Assembly: GCF_002970935.1 (NCBI RefSeq) | Contig: NZ_CP027194.1 | Coordinates: 62,001 to 126,000, forward strand | DNA: 64,000 nucleotides | DNA from: Lactobacillus sp. CBA3606 | Lineage (GTDB): Bacteria > Bacillota > Bacilli > Lactobacillales > Lactobacillaceae | Direction of reading: 5' to 3' | Shown here: piece after piece, positions 1 to 64,000 of the stretch | How the letters are laid out: each line of letters starts with the position of its first letter | Numbering within the stretch: position 1 is the stretch's first letter | Translations under genes and position numbers: made by a program | The notes under the pieces: generated by a model | Told to the model about the DNA's origin: nothing | What the model saw: only the letters and a program-made list of their open reading frames with translations | The model's database searches: none

Positions 1-1
1 G

Positions 2-1192
2 CTGGCAACGAGTGGTAGTGCTGAAGCGGCTGTAGCCGAAGCTTTTAGTGATTTTGGTGATATCCATGACTTGATTGCTCAAGTTAATGCTGAAAATGGA
101 ACGAATGCTGATTTACATGCCCATCGGGTGGTGATTGATGACGACAGTCTAATGATTGATGATGGTGAAACGCTAAAGATGGATGCGACGGGTGTTTCGA
201 TTAATCATGGCGCAATTAAGGCGGATGCGTCCGGTTTAAAGCTTGGTAAGGTCGTCTTTAATGAAGATGGGATTAATATTGAAGGGCGACCGGGCGTTAA
301 GCCTAATTTTGGTGATCCCGTGCAACCGTTGAATTTGGCGGGGGAATATCAAGACAACCTGCGTTTGGTTAATGAACAGCGGTTTGAAGTGGCGGCGCTG
401 ACAACACTGTCGATTGCTTATCGTTCAGCACGGGTAAAAATTTTACCGACCGTGGGCGCAGATGATGAAATTATTGTGCGCGAATACATGAATCATAATA
501 ATGCCGCCTATTATGCGCAAACGACTCAAGTCGGAAGTGCTTTAAGTGTGGCCCAAGGTAAAGTGCCCTTCCTGATTCCATTACGGGTGCACGTTCAGAT
601 TCATGTGCCAGCTAAATTTATGGGGGACCTCAGTGTGGCTAGTCGCTCAGGTGCTTTGTTAATGGCCGGATTGGAAAATTTAGGCGTGGTGAGTTTACGG
701 GTCGTTAGTGGCAGTTGTCGGATTGGAACGGTCAGCGCTCGTGCCTTAAGCGCCGACATCGTCTCGGGCAGCTTACAATTAGATCAATTGCGTGTGACTG
801 AACAGTTAGGCATGCTAGTTAAGAGTGGCCGGTTACGGTTGGCCGATGTTCAAGCCGGCCAATTTACCGCAACCGCAACGAGTGGCAGTATTCAAGGTAC
901 GCAATTAGTTGGCGGTGGGAGTTGGAATGCCAAATCTGGTGCGATTAAACTTAGCTTTGATCGTTTAACGGGCGATATTAATTTGGATGCCAAAAGTGGC
1001 GCGATTAAGTTAGCCTTACCGGCCGATACCAGCTATTGGTTTGAGTTGGAGGCTCATAGTGGTCGCGTAGTTGCCCCCGCTAATGCAGTTAAGGATCATA
1101 TTGCCGATGGCTATCAAGCGGGGCAAGTCGGTACGACGCCGCACTACCAAGTCAAAGGTCGGACGACATCGGGATCAATTCGATTATATTAA
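2..1192 (+). CDS. DUF4097-type surface protein, 5' end outside the window
   Basis: The reading frame is open from base 2, so the true start lies upstream; the first TTG in frame (71) has no convincing ribosome site. The C-terminal half is a repetitive beta-rich domain with recurring short motifs such as ATSGSIQG, AKSGAIKL and TTSGSIRL, the signature of DUF4097 (putative adhesin / LiaX-like) proteins, in which each repeat forms a strand of a solenoid. No transmembrane segment or sorting signal is visible in the part seen. Family members often work in cell-envelope stress sensing (LiaX in enterococci), but the role here is inferred. It ends just before a good terminator, so it is the last gene of its transcript. 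Confidence 0.75.
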   Translation: MATSGSAEAAVAEAFSDFGDIHDLIAQVNAENGTNADLHAHRVVIDDDSLMIDDGETLKMDATGVSINHGAIKADASGLKLGKVVFNEDGINIEGRPGVKPNFGDPVQPLNLAGEYQDNLRLVNEQRFEVAALTTLSIAYRSARVKILPTVGADDEIIVREYMNHNNAAYYAQTTQVGSALSVAQGKVPFLIPLRVHVQIHVPAKFMGDLSVASRSGALLMAGLENLGVVSLRVVSGSCRIGTVSARALSADIVSGSLQLDQLRVTEQLGMLVKSGRLRLADVQAGQFTATATSGSIQGTQLVGGGSWNAKSGAIKLSFDRLTGDINLDAKSGAIKLALPADTSYWFELEAHSGRVVAPANAVKDHIADGYQAGQVGTTPHYQVKGRTTSGSIRLY

Positions 1193-1207
1193 CTTGTCAT
1201 CATCAGG

Positions 1208-1240
1208 AAACGTTTGGGTTGTCCAAACGTTTTTTTATAT
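1208..1240 (+). terminator. Rho-independent terminator after DUF4097 gene
   Basis: A perfect 10-bp stem (AAACGTTTGG / CCAAACGTTT) with a 5-nt loop is followed by a T run. It lies 15 bp after the stop codon of the DUF4097 gene. Confidence 0.85.
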
Positions 1241-1320
1241 TCAGAATAAGTTTACTACCAGTTTAAGGGGGAAACGGCCTATAATCTAATTAGGCTATTT
1301 AGAGGGAGTGGGGGGACAAG

Positions 1321-2649
1321 ATGTTGGGGATTAGTGAACAGCAATTAATTAAGCGATTAGTACCAACCATTGTGCGTATGCGGCAAACGAACTTTTATCA
1401 AATTGTGCAACGGACTGTTATGCTGACATTTCCATTTGTATTGATTGGCTCGTTTAGTCAAATTATTCAAGTGACGGTATTAACCAAAACAGGGTTCATC
1501 GCCAGTATTTTTCATTTATCGAAATGGGTGCCATATTATCGCTATTGGCATTATCCGTTTGATAATTTAACGAATTTAACGTTGAATAGTGTCGCTGTTA
1601 TTGCGGCTTTTGGGGCGGCCAAGTATCACGCCAAATTGCACCACCGTGATGACCAGTTAGCTGGCTTGACTGGCGCAATTGCGCTATTGCTAGTGGCCTA
1701 TCGGTATACCGACCAATCACATGGTATCTTTACCACGGCGCTGTTAGGGGCTAACGGGATTACCGGTGCCATTTTAGTGGGCAGCGTGACCGGTGCTTGC
1801 TTTCAGTGGCTAGGACAACCAGCACCGCACACTAAAGTAACGGTAAATCCGCCAATTTTAAAGCGTACGTTAGGGGCGTTATTGCCGATGACATTGGTCT
1901 TGGGACTGGCTGTCGGGGTCAGTTTAATTTTAAATTGGGTCTTTATTGTCAATTATCCGGAGCAATTATTAGGTACGGTTCAAAAAGTTGCGACCACGAG
2001 TCATAGCTTGTGGTTGACCTTTAGTATGGCAATCTTGACGTTATTATTAGAAATTTTAGGCTTTGCGGGACCGTACCAACAACGTCTGATGGTTAGTAGC
2101 CCGGCCACGACGGCTAATTTGAATTATGCTTTGAGTCATCATTCCGCGATGCACGTGCCATATCCAGATACGGCCAATACCCTTTATCATGCTTTCGGGA
2201 CTTTTGGTGGGACTGGGATGTTACTGGCCTTAGTCATCGCAATCTATTTACGTGGTCAACAACCCCATTATCGGATTGTCGCTAAGCTGGGCGTGTTACC
2301 CGCGTTATTCAATAATAACGGGCCCATCATGACCGGGCTACCAATCTTATATAATCCCATTTATTTGATTCCCTTTGTGTTAGCCCCGGTGGTCAATATG
2401 GGGTTAGCGGCCCTAGTCATCGCCGCCAAATGGTTGCCGCCGATGGTCTATCCGGTGCCGATTGGGACGCCCGGACCATTGGTGGCCTTTATTGGCACTA
2501 ATGGTAACTGGGTCGCCTTAGCGTTGGGCATGATTGATCTAGGCTTGTCGGTGTTAATCTATCTGCCGTTCATGCGTTTGGCAGAAGCAACCATCCAAGC
2601 GGCGGAAGTCGAAAGTCGCCGGCGGGAGGTGACTAATCATGAAAGCTAA
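1321..2649 (+). CDS. PTS EIIC-like membrane protein (lactose/cellobiose type), orphan
   Basis: 442 aa with about ten hydrophobic segments across the whole length. The C-terminal third carries the features of lactose/cellobiose-family EIIC permeases: a conserved PxLYNPxYLIPF-like segment, then WLPPMVYPVPIGTPGP and a final helix near LIYLPFM. EIIC normally moves a sugar that EIIB phosphorylates; no EIIA or EIIB gene is nearby, so it is an orphan. ATG start, preceded by a G-rich GGGAGTGG site. Its last 11 bases overlap the following DUF915 hydrolase gene, so the two are translationally coupled. A paralogous pair with the same order lies at 19326-21484. The substrate is unknown; transport without phosphorylation or a channel/anchor role are both possible. 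Confidence 0.8.
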   Translation: MLGISEQQLIKRLVPTIVRMRQTNFYQIVQRTVMLTFPFVLIGSFSQIIQVTVLTKTGFIASIFHLSKWVPYYRYWHYPFDNLTNLTLNSVAVIAAFGAAKYHAKLHHRDDQLAGLTGAIALLLVAYRYTDQSHGIFTTALLGANGITGAILVGSVTGACFQWLGQPAPHTKVTVNPPILKRTLGALLPMTLVLGLAVGVSLILNWVFIVNYPEQLLGTVQKVATTSHSLWLTFSMAILTLLLEILGFAGPYQQRLMVSSPATTANLNYALSHHSAMHVPYPDTANTLYHAFGTFGGTGMLLALVIAIYLRGQQPHYRIVAKLGVLPALFNNNGPIMTGLPILYNPIYLIPFVLAPVVNMGLAALVIAAKWLPPMVYPVPIGTPGPLVAFIGTNGNWVALALGMIDLGLSVLIYLPFMRLAEATIQAAEVESRRREVTNHES

Positions 2650-3511
2650 ATTAACACAACGGCGGCTCTTAGTCGTCCTCGGGATAGCGGTGCTTTTTTT
2701 GGCTGTGTTAGTCTGGCCGGCTTACACGTGGACTAGAAGTAACGTGGCGTCGATGACGGGGCGACATGATTCACAGCTCTCACCCGTAATCATGATTCCT
2801 GGGAGTAGCGCAACTCAGAATCGATTTGACACCCTCGTGACCCGGCTAAACAAAACGACGCAAAAAAAGCATAGTTTAATTAAGTTAACCGTGCATACCG
2901 ACAATCGGATTACGTCTTCGGGGGCCTTACGTCCGCGCGATAATGAACCAATTATTGTGGTCGGTTTTGAGAATAATAAAGATGGTTATAATAATATCAA
3001 GAAACAAGCTTATTGGTTTTCACTGGCCTTTAAGCAGTTGGCTAAAAAATACCAATTTAATAATTTTAAAGCGATTGGTCATTCCAATGGTGGCTTAATC
3101 TATACGTATTTTTTGGAGCATTATTTTAATCGTGATGATATTACGGTGAAACGGATGATGACGATTGGATCACCTTATAACTTCTCGGAAGCCAATTTAA
3201 GTCATAAGACACAAATGCTGGCTGATTTTATTAAGTATCGCGAAAAAATACCAAAAAAATTGGCGGTCTATTCAGTTGCGGGCACGGAAAACTACGATAC
3301 GGATGGCTTAGTCCCTGCGCGTAGTGTTGAGGCTGGCAAGTATGTGTACCAGGGCCAAGTCAAACATTACACGGAAATTACGGTGACGGGTGGCGATGCA
3401 CAGCATTCAGATTTACCGCAAAATCAGCAAATCGTGCATCTGATTCAAGAATATATTTTGAATCGTCAAAGTAGTAAGCAGAAGCATCTAATCAGTGCGA
3501 CGGATAATTAA
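2639..3511 (+). CDS. Membrane-anchored alpha/beta hydrolase (DUF915 family)
   Basis: 290 aa. A basic N-terminus and one hydrophobic helix (about residues 9-30) act as signal anchor, leaving the catalytic domain outside the membrane. The nucleophile elbow GHSNGG (147-152) puts Ser149 at the active site; an oxyanion-type stretch VIMIPGSSATQ lies near residue 50, a likely acid at Asp222 (TDGLVP) and a likely catalytic His at 256 (AQHSDLP). These are typical of DUF915 hydrolases of lactobacilli, whose substrates are mostly unknown (esterase-like). It starts inside the end of the EIIC gene. The paralogue at 20618-21484 keeps all of these residues. Confidence 0.88.
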   Translation: MKAKLTQRRLLVVLGIAVLFLAVLVWPAYTWTRSNVASMTGRHDSQLSPVIMIPGSSATQNRFDTLVTRLNKTTQKKHSLIKLTVHTDNRITSSGALRPRDNEPIIVVGFENNKDGYNNIKKQAYWFSLAFKQLAKKYQFNNFKAIGHSNGGLIYTYFLEHYFNRDDITVKRMMTIGSPYNFSEANLSHKTQMLADFIKYREKIPKKLAVYSVAGTENYDTDGLVPARSVEAGKYVYQGQVKHYTEITVTGGDAQHSDLPQNQQIVHLIQEYILNRQSSKQKHLISATDN

Positions 3512-3622
3512 AAGGCACCGGCGGCAGTTGAGCTTGATGATGCCAGTAAACCAGGACGGGTTAGGTGTAAGCTGTGGTCGGTTGCGAAACTGTGGTAAAA
3601 TTTGGTCATGGAGGTGGTCAGA

Positions 3623-4501
3623 TTGCCTAGACAAGCACCCACACATCGTAATCGGGTTTTGACCTTGATTCGGTCGTATTATCCTAATTTAAGTCCGACG
3701 GATCGAAAAATTGCCGATTACATTATTCAGGACCCCGTTAAGACGGCGGCCCAATCAATTTCGAGTTTGGCGGCAGCCGTGGGCATTTCAACGGCCACAG
3801 TATCACGGTTCGTCAAACGTATTAACTTTAATAGCTTTCGTGATTTTTCACGTGAATTAACGGCTGCAGAACCGTTAGAACGCACCAATGCCGAAGCGTT
3901 TCAAGACGTCGAAAAACAAACGACGTTTAAAGGTATTGCTGAAACTGCGTTTAATAGTATTCGTAGTTCACTCGATCAGACCAGTCAAGTGATGACTGAA
4001 GCTGATTTAAAACAAGCGGTGCACTTATTGTTAGGTGCGCGGACGATTGGTTTTTATGGTCTGGGGGGCTCGGCGGTAGCGGCCCTTGATGGCTATCATA
4101 AGTTCATCCGTACGGGGATTTCTTGTGCCTATAACAGTGATTATGATATGCAACTGATGCAAGCTGCACAGATGACCACTAAGGATGTTGCAGTGGTTAT
4201 TTCACATACCGGTCGGAATCAGCAGACCTTACAACTTTTAAGTACGCTGACAAGCCAACAAGTGCCGGTTATTGCTTTAACCAGTTTTGGCAATTCACCA
4301 TTGGCTAAAGCGAGCACGGTAGCTTTCATTTCAGTCGCCGAAGAAGTGAATTATCGCTCCGAAGGCTTGACTTCGTTGATTGCGCAAATGAGTATTATTG
4401 ATAGTTTATTTTTGATGACGGCGGTGCACGGAAATATTGAGATGGCGGCTAGTTTGGGCCGTGTCCGGGATGCAATCAGTCAAACACGAACAGAACTCTA
4501 G
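3623..4501 (+). CDS. MurR/RpiR family transcriptional regulator
   Basis: 292 aa. The N-terminal 75 residues form the RpiR helix-turn-helix (SISSLAAAVGISTATVSRF), and a SIS sugar-phosphate-binding domain follows (FYGLGGSA, then ISHTGRN, then ALTSFGNSPLAK). Such proteins sense phosphosugars and control sugar or amino-sugar use. I chose the TTG at 3623 because GGAGGTGG ends seven bases before it; the upstream in-frame TTG at 3602 has no such site. Its position between an EIIC/hydrolase pair and a lysozyme-like gene suggests that it regulates cell-wall sugar handling, but no operator was identified and the target is inference. Confidence 0.88.
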   Translation: MPRQAPTHRNRVLTLIRSYYPNLSPTDRKIADYIIQDPVKTAAQSISSLAAAVGISTATVSRFVKRINFNSFRDFSRELTAAEPLERTNAEAFQDVEKQTTFKGIAETAFNSIRSSLDQTSQVMTEADLKQAVHLLLGARTIGFYGLGGSAVAALDGYHKFIRTGISCAYNSDYDMQLMQAAQMTTKDVAVVISHTGRNQQTLQLLSTLTSQQVPVIALTSFGNSPLAKASTVAFISVAEEVNYRSEGLTSLIAQMSIIDSLFLMTAVHGNIEMAASLGRVRDAISQTRTEL

Positions 4502-4542
4502 CCTGCGTTAGGTCAGTATTTTCAAGATGGGATGATTGATAG

Positions 4543-5319
4543 ATGGCAAAACGACAACCTTTTAAACCAATTTATGCCCAGACGCGTGCTGCTAAATGGC
4601 GACGACGCTTGGGCTGGTGGGCCGTGTTATTAGTGATATTAGGGCTGATCTTTGGGGGCTGGCAGTGGCTACAATTGAAACGAAGTGCCGTGGTTAGTGG
4701 CTTTGATGTCCGTGGCGTGGCCGTCACACAGGCGGATGGGTATTTAGACTTTGCGGCCTTACAAAACGATGGCTTAAAATTTGTTTACCTCAAGTCAACG
4801 CAAGGTGCGAGTTATACGGATGATAACTTTTCGAATAATTATGCGCGGATTTTGGGAACGAGTTTAGGTGTCGGCGTGTATCACGTGTTTAGCTTTTCAA
4901 CCTCGGGACAAGCGCAGGCCGCTTACTTTGAAAAAACAGTTAACGACAATATCGGGAATCTCCCCATCGGGATTCAGGTTCAGTATTATGGTGATTATAC
5001 GGCGAAGACCCTTGCAACCAAACGGGTGCAACGCCAGTTACGGCAGTTGGTTTTAAAGTTGACGGCCTATTATCAGCGGCAGTGTGTGATTTGGGTCACG
5101 CCGAGCTTAGCCAAGACGTTAGTTAAGCCAGTCATCAAAAAAACGCCGTTGTGGTTAGATACGGCGCAGACACATGGTCGCTCACAACGCGTCATGTTTA
5201 TGAGTTATGCGAAGCGCGCCGTTTATCGTCAAAGTGGTGTTAGTCAAGAATTTACGGGTTTAATTTATAATGGCGATGAGTCAGCATTTCAAAAATTAAT
5301 TGGCGTTGGTTTGAATTAA
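4543..5319 (+). CDS. GH25 lysozyme-like membrane-anchored protein, catalytic acids replaced
   Basis: 258 aa: cytoplasmic basic N-terminus, one transmembrane helix (about 24-44), then a GH25 muramidase fold. Family landmarks are FDVRG (Asp55, matching the first GH25 aspartate), FVYLKSTQG (canonical K-A-T-E-G), GVYHVFSFST (canonical YHF), and a C-terminal strand near GLIYNGDES. The catalytic DxE of GH25 should fall at 145-147, where the sequence reads GIQVQYYGD, so both acids are glutamine; the usual Glu of KATEG is Gln as well. The fold assignment is solid, but muramidase activity is doubtful and a peptidoglycan-binding role is possible. It starts 41 bp after the RpiR gene. Confidence 0.8.
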   Translation: MAKRQPFKPIYAQTRAAKWRRRLGWWAVLLVILGLIFGGWQWLQLKRSAVVSGFDVRGVAVTQADGYLDFAALQNDGLKFVYLKSTQGASYTDDNFSNNYARILGTSLGVGVYHVFSFSTSGQAQAAYFEKTVNDNIGNLPIGIQVQYYGDYTAKTLATKRVQRQLRQLVLKLTAYYQRQCVIWVTPSLAKTLVKPVIKKTPLWLDTAQTHGRSQRVMFMSYAKRAVYRQSGVSQEFTGLIYNGDESAFQKLIGVGLN

Positions 5320-5334
5320 GCCGTTTGAGCAGTC

Positions 5335-5369
5335 AAAATTAGCCTGGGTTTTAGCCCAGGCTAATTTTA
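5335..5369. terminator. Bidirectional terminator between GH25 and DUF4828 genes
   Basis: A perfect 14-bp inverted repeat (AAAATTAGCCTGGG / CCCAGGCTAATTTT) with a 6-nt loop has A and T tracts on both sides. It sits between convergent genes and would stop transcripts from either side. Confidence 0.88.
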
Positions 5370-5750
5370 GTCACTGATTTTATCAAGTTGATTAGGCGAT
5401 AAAATCACATAATTACGATTGTCGGCCTCATCAAATAACGTAACAGGCCGTTGTTCGTTGGCTTTAATTTCTAAATGAAAGCCATATTTATCAAGTAAGA
5501 CTAGGGCACTGGGTGAAATCGATTCCACCGTTGCCGGCATTGCGCGACCATCGATCCGGATAATCATATTAGGGTCAATCTCTAATTTGTGGTCCCGGTG
5601 ATGGTCTTCATCGCGATAGGTCCAAGTCCCAGCGTAAAAAACAGCTAAATCGCCACGGTTTGTTTTTGAAGGGTGTTGTTTGCGGATGAGGGTGCTTGAG
5701 AGTCCTGCCAGTAAGGATAAGCCAAATAAAATGGCGCCACGTCGCTTCAC
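5367..5750 (-). CDS. Small membrane-anchored protein, DUF4828-like
   Basis: 127 aa. A hydrophobic N-terminal segment (about 5-22) suggests a signal anchor or cleaved signal peptide, then a compact beta-rich domain containing FYAGTWTYRDED and DPNMIIRIDG. This resembles the DUF4828 family found in lactobacilli, of unknown function; the family name is from memory and moderately sure. GTG start with AGAAGG eight bases upstream. It is transcribed alone, convergent with the GH25-like gene, and its stop codon lies within the shared terminator. Confidence 0.7.
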   Translation of the reverse strand: MKRRGAILFGLSLLAGLSSTLIRKQHPSKTNRGDLAVFYAGTWTYRDEDHHRDHKLEIDPNMIIRIDGRAMPATVESISPSALVLLDKYGFHLEIKANEQRPVTLFDEADNRNYVILSPNQLDKISD

Positions 5751-5968
5751 CGGATCAACCTTCTTTCATAATAGTTTACCTCTAAAATATACCACTAAAG
5801 AATGGGTAACGTCACGAAATATGGTGTTTTTAGTAAACCATTTAAACTAGTGTTACTTTTAGGTAATATAGTAATATTTATGCCATAAAACTGTTAAACT
5901 GTAATCATAAGTAATCTGACTGATATCAAAATTAAACCGGTTACAAAAAATCGAGAGGGGGTCTTAGT

Positions 5969-6979
5969 ATGTTAAAATTAGGAATCATTGGGACTAACTG
6001 GATTACGCAACAATTTATTGATGCGGCCCATGAGTCGGGTGACTGGCAGCTAACGACGGTCTATTCGCGTGATTTAGACCGGGCTAAAGCATTTGCCACT
6101 AAAAACGGGGCGACGAACACTTTTGATAACCTTGACGATTTTTTCAAGGCGGCGACTTTTGAAGCAGTCTATATTGCTTCTCCAAATAGCCTCCATTTTA
6201 GCCAAGCGCAACAAGCGATTGAAAATGGCAAGCATGTCATTGTGGAAAAGCCAGCGGTTGCTAACCAAGCCGAGTTTGAACAATTGGATGAGTGTTTAAA
6301 GGCTCATCCGCAAGTGTTGTTGTTCGAAGCGGCTCGTCAGATTCATGAAGAAAACTTCAAACGCGTGCAAGCACAAATTGCCAAGCTTGATCAGCTTCAA
6401 GGGGCGACCTTAACTTACATGAAGTATTCTTCACGCTATGATGCGGTGCTGGCCGGGAAAGAACCGAATATTTTCTCGCCAAAATTTGCGGGTGGCGCCT
6501 TGCAAGACTTAGGTGTTTACTTGGCTTATGATGCGGTTGGTTGGTTCGGAATGCCTGATGAAGTGGCTTATTATCCGACTTTAACCAGGACCAAGGTTGA
6601 TGGTAAAGGGGTTGCCGTTTTGCGCTACCCAAGCTTTACAGTCACTTTGAATGTGGGGAAGACGAGTAATTCTTATTTGCCATCTGAAATCAATGGTCTG
6701 CGCGATACAATTGTCATGGACAATGCGGCGGAGTTGGGTCGAGTCACATACTACGATGCCGATGGGTTAGCCATTAATCTCGGGGTGACCCCGGATAAGA
6801 ATCCGATGATCGCCGAAGCACGTGATTTTGCGGCCGTGATTAATGACCCTACGACCCATCAGGCCGACTATCAAGCTTGGCGACAACTCAGTCGCAACGT
6901 TAATAAACTATTATTTAATTTACGGCAATCCGGTCGGCTTTATTTTAAGGCGGACGAACGGGATACGCCGGCTAATTAG
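5969..6979 (+). CDS. Gfo/Idh/MocA family oxidoreductase
   Basis: 336 aa. The N-terminal Rossmann fold starts with LGIIGTNWITQQF and carries IASPNSLH and the catalytic-lysine motif EKP at 93-95, diagnostic for NAD(P)-dependent Gfo/Idh/MocA dehydrogenases acting on sugars, inositols or related compounds. The C-terminal alpha/beta domain has the usual GGALQDLGVY signature. ATG start preceded by GAGAGGGGG. The gene is followed within 15 bp by the helicase gene and probably cotranscribed with it. The substrate cannot be told from sequence. Confidence 0.9.
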   Translation: MLKLGIIGTNWITQQFIDAAHESGDWQLTTVYSRDLDRAKAFATKNGATNTFDNLDDFFKAATFEAVYIASPNSLHFSQAQQAIENGKHVIVEKPAVANQAEFEQLDECLKAHPQVLLFEAARQIHEENFKRVQAQIAKLDQLQGATLTYMKYSSRYDAVLAGKEPNIFSPKFAGGALQDLGVYLAYDAVGWFGMPDEVAYYPTLTRTKVDGKGVAVLRYPSFTVTLNVGKTSNSYLPSEINGLRDTIVMDNAAELGRVTYYDADGLAINLGVTPDKNPMIAEARDFAAVINDPTTHQADYQAWRQLSRNVNKLLFNLRQSGRLYFKADERDTPAN

Positions 6980-6991
6980 AAATGAGGAACT

Positions 6992-8341
6992 ATGTTAGAC
7001 GTATTTAAAGAAAAATTTACTGCGCAAGGTTTTACTGAGCAGTCACCAATTCAAACTGCAGTGGCGGAACCAATGGCGGCGGGAACGTCTGTCTTAGGGT
7101 TAGCACCAACCGGATCAGGAAAAACGTTGGCATTTACTTGGCCAATGTTGGCTGGTTTAACGGTTGGGGCTGGTACTCAAGCGTTGATTCTAGCACCTTC
7201 GCAAGAACTCGCCATGCAAACAACCGCCGTGGTTCGGGACTGGGCCCAATTAATTGATGCTAAAGTTCTGGCCATTACCGGGGGCGCTAATATTAAGCGC
7301 CAACTAGAAAAGCTCAAGCAACATCCAGAAGTAGTCGTTGGGACCCCTGGTCGGGTGACTAATCTGATTGCGGATGGCAAGCTCAAGCTGGGCCATTTAA
7401 AGCTGATGATTATTGATGAAGCGGACGAATTATTGACGGATGAGACGTTGGATCAAATCCGAGAAATTCTAGATGCTACTTTTGCTGAGACGCTACAATT
7501 AGGCTTTTTCTCTGCCACCGAAACTAAAATTTTAGATGAATTACCACGTTGGTTTGGTCAAAAAGTTGAAAAAATTGACGTGCGGGCGATTGACCAGACC
7601 CAAGGGGTTGTTCGCCATCGGACGTTACAAGTTGGGAACCGTCATCGTGTTGACTTATTGAAACGGATTAGTCGGGCCGATAAGTTCCGGGCCTTAGTTT
7701 TCTTCAATAAGATGCAAGAGTTACAACACGTGGCATTGGAATTACGGCATCAACATGTGAGTTATGTCGCTTTGACGAGTGGGCAACGCCAAGTTGAACG
7801 TGAAAAAGCGCTACGGCTGTTCCGGCAAGGAAAAGTCGCCTTATTGTTAACGACTGACTTAGCGGCGCGTGGCTTAGATTTACCAAAGCTACCCGCAGTG
7901 ATTAACTATCAGTTGCCTAAAGATGTGACCACCTACATTCATCGTAGCGGTCGGACCGGTCGGATGGGAGCCGCTGGCTTAGTCTTAACGATGGGAGACG
8001 ATCATGATGTGCGGGACTTCAAGAAGTTGATGAAGCCCACGGATTATGAGATTAAGCCAGGCTATTTGGTGGATTATCAGATTGTTGATACAAAACCCGC
8101 CAAAGTACAACCAGTGGCACCAACCCAGCCGACGACTGCCACTGCCGCATCATCGGTTAGTGGGCAAGCTGTTAAGGCTACCTCAACTACGGTTACCGGT
8201 AAAGCTAAGCCTTTGGCGACATCAGCACCTACTGAGTCAGCAGCGCCAATGGCTAATGAAAAAAAGAAAAAGGGTCACAATAAGCATTCCAAGAAAAAAG
8301 GGATGCGGAAGAAGAATCGTGACCGCTTCGGCGATAAGTAA
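6992..8341 (+). CDS. DEAD-box ATP-dependent RNA helicase
   Basis: 449 aa. Motifs in order: Walker A APTGSGKT (38-45), GTPGR (about 117-121), DEAD box (142-145), SAT, then in the second RecA domain the TTDLAARGLD region and HRSGRTGR. The tail (about 375-449) is low in complexity, rich in Ala/Thr and then strongly basic (KKKKGHNKHSKKKG), suited to RNA binding. It unwinds RNA in ribosome assembly or mRNA turnover; it is shorter than CshA-type helicases and lacks their typical ends, so the exact subfamily is open. It follows the oxidoreductase gene by 12 bp. Confidence 0.93.
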   Translation: MLDVFKEKFTAQGFTEQSPIQTAVAEPMAAGTSVLGLAPTGSGKTLAFTWPMLAGLTVGAGTQALILAPSQELAMQTTAVVRDWAQLIDAKVLAITGGANIKRQLEKLKQHPEVVVGTPGRVTNLIADGKLKLGHLKLMIIDEADELLTDETLDQIREILDATFAETLQLGFFSATETKILDELPRWFGQKVEKIDVRAIDQTQGVVRHRTLQVGNRHRVDLLKRISRADKFRALVFFNKMQELQHVALELRHQHVSYVALTSGQRQVEREKALRLFRQGKVALLLTTDLAARGLDLPKLPAVINYQLPKDVTTYIHRSGRTGRMGAAGLVLTMGDDHDVRDFKKLMKPTDYEIKPGYLVDYQIVDTKPAKVQPVAPTQPTTATAASSVSGQAVKATSTTVTGKAKPLATSAPTESAAPMANEKKKKGHNKHSKKKGMRKKNRDRFGDK

Positions 8342-8389
8342 TTGTAATTTATTTCAATCCGTGAGATGATATTTGACGGATTGATTTTT

Positions 8390-8462
8390 GGCCTCATAGC
8401 ACAACTGGATAGGGCACCCGCCTCCTAAGCGGTTGATTCCGGTTCAAGTCCGGATGGGGTCA
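8390..8462 (+). tRNA. tRNA-Arg (anticodon CCU)
   Basis: Cloverleaf folded by hand: acceptor stem GGCCTCA pairs with TGGGGTC, the D arm lies at about 8399-8415, a 7-nt anticodon loop CTCCTAA reads CCT, and the T arm TCCGG-TTCAAGT-CCGGA is canonical. The outermost anticodon-stem pair and one D-stem pair look mismatched. CCA is not encoded. The last bases of the gene are duplicated at 11052-11065, marking it as a phage integration site. Confidence 0.9.
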
Positions 8463-8467
8463 TTTGA
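8454..8467 (+). other. Left phage attachment site (att core, copy 1)
   Basis: The 14-bp sequence ATGGGGTCATTTGA covers the last 9 bases of the tRNA-Arg gene plus 5 bases downstream and recurs exactly at 11052-11065. The interval between holds only phage-type relics, so the pair is read as attL/attR. Confidence 0.82.
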
Positions 8468-8477
8468 ATATTAGCCT

Positions 8478-8530
8478 AACCGCTTCATATCAACGCAAAA
8501 CGTTGATATGAAGCGGTTTTTGTTTTTTAT
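8478..8530 (+). terminator. Strong intrinsic terminator after tRNA-Arg
   Basis: A perfect 18-bp stem (8478-8495 with 8501-8518, loop CAAAA) is followed by a T-rich tail. It lies just inside the left att site, so it came with the phage unless it was created earlier. Confidence 0.88.
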
Positions 8531-8561
8531 AAAATGTTAAAAGAGGTATAAAAAGACATTC

Positions 8562-8599
8562 TGGTGCACATTAAGCATTTTTAGAAGATTTATGCACCA
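8562..8599. other. Putative integrase arm-type sites near left att
   Basis: TGGTGCACATT (8562-8572) and, inverted, TTTATGCACCA (8589-8599). Near the right att site the same words recur: TGGTGCACATT exactly at 10990-11000 and CAGTGCATAAA at 11023-11033. Paired repeats flanking the att core on the phage side are what arm-type integrase-binding sites look like; this is inference, since the integrase gene is gone. Confidence 0.5.
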
Positions 8600-8684
8600 A
8601 ACCATCCATCGAGCTTAGAGCCACAGGGAGTATTATCGCTCACGTTTGGCCCGTTTGTCATCGCTAGAGTCACAAATGAAATAG

Positions 8685-9961
8685 TTGACCCAAAATCTGG
8701 CTCAAAGTCAGACTAAAAGCATGGGCACCGCATTAGCCGAGCAATACAATGACACGTATATGAGAACTACTTACGATACCCAAGCTCAAAAGGGTTCGTT
8801 TACAGCAGATTTTGCACGGTTTAATGAGACTCAGCTAAAGATGGTGGTGTCTTCACCATGGGCCAAGGATGGTAAGGACTTTTCTAAACGGATTTGGAAG
8901 AACTACCAGCAAGAACTACCCAGCTATTTGATGGATGCTATCTTTAGAGCGACAGTGATGGGCTGGGGACCACAAAAAGTTGGTCAGCTCATGCACGCAC
9001 AATTCCAAGACGTCAAGCGGAATAAAATTCACAACTTGGTTGCATCCGAGATGGGGCATGTTGCCGAGGAAGCGACTGCGAAGAGTTATGAAGAGAGCGA
9101 TATTGACCAATACGAGTACATGGCAACGCTGGAAAGCCATACCTGTACTGTTTGTGGTCACTTAGATGGTCGACACTTTAGAATGGCTGAACGTAAGGCA
9201 GGGATTAACTGCCCATTGATTCATCCCCGTTGTCGATGTACTACGGTGCCATATATTGCAGATTTGCCAGAGATTGGGGAGCGTTGGATGCGTGACCCCG
9301 AGACTGGCAAAGGTAAGATTATTAAGAATATGTCTTTCAATGAATGGAAAGATATGATTAATCAAGAACATGAAGAAAAACTAAGCTCGGGAACTTATGG
9401 AACTAATTTAAAATATGTTCGTAGTAAGTCGTTTGAAGAAAAGATTCATTCAAATGAAAGATTGTCACAAATCAGTCTAGAGATTGCTAAGATTAGCCGT
9501 AAAATGCTTCAGCATAGAAATGGAACCCCTTTTGAAGACTATTATCTATTGGATATGAAATCGGGTAAGACAATTGCCCTATCTAATAAGGCGACTAAAA
9601 CTAAAGGGGTTGTTTATAATAATCAAGTACGAGAACATTTAAATCTGGTTCTGAGAATCAATATATTTCATTACACAGTCACCCTTCAGGATATCCACCT
9701 TCATTGAGTGATATTTCAGCCTTGAGTCAAAAATCAAAAGAAGGAACTGTTGGAATTGGGTTAACAGTTGGGCATGATGGATCAGTATATTGGTATACTG
9801 GGAATTTAATCAAATTTAATAAAAATGATAATAGATTGTATGGTACTAATATTAAGAAATACATGCATATGGGTTATAATGAAGTAAGAAGTCAAGAATT
9901 AGCATTAAGCGATTATGCTAAGAAATATAAATTTGAATTTGGAAAGGTGGGTGGCGACTGA
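8685..9961 (+). pseudogene. Phage MuF/gp7-type minor head protein with JAMM-like C-terminal domain, frameshifted and 5' truncated
   Basis: The first frame (8685 to about 9640) encodes the MuF / SPP1 gp7 head-morphogenesis domain, recognised by CTVCGHLDG and HPRCRCTTVPY. There is a stop codon directly upstream of the TTG and no ribosome site, so the N-terminus is missing. Near 9623-9645 the frame shifts; the continuing frame reads GSENQYISLHSHPSGYPPS and then LSDISALSQ to 9961. The His-x-His-Pro...Ser-x-x-Asp pattern resembles JAMM/JAB metalloprotease domains that are fused to MuF proteins in some phages and polymorphic toxins. A single-base indel in the ATTTAAAT run would explain the break. 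Confidence 0.78.
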
Positions 9962-10116
9962 TGCTAGAGCCAAGTAAAGAAAGAAAGTTCTGGATTGCAA
10001 CGCAATTGTTAAATGATCCTGATGATAATTTTCCATCGGAAGAAGAGAATGATAATTTAAACATTCCTAGATGGTTGGATCAGTTAGATTCTAAAGAATT
10101 AGGTTATCTGGATTAG
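9961..10116 (+). CDS. Small acidic protein coupled to the MuF fusion gene
   Basis: 51 aa, starting with MLEPSKERKF and ending with KELGYLD, strongly acidic in the middle (NDPDDNFPSEEEND). Its ATG overlaps the stop codon of the MuF/JAMM frame (TGATG), so translation is coupled. I do not recognise the family. Position and charge suit either a small phage accessory protein or an immunity-type partner of the C-terminal domain upstream; the latter is only a hypothesis. Confidence 0.5.
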   Translation: MLEPSKERKFWIATQLLNDPDDNFPSEEENDNLNIPRWLDQLDSKELGYLD

Positions 10117-10157
10117 ATTCTACCCAGCTTGATGAATTAGTGAATATTAAAAAATAA

Positions 10158-10190
10158 AGCACCCAACAATTGAGTCGAGTGCTATTTTTA
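10158..10190 (+). terminator. Weak terminator-like hairpin in phage remnant
   Basis: A 5-bp stem (AGCAC / GTGCT) with a long loop is followed by ATTTTTA. It lies between the small acidic gene and the scaffold relic. Confidence 0.4.
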
Positions 10191-10288
10191 TACCCAAATT
10201 GTCCCTAGCAAGACGTAAAAAGGTTTATTTATTTTGCCTTGAGTTGCGGTCGCACCGCGTAATAAAAGCGTGAAAGGATTGGTTAATA

Positions 10289-10838
10289 ATGAAACGTGAA
10301 GCATAAAATGGGTCTGACCGAAGAACAAATCAACGCCATCATGGAGACTAACGGCCATGATATCGAAAACGCTAAGGCATCACTTGGTGACATTGACAGT
10401 ATCAAGCAAGAAAATGAAACGTTGAAGGGCCAACTAATCACTCGTGACAAGGATATGAAAGTCTTGAAGAAACAGGTCGGGGACAATGAGGGCCTAACCA
10501 AGCAGGTTACTGACCTACAAGCCAAATACGACCAGGATACTCAGAGTTTAACAACGCAACTTGCACAGACCAAACTAAACGGCGTATTAGAGTCCGCATT
10601 GACTGGCGCTAAGGCACGCAATCCCAGAGCAGTCCGTGGTTTGCTTGATATGGATAAGGTCAAGCTGACGGATGATGGCAAGTTAGAAGGCTTTGATGAT
10701 CAAGTAGCAGCGTTAAAGGAATCCGATGGCTATTTATTCGATGAAGGTAAGCAGACTCATTATGAGCCAAATGGTGGCGGTGGTCCCCAAGATGACAACC
10801 CTACCCAAGCCATGGTAGACGCATTTAAACAACAATAA
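10289..10838 (+). pseudogene. Phage minor structural/scaffold protein (GP20 family), frameshift near the start
   Basis: The body encodes a GP20-type scaffold protein: LTEEQINAIMETNGHDIE at the start, a coiled-coil-rich middle (about 40-80), a NPRAVRGLLD motif typical of the family, and an acidic C-terminus. The natural start appears to be ATG 10289 with AAAGGA upstream, giving MKREA and then a stop. The body is in another frame, open from GTG 10296. Family members often begin MKRE..., so one or two bases have been lost or gained around 10301-10308. The order MuF, scaffold, capsid matches siphovirus head modules. Confidence 0.75.
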
Positions 10839-10857
10839 GAAAGAAGGAACTTAAATT

Positions 10858-10932
10858 ATGGCAACAATTAACTATGCAGACGCTTATCAACAATTGGAAA
10901 AACTTTCTATGTGTTTATACTTATCTAAATAA
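10858..10932 (+). pseudogene. Major capsid protein stub
   Basis: It begins ATG after GAAAGAAGGAAC and encodes MATINYADAYQQLEKLS, a start typical of phage major capsid proteins that follow GP20 scaffold genes. Homology seems to stop near 10908, and eight unrelated codons lead to TAA. The rest of the phage has been deleted between here and the right att site. Confidence 0.55.
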
Positions 10933-11051
10933 TTCCTTGGAGTTCGTTTGCTGAAATTCTTTAGTTATGTATTGTACCCGCATAGGTATTGGTGCACATT
11001 GCAGAACTAAACACTGTAATATCAGTGCATAAATAGGACATTGTACTCTAA

Positions 11052-11065
11052 ATGGGGTCATTTGA
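11052..11065 (+). other. Right phage attachment site (att core, copy 2)
   Basis: Exact 14-bp copy of the tRNA 3' end (ATGGGGTCATTTGA). The spacing of about 2.6 kb to the first copy delimits the remnant. Confidence 0.82.
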
Positions 11066-11105
11066 GATTGTATTTTCGGTTAATTTTTGTTCAACAGTTA
11101 GGGTT

Positions 11106-11130
11106 CAATTCAGTGATGAATTGGGCCTTT
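11106..11130 (+). terminator. Terminator-like hairpin beyond the right att site
   Basis: CAATTCA-GTGA-TGAATTG followed by GGCCTTTTTT. It is probably the original terminator of the tRNA-Arg gene, now displaced behind the prophage remnant; that reading is inference. Confidence 0.5.
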
Positions 11131-11157
11131 TTTGTTTGCAATAAATCAAACTATTGT

Positions 11158-11185
11158 CAATAATCAAGACTTATCCTGATTATTG
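11158..11185. promoter_or_regulatory. Perfect dyad upstream of the adhesin gene
   Basis: CAATAATCA and TGATTATTG form a perfect 9-bp inverted repeat separated by 10 bp, about one helical turn, which is the geometry of a dimeric repressor or activator site. No T run follows, so it is not a terminator. The regulator is unknown. Confidence 0.35.
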
Positions 11186-11385
11186 TTAATAAAAACTATG
11201 TTATTTTTTATTCATAATTATGGTATTAATCGTAATTATATGATGAATATAGACATTAATCAGGTGATGGCATATAATTGATTAAGGTGATAAATCTATA
11301 AGCACACTAATCTAAAAACACGAGAACTTAAAAGGACTGTAATGATTAACTGGGGTAGAATCAATAAACTTAGGGGGAAATCCAG

Positions 11386-14300
11386 ATGTGGATGTATAGT
11401 CGATTAGCAAACACCAAAAATGAGTCAACTTGGTTAACAACTAGTGTTGTTGTCGCGTTGTCTTGGACAATTTTTGCTGTACAAGATCGTGTGCAAGCAG
11501 CGACGACTCCCATCACGGGGACAACTGATACCGCTCAAAATGATCAGCAAACTAATCAACTTCAACAAAGTGAAGTGTCGTTGAAAGCGACTGAAAGTCA
11601 AACGCCAGTTAGTGCAACAGATACGTCACAAGCGAGTGTGGCTAGTATTGCGGCCAATTCGACAACCGCTAATTCAGCGGCTTCAGTGACCACAACTAGC
11701 TCAGTTTCAGCTGGGGTGGCTTCTGCTTCAGCAAGTACATCACTTGCAACTAGTGCGACGTCAGCGGTAGCCGCACCCACGTCGTCAACGGTGCCCAGCA
11801 GTGCTGCGACAGCAACCAGTGAAGCGACCCAAAGTCAGACCGGTGTCGCTAGTGCTACTACTGCTGATGTAAGTGAGGCCACAACTCAGTCCACAACGAA
11901 GGCTATGGCTGCGGCAGTAACGTCAACCGCTGTGGCAACCACCGTTGATGATGATGCAACTGTAGTAATGATGGCGGATGCTAATTTGTTAGCGGGTGTT
12001 AAGAATAGCCTAGGTCTGGCGGCCGATGCGTCGTTAACGATGGGGGACATTCGTCATACCAAAAAGACTAGCCTAACGATTAGTCAGACTAGTGAGACTA
12101 ATCCTGAGATTACGTCGCTAACTGGTTTGGAAGCCTTGGCAGAACTACCAACCAGTGTGAAACTTTCGTTAGAGCTAAAAATTCAGGCTGAAAACGGGTT
12201 TGATTTGGCACCATTAGAAAATATCAATTTCAATAAATTATCCTTGTATACGCGATATTTCAGTAAAGTTGATTTAACGCCGTTAACCAAAATTGCGACG
12301 GCCAACTTACAGTATGTGACGTTAGCGGCAAGTAATACTGATATCTATGCAAACTATCATCAAAATTTTGATGGCATGACCAATGCTCAGTTGGCCCAAA
12401 TTAGTGGTTGGGTAACGGATTTCTTGAACAATGGCTATCAATACACTAAACCAAGTGTCTTTCGGGAAGTAAACTTATCTGGAAATTGTTTAACCGATTT
12501 TTCAGTGTTAGGCGGTATCAATCAGTTAGCGAATGTTTGGGTATTTGCCGTTGCTCAGACTTATCTTAGTCCTAATCCGATTAATGTTGTGACTGGTCAG
12601 CCGCTGGTCTTCAAAGCGACTGAACAAATTGGGTTAGCTGGTGAGACGTTATACCATCAAAATACGCAATCTAACAGTGTTCCCAGAAATGGTAGTGAGT
12701 GGGATCCAATTACTTATTTAGGTGATGGCGAGTATCGAATTGATGCGCCAGTCCAAACAGATGATTACTTATCGTATGGTCAATGGGGTTATTTGCATCA
12801 GGCCGACGCTGCTGGCACGTATTATTTTAGGATTCCTTATGGTGATGCAACTGGTCAGCGGTTGCTACTAATCACGGATGCCATGATTTACCGGCAGGCG
12901 AATTGGCAGGATAATCCTAGTATTCAAGTTAATTATTTAGATGCCACGACTGGCGAAGTGATTAAAAATCCTGAAACATTAGGGGTTAATCAAAAACTTG
13001 GTGATACGGTGGATCTAACCCAATATACGGCTCTGACTGGTTACGATTATGTCAAAACGGATGCCGACAACTTGGTACGGACGTATACAGCTGATCCACA
13101 AACGATTAAGTTGTATTTTTCGCCGGTGGCTAAGCAAGCGGCGGGTGATGTGAAGGTTCAGTATGTTGATGAAGCTGGCAACGTGTTAGCAACTGATACG
13201 GCAACCTATCCGGCGGGGCAATGGGTTGATGAAGCCTATACTACAACGGCACGGACCATTGAGGGCTATACCTTTAAAGCAATTGACAGCCATGGTTTAG
13301 CAGCCAATGGGACATTAACGCAAGCTGGTGGGACCGTGACTTATATTTATCAAAAAGATGCGAGTGTCCCAGTCGCGGATGGGCAAGTAACGATTGTTTA
13401 TGTTGACAGTACTACGGGTCAGACTTTGACTGAACAAATCATTACTGGCGTACAGGGCAGTACCAGTGCGTATCAAACTGATGCCATGATTCAACATTAT
13501 TTTAATTTAGGCTACGAATTGATTGAAGATGGTTTTCCCAGTGCCGGGATAATTTTTGATGATCAAGCCCCAACTTATACGGTGCGATTGGGTCATCAAA
13601 TTGTTGATATAACTGAGACCAAGACCGTGACCCGAACCATTCATTATGTTTATGCTGACGGCACTTCGGCGGCCGCTGATAAGATCCAGCAGCTCTTATT
13701 TACGCGGACCGGTCAACGAGATTTAGTAGACTGGGTAACTAGCTGGTCGGCTTGGCAAGCACCCCAAACGAGCTTTGCTGCGCAGACTTCGCCGGTGATT
13801 GCTGGTTATCAAGCTGACCAGTTGACGGTGCCGGTGATGAGCGGGGTTACTGCTGATCAGGATGATAGTCAAGTTACGGTTACTTATCAGGCAATCACTG
13901 ATCCTAGCACACCAGATCCAGACCCGGACCCGGAACCAACACCAGACCCAGACCCGGACCCAACACCAGACCCGGACCCAACACCGGACCCAGAGCCAGA
14001 GCCAGACCCAGACCCAGACCCAGACCCAGACCCAACGCCAGACCCAGACCCAACACCGGATCCGGACCCAACACCGGATCCGGACCCAACGCCAGCACCG
14101 AATCCAGAGCCAACACCGGATCCAGAGCCAACACCGGATCCAAAGCCAGTACCAGACCCAGAGCCAACACCGGACCTGGATTCGAAGTCAGACGCTGGTT
14201 CAAATGCCGATACAGTGAATACTGTTTCAAAGCCAGAGTCAGTATTAGCAACGACTTTAACGGCCGATACTGTTCAAGTAGTGACTAACGAGCGGCAGAC

Positions 14301-14463
14301 TGGATTAACGCCAATGCAACCAGCAATGATACGACCGACGAAAACACAATCGGCGACGGTTTTACCACAAACGAATGAGACGTCGACTGGTTGGTGGGCG
14401 GTATTAGGTGGTTTAATGCTGACTTTACTTGGCCTTTCTGGTTACTGGTACCGTAAGCGTTAA
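11386..14463 (+). CDS. LPQTN-anchored surface adhesin with MucBP domains and Asp-Pro repeat stalk
   Basis: 1025 aa. Signal peptide with cleavage near residue 38; Ala/Ser/Thr-rich linker (about 40-185); an LRR-like segment (about 190-395) with phrases such as LTGLEALAEL and VNLSGNCLTDFSVL. Next come several MucBP-type units between about 510 and 840, recognised by openings like IQVNYLDATTG, VKVQYVDEAG and VTIVYVDSTTG. A long stalk of Asp-Pro/Glu-Pro-Thr repeats follows (about 843-935). The sorting signal LPQTN (993-997), a hydrophobic helix and a YRKR tail close the protein. The LPQTxE form is the plantarum-type sortase A signal. Likely role: binding mucus or host/plant glycans. ATG after AGGGGGAAA. 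It stands alone next to the prophage scar. Confidence 0.93.
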   Translation: MWMYSRLANTKNESTWLTTSVVVALSWTIFAVQDRVQAATTPITGTTDTAQNDQQTNQLQQSEVSLKATESQTPVSATDTSQASVASIAANSTTANSAASVTTTSSVSAGVASASASTSLATSATSAVAAPTSSTVPSSAATATSEATQSQTGVASATTADVSEATTQSTTKAMAAAVTSTAVATTVDDDATVVMMADANLLAGVKNSLGLAADASLTMGDIRHTKKTSLTISQTSETNPEITSLTGLEALAELPTSVKLSLELKIQAENGFDLAPLENINFNKLSLYTRYFSKVDLTPLTKIATANLQYVTLAASNTDIYANYHQNFDGMTNAQLAQISGWVTDFLNNGYQYTKPSVFREVNLSGNCLTDFSVLGGINQLANVWVFAVAQTYLSPNPINVVTGQPLVFKATEQIGLAGETLYHQNTQSNSVPRNGSEWDPITYLGDGEYRIDAPVQTDDYLSYGQWGYLHQADAAGTYYFRIPYGDATGQRLLLITDAMIYRQANWQDNPSIQVNYLDATTGEVIKNPETLGVNQKLGDTVDLTQYTALTGYDYVKTDADNLVRTYTADPQTIKLYFSPVAKQAAGDVKVQYVDEAGNVLATDTATYPAGQWVDEAYTTTARTIEGYTFKAIDSHGLAANGTLTQAGGTVTYIYQKDASVPVADGQVTIVYVDSTTGQTLTEQIITGVQGSTSAYQTDAMIQHYFNLGYELIEDGFPSAGIIFDDQAPTYTVRLGHQIVDITETKTVTRTIHYVYADGTSAAADKIQQLLFTRTGQRDLVDWVTSWSAWQAPQTSFAAQTSPVIAGYQADQLTVPVMSGVTADQDDSQVTVTYQAITDPSTPDPDPDPEPTPDPDPDPTPDPDPTPDPEPEPDPDPDPDPDPTPDPDPTPDPDPTPDPDPTPAPNPEPTPDPEPTPDPKPVPDPEPTPDLDSKSDAGSNADTVNTVSKPESVLATTLTADTVQVVTNERQTGLTPMQPAMIRPTKTQSATVLPQTNETSTGWWAVLGGLMLTLLGLSGYWYRKR
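13911..14178 (+). repeat. In-frame Asp-Pro-coding tandem repeat in adhesin
   Basis: About 270 bp of six-base units (variants of CCAGAC / CCGGAC) interspersed with CCAACA and GAGCCA codons. It encodes the P-D, P-E-P-T and P-T-P-D stalk that spaces the ligand-binding region from the wall. Such DNA expands and contracts by slippage, so its length probably varies between strains. Confidence 0.9.
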
Positions 14464-14976
14464 TCAAAGTTGTGAGATTAAGATAAGATAGTTAAAATCA
14501 AAAGGATTCTGTGCTAATCGTTGTTGGTAACGATAAATAGGTGTGCTTTTTTCAGGACCTCTAGTTCGTTATCAATAGTTAAGAGATCGGTACTGATAAA
14601 TTGAATAAAGATTAGTCCTGAAGTTCATGTAGGCTTAATCAATAAGTGGAAGTCTTGCTGCGGCAGGGCTTTTTTATGTGAGATAAATTATGTTGGCAGA
14701 TTTATCTAGTTGATATTACAGATTCAGAATAGACTTTAAGGTGAATTGAGATTGATGTTGTTGGTAGTGATGGGTAGTGCTAAAATTTGACTGGGTATGG
14801 GTATCTTTTTTATTCATAAAAATGGATGACGCAATTTCAAGTTGTAAAAAGGGTATACGTGACCTGTTGAACGCTAATATTGATTGAAAAGAGAGTGTAC
14901 CAGTCTTCCTTAAATTCGATCTATAAATTAGCAATTTTGTTTGATAAAAATATTGAAAGAATAATGGGAGGGACAA
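14464..14976. other. Intergenic with terminator
   Basis: No gene supported. It contains a terminator at 14651-14675 and a GGGAGGG ribosome site just before the small membrane protein. The only minus-strand frame here has no ribosome site and no recognisable features. Confidence 0.6.
14651..14675 (+). terminator. Terminator downstream of adhesin gene
   Basis: AGTCTTGC pairs with GCAGGGCT (8 bp with two or three G-T pairs, loop TGCG) followed by T6. It lies 190 bp after the adhesin stop. Confidence 0.65.
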
Positions 14977-15366
14977 ATGAAGCACAAATTAATTTTCTTA
15001 GTACTAAGCTTGATGTTTGTTGTTTTTTCTTTCTTTACGGTAAAAGATTATCTGGCTACCTTACCGGTTGCAAAGGACTTACTAGTTGCGTTGTCCTTTT
15101 TGATTCTGGCCGTCTTAAACTTTAAAGATAGTTCTGTAAATGCCAATAGTAAATACGATGATGAGCGCGTTAGCTATCTATCTGATCATAAAGCAATAGT
15201 TTTTTTAGAATGGTTTTCTTTTTGCTCATTCGTGATACTTATTGGCATTTATCAATTAATAAATTCAAATCTTATTATCGGTGTAATAGCATGCATATGT
15301 TTGCTATATTGGTCCTTGATTAATGTATTTAAAATTATCATATACTTATTTCTAATGAGAGAATAA
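14977..15366 (+). CDS. Small multi-pass membrane protein of unknown function
   Basis: 129 aa with four hydrophobic helices (about 4-22, 34-48, 75-94 and 98-125) separated by a short polar loop containing KYDDERVSYLSD. I do not recognise the family; the layout is reminiscent of DUF2178-like small membrane proteins. ATG 5-7 bases after GGGAGGG. It stands alone in an AT-rich stretch between the adhesin and the convergent ABC transporter genes. Confidence 0.65.
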   Translation: MKHKLIFLVLSLMFVVFSFFTVKDYLATLPVAKDLLVALSFLILAVLNFKDSSVNANSKYDDERVSYLSDHKAIVFLEWFSFCSFVILIGIYQLINSNLIIGVIACICLLYWSLINVFKIIIYLFLMRE

Positions 15367-16021
15367 CTGTATAAAAGCGCCCTAAATCAGTGAAATCAAA
15401 GACTACAAAATATATATCATTAGCTGGATTTATAAAAGCAATCGATCATTATACAGGTACTGAGGGGCATGTCATTAATTCAGCCTGTAGAAAAGTGGAA
15501 ATGTTAACGAGCTGGCTAAATATTGTAATTAAAACTATTACCTTGTTTATCTAATTTGACTTAGGTTAAGCTATAGGATAGCTGGTTTTTACTATATTCA
15601 GTTTTAATTTTTAACTGTTTTTGACCGCTTATAGCATAGTCAGGTTTAATGTATTATCTTTATAATCATTTATTTCTTTAATGAATAGGTGTGTGGATGT
15701 TAAGGGTGACAGGCAAATGACGCAGGTATCATGTTAGATATCTGTTATGCCGTTGGTTGGTTGTGTTGATAAGCCCCCACCTCTTAATTGAGTTAAATTT
15801 GCCTATTAATTCTGAACTTTTTAGCTGGTCAACTTGAAAGTTATGATGTTTTAAAAATACACCCAACGACATCATCAAGTCGCTGGGTGTATTTTTCTAA
15901 AATTTAATCTAAGGGCGAGCCATCGTGATACTTCTTGTTAAAAATAATACTCATTATATAGTAAAATTTTCAGGCTTCCAAAATAACAAAAAAATATATA
16001 TTATCATGCTTAAATGTAAAA
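15367..16021. other. Gene-poor AT-rich spacer
   Basis: 655 bp without a supported gene. A 54-codon frame from GTG 15390 to 15554 has no ribosome site and no recognisable product. The only clear element is the hairpin at 15853-15896. The stretch may be remnant DNA near the prophage/adhesin island. Confidence 0.5.
15853..15896. terminator. Bidirectional terminator before ABC transporter operon end
   Basis: AAAAATACACCCA...CGAC pairs with GTCG...TGGGTGTATTTTT (18-bp stem with one mismatch, 8-nt loop) with A/T tracts on both sides. It lies 125 bp beyond the end of the leftward ABC permease gene. Confidence 0.75.
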
Positions 16022-17632
16022 TCAAGCGCCAATCACCATGTCACGGTGACGGTAGCCGACCCAGCCGATTACCATTAACCCAATACTGATTAAGGTAATG
16101 GTGATAAACGTTGGGCCATCAAAGTTAGCGATTGGTAAGCGTGGTAACCAAGTTTGAATTGCGGTTTTAGCGAACCAATCGGGGAGCTGCAACAGCTTAC
16201 CGAAGTAATTGAGAGCAAAGGCATAGCCCAGATAGACGTAACTGATTTTACTGAGGCGTGGACACCAGCCCAGCAAGAGACTAGTCAGCCCGAGTATAAA
16301 TAATACACTAGGAAAGAGGTTAAAACCCGCTGCCCAAAAATCGGTTAGCATCAGTGTCGGATGCGATAAGCTATGCAAAGCGACCAGTCCTAAACTTGTT
16401 GTGGCAATCACGGTGCCGACGAGGCCAGTGACTAAAGCCAGTCCCAGCGTTGACCAGTATAATTGACCACGACTGATTTTAGTAGCGAAGAGTTGATCCA
16501 AATGACCACGACTTTCTTCAGTGAAGAGCTTGATCGTAATCATAATCGGTGGAATCGCAACTAATGCTAACATGACCAGCATAATAGTGCTTGTAAAGGC
16601 GGCTTCGATTGACTGGTTAGCGGCAGTGAAAACTTGTTTGATTAAAGGATTGCTAGTGATAAACGTGTGTAAGTCACCATAGATGGACCCATAGGCTGCA
16701 CCCATGACGATAAAGCCTAGTAGCCAACTTATGAGTGGTCCCTGATTCAAACGCCAGCTAAGCCCGGGAATTGAACGTAGGATTATTCCGGCATGGGCGC
16801 GGCCAGCGAATTCTGGTAAGAAACCAGCGCCCATATCACGATGACTGCCGAGAATAAAGGCGATGATGATGAGAATGGCACTAAAGCCCAGACTATACCA
16901 GAGTGGTAACCAGTTGTTGTGTGTAAATGGGGCAGTGAGGTAAATCCAACTCATTGGATTAAACCATGACGCCTGTAGATGACTAATATCTGTGCCGGCT
17001 CGACTTAAATAAAGCAGGCCAATAAGACCTAATGAGGTGCCGGTAGCGCCGGCTGCTGTTGGCATTAGTTGGGCACAAACAAGTGCCAAGCTCGCACCTA
17101 AAATGCCGGCTAAGGCAAGGGCACTGCCGAATAACAATGCCCCAGATAATGTGATTGATTTAACGCCGAAGCTAACCATCACGCTAGCAGTTAACAAGCC
17201 TAATAGGGCATTGATGACAATGGTTTCTAAAATAATAGCCAACGCATTCGCTTGCCGACCGACCTGATAGGAACGCACGAGTTCAGTTAAGCCGCGTTCT
17301 TCTTCCTGGCGAGTATGGCTAATCACGTGTAAGGCGGCGATAATCATGGCAAATAAGCCACAGAATAAGAGCATTTCATTTGCATACATTGCGCCAATCG
17401 TATAATTGGCAGCGTGTTTGATGGGGGTGGGCCCAACCATCGCAATCATCGCTGGGTTTTGCATGGTGAGATACATGCCGCGCAGGCCTTGACCTTGACT
17501 GATTGCTTTAAAAGCAGGAACATAGGCGCCTGAAAATAGGCCCAGCCCAACGACCCAGACCAGTATTTTTTGCCAATCTCGACGGATGGCTTGCCAACAT
17601 AACTGTGGCCAACGACCAAAACTTTCTTGCAT
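16022..17632 (-). CDS. ABC-2 type exporter permease, double-length
   Basis: 536 aa with about twelve predicted membrane helices in two similar halves, the architecture of the TetA/antibiotic-exporter-like ABC-2 permeases (COG3559 type). The start is set at 17632 because AAGGAGGGA lies just upstream of MQESFGRW; the longer frame would begin inside the ATPase gene. With the ATPase 13 bp upstream it should form a drug- or lipid-exporting complex in the cytoplasmic membrane; the substrate is unknown. Confidence 0.88.
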   Translation of the reverse strand: MQESFGRWPQLCWQAIRRDWQKILVWVVGLGLFSGAYVPAFKAISQGQGLRGMYLTMQNPAMIAMVGPTPIKHAANYTIGAMYANEMLLFCGLFAMIIAALHVISHTRQEEERGLTELVRSYQVGRQANALAIILETIVINALLGLLTASVMVSFGVKSITLSGALLFGSALALAGILGASLALVCAQLMPTAAGATGTSLGLIGLLYLSRAGTDISHLQASWFNPMSWIYLTAPFTHNNWLPLWYSLGFSAILIIIAFILGSHRDMGAGFLPEFAGRAHAGIILRSIPGLSWRLNQGPLISWLLGFIVMGAAYGSIYGDLHTFITSNPLIKQVFTAANQSIEAAFTSTIMLVMLALVAIPPIMITIKLFTEESRGHLDQLFATKISRGQLYWSTLGLALVTGLVGTVIATTSLGLVALHSLSHPTLMLTDFWAAGFNLFPSVLFILGLTSLLLGWCPRLSKISYVYLGYAFALNYFGKLLQLPDWFAKTAIQTWLPRLPIANFDGPTFITITLISIGLMVIGWVGYRHRDMVIGA

Positions 17633-17645
17633 TTTAGGTCCCTCC

Positions 17646-18527
17646 TTAGTCCTGATAATGCCGCATGAATAAGTCTTCAAGTGTCGGTGGCGTGGAAGTA
17701 AAGGTTTTAACATCAAATTTAGTTGCGGTTAATAAAACGGTGTTAAGGGCCTCATTATCGACTGAAAAAGTGGTGTGCGTGCCTTTTTGGACCCAATCAT
17801 GCACGCCGGGTAAGGCCTGTAAGCTGCTGGAATCTTGCGCTGTGACCATTGTAATCGTGGCCCGGGTTAAATGCCGGAGTTGGGCGAGTGATCCGGATTC
17901 GACGATGGTGCCTTTGCGAATGATGACGACCTTATCTGCTAGCCGTTCGACTTCACTTAAAATGTGTGAGGATAGCAAAATGGCTTTGCCAGCGGCTTTT
18001 AGTTGGGCCACCTCTGTTTGAAAAACAGCTTCCATCAAGGGGTCTAACCCAGAAGTGGGTTCATCAAAAATATAGAGGTCAGCATCGACGGATAGGGCGG
18101 CGATCAATCCAACTTTTTGGCGATTTCCTTTAGAGTAATTTTTCGCTTTTTTCTTAGGATCAAGTTCAAAGCGTTTGATGAGTGCGGCCCGCTTTTCGGG
18201 GTGACCGTGACCATGTAGTCGCATAAATAGATCGATAATCTCACCACCAGTTAGGTTTCCCCACAGCGCAACGTCACCGGGGACGTATGCGACCCGTTGA
18301 TGGATTTTCACACTATGTTGCCAGACATCTTCGCCAAAAATCGTGACGTCACCGGCATCGCGGTTGATGATTCCTAATAGGGTACGAATCGTGGTTGATT
18401 TACCGGCCCCATTCGGTCCAATAAACCCCACCACTTCACCGGCATTAACGGTAAAATTAATATCTTTTAACGCTTGAAATTTGCCAAACTTTTTTTGTAG
18501 TCCTTGGACGTTAACAATTGCTGTCAT
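17646..18527 (-). CDS. ABC transporter ATP-binding protein
   Basis: 293 aa. Walker A is GPNGAGKST, the signature region YSKGNRQKVGL is a degenerate LSGGQ as in many ABC-2 exporters, Walker B is LYIFDEPTSGLDP, and the switch His is in LLSSHIL. The start is placed at 18527 (MTAIVNVQGL), with GGGAGTG upstream. It energises the permease encoded by the next gene. Confidence 0.93.
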   Translation of the reverse strand: MTAIVNVQGLQKKFGKFQALKDINFTVNAGEVVGFIGPNGAGKSTTIRTLLGIINRDAGDVTIFGEDVWQHSVKIHQRVAYVPGDVALWGNLTGGEIIDLFMRLHGHGHPEKRAALIKRFELDPKKKAKNYSKGNRQKVGLIAALSVDADLYIFDEPTSGLDPLMEAVFQTEVAQLKAAGKAILLSSHILSEVERLADKVVIIRKGTIVESGSLAQLRHLTRATITMVTAQDSSSLQALPGVHDWVQKGTHTTFSVDNEALNTVLLTATKFDVKTFTSTPPTLEDLFMRHYQD

Positions 18528-18690
18528 TATCAGCACTCCCTTCAAAATTAACTTAATTGATGAATCCCATCATAGTCATTGTTGACTCGCTAGTCAATAG
18601 CAATCAAAAAAATAATAACCGGATTTTCGGCCTAATTGATAAAGGCAAACCAATCCTTGTCATCAGTGATGATTGCGGCTGTCATACAAC

Positions 18691-18736
18691 CTAAAAAACC
18701 GCATGTGAGCGCTTTTCTCAACACCCGGTTTTTTAG
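18691..18736 (-). terminator. Terminator of the usp gene
   Basis: CTAAAAAACCG pairs with CGGTTTTTTAG (11 bp) and an inner TGTGAG/CTCA helix extends the hairpin. It lies just beyond the leftward UspA gene. Confidence 0.75.
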
Positions 18737-18741
18737 TTGAA

Positions 18742-19182
18742 CTAGCGAATAACGGTGACTGTACAGGGGGCTTGGTCCACGACATAGCTTGTGGTGGAGC
18801 CCACTGCGACTCGATGTGGCGAATCTTTGCCGGTTGCCCCCATCACAATCAGGTCAATGTCAGGGTGTTGTTTAGCATAATCACGAATGGACCGTTTCGG
18901 ATTGCCATAGGTAATTTCGGTTTTAAAAACAGGAACGGGGGTGGTTGCCACAAATTGTTGGCGGTCATGCATATCGGCCCGAGCATGTGCAGCCTCGGCA
19001 TCCAGTAATTCATTGAGGACCGGATCTAAAGCTGGCGCATGATAGGCATTGTCATCAACCACATAAAGCGCGGTTAAGTTAGCGTGATGGCGTTGCGCAA
19101 TGTTCACGGCGGCTTCAAAGGCCACCTGAGCTTGGGCGGAACTGTCAACAGGAACTAAAATGTGTTTGTAGTTGTTAGGCAT
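18742..19182 (-). CDS. Universal stress protein, UspA family
   Basis: 146 aa. It opens with YKHILVPVDSS and ends with the ATP-binding loop LIVMGATGKD...VAVGSTTSYV, the G-2x-G-9x-G(S/T) pattern of ATP-binding Usp proteins. ATG 19182 is preceded by GGAGGTGGG; an upstream GTG overlaps that site. It is monocistronic. Usp proteins help cells survive starvation, acid and other stresses; no specific partner is seen. Confidence 0.92.
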   Translation of the reverse strand: MPNNYKHILVPVDSSAQAQVAFEAAVNIAQRHHANLTALYVVDDNAYHAPALDPVLNELLDAEAAHARADMHDRQQFVATTPVPVFKTEITYGNPKRSIRDYAKQHPDIDLIVMGATGKDSPHRVAVGSTTSYVVDQAPCTVTVIR

Positions 19183-19325
19183 GCTGCCCACCTCCAGTAA
19201 TTTCTTTTTATCATACCTGATGGCGTGCTGCTTGGAAAGTTAAATGCACCTTTTCAAGTAATTCCAGTAGGCAGTGTCGTTGGGGTAGCGTATATTTAAA
19301 ATAGGTTAAGAGGGGAGCTCAGCGG

Positions 19326-20621
19326 ATGATGTATCGAATGGGGCAACAATTACTGAAAATGGAAGCTTGGCTGAATCGACGACGGTATTTTCAAGCGATT
19401 CAAGCCACTTTGCAATTATTATTTCCAGTCGTCTTACTTGGGGCTTACGTGGACAGTGTGAATCAAGCAGTCTTTCAAAAAAATGGCTTTCTTAATCAAA
19501 TCTATGCCATCAGTCAGTGGTTACCCGGGTTTTCACATTTTGCTCGGTATACCACGTTATTAAGTGCTAGTCTGAATGGTTTGATTGCGGTTGCCGCAGC
19601 GTTTGCGGTGGCAAATTTTGTTGTGCGGTCGGCCCAACGGGACTATTTATTAGCTGGGCTGACGGCAACCTTGAGTTTTATGATGTTGAATTTTAACTTT
19701 GGAATCGCAACTAAAACGGATCAAGCGGCAGGGACATCATTTTTAACCACTAATTTAGGGATGCGGGGCTTTTTGCTCGCACTATTGGTCGGATTAATCA
19801 CCGGCGCTTTGTTTAATAAGTTGACGGCGCCTAGTCAGTCGATTTTTAACGAACGCCAGTGGTTAGCCCGGGTTAAAATGAATTGGCTACCGTTAGTTTT
19901 GACTTTAGGTGGGTTCAGCTTGCTAAGCTATGGGAGTAGTCTGGTGAATAAGACCGGTGTAAATGGCTTGTTTTATCTCGTTAGCCAATGGCCGTTTGTA
20001 AATCCTGGCACCGTGCTGGGTGCTATTTTAGGCGTCACATTTTTAAGTAATAGCTACTGGCTACTCGGGTTAGTTGGGCCCCTTGATTTTAGTGGGGACA
20101 GTTCGGTCAGTACGATTCAAAACTTAGAATATGCGCTCCAACATGGGTCGGCCTGGGGGGCGCCTAATCCAGTGACCGTGCAGACGATTTTTGATAGTTT
20201 TGCGAATGTGGGTGGTCCGGGGATGACGCTGGCGTTAATTATTGCCATTCTTTGGCAATCGCGGCATCGCCGGTATCGTCAAGTGGCTAAAGTCAGTTGG
20301 CTACCCAGTTTGTTTAACTTTAATCAGCCCTTGTTATTCGGGTTACCCTTAATTTTGCGACCGATTTTAGCGATTCCGTTTTTAGTGGCGCCTTTAGTGA
20401 CGACCCTCATCACATGGACTGCATTGAAGTTACAATGGATGCCACCAGTGGTTTATCCATTGCATCGCACCACACCAGGATTCTTGATGGGTTGGTTGGG
20501 GACCGGAGGCGATTGGCACGCCTTACTTGTGAGCGGGGTGAATCTCGTGGTCGCCACGGCTATTTATTTACCTTTCATTTGGTTAGACAATCAAGCAGTC
20601 AAAGGGGGAGCTAGCCGATGA
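19326..20621 (+). CDS. PTS EIIC-like membrane protein, second orphan copy
   Basis: 431 aa, about ten hydrophobic segments, clearly homologous to the product of 1321-2649 throughout. Shared marks include QAVFQKNGF near the N-terminus, FDSFANVGGPGMTLAL in the middle, LPSLFNFNQPLLFGLP and WMPPVVYPLHRTTPG near the end. No EIIA/EIIB gene is adjacent. The stop overlaps the hydrolase start in ATGA. Starts at the ATG after AGGGGAG. Same open question as the first copy: transporter without phosphorylation, or a partner of the extracellular hydrolase. Confidence 0.8.
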   Translation: MMYRMGQQLLKMEAWLNRRRYFQAIQATLQLLFPVVLLGAYVDSVNQAVFQKNGFLNQIYAISQWLPGFSHFARYTTLLSASLNGLIAVAAAFAVANFVVRSAQRDYLLAGLTATLSFMMLNFNFGIATKTDQAAGTSFLTTNLGMRGFLLALLVGLITGALFNKLTAPSQSIFNERQWLARVKMNWLPLVLTLGGFSLLSYGSSLVNKTGVNGLFYLVSQWPFVNPGTVLGAILGVTFLSNSYWLLGLVGPLDFSGDSSVSTIQNLEYALQHGSAWGAPNPVTVQTIFDSFANVGGPGMTLALIIAILWQSRHRRYRQVAKVSWLPSLFNFNQPLLFGLPLILRPILAIPFLVAPLVTTLITWTALKLQWMPPVVYPLHRTTPGFLMGWLGTGGDWHALLVSGVNLVVATAIYLPFIWLDNQAVKGGASR

Positions 20622-21484
20622 AGCATAATTGGTGGCGTTGGTTATTAGGTATTGTTATTTTAGTGGGGGTCAGTTGGCCGGCTTATAACTGGTCAAAAGC
20701 TAACATTAAAACGTTGAAGAATGCAGGTCGAACGCGGATGGCACCGGTCATCATGATTCCGGGGTCCAGTGCGACACAGAATCGCTTCGATACCCTGATT
20801 ACGGAATTGGGTAAAAAGACACCGCAAAAACACAGTGTGCTGAAGTTAACGGTTAAGACGGATGGCACGATTCAGTATCGTGGTAATCTGAGCCGCCGTG
20901 ATACGGCGCCCTTTATTGTGATTAGTTTTGAAAATAATAAAGACGGGCAAGCTAATATTGATAAGCAGGCGGTTTGGTTGAATACAGCGTTTAAAGCGTT
21001 AGTCAAAACATACGGGTTTAATCATTTTCGGGCGTTGGGGCATTCTAACGGTGGCCTAATCTGGACACTGTTTTTAGCGCGCTATCTAAAGCAATCACCG
21101 CAAGTCAGAATTGATCGCTTAATGACGATTGGGACGCCATATAATATGGAATCCACGAGTACCACAGCTAAGACCGGGATGTTTAAGGAGCTGTACCGGT
21201 ATCGCGAAGGCTTACCGAAAGCTTTAACGGTCTATTCAATCGCGGGAACCGAAAATTACACGAGTGATGGGACGGTTCCATACAATAGTGTGAATTATGG
21301 CAAGTACATCTTTCAAGACCAAGTGAAACACTTTACTGAAGTGACCGTTACGGGTGCAAATGCCGTGCATTCTGATCTACCACAAAATAAACAGATTGTG
21401 GCGTTGATTCGACAGTATCTGCTTGATGAAAATGTCTCGGATAAAATTAGGCGGCAAAATGCGCAACAAATGAAGCCGCAATAG
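20618..21484 (+). CDS. Membrane-anchored alpha/beta hydrolase (DUF915 family), second copy
   Basis: 288 aa. N-terminal signal anchor (about 6-24), then VIMIPGSSATQ and the nucleophile elbow GHSNGG (Ser143), a likely acid in TSDGTVP and a His in AVHSDLP. It is alignable along its full length with the product of 2639-3511. Its ATG overlaps the EIIC stop by four bases, so expression of the pair is coupled. Extracellular esterase-type activity is expected; the substrate is unknown. Confidence 0.88.
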   Translation: MKHNWWRWLLGIVILVGVSWPAYNWSKANIKTLKNAGRTRMAPVIMIPGSSATQNRFDTLITELGKKTPQKHSVLKLTVKTDGTIQYRGNLSRRDTAPFIVISFENNKDGQANIDKQAVWLNTAFKALVKTYGFNHFRALGHSNGGLIWTLFLARYLKQSPQVRIDRLMTIGTPYNMESTSTTAKTGMFKELYRYREGLPKALTVYSIAGTENYTSDGTVPYNSVNYGKYIFQDQVKHFTEVTVTGANAVHSDLPQNKQIVALIRQYLLDENVSDKIRRQNAQQMKPQ

Positions 21485-21516
21485 TTGCAAACTGACTTTT
21501 GGCAACTATAACGATA

Positions 21517-21565
21517 AAAAATAAGTGCTGCAAGAATTTTTTGGTTTCCGGCAGCACTTATTTTT
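21517..21565. terminator. Bidirectional terminator after the second EIIC/hydrolase pair
   Basis: A 15-bp stem (AAAAATAAGTGCTGC / GCAGCACTTATTTTT), loop about 19 nt, with A/T tracts on both sides, lies between the convergent hydrolase and small basic protein genes. Confidence 0.82.
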
Positions 21566-21581
21566 CAAATCAGTTTTCGTG

Positions 21582-21797
21582 TTAACGACGATGATGGCTG
21601 GAAACGTGATGTTTCGTCTCAACTTTTTTCTTAGTAGTTGACCGGTGCTTGGCTGGCCGTTTGATTTTCAAGCGTAAGCGTAGCAAGGTTCGCGGCATGG
21701 GCCGGCGAGCGGCATCAATCGTGGTGGTTGGTGTTAAAGCCAGACTGCCACCAATTCCTATAATGAGGATCAGTGTCATGAGTCGTCGTGTTTTCAA
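21582..21797 (-). CDS. Small secreted basic peptide
   Basis: 71 aa. A hydrophobic signal sequence (about 7-24) with a likely cleavage after TIDA (about residue 29) leaves a 40-residue mature part packed with Arg, Lys and His (LRLRLKIKRPAKHR, then HHVSSHHRR). TTG start eight bases after GGGGG. I do not recognise the family; a strongly cationic secreted peptide could bind wall polymers, and a bacteriocin-like role is a weaker possibility because no immunity or export gene is adjacent. Confidence 0.6.
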   Translation of the reverse strand: MKTRRLMTLILIIGIGGSLALTPTTTIDAARRPMPRTLLRLRLKIKRPAKHRSTTKKKVETKHHVSSHHRR

Positions 21798-21995
21798 AAT
21801 TAGTTTCCCCCTAACTAAACTGCTCCATTAGTTTATAAGTAATTGTGGTCGCCGTCAATCTAGGAGGATAATGATGACGTTTACAATCTTTTTACCGCCT
21901 GTTAACAAAGAATTAACGAAAACCGATGAAATGTGATTGTATTTTAGGCGTATTTCCTTTATGGTGAAGATATTATAAAAAAGGGGTTTACTTAA

Positions 21996-22442
21996 ATGAA
22001 TATTGAAATTTTAAACTCAGCGATTCAAGATTTACATTTTCAAATTATTTATGACCGTGATGAAACGAAAGATGAACCCGGCCAAGGGCAATTTAGTTAT
22101 ACACCAGCTAATCCAGATGTTAAAAAAACCTTTGGGGATGACGTCGTGCAAGCCCAATTAGACGTGACCTATAAGGAAGAAATGTACGATTTATCAGCAA
22201 CGGTCTTTGCCATTGTGCGTTTAAGTGGTGAAATGGTCAGCATGATTGAACGGCAAGCCAGTAACAAGCCGTTAGAAGATGATGAAAAAGGGATGCTAGA
22301 TAACCTAAACGGTGCGATTATTCCCGCTTTATCAGCTAAAGTACGGGCCTATGCTGCCTTGTTCTCAACGGAAGCTAGCAATTTTGCAGTGATGCCAGCG
22401 GATTTTGATGATAGTCAGGAAAATGCCCCTAAACCAGCCTAA
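21996..22442 (+). CDS. Cytosolic protein, DUF1149-like
   Basis: 148 aa, acidic, without membrane segments. Features: an N-terminal beta-strand opening (MNIEILNSAIQDLHFQI), a central VVQAQLDVTYKEEMYDLSAT and an AIVRLSGEM stretch. This matches what I recall of the DUF1149 (SecB-like fold) family of lactobacilli and streptococci; the assignment is moderate. ATG preceded by AAAAAAGGGG. It is followed by its own terminator and has no operon partner. Confidence 0.68.
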   Translation: MNIEILNSAIQDLHFQIIYDRDETKDEPGQGQFSYTPANPDVKKTFGDDVVQAQLDVTYKEEMYDLSATVFAIVRLSGEMVSMIERQASNKPLEDDEKGMLDNLNGAIIPALSAKVRAYAALFSTEASNFAVMPADFDDSQENAPKPA

Positions 22443-22476
22443 GCTTTAGGTGGTTAATAAAATAATGCTCCTTAGT

Positions 22477-22512
22477 AATGGCGTTTGAGTGCTGCTCAAA
22501 CGTTATTTTTTA
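22477..22512 (+). terminator. Terminator of DUF1149-like gene
   Basis: AATGGCGTTTGAG pairs with CTCAAACGTTATT (13 bp including two G-T pairs, loop TGCTG), followed by a T run. Confidence 0.88.
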
Positions 22513-22558
22513 TGGGCGAGTCATTTTGTTAAGTGAAAAAACGAAGTTACAAAACCAT

Positions 22559-22588
22559 TTGTGCAATTATTAACAATCGTGATATAAT
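22559..22588 (+). promoter_or_regulatory. Sigma-A promoter of the structured RNA
   Basis: TTGTGC (-35) and a consensus TATAAT (-10) are separated by 18 bp. Transcription would start near 22594-22596, at the base of the first hairpin of the RNA described next and more than 300 bp from the next coding start. Confidence 0.75.
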
Positions 22589-22594
22589 GGGAAT

Positions 22595-22835
22595 TGACCT
22601 CAATAGCAGTTGCTAGTTGGGATTAGGTCAAAAGGCGTTGTTAGCGTTAGCTTGCAATTATCTACGGACTGACGGCACCCTTGGTTGTCAAAGTTGGGGG
22701 TGGCGGTTTAACGAGTGTTAATCCGTCAGCACACATACTTTTAAAAGCACGATGCGCACATAGGATGAGAACCCCGGGTGTCCGCAAGGTCAATGGCGAT
22801 TGAATTACAACTTGGTAATTCGGTAGCCATTTTTG
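22595..22835 (+). ncRNA. Putative structured non-coding RNA of about 240 nt
   Basis: It is framed by a good promoter and an intrinsic terminator and contains no credible reading frame. Hairpin 1: TGACCT (22595) pairs with AGGTCA (ending 22630), with an inner TAGC-AGTT-GCTA. Hairpin 2: CTGACGG (22669) pairs with CCGTCAG (ending 22729), enclosing CACCC/GGGTG; an alternative pairing joins CGGACTGACGGCACCC segments to GGGTGTCCG at 22777-22784. Hairpin 3, the terminator: AATGGC (22792) and GAATTAC pair with GTAATTC and GCCATT (ending 22831), followed by TTTTT. I could not match it to tmRNA, RNase P, SRP RNA or a known riboswitch; a 6S-type RNA is the main alternative. Confidence 0.62.
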
Positions 22836-22921
22836 ATTACCCTGAGGGTTAAATTAATGCGATTAAAAAGCTGTAAAAATGATAATGAAAGCGTATACTA
22901 ACGGTGAGAGGAGTGACGATC

Positions 22922-23476
22922 ATGTTTAAACCAATGGCATCAATTTTTACAAATCATCAGATTGCTGGTCATTATCGTGCGATTGACCGAGCCAAACAAT
23001 GTATTGTGCCGTTTCATTTTGAAATTCAAGGCACTGAATATCCACAACCGGTACCGGAAAAGAACTGGTTACGCCGGCTATCGGGGACCCGGAGCGAGCA
23101 CTATGCGATGGTTGAATTGACACCGACAAAAGTGATTTTATGGTCGCCAGAGCGCCGGAATTTGGGTGAAATGGCGTTAACCGATATTAAACTTATTCAG
23201 GTGGGGGCTATTCGCTGGCATGTCACTCAAGGACTCGATCCGCGACATGCTTTTCGCGCAACTATTTTTGTTGTGACGGATGCGGGGAACTATTATTTTG
23301 CAAATTCAGATATGGAAGTTTTACCAGCTATTTTTAAGTTCGCCCATGCACACAGCATTCCGGTTGAAGACCCCTTACGTTTAATTCCATTATTGAAGGT
23401 TGGGTGGCAAGTCGCCGCTAAGACACTCCATGAAACCTATGCCCAGTTAGCGAAACATACTGGCTATCCAGATTAA
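22922..23476 (+). CDS. Conserved-looking hypothetical protein
   Basis: 184 aa, soluble, no signal peptide. It contains a beta-rich central part (VELTPTKVILWSPERRN and LIQVGAIRWHVTQGLDP) and an alpha-helical end. I do not recognise the family. ATG 22922 is chosen because GAGAGGAG lies eight bases upstream; an in-frame GTG at 22904 overlaps that site. It has its own promoter-like sequence downstream of the RNA terminator and convergent neighbour gdhA. Confidence 0.65.
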   Translation: MFKPMASIFTNHQIAGHYRAIDRAKQCIVPFHFEIQGTEYPQPVPEKNWLRRLSGTRSEHYAMVELTPTKVILWSPERRNLGEMALTDIKLIQVGAIRWHVTQGLDPRHAFRATIFVVTDAGNYYFANSDMEVLPAIFKFAHAHSIPVEDPLRLIPLLKVGWQVAAKTLHETYAQLAKHTGYPD

Positions 23477-23623
23477 TAAATGACGATTAGCTTAAAATAA
23501 GCATCGGACTAGTTAGCTTAGGCCATGTGATCAGGCCGCACATAACTTATGATAATTGTCTATTTGGCATGTAAATGTGGTTAATGTTGTTGGTCTCAAC
23601 AGCTATCAGTCACTTAAACAAAT

Positions 23624-23674
23624 AACCCCGTTCCAAGTCGCCGTTATCGTAACGGTCCTTGGAATGGGGGTTTT
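23624..23674. terminator. Bidirectional terminator between hypothetical gene and gdhA
   Basis: AACCCCGTTCCAAG...CCGTTA pairs with TAACGG...CTTGGAATGGGGGTT, a long imperfect hairpin ending in TTTT on the plus strand and T-rich on the minus strand, between the convergent genes. Confidence 0.8.
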
Positions 23675-23698
23675 AGGGTTGAGTTAAATTAGGGACTT

Positions 23699-25069
<1,371 letters not shown>

Positions 25070-25267
25070 TTAACTATCATTCATATTTTACTGGTTTTGT
25101 TCGGTAATTGCACGAGTTAAATCGCCTAATTTGCACCGGAATTTTGGTGATTATACCCGTCAAATTGAAAAATGGTTCGGTCGCTTAACACAAAAGGATG
25201 TTTGCGTGCATTCTGCCAAGTGGAGCCGTATCCTTACAACAATAAGAATTGGGGGATTATAGTAATT

Positions 25268-26413
25268 ATGAAGCGATGGCGGTTGACCTTGGAAATAGTA
25301 GTCGGTAGCGTAGTCGTGGTTAGTCTGATGGGACTGGCATTTCATGGTATTCGGACGACGCGGGTTAATTCGGCAACGGCGTCTAAACCATTGGTCAAAA
25401 AGACCGCGATGGCTGATACGGCATCAACGCGGCAATTGACGCAAGCCCAGGCGATGACTAAGATTACGGCCCTGGTTAAGCGGCGGCGAATTATGGGAAC
25501 GTTACTAGTGACGAACAATGGACCGACCGGTGTTCAGATTAAGTCATTTGGCGCGGCCAACGTAGCGCCACTTGAACCGAATACCGCGAATGAGGCCTAT
25601 CCGCTGGCATCATTACAAAAAGCCGTGACGGGGGCCATGATTCAACAGCTAATCAATGAAAAACGATTGTCAATGAGCACCCCACTAAGTACGTATTTGC
25701 CGCAAGTGCCCTATGCAAAGCAGATTACGATCCGTGAGTTATTAGATCACACGTCTGGTATTCGGATGAAGGAGACCACCCCATCAAAGCTGCTGCCAAC
25801 GGAAACCGCGCAACTTAATTATACGTTGACACATTTAATATCAACGAATCATCATACTTATGCGTATTCTAATGCGAATTTTACGGTGTTAGCTGGGGTC
25901 ATTCGCCAAGTAACCGGTCGCTCCTATCAAGCTAATTTACAAGCCAAGGTGTTAAAGCCACTGGGAATGCGGCATACGTACGCTTATAATGAGGTTCCAG
26001 CTAATGTCGTCAATCCAGTCGGCTATCGGCGGACCAATCTGGGGTTGCAACGGGTATTTTTGTCGAAACCGTTACAGTCTAGTGAGCTAGGATGTGGGAG
26101 CTTATATGCGAGTGTGGGCGATTATTATCGGTTTATGCAGGCGTTACTATCCGGTCGATTAGTTGGTCAGATGGGCCTTAACATGTTGACGGCGAATCAG
26201 CATTTGACCTACGCAGCGGGGGTTTATTATTTGGGTCAAGACAAGGTCCGCATTGGTGGGAGCGACAATGGCTTTCACACGTATTATATGGGGACGACGG
26301 ATGGCCGTGTGGGCGTTGTCTTATTCGATAATCAAGGGAATTTTAAACGAGATAACGCCGTTGGTTATGAGATTCAAGCAATTTTAGAACGGGCTGAACG
26401 GTTTAAACGTTAG
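25268..26413 (+). CDS. Secreted beta-lactamase-fold serine hydrolase (PF00144 type)
   Basis: 381 aa. N-terminal signal anchor (about 9-27). Serine beta-lactamase/DD-peptidase motifs: SLQK (Ser115, Lys118), YSN in YAYSNANFTVLAGVI, and a GGSDNG region near residue 337 in place of KTG. Such proteins trim or esterify cell-wall polymers (D-Ala-D-Ala carboxypeptidase, D-alanyl esterase). The start is placed at 25268 because GGGGGAT precedes it and the frame upstream has no ribosome site. It is followed 19 bp later by a paralogue; both sit at the edge of the polysaccharide region. Confidence 0.9.
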   Translation: MKRWRLTLEIVVGSVVVVSLMGLAFHGIRTTRVNSATASKPLVKKTAMADTASTRQLTQAQAMTKITALVKRRRIMGTLLVTNNGPTGVQIKSFGAANVAPLEPNTANEAYPLASLQKAVTGAMIQQLINEKRLSMSTPLSTYLPQVPYAKQITIRELLDHTSGIRMKETTPSKLLPTETAQLNYTLTHLISTNHHTYAYSNANFTVLAGVIRQVTGRSYQANLQAKVLKPLGMRHTYAYNEVPANVVNPVGYRRTNLGLQRVFLSKPLQSSELGCGSLYASVGDYYRFMQALLSGRLVGQMGLNMLTANQHLTYAAGVYYLGQDKVRIGGSDNGFHTYYMGTTDGRVGVVLFDNQGNFKRDNAVGYEIQAILERAERFKR

Positions 26414-26432
26414 CAAAATGGGGGATGTTAAG

Positions 26433-27998
26433 ATGTGGTTGCGTCGACTGAGACAAGTGGGGGTCGTCATTGTGAGTGGTTTAATCGGCCTACAATTGGG
26501 GGGCTTAGTTGCGACCGAGACCCGTGACGTAGCGGTGTACTTTAAAGTTAAGTCAGCGCGGGTTCAAGTGCATACCACGTTGGCAAAAGCGTCAGCTGGT
26601 CAGTCACAATCACGAGCGGTGCGATCGGGGCAACTATATCGGGGCACGCTCCCCGTCACCAGCCAGCACACCACTTACCGTTATTTAAAAACGTTAACCG
26701 GTCAGCCACGCGGATGGGTCAAGCAAGCAGACCTACAGCCGGTTCAACCAGCGTTAGTCGCAGGTCATTTAAAGCGCTGGGGCACGCACAAGCGTAACGG
26801 TCATTTGGTCTTAAGCCAACCAAATCAGCAGGTTACGGTTACTTTAGCTGGACCGCCGGGCACAATCAAAACTGCGGTGACACAGCGCGTAGCTGCGAAG
26901 AAGTTAACTGAGCCGGCAGTTCAGGTGATTGGCACTACGCAAACGAGTGTTGGGCAGTATTACTTATTACAAATCAATCAGCATCGGTATGGTTGGGTAG
27001 CGGCATCACCGTTCGATTATCAAGCTGCCATGGTGACGCCGATTAAGGCTAAGACTTGGCGGCAAATCGACCAGTTAATTGCGACCCAATCAATTCAAGG
27101 AACGTTGTTAGTTGCTAAAAAAGGCCAGACGATGCCGACTGTCCGAGATTATGGTACGACTGATCGGCCATCGGCAACCTTGGATAAGCCGACAACCATT
27201 TATCCGATTGCGTCGTTGCAAAAAGCAATGACCGGCGTCATGATTGGTCAGTTGATTCAAAGCCATCAGTTAACGTTGACCACGACGTTGGCAAAATTTT
27301 ACCCGCAGATACCGTATGCGAAGCAGATCACGATGCAACAGTTGTTGGATCATACTTCCGGTATTACGATGAATGAGGTGGCCCCAACGCGACCTTTGTC
27401 GGAAGCAGCAGCCGTGCAATGGGCGTTGAAGTACCTAACGTCCACCAACCAGCATCATTGGCATTATTGTAGTGCCAACTATACGTTATTGGCAGGGGTC
27501 ATTCGGCAAGTAACGAAAAAAACATATGCAGAAAACTTGCAGCAACGGGTCTTGAAACCAGCCGGAATGACGCAGACGGCGCCTTGGAGTCAGTTCGCAC
27601 ATCAAGAGATTGCGTTACCCTATGTGGCGACGGCCCGGGCCACAACGCCGGCACGGCACATTTCATTGCCGTTGTTGTCTAGTGAATTAGGGGCCGGCGA
27701 TATTGGGACTACGGTGATGGATTATTACCGATTTGTGGCGGCTTTTAACGACGGGACCTTGTTATCGCCCCACATGCGTACGCAGTTGACGCGAATTCGG
27801 GCGAAAACTTACGCTGCCGGGTGGTATTACGGCACCGGTGGCGGGCAACACGCTTCAGGCTATGATAATGACATCAGTAATTTTTATCAGCGAACCGCAG
27901 CCGGTGGGGTGACGGTCGTCTTTTTCATGAATCAAGCGAACCATCAGTTGGCTCAGCAACTGGTTCAGCGAATTGCCAATTTGATTGCGGCAGATTAG
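26433..27998 (+). CDS. Serine hydrolase with N-terminal GW/SH3-like wall-binding region
   Basis: 521 aa. Signal anchor (about 8-28); about 35-200 hold one or two SH3/GW-like units (LYRGTLPVTSQ...GWVKQADL, then YYLLQINQHRYGWVA); about 205-521 is the serine hydrolase domain with SLQK (Ser261, Lys264). The second motif reads YCS where its neighbour has YSN, so the usual Asn is missing although an Asn follows two residues on. ATG 26433 is preceded by TGGGGGA. It is the tandem paralogue of the gene before it, with an added domain that would tether it to the wall or teichoic acid. Confidence 0.88.
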   Translation: MWLRRLRQVGVVIVSGLIGLQLGGLVATETRDVAVYFKVKSARVQVHTTLAKASAGQSQSRAVRSGQLYRGTLPVTSQHTTYRYLKTLTGQPRGWVKQADLQPVQPALVAGHLKRWGTHKRNGHLVLSQPNQQVTVTLAGPPGTIKTAVTQRVAAKKLTEPAVQVIGTTQTSVGQYYLLQINQHRYGWVAASPFDYQAAMVTPIKAKTWRQIDQLIATQSIQGTLLVAKKGQTMPTVRDYGTTDRPSATLDKPTTIYPIASLQKAMTGVMIGQLIQSHQLTLTTTLAKFYPQIPYAKQITMQQLLDHTSGITMNEVAPTRPLSEAAAVQWALKYLTSTNQHHWHYCSANYTLLAGVIRQVTKKTYAENLQQRVLKPAGMTQTAPWSQFAHQEIALPYVATARATTPARHISLPLLSSELGAGDIGTTVMDYYRFVAAFNDGTLLSPHMRTQLTRIRAKTYAAGWYYGTGGGQHASGYDNDISNFYQRTAAGGVTVVFFMNQANHQLAQQLVQRIANLIAAD

Positions 27999-28120
27999 GG
28001 TTTAGAATTTGTTAAATGTGTCGGTTGTGGTGGCTAGTTATTGCGTTTAACGGTATCATAACGGTAACTAGTTTAATAAATTTGACGAAAATTATCATGA
28101 GAATATAGGTGAACATAAGG

Positions 28121-29233
28121 ATGACTAAAAAAATTAAAGTAATGACTATTTTTGGGACCCGGCCGGAAGCCATTAAAATGGCCCCAATCGTGCTACAGTT
28201 GCAGCAATCGGCGCAATTTACGCCCATTACGGTAGTGACTGCGCAACATCGTGAAATGCTGGATCAAGTGTTGACCATTTTTAAGATTAAACCGGATTAT
28301 GATTTAAATATTATGCGGCCCAATCAAACTTTGGCCGGGATTACGAGTCGGGTGTTAACGAAATTAGATGCAGTATTAGCAACTGCCAAACCGGATATTA
28401 TTTTAGTTCACGGTGATACGACCACCACCTTTGCCGCCAGTGTTAGTGCTTTTTATCATCAAATTCCAGTGGGACACGTGGAAGCGGGCCTACGAACATG
28501 GGATAAGTATTCACCTTATCCGGAAGAGATGAATCGCCAGCTAACGGATGTGTTGGCTGATATGTATTTTGCGCCAACTACGCTGAGCCGCGCCAATTTG
28601 CTCAAAGAAAATCATCCAGCAGCGCAGATTACGATTACTGGGAATACGGCAATCGATGCGCTAAAGCAAACGGTCAGTGCGGACTATCAGCATGCGGCGT
28701 TGGACTTGATTCAACCGGGGCACCGCATGATCTTGTTAACCATGCATCGACGTGAGAATCAAGGTGCTCCGATGGAAGCGGTCTTTGCGGCCATTAAGCG
28801 GGTCGTCTTGAGCCATCCCGATGTGGAAGTCGTGTATCCAGTCCATTTAAGTCCAGTTGTACAAGCGATTGCGCAGCGGGTACTAGGTCAAACTGACCGG
28901 ATTCACTTGATTGAGCCGCTAGATGTCGTTGATTTTCATAATATGGCGGCTCGGAGTTACTTTATCATGACGGACTCTGGTGGTGTACAGGAAGAAGCCC
29001 CGTCACTCAATAAACCTGTTTTGGTTTTACGGACAACGACTGAGCGCCCAGAAGGGGTTGACGCGGGTACTTTGAAGTTAGTGGGGACGGATGGTGCCCG
29101 GGTTGAAGCCGCCATGACGCAGTTGTTAGATGATCAGGACGAGTATGATCGGATGGCAGCGGCCAAGAACCCCTATGGTGACGGCCATGCAGCGACCTAT
29201 ATCTTAAAGGCAATTGTCGAACATTTTAACTAA
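28121..29233 (+). CDS. wecB: UDP-N-acetylglucosamine 2-epimerase (non-hydrolysing)
   Basis: 370 aa, normal length. It interconverts UDP-GlcNAc and UDP-ManNAc for wall teichoic acid or capsule synthesis. Diagnostic motifs: FGTRPEAIKMAP, HGDTTT, HVEAGLRT, PEEMNR, MHRRENQG and SGGVQEEAP. ATG 28121 is chosen because AGGTGA lies eight bases upstream. No ManNAc dehydrogenase or ManNAc transferase is adjacent, so the product may feed teichoic-acid linkage units made elsewhere. Confidence 0.95.
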   Translation: MTKKIKVMTIFGTRPEAIKMAPIVLQLQQSAQFTPITVVTAQHREMLDQVLTIFKIKPDYDLNIMRPNQTLAGITSRVLTKLDAVLATAKPDIILVHGDTTTTFAASVSAFYHQIPVGHVEAGLRTWDKYSPYPEEMNRQLTDVLADMYFAPTTLSRANLLKENHPAAQITITGNTAIDALKQTVSADYQHAALDLIQPGHRMILLTMHRRENQGAPMEAVFAAIKRVVLSHPDVEVVYPVHLSPVVQAIAQRVLGQTDRIHLIEPLDVVDFHNMAARSYFIMTDSGGVQEEAPSLNKPVLVLRTTTERPEGVDAGTLKLVGTDGARVEAAMTQLLDDQDEYDRMAAAKNPYGDGHAATYILKAIVEHFN

Positions 29234-29236
29234 ACT

Positions 29237-29276
29237 AAAAAATGAGCCAGCGATTAATTTCGCTAGCTCATTTTTT
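29237..29276. terminator. Bidirectional terminator between wecB and GtrB-like gene
   Basis: AAAAAATGAGC-c-AGCG pairs with CGCT-a-GCTCATTTTTT, 15 bp with one mismatch, flanked by A and T runs, between convergent genes. Confidence 0.88.
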
Positions 29277-29284
29277 GATTTAAC

Positions 29285-30226
29285 TTACTTTTGTTCTTGT
29301 ACGATATATTGCGGCCGATGTTTGGTTTCCAAGTAGACTTTGCCGAGGTAATTCCCAATAATTCCCATACAGAAGAGTTGGATACCACCAGTAAAGAGTA
29401 GGATGGAGACCATCGAGGCCCAGCCACCAACGCTGTTACCGAAGAGAATCTTGCGGATGATAACCACAATCATACTAACCACGGAGATAGCGGCGAATAA
29501 GCCCCCGATGAATGTGGCAATCTTTAAGGGAACGTCGGAAAAGTCAACAATGGCTTCAATCGAGTAGTTGAATAACTGCCAGAAAGACCAATGGGTTTCA
29601 CCAGCGGACCGGGGAGCATTCTCGAATTTGAGATAAGTCGTGCGAAAACCGACCCAATTAAAAATCCCTTTCGAAAAACGATTATATTCTGGTAATTCAA
29701 GAATAGCATCCACCATTTGACGAGTCATTAAGCGGTAGTCACGGGCATTCGGGATGATTTGAACCTTTGAAATCTTATTAATGACGGCGTAAAATGACCG
29801 TGAGAAGAAGGAACGGATGGCGGGTTCACCTTTGCGGTCTTCCCGCATCGTGCCAACACAATCATAATCGCCGGTCTCAATCGTGGTTAACATTTCTGGT
29901 AGTAATTCTGGAGGGTCTTGTAAGTCGACATCCATCACGGCCACGTAATCCCCATGCGCATGTTGTAAACCAGCCGCTAAGCCAGCTTCCTTGCCAAAAT
30001 TACGTGAAAATGAAATATAGTGGACGATATCCGGATGGGCGGCCTGTAGTTTACGGAATTCTTTCAGGGTTCCATCGCTTGAGCCATCATTAATGAATAG
30101 ATATTCATGATGAATGGCTGCAAATTCAGTCGGATGTGCACTGATCACCTTTTCAACGGTGTTAAAGAAAATTTCAATTGTGGGCTCTTCATTGTAACAG
30201 GGCACAATTAAACTCATAGTTTTCAT
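29285..30226 (-). CDS. CsbB/GtrB-type polyprenyl-phosphate glycosyltransferase
   Basis: 313 aa. GT2 domain with DGSSDGTL and the metal-binding DVDLQD, followed by the amphipathic segment RSFFSRSFYAVINKI and two C-terminal transmembrane helices (about 230-255 and 265-290). This architecture is that of CsbB/GtrB/YkcC enzymes, which put a sugar on undecaprenyl phosphate for later transfer to wall polymers outside the cell. No GtcA-type flippase or YfhO-type transferase gene is adjacent. ATG with GGAG ten bases upstream. Confidence 0.92.
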   Translation of the reverse strand: MKTMSLIVPCYNEEPTIEIFFNTVEKVISAHPTEFAAIHHEYLFINDGSSDGTLKEFRKLQAAHPDIVHYISFSRNFGKEAGLAAGLQHAHGDYVAVMDVDLQDPPELLPEMLTTIETGDYDCVGTMREDRKGEPAIRSFFSRSFYAVINKISKVQIIPNARDYRLMTRQMVDAILELPEYNRFSKGIFNWVGFRTTYLKFENAPRSAGETHWSFWQLFNYSIEAIVDFSDVPLKIATFIGGLFAAISVVSMIVVIIRKILFGNSVGGWASMVSILLFTGGIQLFCMGIIGNYLGKVYLETKHRPQYIVQEQK

Positions 30227-30349
30227 AAATATTAAGCTCCTAACTCCCTTTTTGACTACTTAATAGCTTACCACAATGTATTTAAGCTGTTTCGATTTTC
30301 AATCCATTGTATAATGGAAAGCACTAACTAAATTAATGGAGAACATCAG

Positions 30350-31276
30350 ATGAGCCTTAAAACACGCTACCCCAAAACTGCTAAATGGATTGAAATAATT
30401 GTGAGAAGATATAATCAAGCTAATGTAAGTAACAATGCCATTATTTTAGCCTATTATGCCTTAATGTCAATTGCACCGATTATTTTGATTGTTGGTAATA
30501 TCGTGGCCCGGTTTGATTTAAAAACCGGCCAGATTTTAGCTTACGCTAAAGAGTTTATTCCAAGTAACATTTATTCAATCTTTAAACCAATTTTAGTTTC
30601 TTTCCTATCTTCTAGTGGGAGTGGTAGTTTGTCGATTGGGATTGTGGTGACCATCTGGTCGGCATCACAAATTATCGCAGCTGTCCGGCGCAGCTTGAAT
30701 GAAGCGTATGGCGTTAAGGATACACAGGGAGCCATTGTGACGCGACTGATGGCGTTCTTACTGACCTTGGGTCTATTAGTGCTCATCGTTGGACTGGCAA
30801 TCTTCTTTACGCTCAGTCAGGTGATTATGGATGCTATCTTGCAACTGACGAATACATCTGAAGCCTTTATTCCGGGGTGGTGGACAAGCTTGCTAGCCAA
30901 TAAAAACTTAATTACCTTTGTGGGGATGTTTGTATTGGCGTTATTGCTATATTATTTTGTCCCGAATGCTGTCGTGAAGCTCCGCTATGTGTGGATTGGC
31001 TCGTTAGTCACAACGGTTGGCTGGATTGTGATCTCACAAGGATTCCGATTGTATGTCGAGCTCTTTGCACAACGGGTGACATCATATCAGACGATTGGTA
31101 GTCTGATTGTCTTAATGTTTTGGTTGAACTTCTCTGGGATGTTGCTGATGTTTGGTGGGGTCGTAAATGCTACCGTTCAGGAATGGTTTGAACAGACGAT
31201 TCAGCCAAAGTCACCACGGATGATGAAACGCATTTGGCGGCGACTAGGGCGGGTCCGTAAGTCAAATAAGGGCTAA
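30350..31276 (+). CDS. YihY/BrkB-family membrane protein
   Basis: 308 aa with six to seven hydrophobic helices. The start ...NNAIILAYYALMSIAPIIL (helix 1) and the later FRLYVELFAQRVTSYQTIGS with LIVLMFWLNFSG are the marks of the YihY/virulence factor BrkB (formerly RNase BN) family, of uncertain function. The C-terminal tail is basic. ATG with TGGAGAA nine bases upstream. Stands alone. Confidence 0.9.
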   Translation: MSLKTRYPKTAKWIEIIVRRYNQANVSNNAIILAYYALMSIAPIILIVGNIVARFDLKTGQILAYAKEFIPSNIYSIFKPILVSFLSSSGSGSLSIGIVVTIWSASQIIAAVRRSLNEAYGVKDTQGAIVTRLMAFLLTLGLLVLIVGLAIFFTLSQVIMDAILQLTNTSEAFIPGWWTSLLANKNLITFVGMFVLALLLYYFVPNAVVKLRYVWIGSLVTTVGWIVISQGFRLYVELFAQRVTSYQTIGSLIVLMFWLNFSGMLLMFGGVVNATVQEWFEQTIQPKSPRMMKRIWRRLGRVRKSNKG

Positions 31277-31441
31277 ATTTGCGCAGAAAGTGGCAATTTT
31301 ATCAATTTCACGTATTAAACGGTTAGTTTTTTGTGTATAATGGTGTTCGTGTGAAAAAAGACGCGTTACTTTCAGAAAGTTAGTTAACGGTACTTAATTC
31401 AAAATAAAACGGCGTCACGAACGCCACAGGAGGACAATATA

Positions 31442-32158
31442 GTGATTCATCAGCTGCTGGCAGAGTTCATGGGAACCGCCTTGATGATTATTTTTGGTGT
31501 TGGGGTCCATTGTAGTGAAGTTTTAAAGGGGACCAAGTATCGTGGTTCTGGGCATATTTTTGCGATTACCACTTGGGGTTTTGGGATTACCATTGCGCTC
31601 TTTATTTTTGGGAATGTCTCGATTAATCCGGCCATGGTTTTTGCGCAATGTCTTTTAGGGAATATCCCTTGGAGCATGTTTATTCCTTATTCCGTTGCTG
31701 AAGTGTTAGGTGGGGTTGTCGGTGCCGTGATTGTTTGGATCATGTATGCTGATCACTTTGCTGCTTCTGCCGGTGAAATTTCACCAATTACAATTCGAAA
31801 CTTATTCTCAACTGCACCAGCCGTTCGGAACTTACCACGGAATTTCTTCGTTGAATTTTTTGATACTTTTATTTTTATTTCTGGGATTTTAGCTATTTCT
31901 GAAGTGAAGACACCGGGGATTGTACCAATCGGCGTGGGGTTGTTAGTTTGGGCAATCGGGATGGGCCTTGGTGGGCCAACCGGATTCGCCATGAACTTAG
32001 CCCGAGACATGGGGCCACGGATTGCACATGCTATCTTGCCAATTAAGAATAAAGCTGACAGCGACTGGCAATACGGGATTATCGTTCCTGGGATTGCCCC
32101 ATTCGTTGGGGCTGCTTGTGCGGCGCTGTTTATGCATGGGTTCTTTGGAATTGGATAG
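31442..32158 (+). CDS. MIP-family aquaglyceroporin
   Basis: 238 aa, six membrane helices and two half-helices. The first pore motif is NPA (SINPAM); the second reads NLARDMGPR, with NLA in place of NPA and the selectivity-filter Arg kept. That variant is known in glycerol facilitators of lactic acid bacteria, so glycerol, water or small-solute transport is likely. GTG start seven bases after GGAGGA. A TATAAT at about 31335 suggests its own promoter. Confidence 0.9.
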   Translation: MIHQLLAEFMGTALMIIFGVGVHCSEVLKGTKYRGSGHIFAITTWGFGITIALFIFGNVSINPAMVFAQCLLGNIPWSMFIPYSVAEVLGGVVGAVIVWIMYADHFAASAGEISPITIRNLFSTAPAVRNLPRNFFVEFFDTFIFISGILAISEVKTPGIVPIGVGLLVWAIGMGLGGPTGFAMNLARDMGPRIAHAILPIKNKADSDWQYGIIVPGIAPFVGAACAALFMHGFFGIG

Positions 32159-32439
32159 GTAAAATAAATACTGATTGATTTTAACATCTATGCCTGTTGA
32201 TACGGGGTAGGTGTTTTTATTTTGAAATTTAATCGGTAACAATTGTCTATATTAGTAGTAAACGACTGTTATCGGATAGGTACCAATTAGTATAGGAAAT
32301 GCAGGTTTACATAAAAAAATGATTTAAATTTATAAATCTAATTGGAATTAAAGTATTATTATCCTGTGCTAAACTTCATTTTTAATATTTTTCTGATATA
32401 ATACTAAAATAATAGTCTTTAATTTTGGAGGAAGTCAAT

Positions 32440-33558
32440 TTGGAAAAAAAATATGATTATTTAATTGTTGGAGCCGGTTTATTTGGTGCTGTTTTTGCAC
32501 ATGAGGCCGCACTAAAAGGTAAGAAGGTTAAGGTGATTGATAAACGTAATCATATTGCCGGTAATATTTATACGAAAGAAATTGATGGTATTCAGGTTCA
32601 TCAATTTGGCGCGCATATTTTTCACACTTCAGATAAAAAAATATGGGATTATGTCAACCAATTTGCGGAATTTAATCGGTACACAAATAGTCCAGTAGCT
32701 AACTATAAGGGTAAAATGTACAATTTACCTTTTAATATGAATACTTTTAATGAGTTGTGGGGAGTTAGAACACCGGCTGAGGCTAAAGCTAAGATTTTAG
32801 ATCAGAAAGATGCTGCTAAACTTGAAGGACAGCCTAAAAATCTTGAAGAACAGGCGATTTCTCTAATCGGTACTGATGTTTATGAAAAACTGATTAAGGG
32901 CTATACTGAGAAACAATGGGGACAGAAAGCTACTGATTTACCAGCTTTCATTATTCGTCGCTTACCAGTACGTTACACATATGATAATAATTATTTCAAT
33001 GACACTTATCAAGGAATTCCAATTGGTGGATACACCCAAATTGTTGAAAAAATGTTAGATCATCCACAAATAGATATTGAAACTGGTATCGACTTCTTTA
33101 CTGATAAGGACAGGTATTTGGCGAACTTTCCTAAGATTATCTTTACTGGGATGATTGATCAATATTTTAATTATCAATTAGGTGAATTAGAATATCGATC
33201 ACTACGATTTGAAACTGAAAAGTTAGATGTCGATAATTATCAAGGAAATGCGGTCATTAATTATACTGATTCTGAAACGCCGTATACTCGGATTATTGAA
33301 CATAAGCATTTTGAATTTGGTAAAGGTGATAAAAATAAGACTATTATTACCCGCGAGTATCCAGCAAACTGGAAACGTGGGGACGAGCCATATTATCCAG
33401 TAAATAATAGCCGAAATAATACACTTTATAAGCGATATACTGAGTTGGCTAAAAAGGAAAGTAATGTTATTTTTGGTGGACGCTTGGGGCAATACCGATA
33501 TTATGATATGCATCAGGTAATCTTAGCCGCTTTGAAGTTGTCTCAAACAGAACTATAA
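32440..33558 (+). CDS. glf: UDP-galactopyranose mutase (locus A copy)
   Basis: 372 aa flavoenzyme converting UDP-galactopyranose to UDP-galactofuranose. FAD-binding YLIVGAGLFGAVFAHEAA, then FGAHIFHTSD, NRYTNSPVA, QWGQKATDLPAF and the C-terminal GRLGQYRYYDMHQV are family hallmarks. TTG start seven bases after GGAGGA. It opens the AT-rich polysaccharide locus. A near-identical protein is encoded at 48245-49366, but the codons differ widely, and this copy uses many A/T-ending codons. Confidence 0.95.
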   Translation: MEKKYDYLIVGAGLFGAVFAHEAALKGKKVKVIDKRNHIAGNIYTKEIDGIQVHQFGAHIFHTSDKKIWDYVNQFAEFNRYTNSPVANYKGKMYNLPFNMNTFNELWGVRTPAEAKAKILDQKDAAKLEGQPKNLEEQAISLIGTDVYEKLIKGYTEKQWGQKATDLPAFIIRRLPVRYTYDNNYFNDTYQGIPIGGYTQIVEKMLDHPQIDIETGIDFFTDKDRYLANFPKIIFTGMIDQYFNYQLGELEYRSLRFETEKLDVDNYQGNAVINYTDSETPYTRIIEHKHFEFGKGDKNKTIITREYPANWKRGDEPYYPVNNSRNNTLYKRYTELAKKESNVIFGGRLGQYRYYDMHQVILAALKLSQTEL

Positions 33559-33593
33559 GATAATTTTGGCTAATTAAATTTAGAGGAGAACTA

Positions 33594-34253
33594 ATGGAAT
33601 TAAGAATTAAATTACGGAATATAATACGGATTATTATCAGACATAGTATCTTACTTGTGGGGGTTACCTGTGTTGCAGTTGTAGCAGGAATTGGATGGAC
33701 TTCCTTTGTTGAAAAGCCAGAATACAAGTCAAATGTACAGTTTCTACAGACGGATAATGATACATCCAAAATAAGTGTTTATGATCAGGTGCTTAATTTA
33801 CAATCATTTAAAACGGAGCTAAACACTGCATTAAAGCAGAAAAACATCGCTTCAGTTTTTAGTAATTCAAAAATTAGTAGCATGTCAATTGAATCTTCAG
33901 TTAATTCACCTATATTTTCATTAACAGTTGTGACTGAAAACCCTAAATTTGCACCATATGCTGCTACTCAAGTAGCTCAAAATTTAATTAACTTTGTTGG
34001 TAAATATCAGAATAACGTGAGTTTAGCAATTGTTTCAAAAAGTTCTTCTGATGCTAAGCCAGTAAAGAAAAGTTTAAAAAAAGTCATTTTTATTTCTGGC
34101 GCAATTGGTTTAGTCCTTTCGCTATTACTGATTTTTTTAAAGGAGTTTTATGGTAAAAAAATGACCAGTCAATATTTAAATGATGTTTTTGGCATTGAAT
34201 ATTTAGGTAGTGTGGAGCTAAATAGTAAGGAAACTCAGCAAACAAGGAGTTAA
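33594..34253 (+). CDS. Wzz-like polysaccharide co-polymerase
   Basis: 219 aa. Two membrane helices (about 15-37 and 164-184) bracket an extracytoplasmic region, the layout of Wzz/CapA chain-length regulators. The loop is short and lacks a kinase fusion. It lies between glf and a CpsD-like gene, the usual Wzz/CpsC place. Proline-rich marks before the second helix are weak, and the assignment rests on topology and context. Confidence 0.75.
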   Translation: MELRIKLRNIIRIIIRHSILLVGVTCVAVVAGIGWTSFVEKPEYKSNVQFLQTDNDTSKISVYDQVLNLQSFKTELNTALKQKNIASVFSNSKISSMSIESSVNSPIFSLTVVTENPKFAPYAATQVAQNLINFVGKYQNNVSLAIVSKSSSDAKPVKKSLKKVIFISGAIGLVLSLLLIFLKEFYGKKMTSQYLNDVFGIEYLGSVELNSKETQQTRS

Positions 34254-34257
34254 ATCT

Positions 34258-34788
34258 ATGGGTAATGATAATAATAAATTTAAAAATGAAATAACATCGA
34301 TTTCTGAAAAAATAGATTTGAAGTTAGCCAAAAAAAATAATAATAAATTATTAGTATGTTCTCCTGAGGCTGAGGAGACACGAGCTGTTGTAACAGCAAA
34401 TTTGGTTTTGTATTGGATTAATAAGCAAGAAAAAGTATTACTAGTTGAAACTGGAGAAAGTGAAAAATATGCGAATGCGTTTGGTTTCGAAAAAAATGAA
34501 AACGAAGCACTCTATAGATCAAAAATAAATCAATTATTCATGATGAGACTTAATTCAATTAATCCCGAAAAAAAGTTGCGTAATATTTTTGATAATAGTA
34601 TGAATTTTGACAAAATTATTGTTGATATTTCAAGCGATTTAGACGAACAGAATTTCAGCTTGTTAGTTGCGAATGTAAAGAATGTTTTACTTGTTACTAA
34701 GGAAAACGGTGATAAACATAGAATGCGTAAACAACTTCGGATGATCGATGATTTTAGCAAAATAATTGGTTACGTTGCTATAAAGTAG
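34258..34788 (+). CDS. CpsD/Wze-like protein lacking Walker A (probable pseudokinase)
   Basis: 176 aa. The fold resembles bacterial tyrosine autokinases: a beta strand KLLVCSPEAEETRAVV at the place of the P loop, KVLLVETGESE at Walker A', and FDKIIVDISSD at Walker B. The P loop should contain a GxGKS/T-type sequence but has none, Walker A' has Glu instead of the usual Asp, and there is no C-terminal tyrosine cluster. ATP hydrolysis and autophosphorylation are therefore unlikely. It may act as a structural partner of the Wzz-like protein. Assignment from motif positions and context. Confidence 0.6.
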   Translation: MGNDNNKFKNEITSISEKIDLKLAKKNNNKLLVCSPEAEETRAVVTANLVLYWINKQEKVLLVETGESEKYANAFGFEKNENEALYRSKINQLFMMRLNSINPEKKLRNIFDNSMNFDKIIVDISSDLDEQNFSLLVANVKNVLLVTKENGDKHRMRKQLRMIDDFSKIIGYVAIK

Positions 34789-34791
34789 GGA

Positions 34792-35913
34792 GTGAGTTCT
34801 ATTAAAAAGAAGATATTTTCTATTATAGGCATAATTGTTTTCACGGTGTTTTTTTGTATTAGTGCACGATTATTTCGTAGCCAAAGGACAATATCGCAGG
34901 TGGAAAATTCTGTTTCAGCGACTCGAACTTTGAATGTGTCAGGTTTGAAAAATTCGAATATGTATGGTGCTAGTAAAGATTACGTTTCATTTCAAAATAA
35001 ATACTTAGCATTAATGAAGCGTAAACGTGTTAATTCCTATATCATGGCTGTGAATAAAGGTGCTGTTAGAGTACAAACGGCTAATGGAGTGGCAAAAAAA
35101 GGTGTGAATTGGTCAGGAAAAACGCAATTTCGGGTAGCAAGTTTACAAAAATTATTAACAATAGATTTAGTTTTACAATTGAATAATTCAAATAAATTGG
35201 CACTAACTGATACAATAGGAAAACTTATTCCAGAGCTTAAGAATTCAAAAATTTCAGATGTAAGTGTAAATAGTTTGTTAACCAATAATAAGAATATTTA
35301 TGCTTCAAAAAAGATTGTTATAAATAAGGATTATTATGATTTGCTTGCCCAATTTAAATTGAAAAAAAATTTGTTTGAGCAAGGTACCGATAGCTTGAAT
35401 ATAAATTATCTATTACTTGCGATGATTATTCAGCGTGTCAGCGGAGAACGTTATATCGATTTTGCTCAGAAGCAAGTTTTATTAAAGAATGGTATGAATC
35501 AGACCTCATTTGTCTCAACGGATGAGATTAATGCGCAATTAGCTATTCCATATCATCGGGATGGAAGTTCTGTTGACTATAATAATCCATATGATAATAG
35601 TGATTTTGTTTTTGGATTAGATGATTTATGTATGAGTACGACAAACATGTATGTATTATTAGATAAGTCTGTGGATAAATATGCGGACTCTAAACTACGT
35701 GCTACGTTTGATACAGCATACAAAAAAATATATGGTCCAACTTCAATCAGGAATGGAGTATATGTTGCGTCCAATAAAAACCAAGGCTATGAGAGCTACT
35801 TAATTGTACAGCATTTGAATAATACTGGTCTAGTCTATAACATAACTTCTAAGCCTGATTCTTATAACGCAAAAAAGGCTGCTGAAAGTTATTATAGTAA
35901 TTTAGGAGATTAA
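34792..35913 (+). CDS. Beta-lactamase-fold serine hydrolase in polysaccharide locus
   Basis: 373 aa. Signal anchor (about 6-25), then a class C beta-lactamase-type domain with SLQK (Ser117, Lys120). The second motif reads SLN (in DSLNINYLLLAMII), so the tyrosine of YxN is replaced by Ser, and no clear KTG triad is visible. It resembles the pair at 25268-27998 but is more divergent. The GTG start sits only three bases from the upstream stop and GGGAGTG overlaps it; an ATT eight codons' width away (34801) has better spacing, so the start is uncertain. A wall- or polymer-modifying (esterase/transferase) role is possible. Confidence 0.75.
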   Translation: MSSIKKKIFSIIGIIVFTVFFCISARLFRSQRTISQVENSVSATRTLNVSGLKNSNMYGASKDYVSFQNKYLALMKRKRVNSYIMAVNKGAVRVQTANGVAKKGVNWSGKTQFRVASLQKLLTIDLVLQLNNSNKLALTDTIGKLIPELKNSKISDVSVNSLLTNNKNIYASKKIVINKDYYDLLAQFKLKKNLFEQGTDSLNINYLLLAMIIQRVSGERYIDFAQKQVLLKNGMNQTSFVSTDEINAQLAIPYHRDGSSVDYNNPYDNSDFVFGLDDLCMSTTNMYVLLDKSVDKYADSKLRATFDTAYKKIYGPTSIRNGVYVASNKNQGYESYLIVQHLNNTGLVYNITSKPDSYNAKKAAESYYSNLGD

Positions 35914-35917
35914 AATA

Positions 35918-37105
35918 ATGGATCAGGTATTACTTGATGAAAGAAAGAATAGGCAAGAAAAGTTTTTTCTGGGTCTTTATGGTGTTAATTTGGTAGCATG
36001 GTTTATCAACTATTCCATGTTAAATACGATGATACCTGAACTGGCGAAATACATGGCAGTTTTTAATGTATTGGCGTTTTTTGTTTATGTATTTATGGGT
36101 TTTCAAATTGACGAAAAAGTCTTATGGTTATGTTCACTCTTTTTGTTTTGTACGTTAGTTAGTTATTATACTTCTCGTGATGTGGTAATTATAGGAATTG
36201 GTATTTTGATTTTTACTTCGCAAGGAATAAAACGAAAGAAAATATTGCAAGAATATGTTGTAATTTCCATAGTAATGACAAGTGCTATTTTTATATTAAG
36301 CCAAGTTGGTATAATACAAGATTTGGTATTCATTCGTGGTGGGGTGGAAAGGCATGCATTTGGAAGTATTCAACCCACAATATTATCTGCACAGTTGTTT
36401 TCATTATGTGTAGCAGTTGCTTGCTTAAAATATAAAACAATTAAATATTTTGAAATAATTAGTATGGTAGTCTTGGCAACGGTGTGTTATTGGTATCTGA
36501 ATGCCAGAAATGATACAGTATTCATCTTATTAATTGTTATCACATTATTGTTAGGAAAGTGGAAAGTAAAAATTAGATTTACTGTGCTCAGGGATTTGAT
36601 GGTGTTTCTAATGCCGATATTAAGTTTAGGAGTTTATAGTCTGGCGGTTAATTATGATGCTTCAAACACTATAATGAGTAGATTGAATGATATTTTATCC
36701 AGTCGCCTACAATTATCTAATATAGCAATTTTTCGGTATCCGATAAAATTATTTGGTCAAAAAACCATCGAAAATGGTAATGGTGGAGGAACACAAATAG
36801 CAACCAACAATTATTTCTTTATTGATTCATCATACTTACGCTTGCTACTACGATATGGGGTGGTACTATTTGTTTTTGTATTGACTTTGTATATGATAAC
36901 AATGGCCATATTATTAATGAAAAATGAGTATACTATTTTTGTTTTATTGGTTATTATGTCCATTCAAGTGATGTGGGAACAATCGCTTATGAGTGTCTGC
37001 AATGTTTTTATTTTTTATATGTTGATGGATACTGACGATTATCATAGTTTATATCGAATTGTTAAATATAGAAGCCAAAATTTTTTTAGATTCATAGAGG
37101 AGTAA
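35918..37105 (+). CDS. wzy: Wzy-type oligosaccharide repeat-unit polymerase (locus A)
   Basis: 395 aa with about ten to eleven membrane helices and a long outside loop before the last helices. It shares with the locus B polymerase (51186-52478) the stretch SSRLQLSNIAIFRYPIKLFG and IDSSYLRLLLRYGV, so the two are homologous and probably build related polymers. It would link repeat units outside the membrane. ATG with TAGGAG upstream, directly after the serine hydrolase gene. Confidence 0.82.
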   Translation: MDQVLLDERKNRQEKFFLGLYGVNLVAWFINYSMLNTMIPELAKYMAVFNVLAFFVYVFMGFQIDEKVLWLCSLFLFCTLVSYYTSRDVVIIGIGILIFTSQGIKRKKILQEYVVISIVMTSAIFILSQVGIIQDLVFIRGGVERHAFGSIQPTILSAQLFSLCVAVACLKYKTIKYFEIISMVVLATVCYWYLNARNDTVFILLIVITLLLGKWKVKIRFTVLRDLMVFLMPILSLGVYSLAVNYDASNTIMSRLNDILSSRLQLSNIAIFRYPIKLFGQKTIENGNGGGTQIATNNYFFIDSSYLRLLLRYGVVLFVFVLTLYMITMAILLMKNEYTIFVLLVIMSIQVMWEQSLMSVCNVFIFYMLMDTDDYHSLYRIVKYRSQNFFRFIEE

Positions 37106-37111
37106 GTGAAG

Positions 37112-37570
37112 ATGCAAAAAAATAAAATATGTTTAGTCGGATCTAGTGGTGGTCATCTAACGCATTTGTATAAACTGAAATCAACGTGGGAAAATTATGA
37201 TCGTTTTTGGGTAACTTTTGATAAAGAAGATGCAAATGATTTGTTATCAAATGAGCGAGTCTATCATTGTTATTTTCCAACTAATCGAAATATTCATAAT
37301 TTAATTAGAAATACATTTCTTGCTATTAAATTACTCTGGAAAGAACGACCAAAGGTAATTATTTCTTCAGGTGCTGCGGTTGCGGTGCCGTTTTGTTATT
37401 TTGGTAAGTTGATGGGAGCTAAGATTATTTACATTGAAGTATTTGATCGTATCGATCGCCCCACTATTACAGGTAAATTAGTTTATCCAATATCTGATGA
37501 GTTTATCGTTCAATGGGATGAAATGAAGAAAATATATCCCAAGGCAAAAAATTTAGGGAGTATCTATTAA
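37112..37570 (+). CDS. Alg14/PssD-like glycosyltransferase membrane subunit
   Basis: 152 aa. KICLVGSSGGHLTHL at the N-terminus, a VIISSGAAVAVPFCY helix in the middle and KIIYIEVFDRIDRPT near the end are hallmarks of Alg14/PssD proteins, which recruit the catalytic subunit (Alg13/PssE) to the membrane. ATG 37112 is nine bases after GAGGAG. The next gene overlaps it by one base and encodes that partner, so the two make one glycosyltransferase. Confidence 0.9.
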   Translation: MQKNKICLVGSSGGHLTHLYKLKSTWENYDRFWVTFDKEDANDLLSNERVYHCYFPTNRNIHNLIRNTFLAIKLLWKERPKVIISSGAAVAVPFCYFGKLMGAKIIYIEVFDRIDRPTITGKLVYPISDEFIVQWDEMKKIYPKAKNLGSIY

Positions 37571-38067
37571 TGCTTTTTGTAACAGTCGGTACGCATGAAC
37601 AACAGTTCAATAGGTTAGTCAAATATATGGATGATTATCAGAAACAGCATCCGGATGAGGAGGTCGTTATTCAGTCTGGATATTCAACATATGAATGTAA
37701 TTTTGCGAAATCGTATGATTTTATTAGTCCTCAAGCAATGGATGAATACATGCTGAAAGCAAGTGTCATTATTACCCATGGTGGTCCATCTAGCTTTTTA
37801 GCTGCTTTAAAACATAATAAACCAGTAATTGTTGTACCTAGAATGTTGAAATTTGAAGAACATGTTAACAATCACCAAGTAGAATTTTTACGCAGGTTGG
37901 CGCCTCAATATAAAGATGCATTATTTCCAGTGTATGAAATAGATAATTTAAGTGATACGATTTTTCGTGTTATCAATAAGCATTCTGCTATCAATCCAGT
38001 AAAGTGGCATAATACTGAGTTCAATAATGAATTAACTAAGATTGTCGTAAAGATGATGGAGAAATAG
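37570..38067 (+). CDS. Alg13/PssE-like glycosyltransferase catalytic subunit
   Basis: 165 aa. MLFVTVGTHEQQFNRLV and the C-terminal ITHGGPSSFLAALKHNKPVI nucleotide-sugar-binding motif mark the GT28-type PssE/Alg13 subunit. It overlaps the PssD-like gene by one base (TAATG). The pair adds a sugar, in known cases a beta-linked glucuronate, glucose or galactose, to the lipid-linked unit. Confidence 0.9.
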   Translation: MLFVTVGTHEQQFNRLVKYMDDYQKQHPDEEVVIQSGYSTYECNFAKSYDFISPQAMDEYMLKASVIITHGGPSSFLAALKHNKPVIVVPRMLKFEEHVNNHQVEFLRRLAPQYKDALFPVYEIDNLSDTIFRVINKHSAINPVKWHNTEFNNELTKIVVKMMEK

Positions 38068-38070
38068 ATA

Positions 38071-39207
38071 ATGTTAAAAAATATCAAGCATAATGAAAGC
38101 TTCATTAAACTTTTTAGTTTCTTAGGTGGTATGGTCAATCACTTAATAGCAAAGAAAAAGCGTATTGTTCTATACTCAAATTGGGGATTCCGAGATAATG
38201 TAAGATATCTTTATGATTATTTAATCGATAATAGTTATGATAAAGAATATGAGATTATCTGTGCTTCAAATGATTTTTATGGACTAGATGAGATAGCATC
38301 CAAGAATATTATTTTTATAAAGAGCAAAGTGAAAATTTTAAAATATTTTTTGACTTCAAAATATTTTTTCTATTGTTTTGGTGGAATTCCAATTAGATCT
38401 GCTAGAGGACAAAAAGTGATTAATTTGTGGCACGGTATGCCCATAAAAAAAATCGGTCGGTTAGAATCAGGTATGTCTCGAGATTTGAATTACTTTGATT
38501 ATTTACTGTCGTACTCAGATTTCTTTTCATCGGTTTTACAGCAATCGTTTGATATAAACCCAAGTAAAATCATGATTGCTAATGCACCACGTAATGAACC
38601 TTTTATCAAAATAGATACCAGAAGGGTTAACAATAGAAAAACAATTGCATGGCTACCAACGTATCGTAAGTCTACAAAGTTAGCATCAAGCAATGGTGAT
38701 TCAGACGAAATAATTCCACTTTTCTCTGATTCAAAGGACTTTGAATCATTTGACGATTTTTTAGGTACAAAAAACATCTGTATGTATATCAAATTACACC
38801 CTTTACAAGATACAATTAATATTCCACGAAATTTAAAAAATATAACTTTTATTAATGACACATGGTTATTTGAAAGAAATACGGATTTATACAAGTTTTT
38901 AGCGAGAACTGATGCATTGATTACTGACTATTCATCTATTTCAATTGATTATTTGCTCTTAGATAGACCGATTTTTTACGTGATGAATGATCGTGAGAGC
39001 TATTCGAATTCACGTGGCTTTAATTTTACCATTAATCAATTTGTTGCTGGGGAAATCGTGGAAAATATGAATCAATTTAAAAAAGCAATTTCTGATTTCT
39101 CTGCTAATAAAGATGAATTTATCACGTTAAGACATGGAAAATTAAATGATTTTTATGCTAATGGTTCGAGTGGTATTAAGGAATTACTAGATTTTGTCGG
39201 AATTTGA
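38071..39207 (+). CDS. CDP-glycerol glycerophosphotransferase (TagB/TagF-like)
   Basis: 378 aa. Family PF04464 landmarks: LYSNWGFRDNVRYLYDYL at the start, the WHGMPIKKIG catalytic histidine motif, and ALITDYSSISIDYLLLDRPI with FYVMND near the end. It transfers glycerol phosphate from CDP-glycerol. With tagD at 43633 it implies phosphoglycerol decoration of the locus A polymer, or a teichoic-acid-like segment. No TagF-length polymerase is present. Confidence 0.92.
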   Translation: MLKNIKHNESFIKLFSFLGGMVNHLIAKKKRIVLYSNWGFRDNVRYLYDYLIDNSYDKEYEIICASNDFYGLDEIASKNIIFIKSKVKILKYFLTSKYFFYCFGGIPIRSARGQKVINLWHGMPIKKIGRLESGMSRDLNYFDYLLSYSDFFSSVLQQSFDINPSKIMIANAPRNEPFIKIDTRRVNNRKTIAWLPTYRKSTKLASSNGDSDEIIPLFSDSKDFESFDDFLGTKNICMYIKLHPLQDTINIPRNLKNITFINDTWLFERNTDLYKFLARTDALITDYSSISIDYLLLDRPIFYVMNDRESYSNSRGFNFTINQFVAGEIVENMNQFKKAISDFSANKDEFITLRHGKLNDFYANGSSGIKELLDFVGI

Positions 39208-39220
39208 AAGGAATGGTTCC

Positions 39221-40221
39221 ATGAAAAGGATACCTTTTATTTCAATTGTGATTCCAGCGTACAATGCGGCTAAAACAATTGGGAATATTATCTTATCTTT
39301 AGAAACTCAAAATTTTAATGACTTTGAGTTAATCATCATCGATGATGGTTCAATAGATGAAACAGAATCTATTGTTCGAGAATATGCTCAGAAATATACT
39401 AATATTAACTTTTTTTCACAAGTTAATAAGGGTGTTAGTAGTGCACGTAATGCAGGTTTCGAAAAAACGAGTGGTGATTATGTACTATTCTTGGATTCAG
39501 ATGATAAAGTAAGTAGTCATTTATTAACGACGGTTTATGCAAAAGCTCAATCGGGTCATTTTAGAGATGACTTAATTATTTTTAGCAAAAAGAATGTCAA
39601 TTTTGCTGGAAAAATTGTTAGCATTAATCAAGTTCCTGAGATGAAATCGACTATAATTGATGCAAGTATATTTAATACATTACTCAAAAACAATCTTTTA
39701 CCAACAATGTATAATAAGGTAGTCAAAAAGGAATTTATCAAAAGTATTAGATTTAAGAATCTATCTGTCGGTGAAGATTTTCAATTTGTATTAGATATTA
39801 TTCAGTTGAAACCGTTGACCGCATTCATTAATACAGTTTTATATACTTATGATTTAGAGTCTAATGATTCTATCATGCAGAAGTATAATTCAAATCGATT
39901 ACAGAATTTCATTATGCAAAAACCGCAACTTGAAAAAATTGTTGCTTCACTGGCTAATTCTGAAGCAGAACGAGAACAAGTAGTAGATGCTATTAATTTA
40001 GATACGCTGAATAGAGTTATTACTAACACTTTTCGTAAACGGGGGGGTTAGCGTTTAAACATAAATATGAAGAATTAAACAGAGCGTATCGATCTTTCCC
40101 TGTAAGTTCTTTACTAATTAATAAAAATTATCATGGTATTAAGAAAGTGAAAATGTTGCTTGCTGTTAACTGCAATCCGGTTAAGTTCATATTTTTGAAT
40201 GGATTGTATTTACTGAAATAG
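39221..40221 (+). pseudogene. GT2 glycosyltransferase interrupted by frameshift at a G7 tract
   Basis: The first frame (39221-40051) encodes a GT-A glycosyltransferase: ISIVIPAYNAAKT, IIDDGSIDET, SSARNAGF and FLDSDD (DxD). At 40041-40047 a run of seven G residues ends the frame in FRKRGG-stop. Removing two G's, or adding one, opens a frame to 40221 that reads FKHKYEELNRAYRSFP and ends NPVKFIFLNGLYLL, exactly the C-terminal tail typical of these enzymes. So the gene is off in this sequence by slippage, either as a phase-variable switch, a mutation, or an assembly error. ATG 39221 has AAAGGA upstream. Confidence 0.82.
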
Positions 40222-40294
40222 ATGGAAGTTAAACTTGTTCTTGTTTTATAAGTGAAAAATAATAATTAATTGATTTTGTTGTGTTATAGTTTCC

Positions 40295-40352
40295 TAAAGT
40301 TTGACAGATGAAAAAGTATAATTCGTCTGTCAAACTTTAGGGAACTTTTATT
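40295..40352 (+). terminator. Long hairpin ending the first half of locus A
   Basis: TAAAGTTTGACAGATGAA pairs with TTCGTCTGTCAAACTTTA (18 bp with one G-T pair, 9-nt loop), followed by ACTTTTATTTT. It would end the transcript running from glf through the GT2 gene. Confidence 0.72.
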
Positions 40353-40614
40353 TTGATGGCGAATTGTCAAACCAAGTGTAACACTTTCTTGAACAAAGGC
40401 TCCGATGGTATACAATATGCTAGAATCCTTTTAGGACGATATTTTAACTTCTATTGGACAATATTTCACTGCTAATTTCACCTTGGACAGTGTCTAACTC
40501 TCAATGGACAATTCGTTTATGATTATTGATGTAATTTGGCCACTTATGAATCGAGATATAATCGATCCTGATTCTTGATGATTGCATGGTCTTAATGATC
40601 AAGAAATCGTTGCG

Positions 40615-40700
40615 TCCAGAACGGACTTAAATAATCATTCACGCAAGGTATTGGATTGGAAAAGTTCAAGTGAGGTTTTCTTTGGTAAAAAGTTGTGTTT
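40615..40700 (+). pseudogene. IS30-family transposase C-terminal relic
   Basis: The translated fragment TDLNNHSRKVLDWKSSSEVF followed by FGKKLCLN matches the C-terminal end of IS30-type transposases (LNNRPRK.LGWKTP.EVFF.K.LHL) with several substitutions. The rest of the element is missing. It marks past insertion and deletion in the middle of locus A, where transcription direction also changes. Confidence 0.72.
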
Positions 40701-40763
40701 GAATTTGATAATTCGTCATATTTCTTTTATGGATATTGTATCTTATTTTAAAAGTATAAAAAA

Positions 40764-40799
40764 TTGCCAGTAAACAAGTATCGTCTTATTTACTGGCAA
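40764..40799 (-). terminator. Terminator of the leftward Gtf3-like gene
   Basis: TTGCCAGTAAA pairs with TTTACTGGCAA (11 bp, loop about 14 nt). On the minus strand it is followed by T6, so it serves the gene at 40922-41938. Confidence 0.75.
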
Positions 40800-40921
40800 A
40801 ACAGGATTATAGAATCTATTTTATAGTTTGAAGGGTTTGAGACAGCTATATATGATTGAAAATTTAGGTATCTGCAAAGGGATAACTAGTGTAAGATATC
40901 TAAAAAATATGGGTTAAGTCT

Positions 40922-41938
40922 TTAAAGATTATTAAATACGTTGGTAGTAAAAGTACCATTAACTAACTTATTTTGAATGTTACGGACATTATCTATTATT
41001 TTAAAATAGTCGTTGGTGGTTATGGACGTCATTAACTGATCAATATCATTAATAGATGATATTGTGTATCCCAAATGATTCGAGGTTACAAATGTTGCTT
41101 CTGCAGCCTTATCCCATATTATAACGGGAATACCGGCAGCTAGATAGAATGATAATTTATAAGGATTATTATACAAAAGATAATTTCCAAAAGAGACATC
41201 ATTTTTATCAGAAATTTTGGCGTCAGGGCCATCCCATATCAGTCCAAAACCATTATTTACTTTTTTCAGCAGTTCGTCTGAAGGTAAACTACCTTGGTAC
41301 ATAGTTTCAACTTTATCTCGATTTTGATCTAGGGGGCCAAATAACTTGAATGTGGAATTATCAGTATTTTGTAGTTTGAAAATAAATTTAGATTTATTTA
41401 AATTACCAGTAAAATAAATATTGTGAGAGTATTCAATTTCTTTTGTAGTTACATCGATTTCTGTAAGGTAATCAAAAATATTCAAGTTAGAGCAATTAGT
41501 TTTTAAACCATTATTTTTCAATAACTTAGTCATGGTATCGTTTGGTGAAATCACGGTATCTAATTTATTGAGCAAGTGAATTTCGTATTTTAATCCTTTA
41601 CCAAATGGCTGTTTAAAGCGAAGGGCATCAATATCGTGTATTAATGCAATAGTATAAATGTGTTTGTGACGGAGTGCATTTAATAGTGTGATATCAAACA
41701 ATGTCCCCATGTATGTAGGGTATTGAATAACTAACTTATCATCTGCAGTTAATTGTTTAAGCAAATTTTTAATAGCAGGTAATGATTTTAGAAGTTTTTG
41801 TTTTTTTCCGGTCAATAATGATGTTTGAATTGTATTGTAACCATTATTGGATAAAATACGGTTGATATCATTTTTGGGCTTGCTTAACCCACTATTTGAT
41901 GTTTGGGTTCTAATTATATTTAAGACATGTTTTGTCAT
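40922..41938 (-). CDS. Gtf3-like sugar transferase, candidate galactofuranosyltransferase
   Basis: 338 aa, GT-B fold, soluble. It is homologous to the product of 56608-57657: shared LVIQYPTYMG, LIHDIDALR, ISPNDTM, GNLNKSKFIF, GFGLIWDG and YNNPYKLSFYLAAGIPVI. These belong to a family of Gtf3-like transferases that includes beta-galactofuranosyltransferases of capsule loci. Presence of glf in the locus supports the Galf idea. It is the only minus-strand gene of locus A, next to the IS relic. Confidence 0.75.
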   Translation of the reverse strand: MTKHVLNIIRTQTSNSGLSKPKNDINRILSNNGYNTIQTSLLTGKKQKLLKSLPAIKNLLKQLTADDKLVIQYPTYMGTLFDITLLNALRHKHIYTIALIHDIDALRFKQPFGKGLKYEIHLLNKLDTVISPNDTMTKLLKNNGLKTNCSNLNIFDYLTEIDVTTKEIEYSHNIYFTGNLNKSKFIFKLQNTDNSTFKLFGPLDQNRDKVETMYQGSLPSDELLKKVNNGFGLIWDGPDAKISDKNDVSFGNYLLYNNPYKLSFYLAAGIPVIIWDKAAEATFVTSNHLGYTISSINDIDQLMTSITTNDYFKIIDNVRNIQNKLVNGTFTTNVFNNL

Positions 41939-42137
41939 TCTAGTATATAACTCCTATTAATTTTTTAACTACTTAAACATTATATCAAAGTTGAACAGTA
42001 TTAATATAGGGGAGTATAAATAAGTCTATCTAAATAGAAATTTCTGGATTTTTTTGAAAGATAGTTTTTCGGTTGTCGATATGCTAAAATATAAGTTATG
42101 TGTTATTTTTTTAATTTAAATATTAGTGGGGAAAAAT

Positions 42138-43550
42138 ATGAAAATAGTTAAAAATTACTTATATAATGTTGGCTATAATATATTAATTTTACTAACACCA
42201 TTATTGACAGTACCGTACATTTCACGTGTGCTTGGACCAACAGGTGTTGGAATTAATGCAACTACTAATTCTGTTATTACATATTTTTTACTTGCTGGTA
42301 CTGTTGGGATAACAATTTATGGCAATCGTGAAATTGCTTTTATTCGAGAAAATAGGCAGAAGAGGTCACAAACTTTTTGGGAAATTGAGTTTCTGCAGAT
42401 CCTTATGATTACACTTGCGTATCTTGCTTTTTGTGTATTTCTTTATTTTCAAAATCAACTAAAAATTTACTTTTTTTACCAGTCTTTTTATATTATTGCA
42501 GGTGCTTTTGATATTTCTTGGTTTTTTATGGGATTGGAAGATTTCAAAAAAACTGTTATTCGTAATATGATTGTAAAGCTGTTATCACTATTAGCTATTT
42601 TTACGTTTGTTAAAACAAAAAATGATGTTGGAATCTATATTTTGATTTTATCTGTTTCACAGTTGTTAGGAAATGTTACATTATGGCCATATTTACCTAG
42701 GATGGTTTATGCGCCGAAACTTTATAGTTTGAAAATATTTCGTCATCTAAAACCGTCACTTTCGCTGTTTATTCCACAAGTGGCCATTACTGTTTACTTA
42801 GCTGTTAATAAAACAATGTTGTGGAAACTAGATTCAGTTACAGCCTCAGGCTACTATGACTATTCAGATAAATTGATTAAATTAGTATTGGCTATTGTTA
42901 CTTCAACAGGGACGGTTATGTTACCACATATTGCAAATTTATATGCTAAAAAGAAAATGCATCAAGTTAAGGAATACTTGTATACATCGTTTGATTTTGT
43001 GTTATCAATATCAATACCGATGGCATTTGGGGTAGCATCTCTCGCAACGGCGTTAGCCCCCTGGTTCTTTGGTGAAAAGTTTACGCTAGTTAATAAGTTG
43101 TTAATGCTTGAGTCTCCAGTTATTGTATTGATTGGATTGAGTAATGTCATTGGGCAGCAATTCCTGTTACCTACTAAGAAAACTAGAACATATACTATAT
43201 CAGTTGTTTTGGGAGCACTTGTGAACATTATTATTAATGTGCCATTGATTTTGAATTTAGGTGTATATGGAGCGATGATTGCTACAATGGTGTCAGAATT
43301 GACTGTAACTTCTTATCAATTATATAAAGTCCACTCGTCGTTAAAATTTAGTAGATTGTTTACTAACTTATATAAGTATGTGATTGCAGGTGTTACCATG
43401 TTTATACCGGTTTATTTTTTGAATGCTTCAATGAAAATTTCATCAGTTAGCCTGGCTATGCAGATTATGATGGGAATCTTATTTTATGTAGGGATGTTGT
43501 TTATTTTACAACCAAGTATATTTAAAAACTTAAAAAAGTTAAGACATTAA
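42138..43550 (+). CDS. wzx: Wzx-type polysaccharide flippase (locus A)
   Basis: 470 aa with about 12-14 membrane helices. N-terminus KNYLYNVGYNILILLTPLLT and LGPTGVGINA are classical for RfbX/Wzx of Gram-positive loci. It moves lipid-linked repeat units across the membrane. ATG 42138 is six bases after GGGG. It is closely similar to the locus B flippase (58837-60249), with many identical stretches in N- and central parts but a far more AT-rich DNA. Confidence 0.93.
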   Translation: MKIVKNYLYNVGYNILILLTPLLTVPYISRVLGPTGVGINATTNSVITYFLLAGTVGITIYGNREIAFIRENRQKRSQTFWEIEFLQILMITLAYLAFCVFLYFQNQLKIYFFYQSFYIIAGAFDISWFFMGLEDFKKTVIRNMIVKLLSLLAIFTFVKTKNDVGIYILILSVSQLLGNVTLWPYLPRMVYAPKLYSLKIFRHLKPSLSLFIPQVAITVYLAVNKTMLWKLDSVTASGYYDYSDKLIKLVLAIVTSTGTVMLPHIANLYAKKKMHQVKEYLYTSFDFVLSISIPMAFGVASLATALAPWFFGEKFTLVNKLLMLESPVIVLIGLSNVIGQQFLLPTKKTRTYTISVVLGALVNIIINVPLILNLGVYGAMIATMVSELTVTSYQLYKVHSSLKFSRLFTNLYKYVIAGVTMFIPVYFLNASMKISSVSLAMQIMMGILFYVGMLFILQPSIFKNLKKLRH

Positions 43551-43632
43551 ATTTACTATAAGATAAAGTAAAAGGATGATATACTATAATTATTAATAAC
43601 AAAATTAATTTTATTTTTCAGGGGAATAATAA

Positions 43633-44031
43633 TTGAAAAAGGTAATTACGTATGGCACGTTTGATCTACTTCATAAGGGACATATTCGTTTATTGAAGCG
43701 TGCTAAGGCATTAGGAGATCATTTAACGGTATGTGTGTCTACTGATGAATTTAACGCATTGAAAGGAAAACGAGCATATACTTCATTTGAGGACAGGAGA
43801 TATATTTTAGAAGCAGTTCGTTATGTTGATGAAGTTATTCCTGAAAACAATTGGGATCAAAAAATTGGAGATGTTGTAGATAATGACATTGATATTTTTG
43901 TAATGGGTGATGATTGGAAAGGCAAGTTTGATTTTCTAAAAGATTATTGCAAAGTTGTATATTTGCCACGTACTGAGGGGATTTCATCAACAAAAATAAA
44001 GACTGATTTGGGAATGAAATCGACTAATTAA
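43633..44031 (+). CDS. tagD: Glycerol-3-phosphate cytidylyltransferase
   Basis: 132 aa, complete. It makes CDP-glycerol from CTP and glycerol 3-phosphate. Motifs: TYGTFDLLHKGHIRLL (HxGH), a WKGKFDFL region and RTEGISSTKI near the end. TTG start about ten bases after AGGGG. It supplies the TagB/TagF-like enzyme 5 kb upstream in the same locus. Confidence 0.95.
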   Translation: MKKVITYGTFDLLHKGHIRLLKRAKALGDHLTVCVSTDEFNALKGKRAYTSFEDRRYILEAVRYVDEVIPENNWDQKIGDVVDNDIDIFVMGDDWKGKFDFLKDYCKVVYLPRTEGISSTKIKTDLGMKSTN

Positions 44032-44239
44032 ATAGTATGCCTTTTACATGGGGCATGTTTTAAACTATTTTTACATCACGACGAAAAGTCACTTCATTGG
44101 TTATATCTAAAATTCAATGATGTTTTACTTTTTTGTTTAGATGTTTTTTATTTTGGAACTAAATTAAAAATAATATAATCAAAATTTACAGAAACAAAAA
44201 GTTATATGTAACATTTTCATGTTTTGGGAGAAGTGAACG

Positions 44240-45439
44240 ATGAATACTGATTGTTTGAAATTGGTTCGTAGAGTTATATTAGGTGCGATTGTTTTTTGGG
44301 GATACGTTATTATTATGAATGTATGTGCATTAGCAGATTCATTTATCAATGTTCAAAATGAGGGTATGTCAACTGATGAAAAGGTAGATAATAATAAATC
44401 ACTGCAAAAAATCATTGATCAACATAGAAATGGTCAGACAACAATTTATATTCCTCGAGGTGTGTATTGTTTTAACAGTGGTGCAATAGTCTTGCATTCA
44501 AATTTGCACTTTAAATTTGAAAACGGAGCCGAATTTGTGATATATGATAATCAATTATTGAGTTTTTCGTACCCTAGTCCAGCTAATGGATATGATGGGG
44601 GAATTAATAATATTAGTTGGACGAATGCTACTTTTAGAGGATCAGATATTAATGGTCAAAGTTCGTTTGTTCAGAGCATGAATCATGCTCAGAACATTTC
44701 ATTCGATAAATGTGTGTTTTATAATTCTGAGAACCCTGAAGGGCATGTTTTGGATATTGGTGGTAGTCGGAATATTAGTGTAAAACGGTCTAGTTTTATA
44801 GGGTTTAATTTTATTTCTAAGAGTGATTATAAGGAAGCTATACAAATTGATTATTCTAATAAAAAAGCTATGTCCTATATATTGCGTGATGATAAATATG
44901 ATGATTTACCATCATACAATATTTATATAAATGATAACCAATTCTTGCCGATTATGAAAAAAAACAAAATAAAGTATTATGCACCAAATCCTATAGGTGA
45001 GCATATTATTTACAATAATGCGAAGGCGGGAATAGTCCATGATGTGCATTTTGATAATAATGAGGTTGTGAATAGTATTCCTCGGCGTCAAATGCAAACA
45101 GGAATAGTGAATTTTGAAGGTGCATCGAATATATTTATCTTTAATAATAATTTTAGCAATACAGTTGCAGCTGGTCCAGCGAGTTATATTAGGGTTCATA
45201 ATCCGTTAAAGACATACAAGATGAGTGGGATATATATTGCTGGAAATACTTTTTCTAACATTAATCCTACCCGACAGTATATTATCATTCAATCTATTCG
45301 ACAGAATAATCCTTTTCGTCAATCTTATGTGAATAATAATGAGGTGATCTCAGATTGGAGAAATTCTGTATTTATTAACGGAGGTAACAGGGGAACTATA
45401 CAAAAAAATAATAAAATATTAGATGTAATTACTAGATAG
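44240..45439 (+). CDS. Secreted right-handed beta-helix protein
   Basis: 399 aa. Signal peptide (about 10-32, cleavage near ALA), then a pectate-lyase-type beta-helix: TTIYIPRGVYCFNSGAIVL followed by many Asn-rich turns (NISFDKCVFYN, NISVKRSSFIG, VHFDNNEVVN, IFIFNNNF). Such proteins are polysaccharide lyases, epimerases or phage-like depolymerases. No catalytic residues can be fixed from sequence. Placed between tagD and an acyltransferase in locus A, it may trim or modify the exported polymer. Confidence 0.82.
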   Translation: MNTDCLKLVRRVILGAIVFWGYVIIMNVCALADSFINVQNEGMSTDEKVDNNKSLQKIIDQHRNGQTTIYIPRGVYCFNSGAIVLHSNLHFKFENGAEFVIYDNQLLSFSYPSPANGYDGGINNISWTNATFRGSDINGQSSFVQSMNHAQNISFDKCVFYNSENPEGHVLDIGGSRNISVKRSSFIGFNFISKSDYKEAIQIDYSNKKAMSYILRDDKYDDLPSYNIYINDNQFLPIMKKNKIKYYAPNPIGEHIIYNNAKAGIVHDVHFDNNEVVNSIPRRQMQTGIVNFEGASNIFIFNNNFSNTVAAGPASYIRVHNPLKTYKMSGIYIAGNTFSNINPTRQYIIIQSIRQNNPFRQSYVNNNEVISDWRNSVFINGGNRGTIQKNNKILDVITR

Positions 45440-45529
45440 TAATTACAACAAGAAAATGTACATTTAATACGTCCCAAGTCTGTATATACTGGGATCAATC
45501 GGGCTATAAAGAGTATGGAGGAATGTTAA

Positions 45530-46552
45530 TTGAAAAATTTTTTAGTCTTCACGTTGGTGTTAATATTGGTTGGAATAGTTAGTGCGACAGTTACACATGA
45601 TCGATTGATATTCTTTTCGAGAAATCACACAACGCTTTTAAAAGGTATAGCAATTCTAACAGTGTTGTGGGGACATATTGGCTTAGCGTATCATTTTTAT
45701 AGTATTCAATGGATTGCTGGAATTGGTGTTACCTTGTTTTTAATTTGTTCTGGTTATGGATTGGAAGCCTCGTTCAATAAGAATGGGTTAGCACACTACT
45801 GGAAAAAGCGAATAATTGCTGTAATAATTCCGTATTGGATAGTGTATTTGTTGGCAGGAGTATTGTTAAATTCAAATTTTAACATGAAGGTTGTTATTGA
45901 AATTTTAATATTTATTAGAGCTAACTGGTACATACCATACATATTAATAGTTTATGTTATTTATTGGTGTCTCAAATTTTTAACTGTAAGATTTAAGCTT
46001 AGTAAAAAAAAGTTTTACTTAATGTTATTTACTAGTTTTACAATTTGGTTTGTAATAGTTTCGTATTATTTTATTATACCGAGTGCGACGTCTTTACTTG
46101 CACGACAAATGTATGCTTTTCCACTGGGCGTGATTTTTTATGATTATTATAAAAATGTGGAATCTATTTTTATTGAACGCTCATGGAAAAGTCATGTACT
46201 ATTTGGTGGATTGGCCATATTTAGCTTAGGGGTAAATGTTTTGACAAATGTATCAGATATTTTTTCTTCTTGGCCAAATTTATTGAATAATGTTTTATCG
46301 TTGTTTACTATTGTTCCGCTGGCAATTGTTTTGATTAGAATTTCTTGCATTGCTTATCCTTTATTTTCAAATGGCTTATTTAAATATTTAGGAGTAATTT
46401 CATATGAAATCTATTTAATACAGTACTTTTCACGTGGGATAGTTAATGAAAATCCGATTTCACTATATTTTTGTTTTCTCGTAACAATATTTTTAAGTTG
46501 GATTTTTTATTTGGCATATATGCGTATTAAAAACTTAGTTTTAAAAAAGTAG
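45530..46552 (+). CDS. Acyltransferase-3 family membrane protein
   Basis: 340 aa, about ten helices. The catalytic AT3 motif appears as RNHTTLLKGIAILTVLWGH with His49. These enzymes put O-acetyl or other acyl groups on surface polysaccharides. TTG start seven bases after GGAGGA. Its stop codon abuts the left end of an IS3-family element, so the natural 3' flank has been replaced. Confidence 0.88.
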   Translation: MKNFLVFTLVLILVGIVSATVTHDRLIFFSRNHTTLLKGIAILTVLWGHIGLAYHFYSIQWIAGIGVTLFLICSGYGLEASFNKNGLAHYWKKRIIAVIIPYWIVYLLAGVLLNSNFNMKVVIEILIFIRANWYIPYILIVYVIYWCLKFLTVRFKLSKKKFYLMLFTSFTIWFVIVSYYFIIPSATSLLARQMYAFPLGVIFYDYYKNVESIFIERSWKSHVLFGGLAIFSLGVNVLTNVSDIFSSWPNLLNNVLSLFTIVPLAIVLIRISCIAYPLFSNGLFKYLGVISYEIYLIQYFSRGIVNENPISLYFCFLVTIFLSWIFYLAYMRIKNLVLKK

Positions 46553-46560
46553 TTTGAAGT

Positions 46561-46601
46561 AAACCCCCAAGGTTGGACAAAAAATCCAACCTTGGGGGTT
46601 T
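46561..46601. terminator. Perfect palindrome in the IS left end
   Basis: A 17-bp perfect inverted repeat (AAACCCCCAAGGTTGGA / TCCAACCTTGGGGGTTT) with a CAAAAAA loop. It lies 8 bp after the acyltransferase stop and would end that transcript, and would also shield the element from outside transcription. Confidence 0.6.
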
Positions 46602-46605
46602 TACT

Positions 46606-46997
46606 ATGGTTAAGTTTAATTTAGGATTATAGTTGTCACCGAATATTTGAGTGGCATCGGGTCAACTTCATTGGCAAAAAAACATGACATCAGCGCATCA
46701 GCAAGGAAATAACCATCCTTCTTTGGGTTAGTCGCTTCCAGAGATACGGTGTAGACGGATTGAAGTTAAAACATTGTAAGGCAGAATATTCTAGTCAGTT
46801 CAAAGTTACTGTATTAAACCGGATAAAACAACACCAGGCCACGTTTCCGGCAACAGTGCTACACTTCAATCTATCTTCGTCAAGCGTTATCTGGCAATGG
46901 GAGAAGCGCTTCAAGGAGCATGAAATCGCTGGCCTTGAACGAAGGCGAGGAAACCCTAAAACTATGGCTAAACATAAAACAAGAAATCTCATAAATA
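46606..46997 (+). pseudogene. IS3-family orfA, degraded
   Basis: ATG 46606 gives MVKFNLGL and then a stop. Pieces of a typical IS150 OrfA continue in other frames: EYLSGIGSTSLAKKH, then WVSRFQRYGVDGLKLKH, then FKVTVLNRIKQHQ and WQWEKRFKEHEIAGLERRR. At least two indels (about 46625 and 46715) are needed to join them. The helix-turn-helix protein is therefore not made whole. Confidence 0.75.
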
Positions 46998-47868
46998 GTG
47001 ACCGAGTTAAGGCAAGTCTTTCAAGTTCCCATCAAACTTCTACTCAGAGTAGTCAAGGTTATAAGAAGTACGTACTATTACGCACGAGCACATCAGCAGC
47101 ATGAAAGGCTAGCTGATTGTCGAATCGATGAGATCCGGCAGGAAGACGCTAAATACACTAAGAAGTATGGTTACCGACGACTAACTGAAGCTTTACAGGA
47201 ACATGGATTTACCGTGAATCATAAGCGAGTTTTACGCATAATGCGTGAGCATGATTGGCTTTGTTTAGCATACAATCGGCAAAAACGGAAGTACAATTCG
47301 TACAAAGGCACCATTGGAAAAGTTTCGCCAAACCGATTAAATCGAAGATTTAAAACGGACCGCCCTTATCAAAAACTCGTCATAGATGTCAGCGAATTTC
47401 GATACGGTGGTATGAGTCAAAATGAACGGATCTATTTAGAACCAGTCATTGACCTTTTTTCAGATGAAGTCTTAGCTTTTTAACATCAGTGATCATCCAA
47501 CAGTCAAGTTCGCCTTAAAACCGCTTAAAGAAGTCTTAGCGGGATTACCCAAGTTAGGGTATCGAACGACGGTCCATACAGATCAAGGTTTCCAATACCA
47601 ACATAAACTTTGGCGGGAAACACTCAAAGAACATCGCGTCTTTCAAAGTATGTCGCGCAAAGCAACGTGCCTAGATAATGCGGTGGTTGAATCATTTTTC
47701 CACATCATGAAAGTCGAAGTCATGGATGAACATTTTGAGAACAAAGAAGACCTGATTCAAGCCATGACTGACTGGATTAACTTCTACAATAAACGGCGAA
47801 TCAAAATAAAAATGGACGGCAAGTCTCCGGAAGAATACCGGGAACTCGCCATCCAGCAAGCAGCGTAA
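46998..47868 (+). pseudogene. IS3-family orfB transposase, frameshifted at T5
   Basis: DDE-type transposase: LVIDVSEFR carries the first Asp, VHTDQGFQYQ the second, and CLDNAVVESFF the Glu. The first frame ends at 47483 in DEVLAF-stop. Dropping one T from the TTTTT at about 47477-47481 restores NISDHPTVKFALKPLKE and runs on to 47868. A single-base indel has thus inactivated it, or the base is an assembly error. Confidence 0.85.
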
Positions 47869-47901
47869 ATTCTGTGTCCAACTTTAAGGGTTCACTTCAA
47901 A

Positions 47902-48244
47902 CAACAGTTGACAGAGAACCGATATTTATCAGTTTAGATTACCAACAACTGTTTTGGGGGGATATTTTTTAATTTTTTTCTACCCATAAATAATTACATC
48001 ACGCCATCATCCATGCCAAAAATATTATCCAAATCACATCAGCTAAAAATACATACTATGTCTACAAATCATTTCCTGATTTTCAAAAAAGCAAATATTA
48101 TTATTTCATTATTCAAGAAAGTAAAGTTAATTAAAACAACCAGCAAAAAGCCGTCGTAACAGGGATACCCGCATGTAAATGGCTTCTTTTCGTGCATTTC
48201 TTTGATATAATATCACGATAAAAGTCTATTTGGGGGAAACCAAT
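47902..48244. other. Intergenic between the IS and locus B, with glf promoter
   Basis: No gene. A hairpin ACAGTTG/CAACTGT near 47903-47954 is followed by a T-rich stretch and may be the old 3' terminator of locus A cut off by the IS. Near the end a TATAAT (48207) and GGGGGAAA (48232) form the probable promoter and ribosome site of the second glf. Confidence 0.55.
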
Positions 48245-49366
48245 ATGAATAAGAAATATGACTATCTTGTCGTGGGGGCTGGATTGTTTGGGGCCGTCTT
48301 TGCGCATGAAGCTGCGCTGCGTGGCAAGCACGTTAAGGTGATTGAAAAGCGTGATCACGTTGCCGGTAATATTTATACGAAAGAAATTGCCGGCATTCAG
48401 GTTCATCAGTATGGCGCTCACATTTTTCATACGTCAGATCAAAGTATCTGGGACTATGTGAATCAGTTTGCGACGTTCAATCGGTATACAAACAGTCCGA
48501 TTGCGAATTATCACGGACAAATGTATAACTTGCCATTCAATATGAATACCTTCAGTAAGTTGTGGGGGGTGCGTACTCCCGCGGAAGCCAAGGCAAAGAT
48601 TGAAGCTCAAAAAGCGGCGGTTCAAGCTAGCGGGCAACCTAAGAATTTGGAAGAACAAGCCATTGCGTTGATTGGAACCGATATTTATCAGAAGTTAATC
48701 AAAGGATATACCGAAAAGCAATGGGGGCAAAAAGCAACCGATTTACCGGCATTTATTATTCGACGTTTACCTGTACGCTATACCTATGACAATAATTATT
48801 TCAATGACACTTACCAGGGGATTCCTGTTGGTGGCTATACGCAAATCGTTGAAAAAATGTTAGCTCATCCCGAGATTGACGTTGAAACAGGGGTCGATTT
48901 CTTTGCGCAAAAGGCTGATTATCTAAAAATGGCACCAAAAGTGATCTTTACCGGCATGATTGATCAATATTTCGACTATCAATTAGGGGAGTTAGCTTAT
49001 CGTTCTTTGCGCTTTGAAAGTGAAACGTTGCCCGTTGATAACTATCAAGGTAATGCGGTGGTTAATTATACGGACGCCGAAACGCCATATACGCGGATTA
49101 TTGAGCACAAGCACTTTGAATTCGGCAAAGGGAATCAAGATAAGACCGTGATTACCCGGGAATATCCCGCCGATTGGCAACGGGGTGATGAACCTTATTA
49201 TCCGGTAAATAATACTCGAAATAATACGTTGTATAAGCAATATGCGGCGTTAGCCAAACAAGAAGGCCACGTCATTTTTGGTGGACGCTTAGGGCAATAT
49301 CGGTATTATGACATGCACCAAGTCATACACGCTGCACTAGTGACTGTGGCGGCCGAATTGAATTAA
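48245..49366 (+). CDS. glf: UDP-galactopyranose mutase (locus B copy)
   Basis: 373 aa. Same hallmarks as the locus A copy (YLVVGAGLFGAVFAHEAA, YGAHIFHTSD, GRLGQYRYYDMHQV) and alignable without gaps nearly end to end, but with host-like, more GC-rich codons. ATG 48245 follows GGGGGAAA. It opens locus B and supplies UDP-galactofuranose to the GlfT2-like and Gtf3-like enzymes downstream. Confidence 0.96.
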   Translation: MNKKYDYLVVGAGLFGAVFAHEAALRGKHVKVIEKRDHVAGNIYTKEIAGIQVHQYGAHIFHTSDQSIWDYVNQFATFNRYTNSPIANYHGQMYNLPFNMNTFSKLWGVRTPAEAKAKIEAQKAAVQASGQPKNLEEQAIALIGTDIYQKLIKGYTEKQWGQKATDLPAFIIRRLPVRYTYDNNYFNDTYQGIPVGGYTQIVEKMLAHPEIDVETGVDFFAQKADYLKMAPKVIFTGMIDQYFDYQLGELAYRSLRFESETLPVDNYQGNAVVNYTDAETPYTRIIEHKHFEFGKGNQDKTVITREYPADWQRGDEPYYPVNNTRNNTLYKQYAALAKQEGHVIFGGRLGQYRYYDMHQVIHAALVTVAAELN

Positions 49367-49429
49367 ATCGGCATAAAGTAGAAAAACACCTACAGAAATT
49401 GAGGTCAATTTTCTTCTGATGGGGGTTAT

Positions 49430-50557
49430 ATGAAAAAGAGATTAGCAGTAATTATTGTTGGCATGCTTGGATTCATCGCAATCTTAGGTTATTCAATCTA
49501 TGCAATTAGTATTCAAAAGGGACAAGATACCGTCATTCAAATTTATCAAAATGATGAGAATGGTACGCCGATTGTATCGCCGTCACCTATCAAGTTGGTG
49601 GGGAAAGCCGGGCATCGCAATCTGTTTAAGGCAACGCTTAGTGGCTATGAATTAACCACGACTAATCCGTTATCTACGCGGTTACCCCGGCAGAATCAAG
49701 TGGTGCATTTAACCTATAAGTCGACTTTAAGCCAAACGCAGATTCAGCATCGGTTAGCGACAGCTAAATATCTGAGTGTTGAGACTCAATCAGTCAATCA
49801 GCCAGTGCTAAATGGGCGTCAACTGGTTAAGGTGAACAATAAAAACACCGTGGCACGCCTTAGTACAAGTCATGATGGGCAGACTTGGACCAAATTACCG
49901 ATTAGTTATCCTAAAACTCAGTTGGCTAAGCCAGTCATGATCTATATACAGCAACACTTGTATTTATTTGATGGCGCCAAGACCTACATGACCACGAATT
50001 TTGTTGATTGGCATCAAAGCACCACGACTTTTAGTAATGCGGTGTTTAAGGATGGTCAGGTCGTTGCGACGATGCCCGCCAAGACTGGGGCGGCAACGTT
50101 AGTGGTAACTGGTAAAAGTCGCCGTTCGGGGAAGCGTCAGTATTATGCTGGGCGAGTTAAGTCGGCCCGGTTAACGGTTGCTAACTGGCAATCACTTAAC
50201 CTGAAATCGACCATCAAACCCGCTACATTTACCATGAATCAGCGTAATCAGCGGATTTATACTGTTCAGGCGACCAAACGATATTTTAATATTTATCAGG
50301 CGAAAAAACTAACGGCGCCTTTTAAATTAGTGAAGCGGGTTAAACGGCCGGCTAAAGTGACGGTTAATTCAGTAGCCTTGTTGCCTAAACGCAAAAATGG
50401 GTATCGCTTGGTTTACAACGTGATTAATCGTCAAGGCGTCCAGTCAGGGCCGGTTTATCGGGATTTAATGGCCAATTTTAAGCCGACTGGGCGGCAACGT
50501 AACCTGATAACCGATTTTCCATGGTATCGATTTGAGGTCGTTAATCATGAGTATTAG
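49430..50557 (+). CDS. Membrane-anchored protein with MucBP-like and propeller-like regions
   Basis: 375 aa. One N-terminal helix (about 5-27), then a MucBP-like unit (TVIQIYQNDENGTPI to QNQVVHLTYK, about 34-96), then a beta-rich part with phrases like STSHDGQTWTKLPIS and YMTTNFVDWHQS that recall five-bladed propeller (GH43-like) glycosidases or sugar-binding proteins. No catalytic triad is identifiable. It lies between glf and the Wzz-like gene, so it may bind or process the polymer outside the cell. Function unproven. Confidence 0.6.
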   Translation: MKKRLAVIIVGMLGFIAILGYSIYAISIQKGQDTVIQIYQNDENGTPIVSPSPIKLVGKAGHRNLFKATLSGYELTTTNPLSTRLPRQNQVVHLTYKSTLSQTQIQHRLATAKYLSVETQSVNQPVLNGRQLVKVNNKNTVARLSTSHDGQTWTKLPISYPKTQLAKPVMIYIQQHLYLFDGAKTYMTTNFVDWHQSTTTFSNAVFKDGQVVATMPAKTGAATLVVTGKSRRSGKRQYYAGRVKSARLTVANWQSLNLKSTIKPATFTMNQRNQRIYTVQATKRYFNIYQAKKLTAPFKLVKRVKRPAKVTVNSVALLPKRKNGYRLVYNVINRQGVQSGPVYRDLMANFKPTGRQRNLITDFPWYRFEVVNHEY

Positions 50558-50569
50558 TGAGGAATGCGA

Positions 50570-51214
50570 ATGTTAGTCTATAAACCTAAAGCGCGATTAC
50601 GACTGGCTTGGAAGTGGTTACCAATCGAGTTATTCGTCTTACTACTTAGTCTTGGTAGTGGTTGGCTGGTTAATCAGACAGTAGCTAAGCCGGTATATAC
50701 GGCCCGAGTTGATATTAGCATTCAACAGACCACCACTAAGCGGCAAACGCAGCAGCAACGTCAAAAAATGCATCGCCAAGACATTAAAAATGTTACTCAA
50801 TTCAATGTTATGCCACGTCAACCGGATGTTTTGTATACTGCTAGTGAGTATGCTTATATGCGGTTTGGCATTTGGCAACCAGTTGGTGACTTAAGCGAGT
50901 CCGTTCAAGCCGTGGCTCGTCATCAGCAACCCGTGTTACGGCTATCAGTTTCAAGTACGTCTAAACCGATTGCCCAGCAAAATGCGGCGGCGTTTGATTA
51001 TGCGGTGACGAAGTCGTTACGGCACTTAAAACGGTATCGAATCAGGTCAACGACTCGGGCAGTGATTTTTGAACCTAATAGAATCTCAGGCTCAGTTTAT
51101 AAATTCTCATTAATTGTGGGTCTTATCTTGGCACTATTGGTGCCGTACGTCAGTGCGTATCTCACTGGCGAGAAAGGTGGGTGGCATGCAAAAAATAAAA
51201 AAACAAGTCGCTAA
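50570..51214 (+). CDS. Wzz-like polysaccharide co-polymerase (locus B)
   Basis: 214 aa. Two membrane helices (about 18-38 and 178-198) flank a strongly basic, Gln-rich outside region (KRQTQQQRQKMHRQD). ATG 50570 is six bases after GAGGA. Counterpart of the locus A gene at 33594; no kinase gene follows it here. Its 3' end overlaps the polymerase gene by 29 bases. Confidence 0.75.
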   Translation: MLVYKPKARLRLAWKWLPIELFVLLLSLGSGWLVNQTVAKPVYTARVDISIQQTTTKRQTQQQRQKMHRQDIKNVTQFNVMPRQPDVLYTASEYAYMRFGIWQPVGDLSESVQAVARHQQPVLRLSVSSTSKPIAQQNAAAFDYAVTKSLRHLKRYRIRSTTRAVIFEPNRISGSVYKFSLIVGLILALLVPYVSAYLTGEKGGWHAKNKKTSR

Positions 51215-52478
51215 CAGCCGCCTCCTAAAACCAGAGAATTTATATCTCATCACCCTAGCTGCTTACTTGATTTCGGTCACCATTCAAACGACGACGTTTA
51301 ATGCGTATTACCCGCAGATTGTTGGTTCGGTGATTCAGTTAGGCACGATTGCAATCATGCTTGTCAAAATTGTTGGATTTGATGACTTAACCAGTGGTCA
51401 AGTGATACAACAGCTTAGTCTATTAGGATTGATCGTGGTGGTAGCCCTCACATCTGGGGCGCATTACTTAATGACAACGGTGTTATTAGCCATGGGCGCC
51501 CGCCAAGTCTCTTTTAGACAAATTCTTAAGTTGTACCTGATGATTGTAGGGACCATTTTATTGGTTGCCTTTATTGCAGCCGAATTGGGGTTAATTGCCA
51601 ATATTACGTTTGCGACCAGCGATGGTGTCCGGCAGTCTTTTGGGGTGGTGTATACGACCGATTTTGCGGCCCATATTTTTTACTTGAGTTGTGCTTATTT
51701 ATATTTGCGGGCCAAAGCTTTTCGACTGATTGATTTGTTGCCGGTGGGGTTAGCGTTAATGGTTATTTACCTATTTACTAAGACGTTAACCGATGTCTTA
51801 GCAATGCTAATTTTACTAGGATTGTACGTCATTTACATTTATCGGCGTCAATTAAATCAGCGTTGGTTCATCGCCGTGATCCTACGCTATGCGTTTTTAG
51901 CGATGCCAATTATGAGTGTGGTGATTGTGCAGTTGTCGGCCGGCTTTAACTATCACGAGCGTATTTTTCTGAAATTAAATACGTTGTTTTCATCACGGTT
52001 ATCACTGGGCAACAACGCAATTTTAGCCTATGGATTTAAATTACTGGGGCAATCGCCAATTTATGTGAATGGTTGGGGTGGGTCTCGCGTAGCCACGTTT
52101 AAAAATGGCATTGGCGATTTAACCTATTTCTATATTGATTCTTCTTATTTGAATATGTTGATTGCGTATGGGGTCTTACTGACGTTAGTTATTGTGATTG
52201 GGACGAGCTTTTTCCTCTATCAGCGTAGTAAAGCTAACGACTACTTGCTCCCCATTATCTTTGTCGCTATTGCCTTTAGTAGTGGTTTCGATCAACACTT
52301 ATTGGAGGTGACTTACAATATCTTTATTCTGGCGTTCTTTGCGATTTTACCTCGTTATCAGACACAGATTGGTCCAGCATTTGAAAGGCAAGTCGTGACG
52401 CAATCAACTCGTACAAATGTGGCAACTGAACAGGGCAAGTCGCAACGGCAACCAAATTTTAGGAGGCACTATGAGTAG
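51186..52478 (+). CDS. wzy: Wzy-type repeat-unit polymerase (locus B)
   Basis: 430 aa, about eleven helices with a big outside loop. SSRLSLGNNAILAYGFKLLG and YIDSSYLNMLIAYG align with the locus A polymerase. ATG 51186 is chosen for AGGTGGG a few bases upstream; the longer frame would extend into the Wzz-like gene. The cytosolic tail (about 400-430) is basic. Confidence 0.82.
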   Translation: MQKIKKQVANSRLLKPENLYLITLAAYLISVTIQTTTFNAYYPQIVGSVIQLGTIAIMLVKIVGFDDLTSGQVIQQLSLLGLIVVVALTSGAHYLMTTVLLAMGARQVSFRQILKLYLMIVGTILLVAFIAAELGLIANITFATSDGVRQSFGVVYTTDFAAHIFYLSCAYLYLRAKAFRLIDLLPVGLALMVIYLFTKTLTDVLAMLILLGLYVIYIYRRQLNQRWFIAVILRYAFLAMPIMSVVIVQLSAGFNYHERIFLKLNTLFSSRLSLGNNAILAYGFKLLGQSPIYVNGWGGSRVATFKNGIGDLTYFYIDSSYLNMLIAYGVLLTLVIVIGTSFFLYQRSKANDYLLPIIFVAIAFSSGFDQHLLEVTYNIFILAFFAILPRYQTQIGPAFERQVVTQSTRTNVATEQGKSQRQPNFRRHYE

Positions 52479-53589
52479 GCGACAATTTTATTGGTTACAG
52501 TACACCGTAGTTTTATTGGCAATCTTTCTAATCCTGCTTGCTAGTACGGGAAGTGATGGTTTGTTTGCTTTCGCTTTACAACCAACTAAATTGGGATTTT
52601 ATCCACAAATGGTGGTGACCATGTTAGTTGCGGCGGGGCCTGACCTATTGTTAATGGCGCTAGGTGCTTATCAATTAAAGCAGACGAATTATTCTTTTGC
52701 CCGCTTGGTCCGCTATATTATCACTATCATTGGTGGGATTACCTTATTTTCGTTAATTTATTACGTTTATGGGTTAGCCACAACGCAACAATTGCATCAT
52801 TTTAATTCGGCAACCTTTCTCTCAGAGCTCGTTCAGGGGCCGTTCAGTACGTATGATACGCTGTATGGCATTATTGCGTTCTTTGTCACACTACCGATTT
52901 TGAGAGTAGTTGCTAAGCATGCTGATGCGATGACAATCAAATATTTAGTGATTGTCGAATTGATTTTTGTGGGCGTTTTCCCAGTAGTGGGGTATTTATT
53001 GGGGCTATCGAGTATTTATATTAATATCCCGGTTGCGTTACAGGGTGGGGCATTCTTCCCCTTAATGGGGTATTGGTTAGTCCATACGGATTTTGTGCGT
53101 AAGATTACCCGGGAACAACTACTCATTGCGTGGATTTTATCACTAGTTTGTTACACAATTATGATTGCCGTTACACTGTATCAATCAGTACTTGAAGGTG
53201 ATTTCGGTGTCATTGCCACACAAAACTTTACGCAAACTTTTCAAGCGATTCCTTGCCTAACTTTCTTTATCACGATTGAAACGTTTATTTTAAATCGACC
53301 ATTCAGTACGCAGCATCGGTTACGTCCAACTAATTTTTTACGCCTGAGTTATGGTGTTTTATTGATTACAGGGGTCGTGCTGGCACCGTTAAAAGTAATC
53401 TTAATGGGTTTAACGCCGTATCTGGGGCCTTTTATTGGTAGTCTAATTTGGGTGCTGACCACGATTTTAATAAGTTATTTAGTTGCAATGGTATTAAGTC
53501 ACATTGCAGGTATTACCAAGCTGTTTCCAAGCATTTTCATGGACTTTACGGAGGCCCACAATAATGAAATCAAGGATTCAATGGATTGA
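52471..53589 (+). CDS. Multi-pass membrane protein, acyltransferase-like
   Basis: 372 aa with ten helices. Overall size, topology and position just before an acyltransferase-3 gene suggest a relative of surface-polysaccharide acyltransferases, but the RxxxxDxxR...H motif of AT3 enzymes is not seen. It may be a non-catalytic partner or another family. ATG 52471 follows AGGAGG; it overlaps the polymerase gene by 8 bases and the next gene by 26. Confidence 0.6.
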   Translation: MSRRQFYWLQYTVVLLAIFLILLASTGSDGLFAFALQPTKLGFYPQMVVTMLVAAGPDLLLMALGAYQLKQTNYSFARLVRYIITIIGGITLFSLIYYVYGLATTQQLHHFNSATFLSELVQGPFSTYDTLYGIIAFFVTLPILRVVAKHADAMTIKYLVIVELIFVGVFPVVGYLLGLSSIYINIPVALQGGAFFPLMGYWLVHTDFVRKITREQLLIAWILSLVCYTIMIAVTLYQSVLEGDFGVIATQNFTQTFQAIPCLTFFITIETFILNRPFSTQHRLRPTNFLRLSYGVLLITGVVLAPLKVILMGLTPYLGPFIGSLIWVLTTILISYLVAMVLSHIAGITKLFPSIFMDFTEAHNNEIKDSMD

Positions 53590-54652
53590 TATTGCCCGCG
53601 GCATTGCCATTTTAGCAGTCATCGTGGGGCACACGTTAGGCCCTTATACCGGTGGCTTTCTTGGCAGTTTGATTTTTACTTTTCACATGCCAATTTTCTT
53701 TGTCTTGAGTGGCTACTTATATCATCAGCGGCCACTACGGCGAGAATTGAAAAATGGCAGTTTGAATTTATTAGTACCTTACGCCATCACCAGTGTTTTA
53801 GTGCTATTAATCAGCATGGTGGCCCTACAATTGCCAGCTAATCCGTTGATTATGGGGTATTTTACGTCAACCAAGGCGGGTGTCATTTCGATTTTATACG
53901 GTGCGGGATCGGCCGTCTTCGCACCATGGCAATTAACCGTCCAACCACTTGGGGCACTGTGGTTTTTGTTGAGTATGTTTCTTGCCATGCAGTTTTTTAA
54001 TGGTGGTATGCGATTTGCTGAACGGATGCGTTATCCCGTGGTGGTTCGTTTAAGTTGGGTGGTTGGATTAACCGTTTTAGGCGGTCGATTAGGACAGGTC
54101 ATCTATTTACCGTGGGCCTTGAATGCGGCATTATTTGCGCAATCATTTTTATATGCGGGCTTTTTAATTAAGCAGTATCACATTTTGGACTGGCTTAAAT
54201 TTTGGCACTATGTTGGGTTCATCCTGTTGTGGGTGATCAGTGCGAAATCGGGGTACTTTAATCTGAATGTACCGAATTCGCCCAACTTATTATTAAGTTT
54301 TGGGGGCGGCATCGCAGGCAGTCTCTGTATTTTTAAAGTGAGTGCATGGCTAGCACAGTTTGATGGCCGTCCTGGTTTAAAGTTACTCGAACAGTATGGC
54401 CGTCTCTCATTAATTATTCTCTGTTTTCATCTGATTGATTTGAACGTGATTGGGATTGAGGGGCATCTATATCATCGGGCTAGCTTGTTAATGGGGGCTG
54501 GCGGAGCCACAGTGGTCACAATCTTATATCGGATTGGTTTTGTGACCATTGCAATGTTCTTGGTGCCGAAAGTGCCTGTTATCCGGAGTTGTTATTTAAT
54601 GCGGCAATATCCATTTACCCTTAATTTACGGCGGAAAATGGTTAAAGATTAA
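53564..54652 (+). CDS. Acyltransferase-3 family (OatA/WecH-like) O-acyltransferase
   Basis: 362 aa, ten helices. Catalytic opening RIQWIDIARGIAILAVIVGH (R-x4-D-x2-R ... H), then FHMPIFFVLSGYLY, are typical. It would O-acetylate the locus B repeat unit. ATG 53564 follows GGAGG by nine bases. Overlaps the preceding gene, which suggests coupled translation. A short hairpin (54658-54680) follows it. Confidence 0.9.
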   Translation: MKSRIQWIDIARGIAILAVIVGHTLGPYTGGFLGSLIFTFHMPIFFVLSGYLYHQRPLRRELKNGSLNLLVPYAITSVLVLLISMVALQLPANPLIMGYFTSTKAGVISILYGAGSAVFAPWQLTVQPLGALWFLLSMFLAMQFFNGGMRFAERMRYPVVVRLSWVVGLTVLGGRLGQVIYLPWALNAALFAQSFLYAGFLIKQYHILDWLKFWHYVGFILLWVISAKSGYFNLNVPNSPNLLLSFGGGIAGSLCIFKVSAWLAQFDGRPGLKLLEQYGRLSLIILCFHLIDLNVIGIEGHLYHRASLLMGAGGATVVTILYRIGFVTIAMFLVPKVPVIRSCYLMRQYPFTLNLRRKMVKD

Positions 54653-54869
54653 CGGAAACACAGACTGATCGGGTCTGTGTGACTATGTACAACACTGAAA
54701 TGAATTGGTATATCAAAAAGTTTAAATTCGCTACGAACATTGTAAGTTAAACCACTTTTTTAATTTAGCCTTTTAGCAGTTTAATGCTATGGCAACACCG
54801 CTTTTCTTTGATAATTATTGGGGAATACATCATGATTAATAAAAACGTAGTCAAAAGAATGGGGACACT

Positions 54870-55646
54870 ATGACAACTAAAATATTTGTGGCAGCACATA
54901 AAAACTACCAAATGCCAATTGATAAAACCTATCAACCAATATTCGTTGGGGCGGATATTAATGGGACGTTACCAATGGGCTATCAAGCAGACAATACCGG
55001 CGATAATATTTCAGCTAAAAATCCAAATTATAACGAATTAACGGCGCTTTATTGGATTTGGAAGAATTGCCATGCTGAAGTAAAGGGGCTCATGCAGTAC
55101 CGGCGTTATTTAGCGTTGACACCGAAAGATCGGTTAACTGGTATTCTGACCCAGACGGAAATTGATCGGTTATTACATGATCGGACAGTCATTGTCCCTA
55201 AAAAGCGGCATTACTATATTGAATCGAATTATTCACATTATATTCATGCCCATCAGGCGGCACCACTCGATGAAGCTCGCGTCGTGATTGCAAAGCTCTG
55301 TCCGGCTTATTTGTCCAGTTACGACACGGTGATGCATCGGACCTCGGCCCATATGTTTAACATGATGATTATGCCAGCTAAAGATTTTGATGCCTATGCG
55401 CAATGGTTATTTTCAATTCTGTTTGCAGTGGACGCAGCAATCGATATTTCGGACTATGATGCGGTTGAGGCTCGGGTATTCGGTTATTTGTCAGAATTAT
55501 TACTAGATGTGTGGTTGCATAAGAATCAGATTTCCTGTGCCGAAGTTCCAGTGATGTATATGGAAAAACAACAATTAGTGGCAAAAGGATTTAATTTATT
55601 AAAACGAAAATTTTTACCGAACGCCAAAAAGCGCACTCATTTTTAA
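54870..55646 (+). CDS. DUF4422 capsular polysaccharide glycosyltransferase
   Basis: 258 aa. TKIFVAAHKNYQMP at the start, YNELTALYWIWKN, GLMQYRRYL and the late HMFNMMIMPAKDFDAY are marks of DUF4422 proteins, a glycosyltransferase family (often Galf- or Gal-adding) of capsule loci. ATG after GGGGACACT. After a 217-bp gap that follows the acyltransferase, it starts the second transcription block of locus B. The acceptor is unknown. Confidence 0.9.
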   Translation: MTTKIFVAAHKNYQMPIDKTYQPIFVGADINGTLPMGYQADNTGDNISAKNPNYNELTALYWIWKNCHAEVKGLMQYRRYLALTPKDRLTGILTQTEIDRLLHDRTVIVPKKRHYYIESNYSHYIHAHQAAPLDEARVVIAKLCPAYLSSYDTVMHRTSAHMFNMMIMPAKDFDAYAQWLFSILFAVDAAIDISDYDAVEARVFGYLSELLLDVWLHKNQISCAEVPVMYMEKQQLVAKGFNLLKRKFLPNAKKRTHF

Positions 55647-55666
55647 TGATTGGAGACCTAATCGAA

Positions 55667-56584
55667 ATGAAATATGTGTCAGTAATTGTGACTTTTAATC
55701 GGCAAGCGCTATTAAAGCAAGCCATTGAAAGTCTGTGTAATCAAAGTTTGCCACCACAGCAGATTATTGTGGTGGATAACGCTTCAACCGATGGGACGGC
55801 TGCAATGATGGCGAACTATCAAGATGAGCAGTTACACTATATTCGGTTACCACAGAATGTCGGGGGTGCCGGTGGGTTTTACCAGGGGATTAAAGTGGCG
55901 AAGCGTTATCGGACGACTGCTGATTGGGTGTCACTATCAGATGATGACGCTATTTTTGAACCTGATTATTTTGAAAAAATCGCCCAAGCTGCCAAGCAAC
56001 ATCCAACTATTAAAGCTTTTGCGGGGACGGTTGAATTTGTGGATGGGACGAAGCAATTAGATCAACGGCAACGATTGAAAAATTGGACGCATTTTGATGC
56101 GCAAGCCGTGCCGGAATTAGATTATCAGCATGATTTTTTCATCGATTTATTTACCTTTTGTGGTTGTGTGATAAACTTTGATTTAATGATTAAAACGGGG
56201 ATGCCACGGCAAGATTTCTTTATTTGGTGGGATGATATTGAATATTCAATTCGCTTACGGAAAAATTCAGAAATTTTGAACGTGTCACCAGCGGTATTAG
56301 TCCATCATACCGACAAACCACGATCGGATGAAGGGTACCAACAGAATTGGAAAGAGTATTATTGGTTCCGCAATCGGACAGTAACCGTGCGCGAACTTGG
56401 TCGGCATCGCCTTGGCGCTAATTTATGGGCCATGGGGCAAATTGTTGAGCGCGGGATTGAAATTATCCGTGATGGCCGACGGTATCGCGGGCAACGCGGT
56501 GCAGCATTACGGGTGACAACGAGTGGTGTTCTGGACGGCTTTCGGCATAAGATGGGGGCTAATCATGATTATATGCCGAAATAA
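55667..56584 (+). CDS. GT2 glycosyltransferase, GlfT2-like galactofuranosyltransferase
   Basis: 305 aa. VIVTFNRQALLKQAIESL, DNASTDGT, NVGGAGGFYQG, the metal-binding LSDDDA and the late WWDDIEYSIRL are the fingerprint of GlfT2/WbbL-like GT2 enzymes that often use UDP-galactofuranose. With glf at the head of the locus a Galf transfer is likely. ATG 55667 has GGAG about ten bases upstream; an ATG at 55646 overlaps the DUF4422 stop but has no ribosome site. Confidence 0.88.
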   Translation: MKYVSVIVTFNRQALLKQAIESLCNQSLPPQQIIVVDNASTDGTAAMMANYQDEQLHYIRLPQNVGGAGGFYQGIKVAKRYRTTADWVSLSDDDAIFEPDYFEKIAQAAKQHPTIKAFAGTVEFVDGTKQLDQRQRLKNWTHFDAQAVPELDYQHDFFIDLFTFCGCVINFDLMIKTGMPRQDFFIWWDDIEYSIRLRKNSEILNVSPAVLVHHTDKPRSDEGYQQNWKEYYWFRNRTVTVRELGRHRLGANLWAMGQIVERGIEIIRDGRRYRGQRGAALRVTTSGVLDGFRHKMGANHDYMPK

Positions 56585-56607
56585 AGATAGGGATATGGGT
56601 GAGTGTA

Positions 56608-57657
56608 ATGAATAAGTTCGTCTTGAATGTGGTTTACGATGAGAAAAATAATGCCGGTAGCAAAGCTAAGGCTGATGTGACGACAATTTTATTAAACCAA
56701 TTACAGTTTAAAGAAATTAAGCAAGTTCAATTCCGGTCTAAACTGGAAAAGTTACAAGGTCAGCACGTGGTCAATCAGATCTGTGCCCAAGTTGAGGCTG
56801 GAGATGTCTTATTAATCCAGTATCCGACGTATTTTGGTCATTTCTGGGAAAAACGGTTATTTAAGCAATTAGGGCAAAAAAACGTTAAAATCATTATCTT
56901 GTTACATGACGTGGATGTACTCCGGGTCGCTAATTTACCACGGTATAAAAATCTTGAATGGGTCACGCGGTTATTAAATATGGGGACAGTTTTAATTTCG
57001 CCTAATCAAGCCATGAGTCGATTACTCACAGCCCATGGGTTAACGTTACCCATGATTACGCTAAAAATTTATGATTATTTGCAGGCGCCACGGCACACGC
57101 CACGGGTACAGCCAGATCAAAATCAAATTTCTTTTGCAGGTAATTTGAATAAATCGTCATTTTTGTATCAGTTACCAAGTACTGATGCGTATCAATTATT
57201 TTTGTTTGGCATGTTGGATAACCAACGGCAATTTGAACAAGCTAATTTACATTATCAAGGGATCTTTCCCCCGGATGACTTAAAAGACCGCTTACCAGAT
57301 GGGTTTGGCTTGGTCTGGGATGGTGGCACACCGGATGAACTAACTGGTTTGGCTGGTCAATATTTAAAGTATAATAATCCGCATAAAGTCTCGTTGTACT
57401 TGTCATCGGGGTTACCGGTGATTGTGCCAGCGGTGGCTGCAATTGCTGATTTTGTCACGACACAGCAAGTTGGCCTAGTGATTTCAGGGTTATCAGAATT
57501 ACCGGCTAAGTTAGCAACAGTCACGGCCGATGAGTATCACACGATGCAGGGACAAGTGGCTAAAGTCGGAGCCCAGCTACGAGCCGGCACATATACGGTT
57601 ACCGCAGTTGAGCAAGCTTTAGCACAGGTAACCGCTATTCCAGATGAAGTTAGGTGA
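56608..57657 (+). CDS. Gtf3-like sugar transferase, candidate galactofuranosyltransferase (locus B)
   Basis: 349 aa, GT-B. LLIQYPTYFG, LLHDVDVLR, LISPNQAM, GNLNKSSFLY, GFGLVWDGG and YNNPHKVSLYLSSGLPVI are shared with the minus-strand enzyme of locus A (40922). ATG 56608 follows GGGTGAG. It lies in the block with the GlfT2-like and GT4 genes, where a second Galf transferase is plausible. Confidence 0.78.
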   Translation: MNKFVLNVVYDEKNNAGSKAKADVTTILLNQLQFKEIKQVQFRSKLEKLQGQHVVNQICAQVEAGDVLLIQYPTYFGHFWEKRLFKQLGQKNVKIIILLHDVDVLRVANLPRYKNLEWVTRLLNMGTVLISPNQAMSRLLTAHGLTLPMITLKIYDYLQAPRHTPRVQPDQNQISFAGNLNKSSFLYQLPSTDAYQLFLFGMLDNQRQFEQANLHYQGIFPPDDLKDRLPDGFGLVWDGGTPDELTGLAGQYLKYNNPHKVSLYLSSGLPVIVPAVAAIADFVTTQQVGLVISGLSELPAKLATVTADEYHTMQGQVAKVGAQLRAGTYTVTAVEQALAQVTAIPDEVR

Positions 57658-57663
57658 CTTAAT

Positions 57664-58773
57664 TTGACAGCTAAGGTTCAATCCAAACGAAAATCGATCA
57701 CTGCCGTCGTGATGGCACCGTATCTAACCGGCCATGGGGGTATGGAAACTGTCTTGACTGCCGTGGTTAATCATTATAATCAGGATTCCCAGATTAAGCT
57801 ACAGGTCTATTTTAGTCAGGGCTTGGGAAACAAGGACTTTTTACGGCGCTTTGTGAATCGGCATCAAGTGTTAAATGATCCGAAATTGGAACAACAATCC
57901 ACCTTTAAAAAGGCGGCCAATGTGCTGCGAATTATGAATTTCTTACGCCAGTCACAAGCAGATGAAATCATCTGTATGAGTACCCGCTTAGTTTATTTGG
58001 CGGCCCAGGTGAAACGTTTGTGGCATAAGTCGTATACGGTCATTTCATGGGTACATTTTTCGTTAGTTGGCGGGGACGTGGTTTCAACAGGTTTACTAAA
58101 GTACGCCGATTACCATTTAGCAATTAGCCGTGGCATTCAGCAGCAACTAATGGACTTAGGGATTCAGCGCCAACGAATCACGGTAATTTATAATCCGATT
58201 AATTTGGATGTGCCACTGGTACCGATACGGCAGGCAACAACGCCGGTGACGTTCCTATATATTGGTCGGATTCAGTGGCAGCAGCAAAAAAATCTACAAG
58301 AGTTATTTAACGTCTTACCAAAGTTACATGGACCGTGGCAATTAAAGGTCATTGGGTCCGGTGATGATGACGAAACGGTTAAGCAGTTTATTCAGCAAGC
58401 ACATTTAACTGATAAAGTTAAGTTATTAGGCTGGCAAGCTGCACCTTGGCCAAGGTTAACGGATATCAGTTGTAGCGTGTTAACCTCGAAATTTGAAGGA
58501 TTACCGATGGGCTTAATTGAGTCTTTAATTCGGGGAATTCCAGCAGTCGCCAGTGATTGTCCGACTGGTCCGGCTGATTTGATTCAGTCGGGAACAAATG
58601 GCTTCTTGTACCCGATGGGGGATAGTGTGCGGTTAACGACTATTTTACAAGACTTCATTGATGGTCAAGTTGATTTTGAACGAGCTAAGGTTCGTGACAG
58701 TATGACTTGGCTAAGCACGGATGCGTATTATACGCGACTTTCGACGCAACTGATGGCAGTAGCAGCACCTTGA
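57664..58773 (+). CDS. GT4 glycosyltransferase
   Basis: 369 aa, GT-B. HGGMETVLTAVVNHY at the N-terminus (acceptor site) and SKFEGLPMGLIESLIRGIPA with DCPTGPADLI near the C-terminus (E-x7-E) identify family 4 retaining enzymes. TTG start after AGGTGACT, six bases downstream of the Gtf3-like stop. Sugar unknown. It ends at a strong terminator. Confidence 0.92.
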   Translation: MTAKVQSKRKSITAVVMAPYLTGHGGMETVLTAVVNHYNQDSQIKLQVYFSQGLGNKDFLRRFVNRHQVLNDPKLEQQSTFKKAANVLRIMNFLRQSQADEIICMSTRLVYLAAQVKRLWHKSYTVISWVHFSLVGGDVVSTGLLKYADYHLAISRGIQQQLMDLGIQRQRITVIYNPINLDVPLVPIRQATTPVTFLYIGRIQWQQQKNLQELFNVLPKLHGPWQLKVIGSGDDDETVKQFIQQAHLTDKVKLLGWQAAPWPRLTDISCSVLTSKFEGLPMGLIESLIRGIPAVASDCPTGPADLIQSGTNGFLYPMGDSVRLTTILQDFIDGQVDFERAKVRDSMTWLSTDAYYTRLSTQLMAVAAP

Positions 58774-58821
58774 AAAAACGCGTCATTCGACTGGCATGGC
58801 TCCCTCGAATGACGCGTTTTT
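58774..58821. terminator. Bidirectional terminator between GT4 and wzx
   Basis: A perfect 17-bp stem (AAAAACGCGTCATTCGA / TCGAATGACGCGTTTTT) with a 14-nt loop between convergent genes. Confidence 0.9.
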
Positions 58822-58836
58822 ATCAGCCAACAGTAG

Positions 58837-60249
58837 TTATGCGCGTAAATGGTGCGCTTCGGCTAAAATTTTTGGTTGTAGAATGAAGATGAATCCCAGA
58901 TAGACTAATAGGCCAATGACGATTTGTTCAAAGAGGCTCACCGCTGAAATTAACATGACTTGATTCAACGCATAGACCACGAGAAACATGGCTAGCCCGG
59001 CGATGAGATATTGACCAAAGCAACTCATTAAGCGTCCTAATTGTAAATCATGGCGGGTCACAAAGAGCTGATAAACCGTCACACAAATTTCTGACAGGAG
59101 GGTGGCTAACATGGCGCCTTGCACATGCCACATGAGAATTAGTGGGATGTTGCATAAAATATTAACGCCAGCCCCAATTGTGACTGAAATCGTGTAGTCC
59201 CGTGTCCGTCGGGTCGGAAGTAAGAATTGCTGACCTAAGACGTTGCTCATCCCGATTAAAACAATGACTGGTGCTTCGATCATCAAGAGGGTGTTAACGG
59301 CTGTGAACTGGGAACCGAAGAACCACGGTGCTAACGAAGTCGCAATGGCAGCAATCCCAAAGGCCATTGGAATCGAGATACTTAGTACAAAATCAAATGA
59401 CGCGTATAAGTATTCTTTGACCTTAGTCATCTGTTGTTTCATGTAAAGGTTCGCAATATGTGGTAGCATTACGGTCCCAGTAGCGGTGACTAAGGCTAAC
59501 ACGAGCTTGATGAGCTTATCAGAGTAGTCATAAAAACCAGAGGCCGTCACGGAATCCAATTGCCAAAGCATGGTTTTATTCAAAGCCAGATAAACGGTCG
59601 TGGCAATTTGGGGAATAAATAAGGCAATGGATGGCCGTAAATGACGAAATAAGTGTAATTTGGCCCATACCGGTCGATTAACTGACCGCCGCAAATAGGG
59701 CCAAAGGGTCAGATTACCGAGTAATTGTGATAAGGATAAAATTAAAATATAAATACCGGTATCTTGGCGGGTCTTAACAAAGACAAAAATAGCGACCAGT
59801 GAGGCCAACTTAACTAAGGTGTTACGTAAAACCGTTTTTTTAAAGTCTTCCAGGCCCATAAAATACCAAGAAATATCAAATGCACCAGCAATAATGTAAA
59901 AAGACTGATAAAAGAAATAAACTTTGAATTGCTGTTCAACCAATAAGAAAATTAAGAAGCCGAGGTAGGCGAGGCTAATCGTAATCAGCTGTAATCCCTC
60001 AATCTCCCAAAAGGTTTGTGAGCGTTTAGCACGATTATCACGGATAAAGGCGATTTCCCGGTTACCATAAATGGTAATCCCGACCGTCCCAAAAAGTAAA
60101 AAGTAAGTAATGACCGAATTGGTGGACGCATTAATTCCGACCCCAGTTGGGCCTAACACCCGTGAAATGTACGGTACTGTTAATAATGGTGTTAATAAGA
60201 TTAAAATATTATAACCGACCGTATAAAAGTAATTCCTGATAATTTTCAT
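58837..60249 (-). CDS. wzx: Wzx-type polysaccharide flippase (locus B)
   Basis: 470 aa, 12-14 helices, N-terminus NYFYTVGYNILILLTPLLT and LGPTGVGINA, closely similar to the locus A flippase but GC-richer and read from the minus strand. ATG 60249 is six bases after TAGGAGC. Monocistronic, divergent from the following GT2 gene, so its orientation was inverted relative to locus A. Confidence 0.93.
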   Translation of the reverse strand: MKIIRNYFYTVGYNILILLTPLLTVPYISRVLGPTGVGINASTNSVITYFLLFGTVGITIYGNREIAFIRDNRAKRSQTFWEIEGLQLITISLAYLGFLIFLLVEQQFKVYFFYQSFYIIAGAFDISWYFMGLEDFKKTVLRNTLVKLASLVAIFVFVKTRQDTGIYILILSLSQLLGNLTLWPYLRRSVNRPVWAKLHLFRHLRPSIALFIPQIATTVYLALNKTMLWQLDSVTASGFYDYSDKLIKLVLALVTATGTVMLPHIANLYMKQQMTKVKEYLYASFDFVLSISIPMAFGIAAIATSLAPWFFGSQFTAVNTLLMIEAPVIVLIGMSNVLGQQFLLPTRRTRDYTISVTIGAGVNILCNIPLILMWHVQGAMLATLLSEICVTVYQLFVTRHDLQLGRLMSCFGQYLIAGLAMFLVVYALNQVMLISAVSLFEQIVIGLLVYLGFIFILQPKILAEAHHLRA

Positions 60250-60613
60250 GTCCAAGCTCCTAAGTCATATAAAGGTATCGCAGTCGCCTACGAATGGGCG
60301 TAAACCGCGACATCCTTAGTATTGTATCATAGTAACTCACTATAAAATAGAAGTACAAAAATGGGAATTGTAAGTTTTTTAGTCGTTATAAATATGTTAA
60401 TTGATGATAAATAATTTATATTATTTTGAACTTTAGCGCTATTTAATAGACTGGACAGAAAGTGGTTGGGACCCTTACTAGGCGGTTATTCTTAGTCAGT
60501 CGCCGGATTAATCAGGATGACATTGTGACTGCTTAGATAGGGGAAAGCCAGATGAATTAACAAACGTCATAAAATATTGACCCTAATTGGGTTTAGAGAG
60601 TTAGGTGAACGTG
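60250..60613. other. Divergent promoter region
   Basis: About 360 bp without a gene, between the leftward wzx and the rightward GT2 gene. It must hold promoters for both. AT-rich sequence with TATAAA-like words lies at about 60340-60430; no operator stands out. Confidence 0.5.
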
Positions 60614-61594
60614 ATGGTAAAAATTAGTATTATTATTCCAACTTATAATTCTGTCGCAACCATTGATCGACTGATTACCTCAATTATTCAACAGACGGGT
60701 TTTCGGGATTATGAGATTATTTGTGTGGATGATGGGTCGACCGATCAGACTTGGGTGCGGCTACAACAATTAGCTAACCAATATTCTGTGATACGTTGCT
60801 ATCGACAGACCAATCAAAAGCAAGCCGCTGCACGTAATAATGGTCTCCGACATGCGCTAGGGGACTACATCATGTTTGCGGATGCGGATGATTATTGGCT
60901 ACCAGGCTTATTCGAAGCGGTAGTTCCAGATTTGAAGCATGCCTTAACGATTTTTGGTATTCAAAAGGACTATGACCAAAAGCAAGTTTTAGAAGTGCAA
61001 TCAGGCACTAAAGGGAGTCATAATCAGCAACAGCTTATTCAAAATTATTTGGCGAAAAATGTTGAAATGGATGTTGGTGTCTGGAATAAAGTGTTTTCAA
61101 AAGCGATGATTGATCATTATCAGTTTCAATTTTCAAATGGTAATTTCTTTGAAGACAGTAGCTTTGTCTTAGCCTTTCTGGCGCATGTCACCCCTAAAGA
61201 TATTCGTTACATTGAAAAGCCATTCTACGTCCTGAATAAGCATGCGAATACAACGACTAGCCAGTTTTCACCGGCGATTATTGAACGGGCACAGCGGTAT
61301 TATCAAGGGGTGGCGACAACTTTGACGGAGTTGCACTATGCCGACCAGACACAGCGCACTATTTTAACGGCATTGCGTTGTCGCTTGTTATTACACGTCA
61401 GTCATCATTATTTGGTGAATAATCCCCAATGGTCACCGCAGTGGGAACGCCATTTTCTAGCAGCTCGGCTTAAAACGCTGCCGATGTTAATTAATCGGCT
61501 GATTAGTTGGAAATATAAATTAGCGTATTTGACGTTACGGTATGTGCCACGGGTTTATCGGCGTGCCTATCTTAACTATAAGCCTGAAATCTAA
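60614..61594 (+). CDS. GT2 glycosyltransferase
   Basis: 326 aa. ISIIIPTYNSVATIDRLI, CVDDGSTDQT, AAARNNGLRHA and FADADDYW (DxD) define a GT-A family 2 enzyme; the C-terminal part is helical and ends RAYLNYKPEI without membrane helices. ATG 60614 is five bases after AGGTGA. It is alone between divergent wzx and a convergent priming transferase. Homologous in layout to the broken GT2 gene of locus A. Confidence 0.92.
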   Translation: MVKISIIIPTYNSVATIDRLITSIIQQTGFRDYEIICVDDGSTDQTWVRLQQLANQYSVIRCYRQTNQKQAAARNNGLRHALGDYIMFADADDYWLPGLFEAVVPDLKHALTIFGIQKDYDQKQVLEVQSGTKGSHNQQQLIQNYLAKNVEMDVGVWNKVFSKAMIDHYQFQFSNGNFFEDSSFVLAFLAHVTPKDIRYIEKPFYVLNKHANTTTSQFSPAIIERAQRYYQGVATTLTELHYADQTQRTILTALRCRLLLHVSHHYLVNNPQWSPQWERHFLAARLKTLPMLINRLISWKYKLAYLTLRYVPRVYRRAYLNYKPEI

Positions 61595-61600
61595 GGCAAA

Positions 61601-61639
61601 AAATAAGCCACTCTGAATTTTTCTCAGAGTGGCTTATTT
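61601..61639. terminator. Bidirectional terminator between GT2 and priming transferase
   Basis: A perfect 16-bp stem (AAATAAGCCACTCTGA / TCAGAGTGGCTTATTT) with a 7-nt loop and A/T tracts on both sides. Confidence 0.9.
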
Positions 61640-61651
61640 AAATGGTTTTAA

Positions 61652-62319
61652 TTAAAAGGCACCATTGGGCCGAATAAAAACCATGACGGTTTTAAAGAGG
61701 ACGTACAAATCAAAGCCGACGCTCCGGCGAGAAATATAAATCAAATCTAACTTGACCATTTCGTCAAAGCCAACACTGTTACGGACTGTAGCTTGCCATA
61801 AGCCGGTACAACCGGGCTTAACGGTGAGCCGTTGCTTATCATAATCAGTATATTCAGCAACTTCACGTGGCAACGGTGGCCGTGGTCCAACTAAGCTCAT
61901 TTGGCCCAAAAGAACATTGAGTAATTGTGGCAGCTCATCAATACTATACTTACGGATGAAGCGCCCAGTCCGAGTGACCCGGGGATCATCGCGCATTTTA
62001 AACATGGCGCCATCAACTTCATTTTCTGTGAGTAGCTTTGCCAACAATTCATCAGCATTAGAAACCATGGAGCGAAACTTGTACATTTTAAATGGTAATT
62101 GGCCTTGGCCAGTCGAATCTGTGAGTAGAATACGCTCCCCTTAGGGTCTTCTACTTTAATGGCGATTGCGACGACTAGAAATAATGGTGATAAGAGCACT
62201 AAGCCCACTAAACTGGCCACGAAGTCGAATAGTCGTTTTACTAGGCGATAGCCATAGCGATGGTGCTGACTTTCAACATCAATTGTAATTGGTCGAATTT
62301 CCCGTTCTTTGTATTCCAT
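61652..62319 (-). pseudogene. Priming glycosyltransferase (bacterial sugar transferase family), frameshifted
   Basis: Two overlapping frames make one polyprenyl-phosphate sugar phosphotransferase (about 222 codons). N-terminal frame: MEYKEREIRPI, a membrane helix FDFVASLVGLVLLSPLFLVV, then KGSVFYSQIRL. C-terminal frame: GQGQLPFKMYKFRSM, RDDPRVTRTGRFIRKYSIDE, LPQLLNVL, SLVGPRP and PGCTGLWQ. The joint expected is RLGQGQLPFKMYKF, so one base is missing at about 62110-62112 (plus-strand). As read, the enzyme that should start the repeat unit on undecaprenyl phosphate is not made. Confidence 0.88.
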
Positions 62320-62784
62320 TAGTAACACCCTAGACTTCCTTCTGATTATTCCCCGATTACTACAAAAGTTCAAACTGTAATTAGAATGACATGTGTGCCC
62401 AGCACACGCGGGGTGGCGTTTAAATGAAAAGTATAATGCGAACTTATACTAAAGTAAACACGATTTAATTCATGAATCCAAACTTCTAATTGACTACATT
62501 ATACCAAAAATGACTTGTTTGGGAATACTATTTTTGTTTCCGGAATGTAAAAATGATGCGTAAAACGGCCAAATTGCTTGGTATATCTGTATTTTAAGGT
62601 TATTAATAAAGCTTAATAACAATTTGTTTTTTGGTGATTTAAGTAAATTACTGCCAGTTCACGGATTAGAAATAGCTAAGGGGTCGAAGTCGCGGTTTCA
62701 TTTTGGAGTGTTCTTTTCGCTTGGTTCACGGTACAATTGAACTAATGAATGAACGCGTGAAAAAACTTTAGCAAAAAGGATGTT
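62320..62784. other. Intergenic
   Basis: About 465 bp without a gene, AT-rich. It should contain the promoter of the leftward priming transferase and that of the rightward hypothetical gene (a TACAAT at about 62731). Nothing else recognised. Confidence 0.5.
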
Positions 62785-63096
62785 ATGAACATGAACGATG
62801 ATGGTATCACAGTTTTTCCAGCGGATTTCAATTCCTCATATCATTTAATTCTTCAACGAGGAACGGCGCATTATGCCTATTATTATTTCAAAATTGATAA
62901 ACTCGATCAGCGGGTTATTTTTTATGATGATTTGGAACGGAGTGGGATTTCAATCAAAACGCAGATTACGCGTCATTTTATGCGACGGTTGGTGAAAGCC
63001 ATTGATTGGCATCCGGTAGGGAATAGTATCATTGTTGAAATTTATAATGTCCAACGAGAGACCACGAAGGCGACTCGGTTGGCGTGTGATATTTAA
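62785..63096 (+). CDS. Hypothetical protein
   Basis: 103 aa, soluble, with YYFKIDKLDQRVIFYDD and a basic helix HFMRRLVKAIDW. I do not recognise the family. ATG is preceded by AAAAGGATGTT. It stands alone before a strong terminator. Confidence 0.6.
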   Translation: MNMNDDGITVFPADFNSSYHLILQRGTAHYAYYYFKIDKLDQRVIFYDDLERSGISIKTQITRHFMRRLVKAIDWHPVGNSIIVEIYNVQRETTKATRLACDI

Positions 63097-63156
63097 AAAA
63101 TAGGCGTTACTGGTAAACTGTAACTTTGTCAGTCAATATAAATGTGGCTTAAAATA

Positions 63157-63201
63157 AATAGTCCGGTCCACACCCAAGTTTCAGGTGTGGACCGGACTAT
63201 T
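63157..63201. terminator. Bidirectional terminator
   Basis: A perfect 18-bp stem (AATAGTCCGGTCCACACC / GGTGTGGACCGGACTATT), 9-nt loop, between the hypothetical gene and the convergent small-protein operon. Confidence 0.88.
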
Positions 63202-63224
63202 TCGTAGCAGTAATAGGGAGTTAA

Positions 63225-63452
63225 TTAAGCAGTTGGCGCATCAATAATGGGTGTCTCAAGGGTTTCAACATACTTAGCAGCAACTGGTTCCACAATCAGG
63301 TTTTCGCCGTCTTTGTTGAACAGGTTAGCGGCAACTAGATCAGCCATCGCTTTGGTGACCACTTCTTTAGTCAAACCATCACTGGCGTAGTGTAACTTTA
63401 AGTGATGAATCTTATTGGTACTCGTTTTGAAGCTCATATCTAAGATTTTCAT
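63225..63452 (-). CDS. DUF2922 family small protein
   Basis: 75 aa. LDMSFKTSTNKIHHLKLHYA and the later VAAKYVETLETPIID fit DUF2922, a Firmicutes family of very small proteins of unknown role that is usually found with DUF1659-like genes. ATG eight bases after AGGAGGA. Last of a three-gene unit. Confidence 0.85.
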   Translation of the reverse strand: MKILDMSFKTSTNKIHHLKLHYASDGLTKEVVTKAMADLVAANLFNKDGENLIVEPVAAKYVETLETPIIDAPTA

Positions 63453-63469
63453 TAATTAAGTCCTCCTAA

Positions 63470-63682
63470 TTAGACGGTCGTAGCGGCGTTATAGTCGTAA
63501 TAAGCAATTACTTCAGCGTTGACAAATTGATGAGCCGTTAAGGTTTCCAAGGCCTTACTAAAGGTGGTCAATTGGGCATCCGTCGCGTCTTGCGCAATGG
63601 CCGTAAACAGTTGTTTATGCGTTTCACCGGCGGCATTTTGCAATTCAACGGCTAAAGCCGATTTTTTCCAAATCTTATTCAT
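63470..63682 (-). CDS. DUF1659-like small protein
   Basis: 70 aa. KSALAVELQNAAGETHKQLF and TFSKALETLTAHQFVNAEVI resemble DUF1659, with an amphipathic helix in the second half. ATG eight bases after AGGAGG. It precedes the DUF2922 gene by 17 bp, a pairing known in bacilli and lactobacilli. Confidence 0.68.
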   Translation of the reverse strand: MNKIWKKSALAVELQNAAGETHKQLFTAIAQDATDAQLTTFSKALETLTAHQFVNAEVIAYYDYNAATTV

Positions 63683-63764
63683 AGGTGAGTCCTCCTAGCG
63701 TTTTTAGTAGGCTGGCCAGCTTACATAGATAGAAACGGTTAGCTGGCAATAAAAGTGCAGGTGA

Positions 63765-63962
63765 TTAGAAAGTAAATTGGCGGGTCGTTTTTAGGGTGGC
63801 ACCAGTAAACGGTGCGGCAACTAGGGTGGCGACTAATTGACCTAAATCGGTAACTTGTGCAACCGTGATTGCTTCGTTCAAGTTATTGAAAGTTCGCTTA
63901 ATGGCTTTGGGGTTGTCCGCGGCCACTGAAATGGTTAATTGATTTGCACGCCAATTCTGCAT
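63765..63962 (-). CDS. Small protein, DUF1659-like
   Basis: 65 aa. NQLTISVAADNPKAIKRTF and LGQLVATLVAAPFTGATLKT resemble the next gene in layout, suggesting a paralogue. ATG with GGAG eight bases upstream. It is the first gene visible of the three-gene unit; more may lie beyond the window end. Confidence 0.6.
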   Translation of the reverse strand: MQNWRANQLTISVAADNPKAIKRTFNNLNEAITVAQVTDLGQLVATLVAAPFTGATLKTTRQFTF

Positions 63963-64000
63963 GAGGGTCAGCTCCTTTCAGTTGTCTGTTTTTGTAAGCT

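Follow-up and report, generated by a model that had tools for sequence, protein, structure and literature searches.

The window analyzed here, a stretch of 64,000 nucleotides from Lactobacillus sp. CBA3606, contains a predicted free-standing RNA gene at positions 22559-22834 that comprises a promoter, a transcribed region of ~242 nt and an intrinsic terminator. With somewhat better than even confidence, we consider the product to be a genus-specific, stand-alone regulatory RNA of ~240 nt that would be repressed by CcpA and would act in trans through an invariant junction. Sequence comparison defines a promoter bearing a predicted cre, a 5' domain containing UCAAAAGG, a covarying rod (P2), a junction with a hairpin (P3), and the terminator. 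In this architecture P2 is capped by the junction with P3, where an invariant GGGGR faces RCACA, and a second, exposed CACAUA lies nearby. Lactiplantibacillus plantarum and related species count among the major bacteria of food and gut. Provided that the cre is functional, the CcpA regulon of the genus would gain a post-transcriptional arm through this RNA. Among the literature matches listed, no such arm is described and the RNA is named in no title or abstract opening; the available portion of PMC12807594 held nothing relevant.

The boundaries of the gene are set by signals on the forward strand. The promoter (22559-22588) consists of a -35-like TTGTGC (22559-22564), an 18-bp spacer and an extended -10 (TG at 22580-22581, TATAAT at 22583-22588), as had been proposed from the sequence of the window. 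The distance between TTGTG[TC] and the -10 is 17-18 bp in 19 of 20 homologues (18 bp in 17, 17 bp in L027 and L050), and in the remaining one (L047) an insertion places the -10 at 29 bp, which is 11 bp further on. The TG of the extended -10 is kept in 19/20. The RNA is assigned to 22593-22834, with its predicted start a few bases past the -10 and its end at the T-run. The terminator (22792-22834), also part of the earlier proposal, pairs AATGGC with GCCATT (22792-22831) ahead of T5, and all 20 homologues end in a hairpin of -17.2 to -31.7 kcal/mol with 5-8 U after it. Both the promoter and the terminator were missed by a consensus scan of the window, and the case for these two ends therefore rests on their conservation in relatives. 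Taken together, the promoter and terminator signals point to transcription of this region. In L. plantarum WCFS1, gene-free regions have been predicted to hold 106 start sites (PMC3447810), and the start of this RNA could be one of them.

The homologues were gathered by reading upstream of the downstream protein in genomes of the genus. Their pairwise identity over the RNA ranges from 44 to 99% (median 51%), and a DNA search for the RNA succeeded in 12 of 60 relatives; within the genus it reached 12/21 genomes, its own genome included. R1, a covariance model for the core with 20 sequences and 25 pairs, places the RNA at the same locus, in single copy, in 20/21 Lactiplantibacillus genomes. Since R1 was built from these 20 sequences, its matches to them are expected, and the informative part of the search is that it returned one match per genus genome and no credible outsiders. 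Against 120 relatives, 21 genomes were matched (the 20 genus members and G022); against 397 family genomes, 22 were matched (the same 20 with G184 and G235), and G022 was not recovered. These three outside matches were rejected: that in G184 falls inside a GTPase-family reading frame, and in both G235 and G022 the match occupies a short A+U-rich frame immediately past a T-box leader and has neither GGGGR nor P3. The 376 other Lactobacillaceae genomes thus gave no credible match at E 0.01, under the stricter filters of searches of more than 40 genomes, which lose weak matches. The sole genus genome lacking the RNA is G009 (L048), in which a short stretch separates the two retained neighbors. 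The downstream protein also occurs in 14 records with organism titles, and all 14 intergenic stretches carry GGGGRTG, UCAAAAGG-type and CACATA motifs; these records include L. songbeiensis, L. dongliensis, L. garii, L. nangangensis, L. daowaiensis, L. pingfangensis, L. xiangfangensis, L. herbarum, L. daoliensis, L. fabifermentans, L. modestisalitolerans, L. mudanjiangensis and one labelled L. plantarum EGD-AQ4. As far as searched, this is a real RNA family by sequence and predicted structure, limited to Lactiplantibacillus among the 397 Lactobacillaceae genomes.

The predicted fold contains a 5' hairpin, P1 (22594-22631; UUGACC with GGUCAA), with pair probabilities of 0.51-0.70 in the window and a form that varies among species; the rod P2, whose 5' strand (22667-22690; GAC, GGCACCC and GGUU-UCA) and 3' strand (22766-22791) are assigned from covariation and pairing probabilities; and the hairpin P3 (22701-22728). 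The long pairing of GGCACCC with GGGTGTCC that had been drawn by hand is borne out, with probabilities of 0.93-1.00 in the window and 0.91-1.00 in the sister genome (L031), and this helix shows compensatory changes. A proposed switch, in which CGGAC would offer an alternative pairing, was rejected: CGGAC competes only for pairing at the foot of this rod, where it forms a variant and not a rival fold. As both pairings fall within one nested rod, no switch is needed. The RNA at 22593-22834 folds at -82 kcal/mol, which is better than chance (z -3.27, with none of 200 dinucleotide shuffles as stable; z -2.78 and 1/200 for the slightly different boundaries of the preliminary description). Across the 20 homologues, taken without the terminator, folding energy gives weaker evidence and is only modestly better than that of shuffles, with a mean z of -1.49, values below -2 in 9/20, and positive values in L034 (+1.89) and L046 (+0.58).

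Covariation among relatives, which the preliminary description had named as a check, provides the stronger support. In a MAFFT alignment of the homologues (A2), P2 and P3 covary; 78.7% of cells are paired, compared with 23.8-45.4% when partners are slid by 1-3 columns. The covariation score is 0.428 against 0.060-0.161 for slid partners, and 0 of 500 shuffles scored as high, although kinship alone can beat shuffles of this type. Changes on both sides occur in 18 of 25 pairs, a count that was matched by 18/500 shuffles in one of five shuffle measures. The tested structure was drawn on L036 and consequently leans toward that sequence. By helix, the paired cells in A2 amount to 97.6% for P3, 74.2% for P2a and 57.0% for P2b, and a model-fitted alignment (A3) gives nearly the same figures; RNAalifold on A3 found P3 alone. 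The register of P2 appears to shift by a few bases from species to species, and we therefore applied an alignment-free pairing test, in which the 5' flank of each homologue was combined with its own 3' flank and with the 3' flanks of other species (<75% identical). Pairing as strong as the cognate one was reached by 44 of 362 non-cognate combinations, and by none in 10 of the 20 homologues, which supports the pairing of P2. The cognate effect is absent in L034 (13/19 non-cognates as strong) and L027 (8/18). When the 3' flank was subjected to mononucleotide shuffling (200 shuffles for each homologue), the energy of the cognate P2 was attained in 0-33 of the shuffles, most often in L034 (33), L046 (25), L032 (18), L050 (14) and L027 (11).

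Within this scaffold, several segments are invariant or nearly so among the 20 homologues: UCAAAAGG in the 5' domain, with the nearly invariant GUCAAAAGG at 22627-22635 of the window; GGGGRUG (GGGGGUG at 22696-22702), which varies at R alone; a first CACACAUA motif (22730-22737), partly opposite GGGG; and a second motif, CACAUAG (22757-22763), just 5' of the 3' strand of P2, in which CACAUA is invariant. The pair G22699-C22730 has a probability of 0.94 in the window, and the G-C pair past the R.R mismatch that adjoins P3 is unchanged in 20/20 homologues. We infer that GGGGR and RCACA could extend the pairing with G-C and G.A pairs in alternation. Of the conserved segments measured, the second CACAUAG is the most accessible, with a mean unpaired probability over the 20 homologues of 0.75 compared with 0.37 for the whole RNA. 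These features suggest a mechanism in which the variable helices would serve as a scaffold for an RNA acting in trans, and the invariant, partly single-stranded junction would be where a partner RNA or protein makes contact. It is possible, and we put this forward as a tentative and somewhat doubtful proposal, that the junction is a docking site for a protein, formed by an irregular purine-rich helix in which GGGGR and RCACA face each other, together with the second CACAUAG. If so, this RNA would act in lactobacilli as a decoy or scaffold under catabolite control, with a role like that of CsrB or 6S RNA and a new RNA motif. The conserved junction offers a concrete bait with which to find the partner.

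Control of the RNA is suggested by a cre-like element in the promoter. From the third base of TTGTG, the homologous promoters read TGTAAGCGTTAACA or close variants, and they fit the cre consensus TGWAANCGNTNWCA (PMC6309078; related forms in PMC2329647) exactly in 17 of 20 cases and with one mismatch in L031 and L050. The copy in the window, TGCAATTATTAACA (22562-22575), extends from the end of the -35 into the spacer and is degenerate, with three mismatches. CcpA itself scores above its curated cut-off in 21/21 genus genomes. In Lactococcus, cre sites centered near or downstream of the -35 are reported to repress (PMC2329647); given this rule and the presence of CcpA in all 21 genomes, repression is the expected direction. 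The RNA is thus probably under CcpA control through the predicted promoter cre, which by this model CcpA would cover, repressing transcription while a preferred sugar is present, and the RNA would be made once this repression lifts. Similar operators are also used by LacI-family regulators other than CcpA (PMC2329647). The element did not form part of the preliminary description. In the window the central CG of the cre is lost, and it is still present in the sister genome L031. Without this core, the window's copy of the RNA is predicted to be less glucose-repressed than the copies of its relatives; glucose control may have weakened in this lineage, and the decayed cre in the window's own species would then constitute a natural experiment.

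By control and by G-run, the nearest working analogues are RosA of B. subtilis and RsaI of S. aureus, both of which are CcpA-repressed and use G-rich regions (PMC8216469; PMC9266662); we draw the analogy with no claim of kinship. RosA (S345) is a sponge that resembles this RNA in being stand-alone, in its size class (~225 nt) and in having a promoter cre and G-rich elements (PMC8216469). Its cre is predicted at -1 to +12, whereas the one described here lies between the -35 and the -10. RsaI/RsaOG is repressed by CcpA when glucose is abundant and binds other sRNAs through its G-rich regions (PMC9266662; PMC8216469), but it is 111 nt long (PMC9266662) compared with ~240 nt for the RNA described here, for which no Rfam family reached its cut-off. 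By analogy, the invariant GGGG could capture C-rich small RNAs once cells are released from catabolite repression, and the cre at the promoter (exact in 17 of the 20 predicted promoters, with one mismatch in two and three in the window) is in keeping with such a role. We nevertheless regard it as unlikely. RoxS/RsaE (RF01820), the partner of RosA, had no match in any of the 21 genus genomes at E 0.1 in a search that found the B. subtilis control; the G-run has a mean unpaired probability of 0.46 and in the window mostly faces CACA; and the region has no Rfam match.

Neither of two seed searches, with the complements of the extended second motif (CTATGTGCGCA) and of GUCAAAAGG, gave a conserved target in the genus genomes. 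For CTATGTGCGCA no place recurs besides the RNA gene, with 11 occurrences in that gene and four single ones elsewhere (G006, G013, G003, G019). One lead came from the search with GUCAAAAGG, for which complements close to a ribosome site were sought: a membrane-protein-like frame of 68 aa starting TTGACC (L101; G000:C1:921871-922074) that is present in 21/21 genus genomes. The predicted energy of pairing between the RNA and the start region of this frame is -19.6 kcal/mol in G000 and -16.8 kcal/mol in G001, against -6.9 to -13.8 kcal/mol in the other 18 orthologues tested (G009 being without the RNA). As strong pairing is confined to these two genomes, the frame was rejected as a conserved target.

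Action in trans, which we favor, has to be weighed against a role as a cis-acting leader, an attenuator or riboswitch of the downstream gene with the terminator as its expression platform. That gene (22922-23476, forward strand) encodes a protein of 184 aa and follows the RNA, in the same orientation, in each of the 20 genomes that have it. Between them, an imperfect cre-like element, TGAAAGCGTATACT (22886-22899), contains the likely -10 of the 184-aa gene, a promoter role assigned by eye. It is identical in 20/21 genus genomes, where it lies 36-39 bases upstream of the point at which the aligned protein begins, and is found only in the 20 that bear the RNA, a pattern consistent with a leader; however, the joint loss of the RNA and TGAAAGCGTATACT in G009 could be explained by a single deletion. 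The short gap in G009 that lacks TGAAAGCGTATACT holds a promoter-like TATAAT and a short hairpin, both noted by eye. Several findings make the leader reading highly improbable. The 184-aa gene has its own conserved promoter-like segment with TGAAAGCGTATACT (20/21) and the RNA its own terminator, and we take the gene as a separate transcription unit; G009 retains the gene without the RNA; and no conserved alternative pairing with the terminator was seen by eye, the terminator arms being variable. In L. fabifermentans (L027) a 421-aa ORF on the opposite strand separates the RNA from the downstream gene, and in L. dongliensis a 231-aa ORF lies between the upstream gene and the RNA; because of these intervening ORFs, the RNA is not tied to either neighbor. 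Intergenic stretches of a length similar to that in L. dongliensis occur in L. songbeiensis, L. daowaiensis and L. mudanjiangensis. The upstream neighbor (21996-22442, forward strand; 148 aa) has no Pfam or NCBIfam match and serves as a syntenic landmark outside the RNA.

The 184-aa protein is itself present in 21/21 genus genomes, with weak paralogues elsewhere in the genus, and lacks any sequence match in Pfam, NCBIfam or PDB. Its structural model, of moderate confidence (pLDDT 72), resembles PH-like domains with a modest score (best Z 8.2, rmsd 3.0, 86 residues aligned), which suggests a PH-like fold.

That the transcript is instead an mRNA for a small peptide is more improbable still. Short TTG-started frames do overlap the conserved core in some species, and the longest-shared of them, the KVGGGGL frame of 40-73 aa, is open in 7/20 homologues (L030-L033, L035-L037). 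None is kept over the 20 sequences, however, as starts, stops and lengths differ, a ribosome site is present in few, and the P3 loop lengths vary out of frame. The peptide reading was therefore rejected.

Comparison with known families argues for a new stand-alone structured RNA. The region 22450-22920 has no Rfam family match at gathering cut-offs, a check that the preliminary description had called for. Its best score is to Enterococcus-1 RNA (RF02973; 14.3 bits, E 2.6), far below the cut-off of 71.4, in a match that begins upstream of the promoter, and nothing reliable is shared with that RNA. The homologous loci gave five weak Rfam matches up to E 1, all outside the RNA. The earlier suggestion of either 6S RNA or a new regulatory RNA is upheld in its second half, by the covariation and the lack of an Rfam match. 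The first half, that this is the 6S RNA of the organism or a second 6S, we find hardly credible and reject, since 6S RNA (RF00013) is not matched in 22450-22920 at the gathering cut-off or at any value up to E 5, and a full-length 6S candidate lies elsewhere. The resemblance is one of size, stand-alone structured form and a cre at the promoter, a cre at the 6S promoter being reported for about a third of lactic acid bacterial species (PMC8414754). In these bacteria 6S RNA is reported near rarA and a usp gene (PMC8414754), and the RNA described here has other neighbors. The 6S candidate (G000:C1:871014-871202) scores 38.2 bits over model positions 1-187, under the Rfam cut-off of 46.4, and follows a MgsA/RarA-type gene and precedes a Usp-family gene, with one 117-aa ORF between the 6S candidate and the latter.
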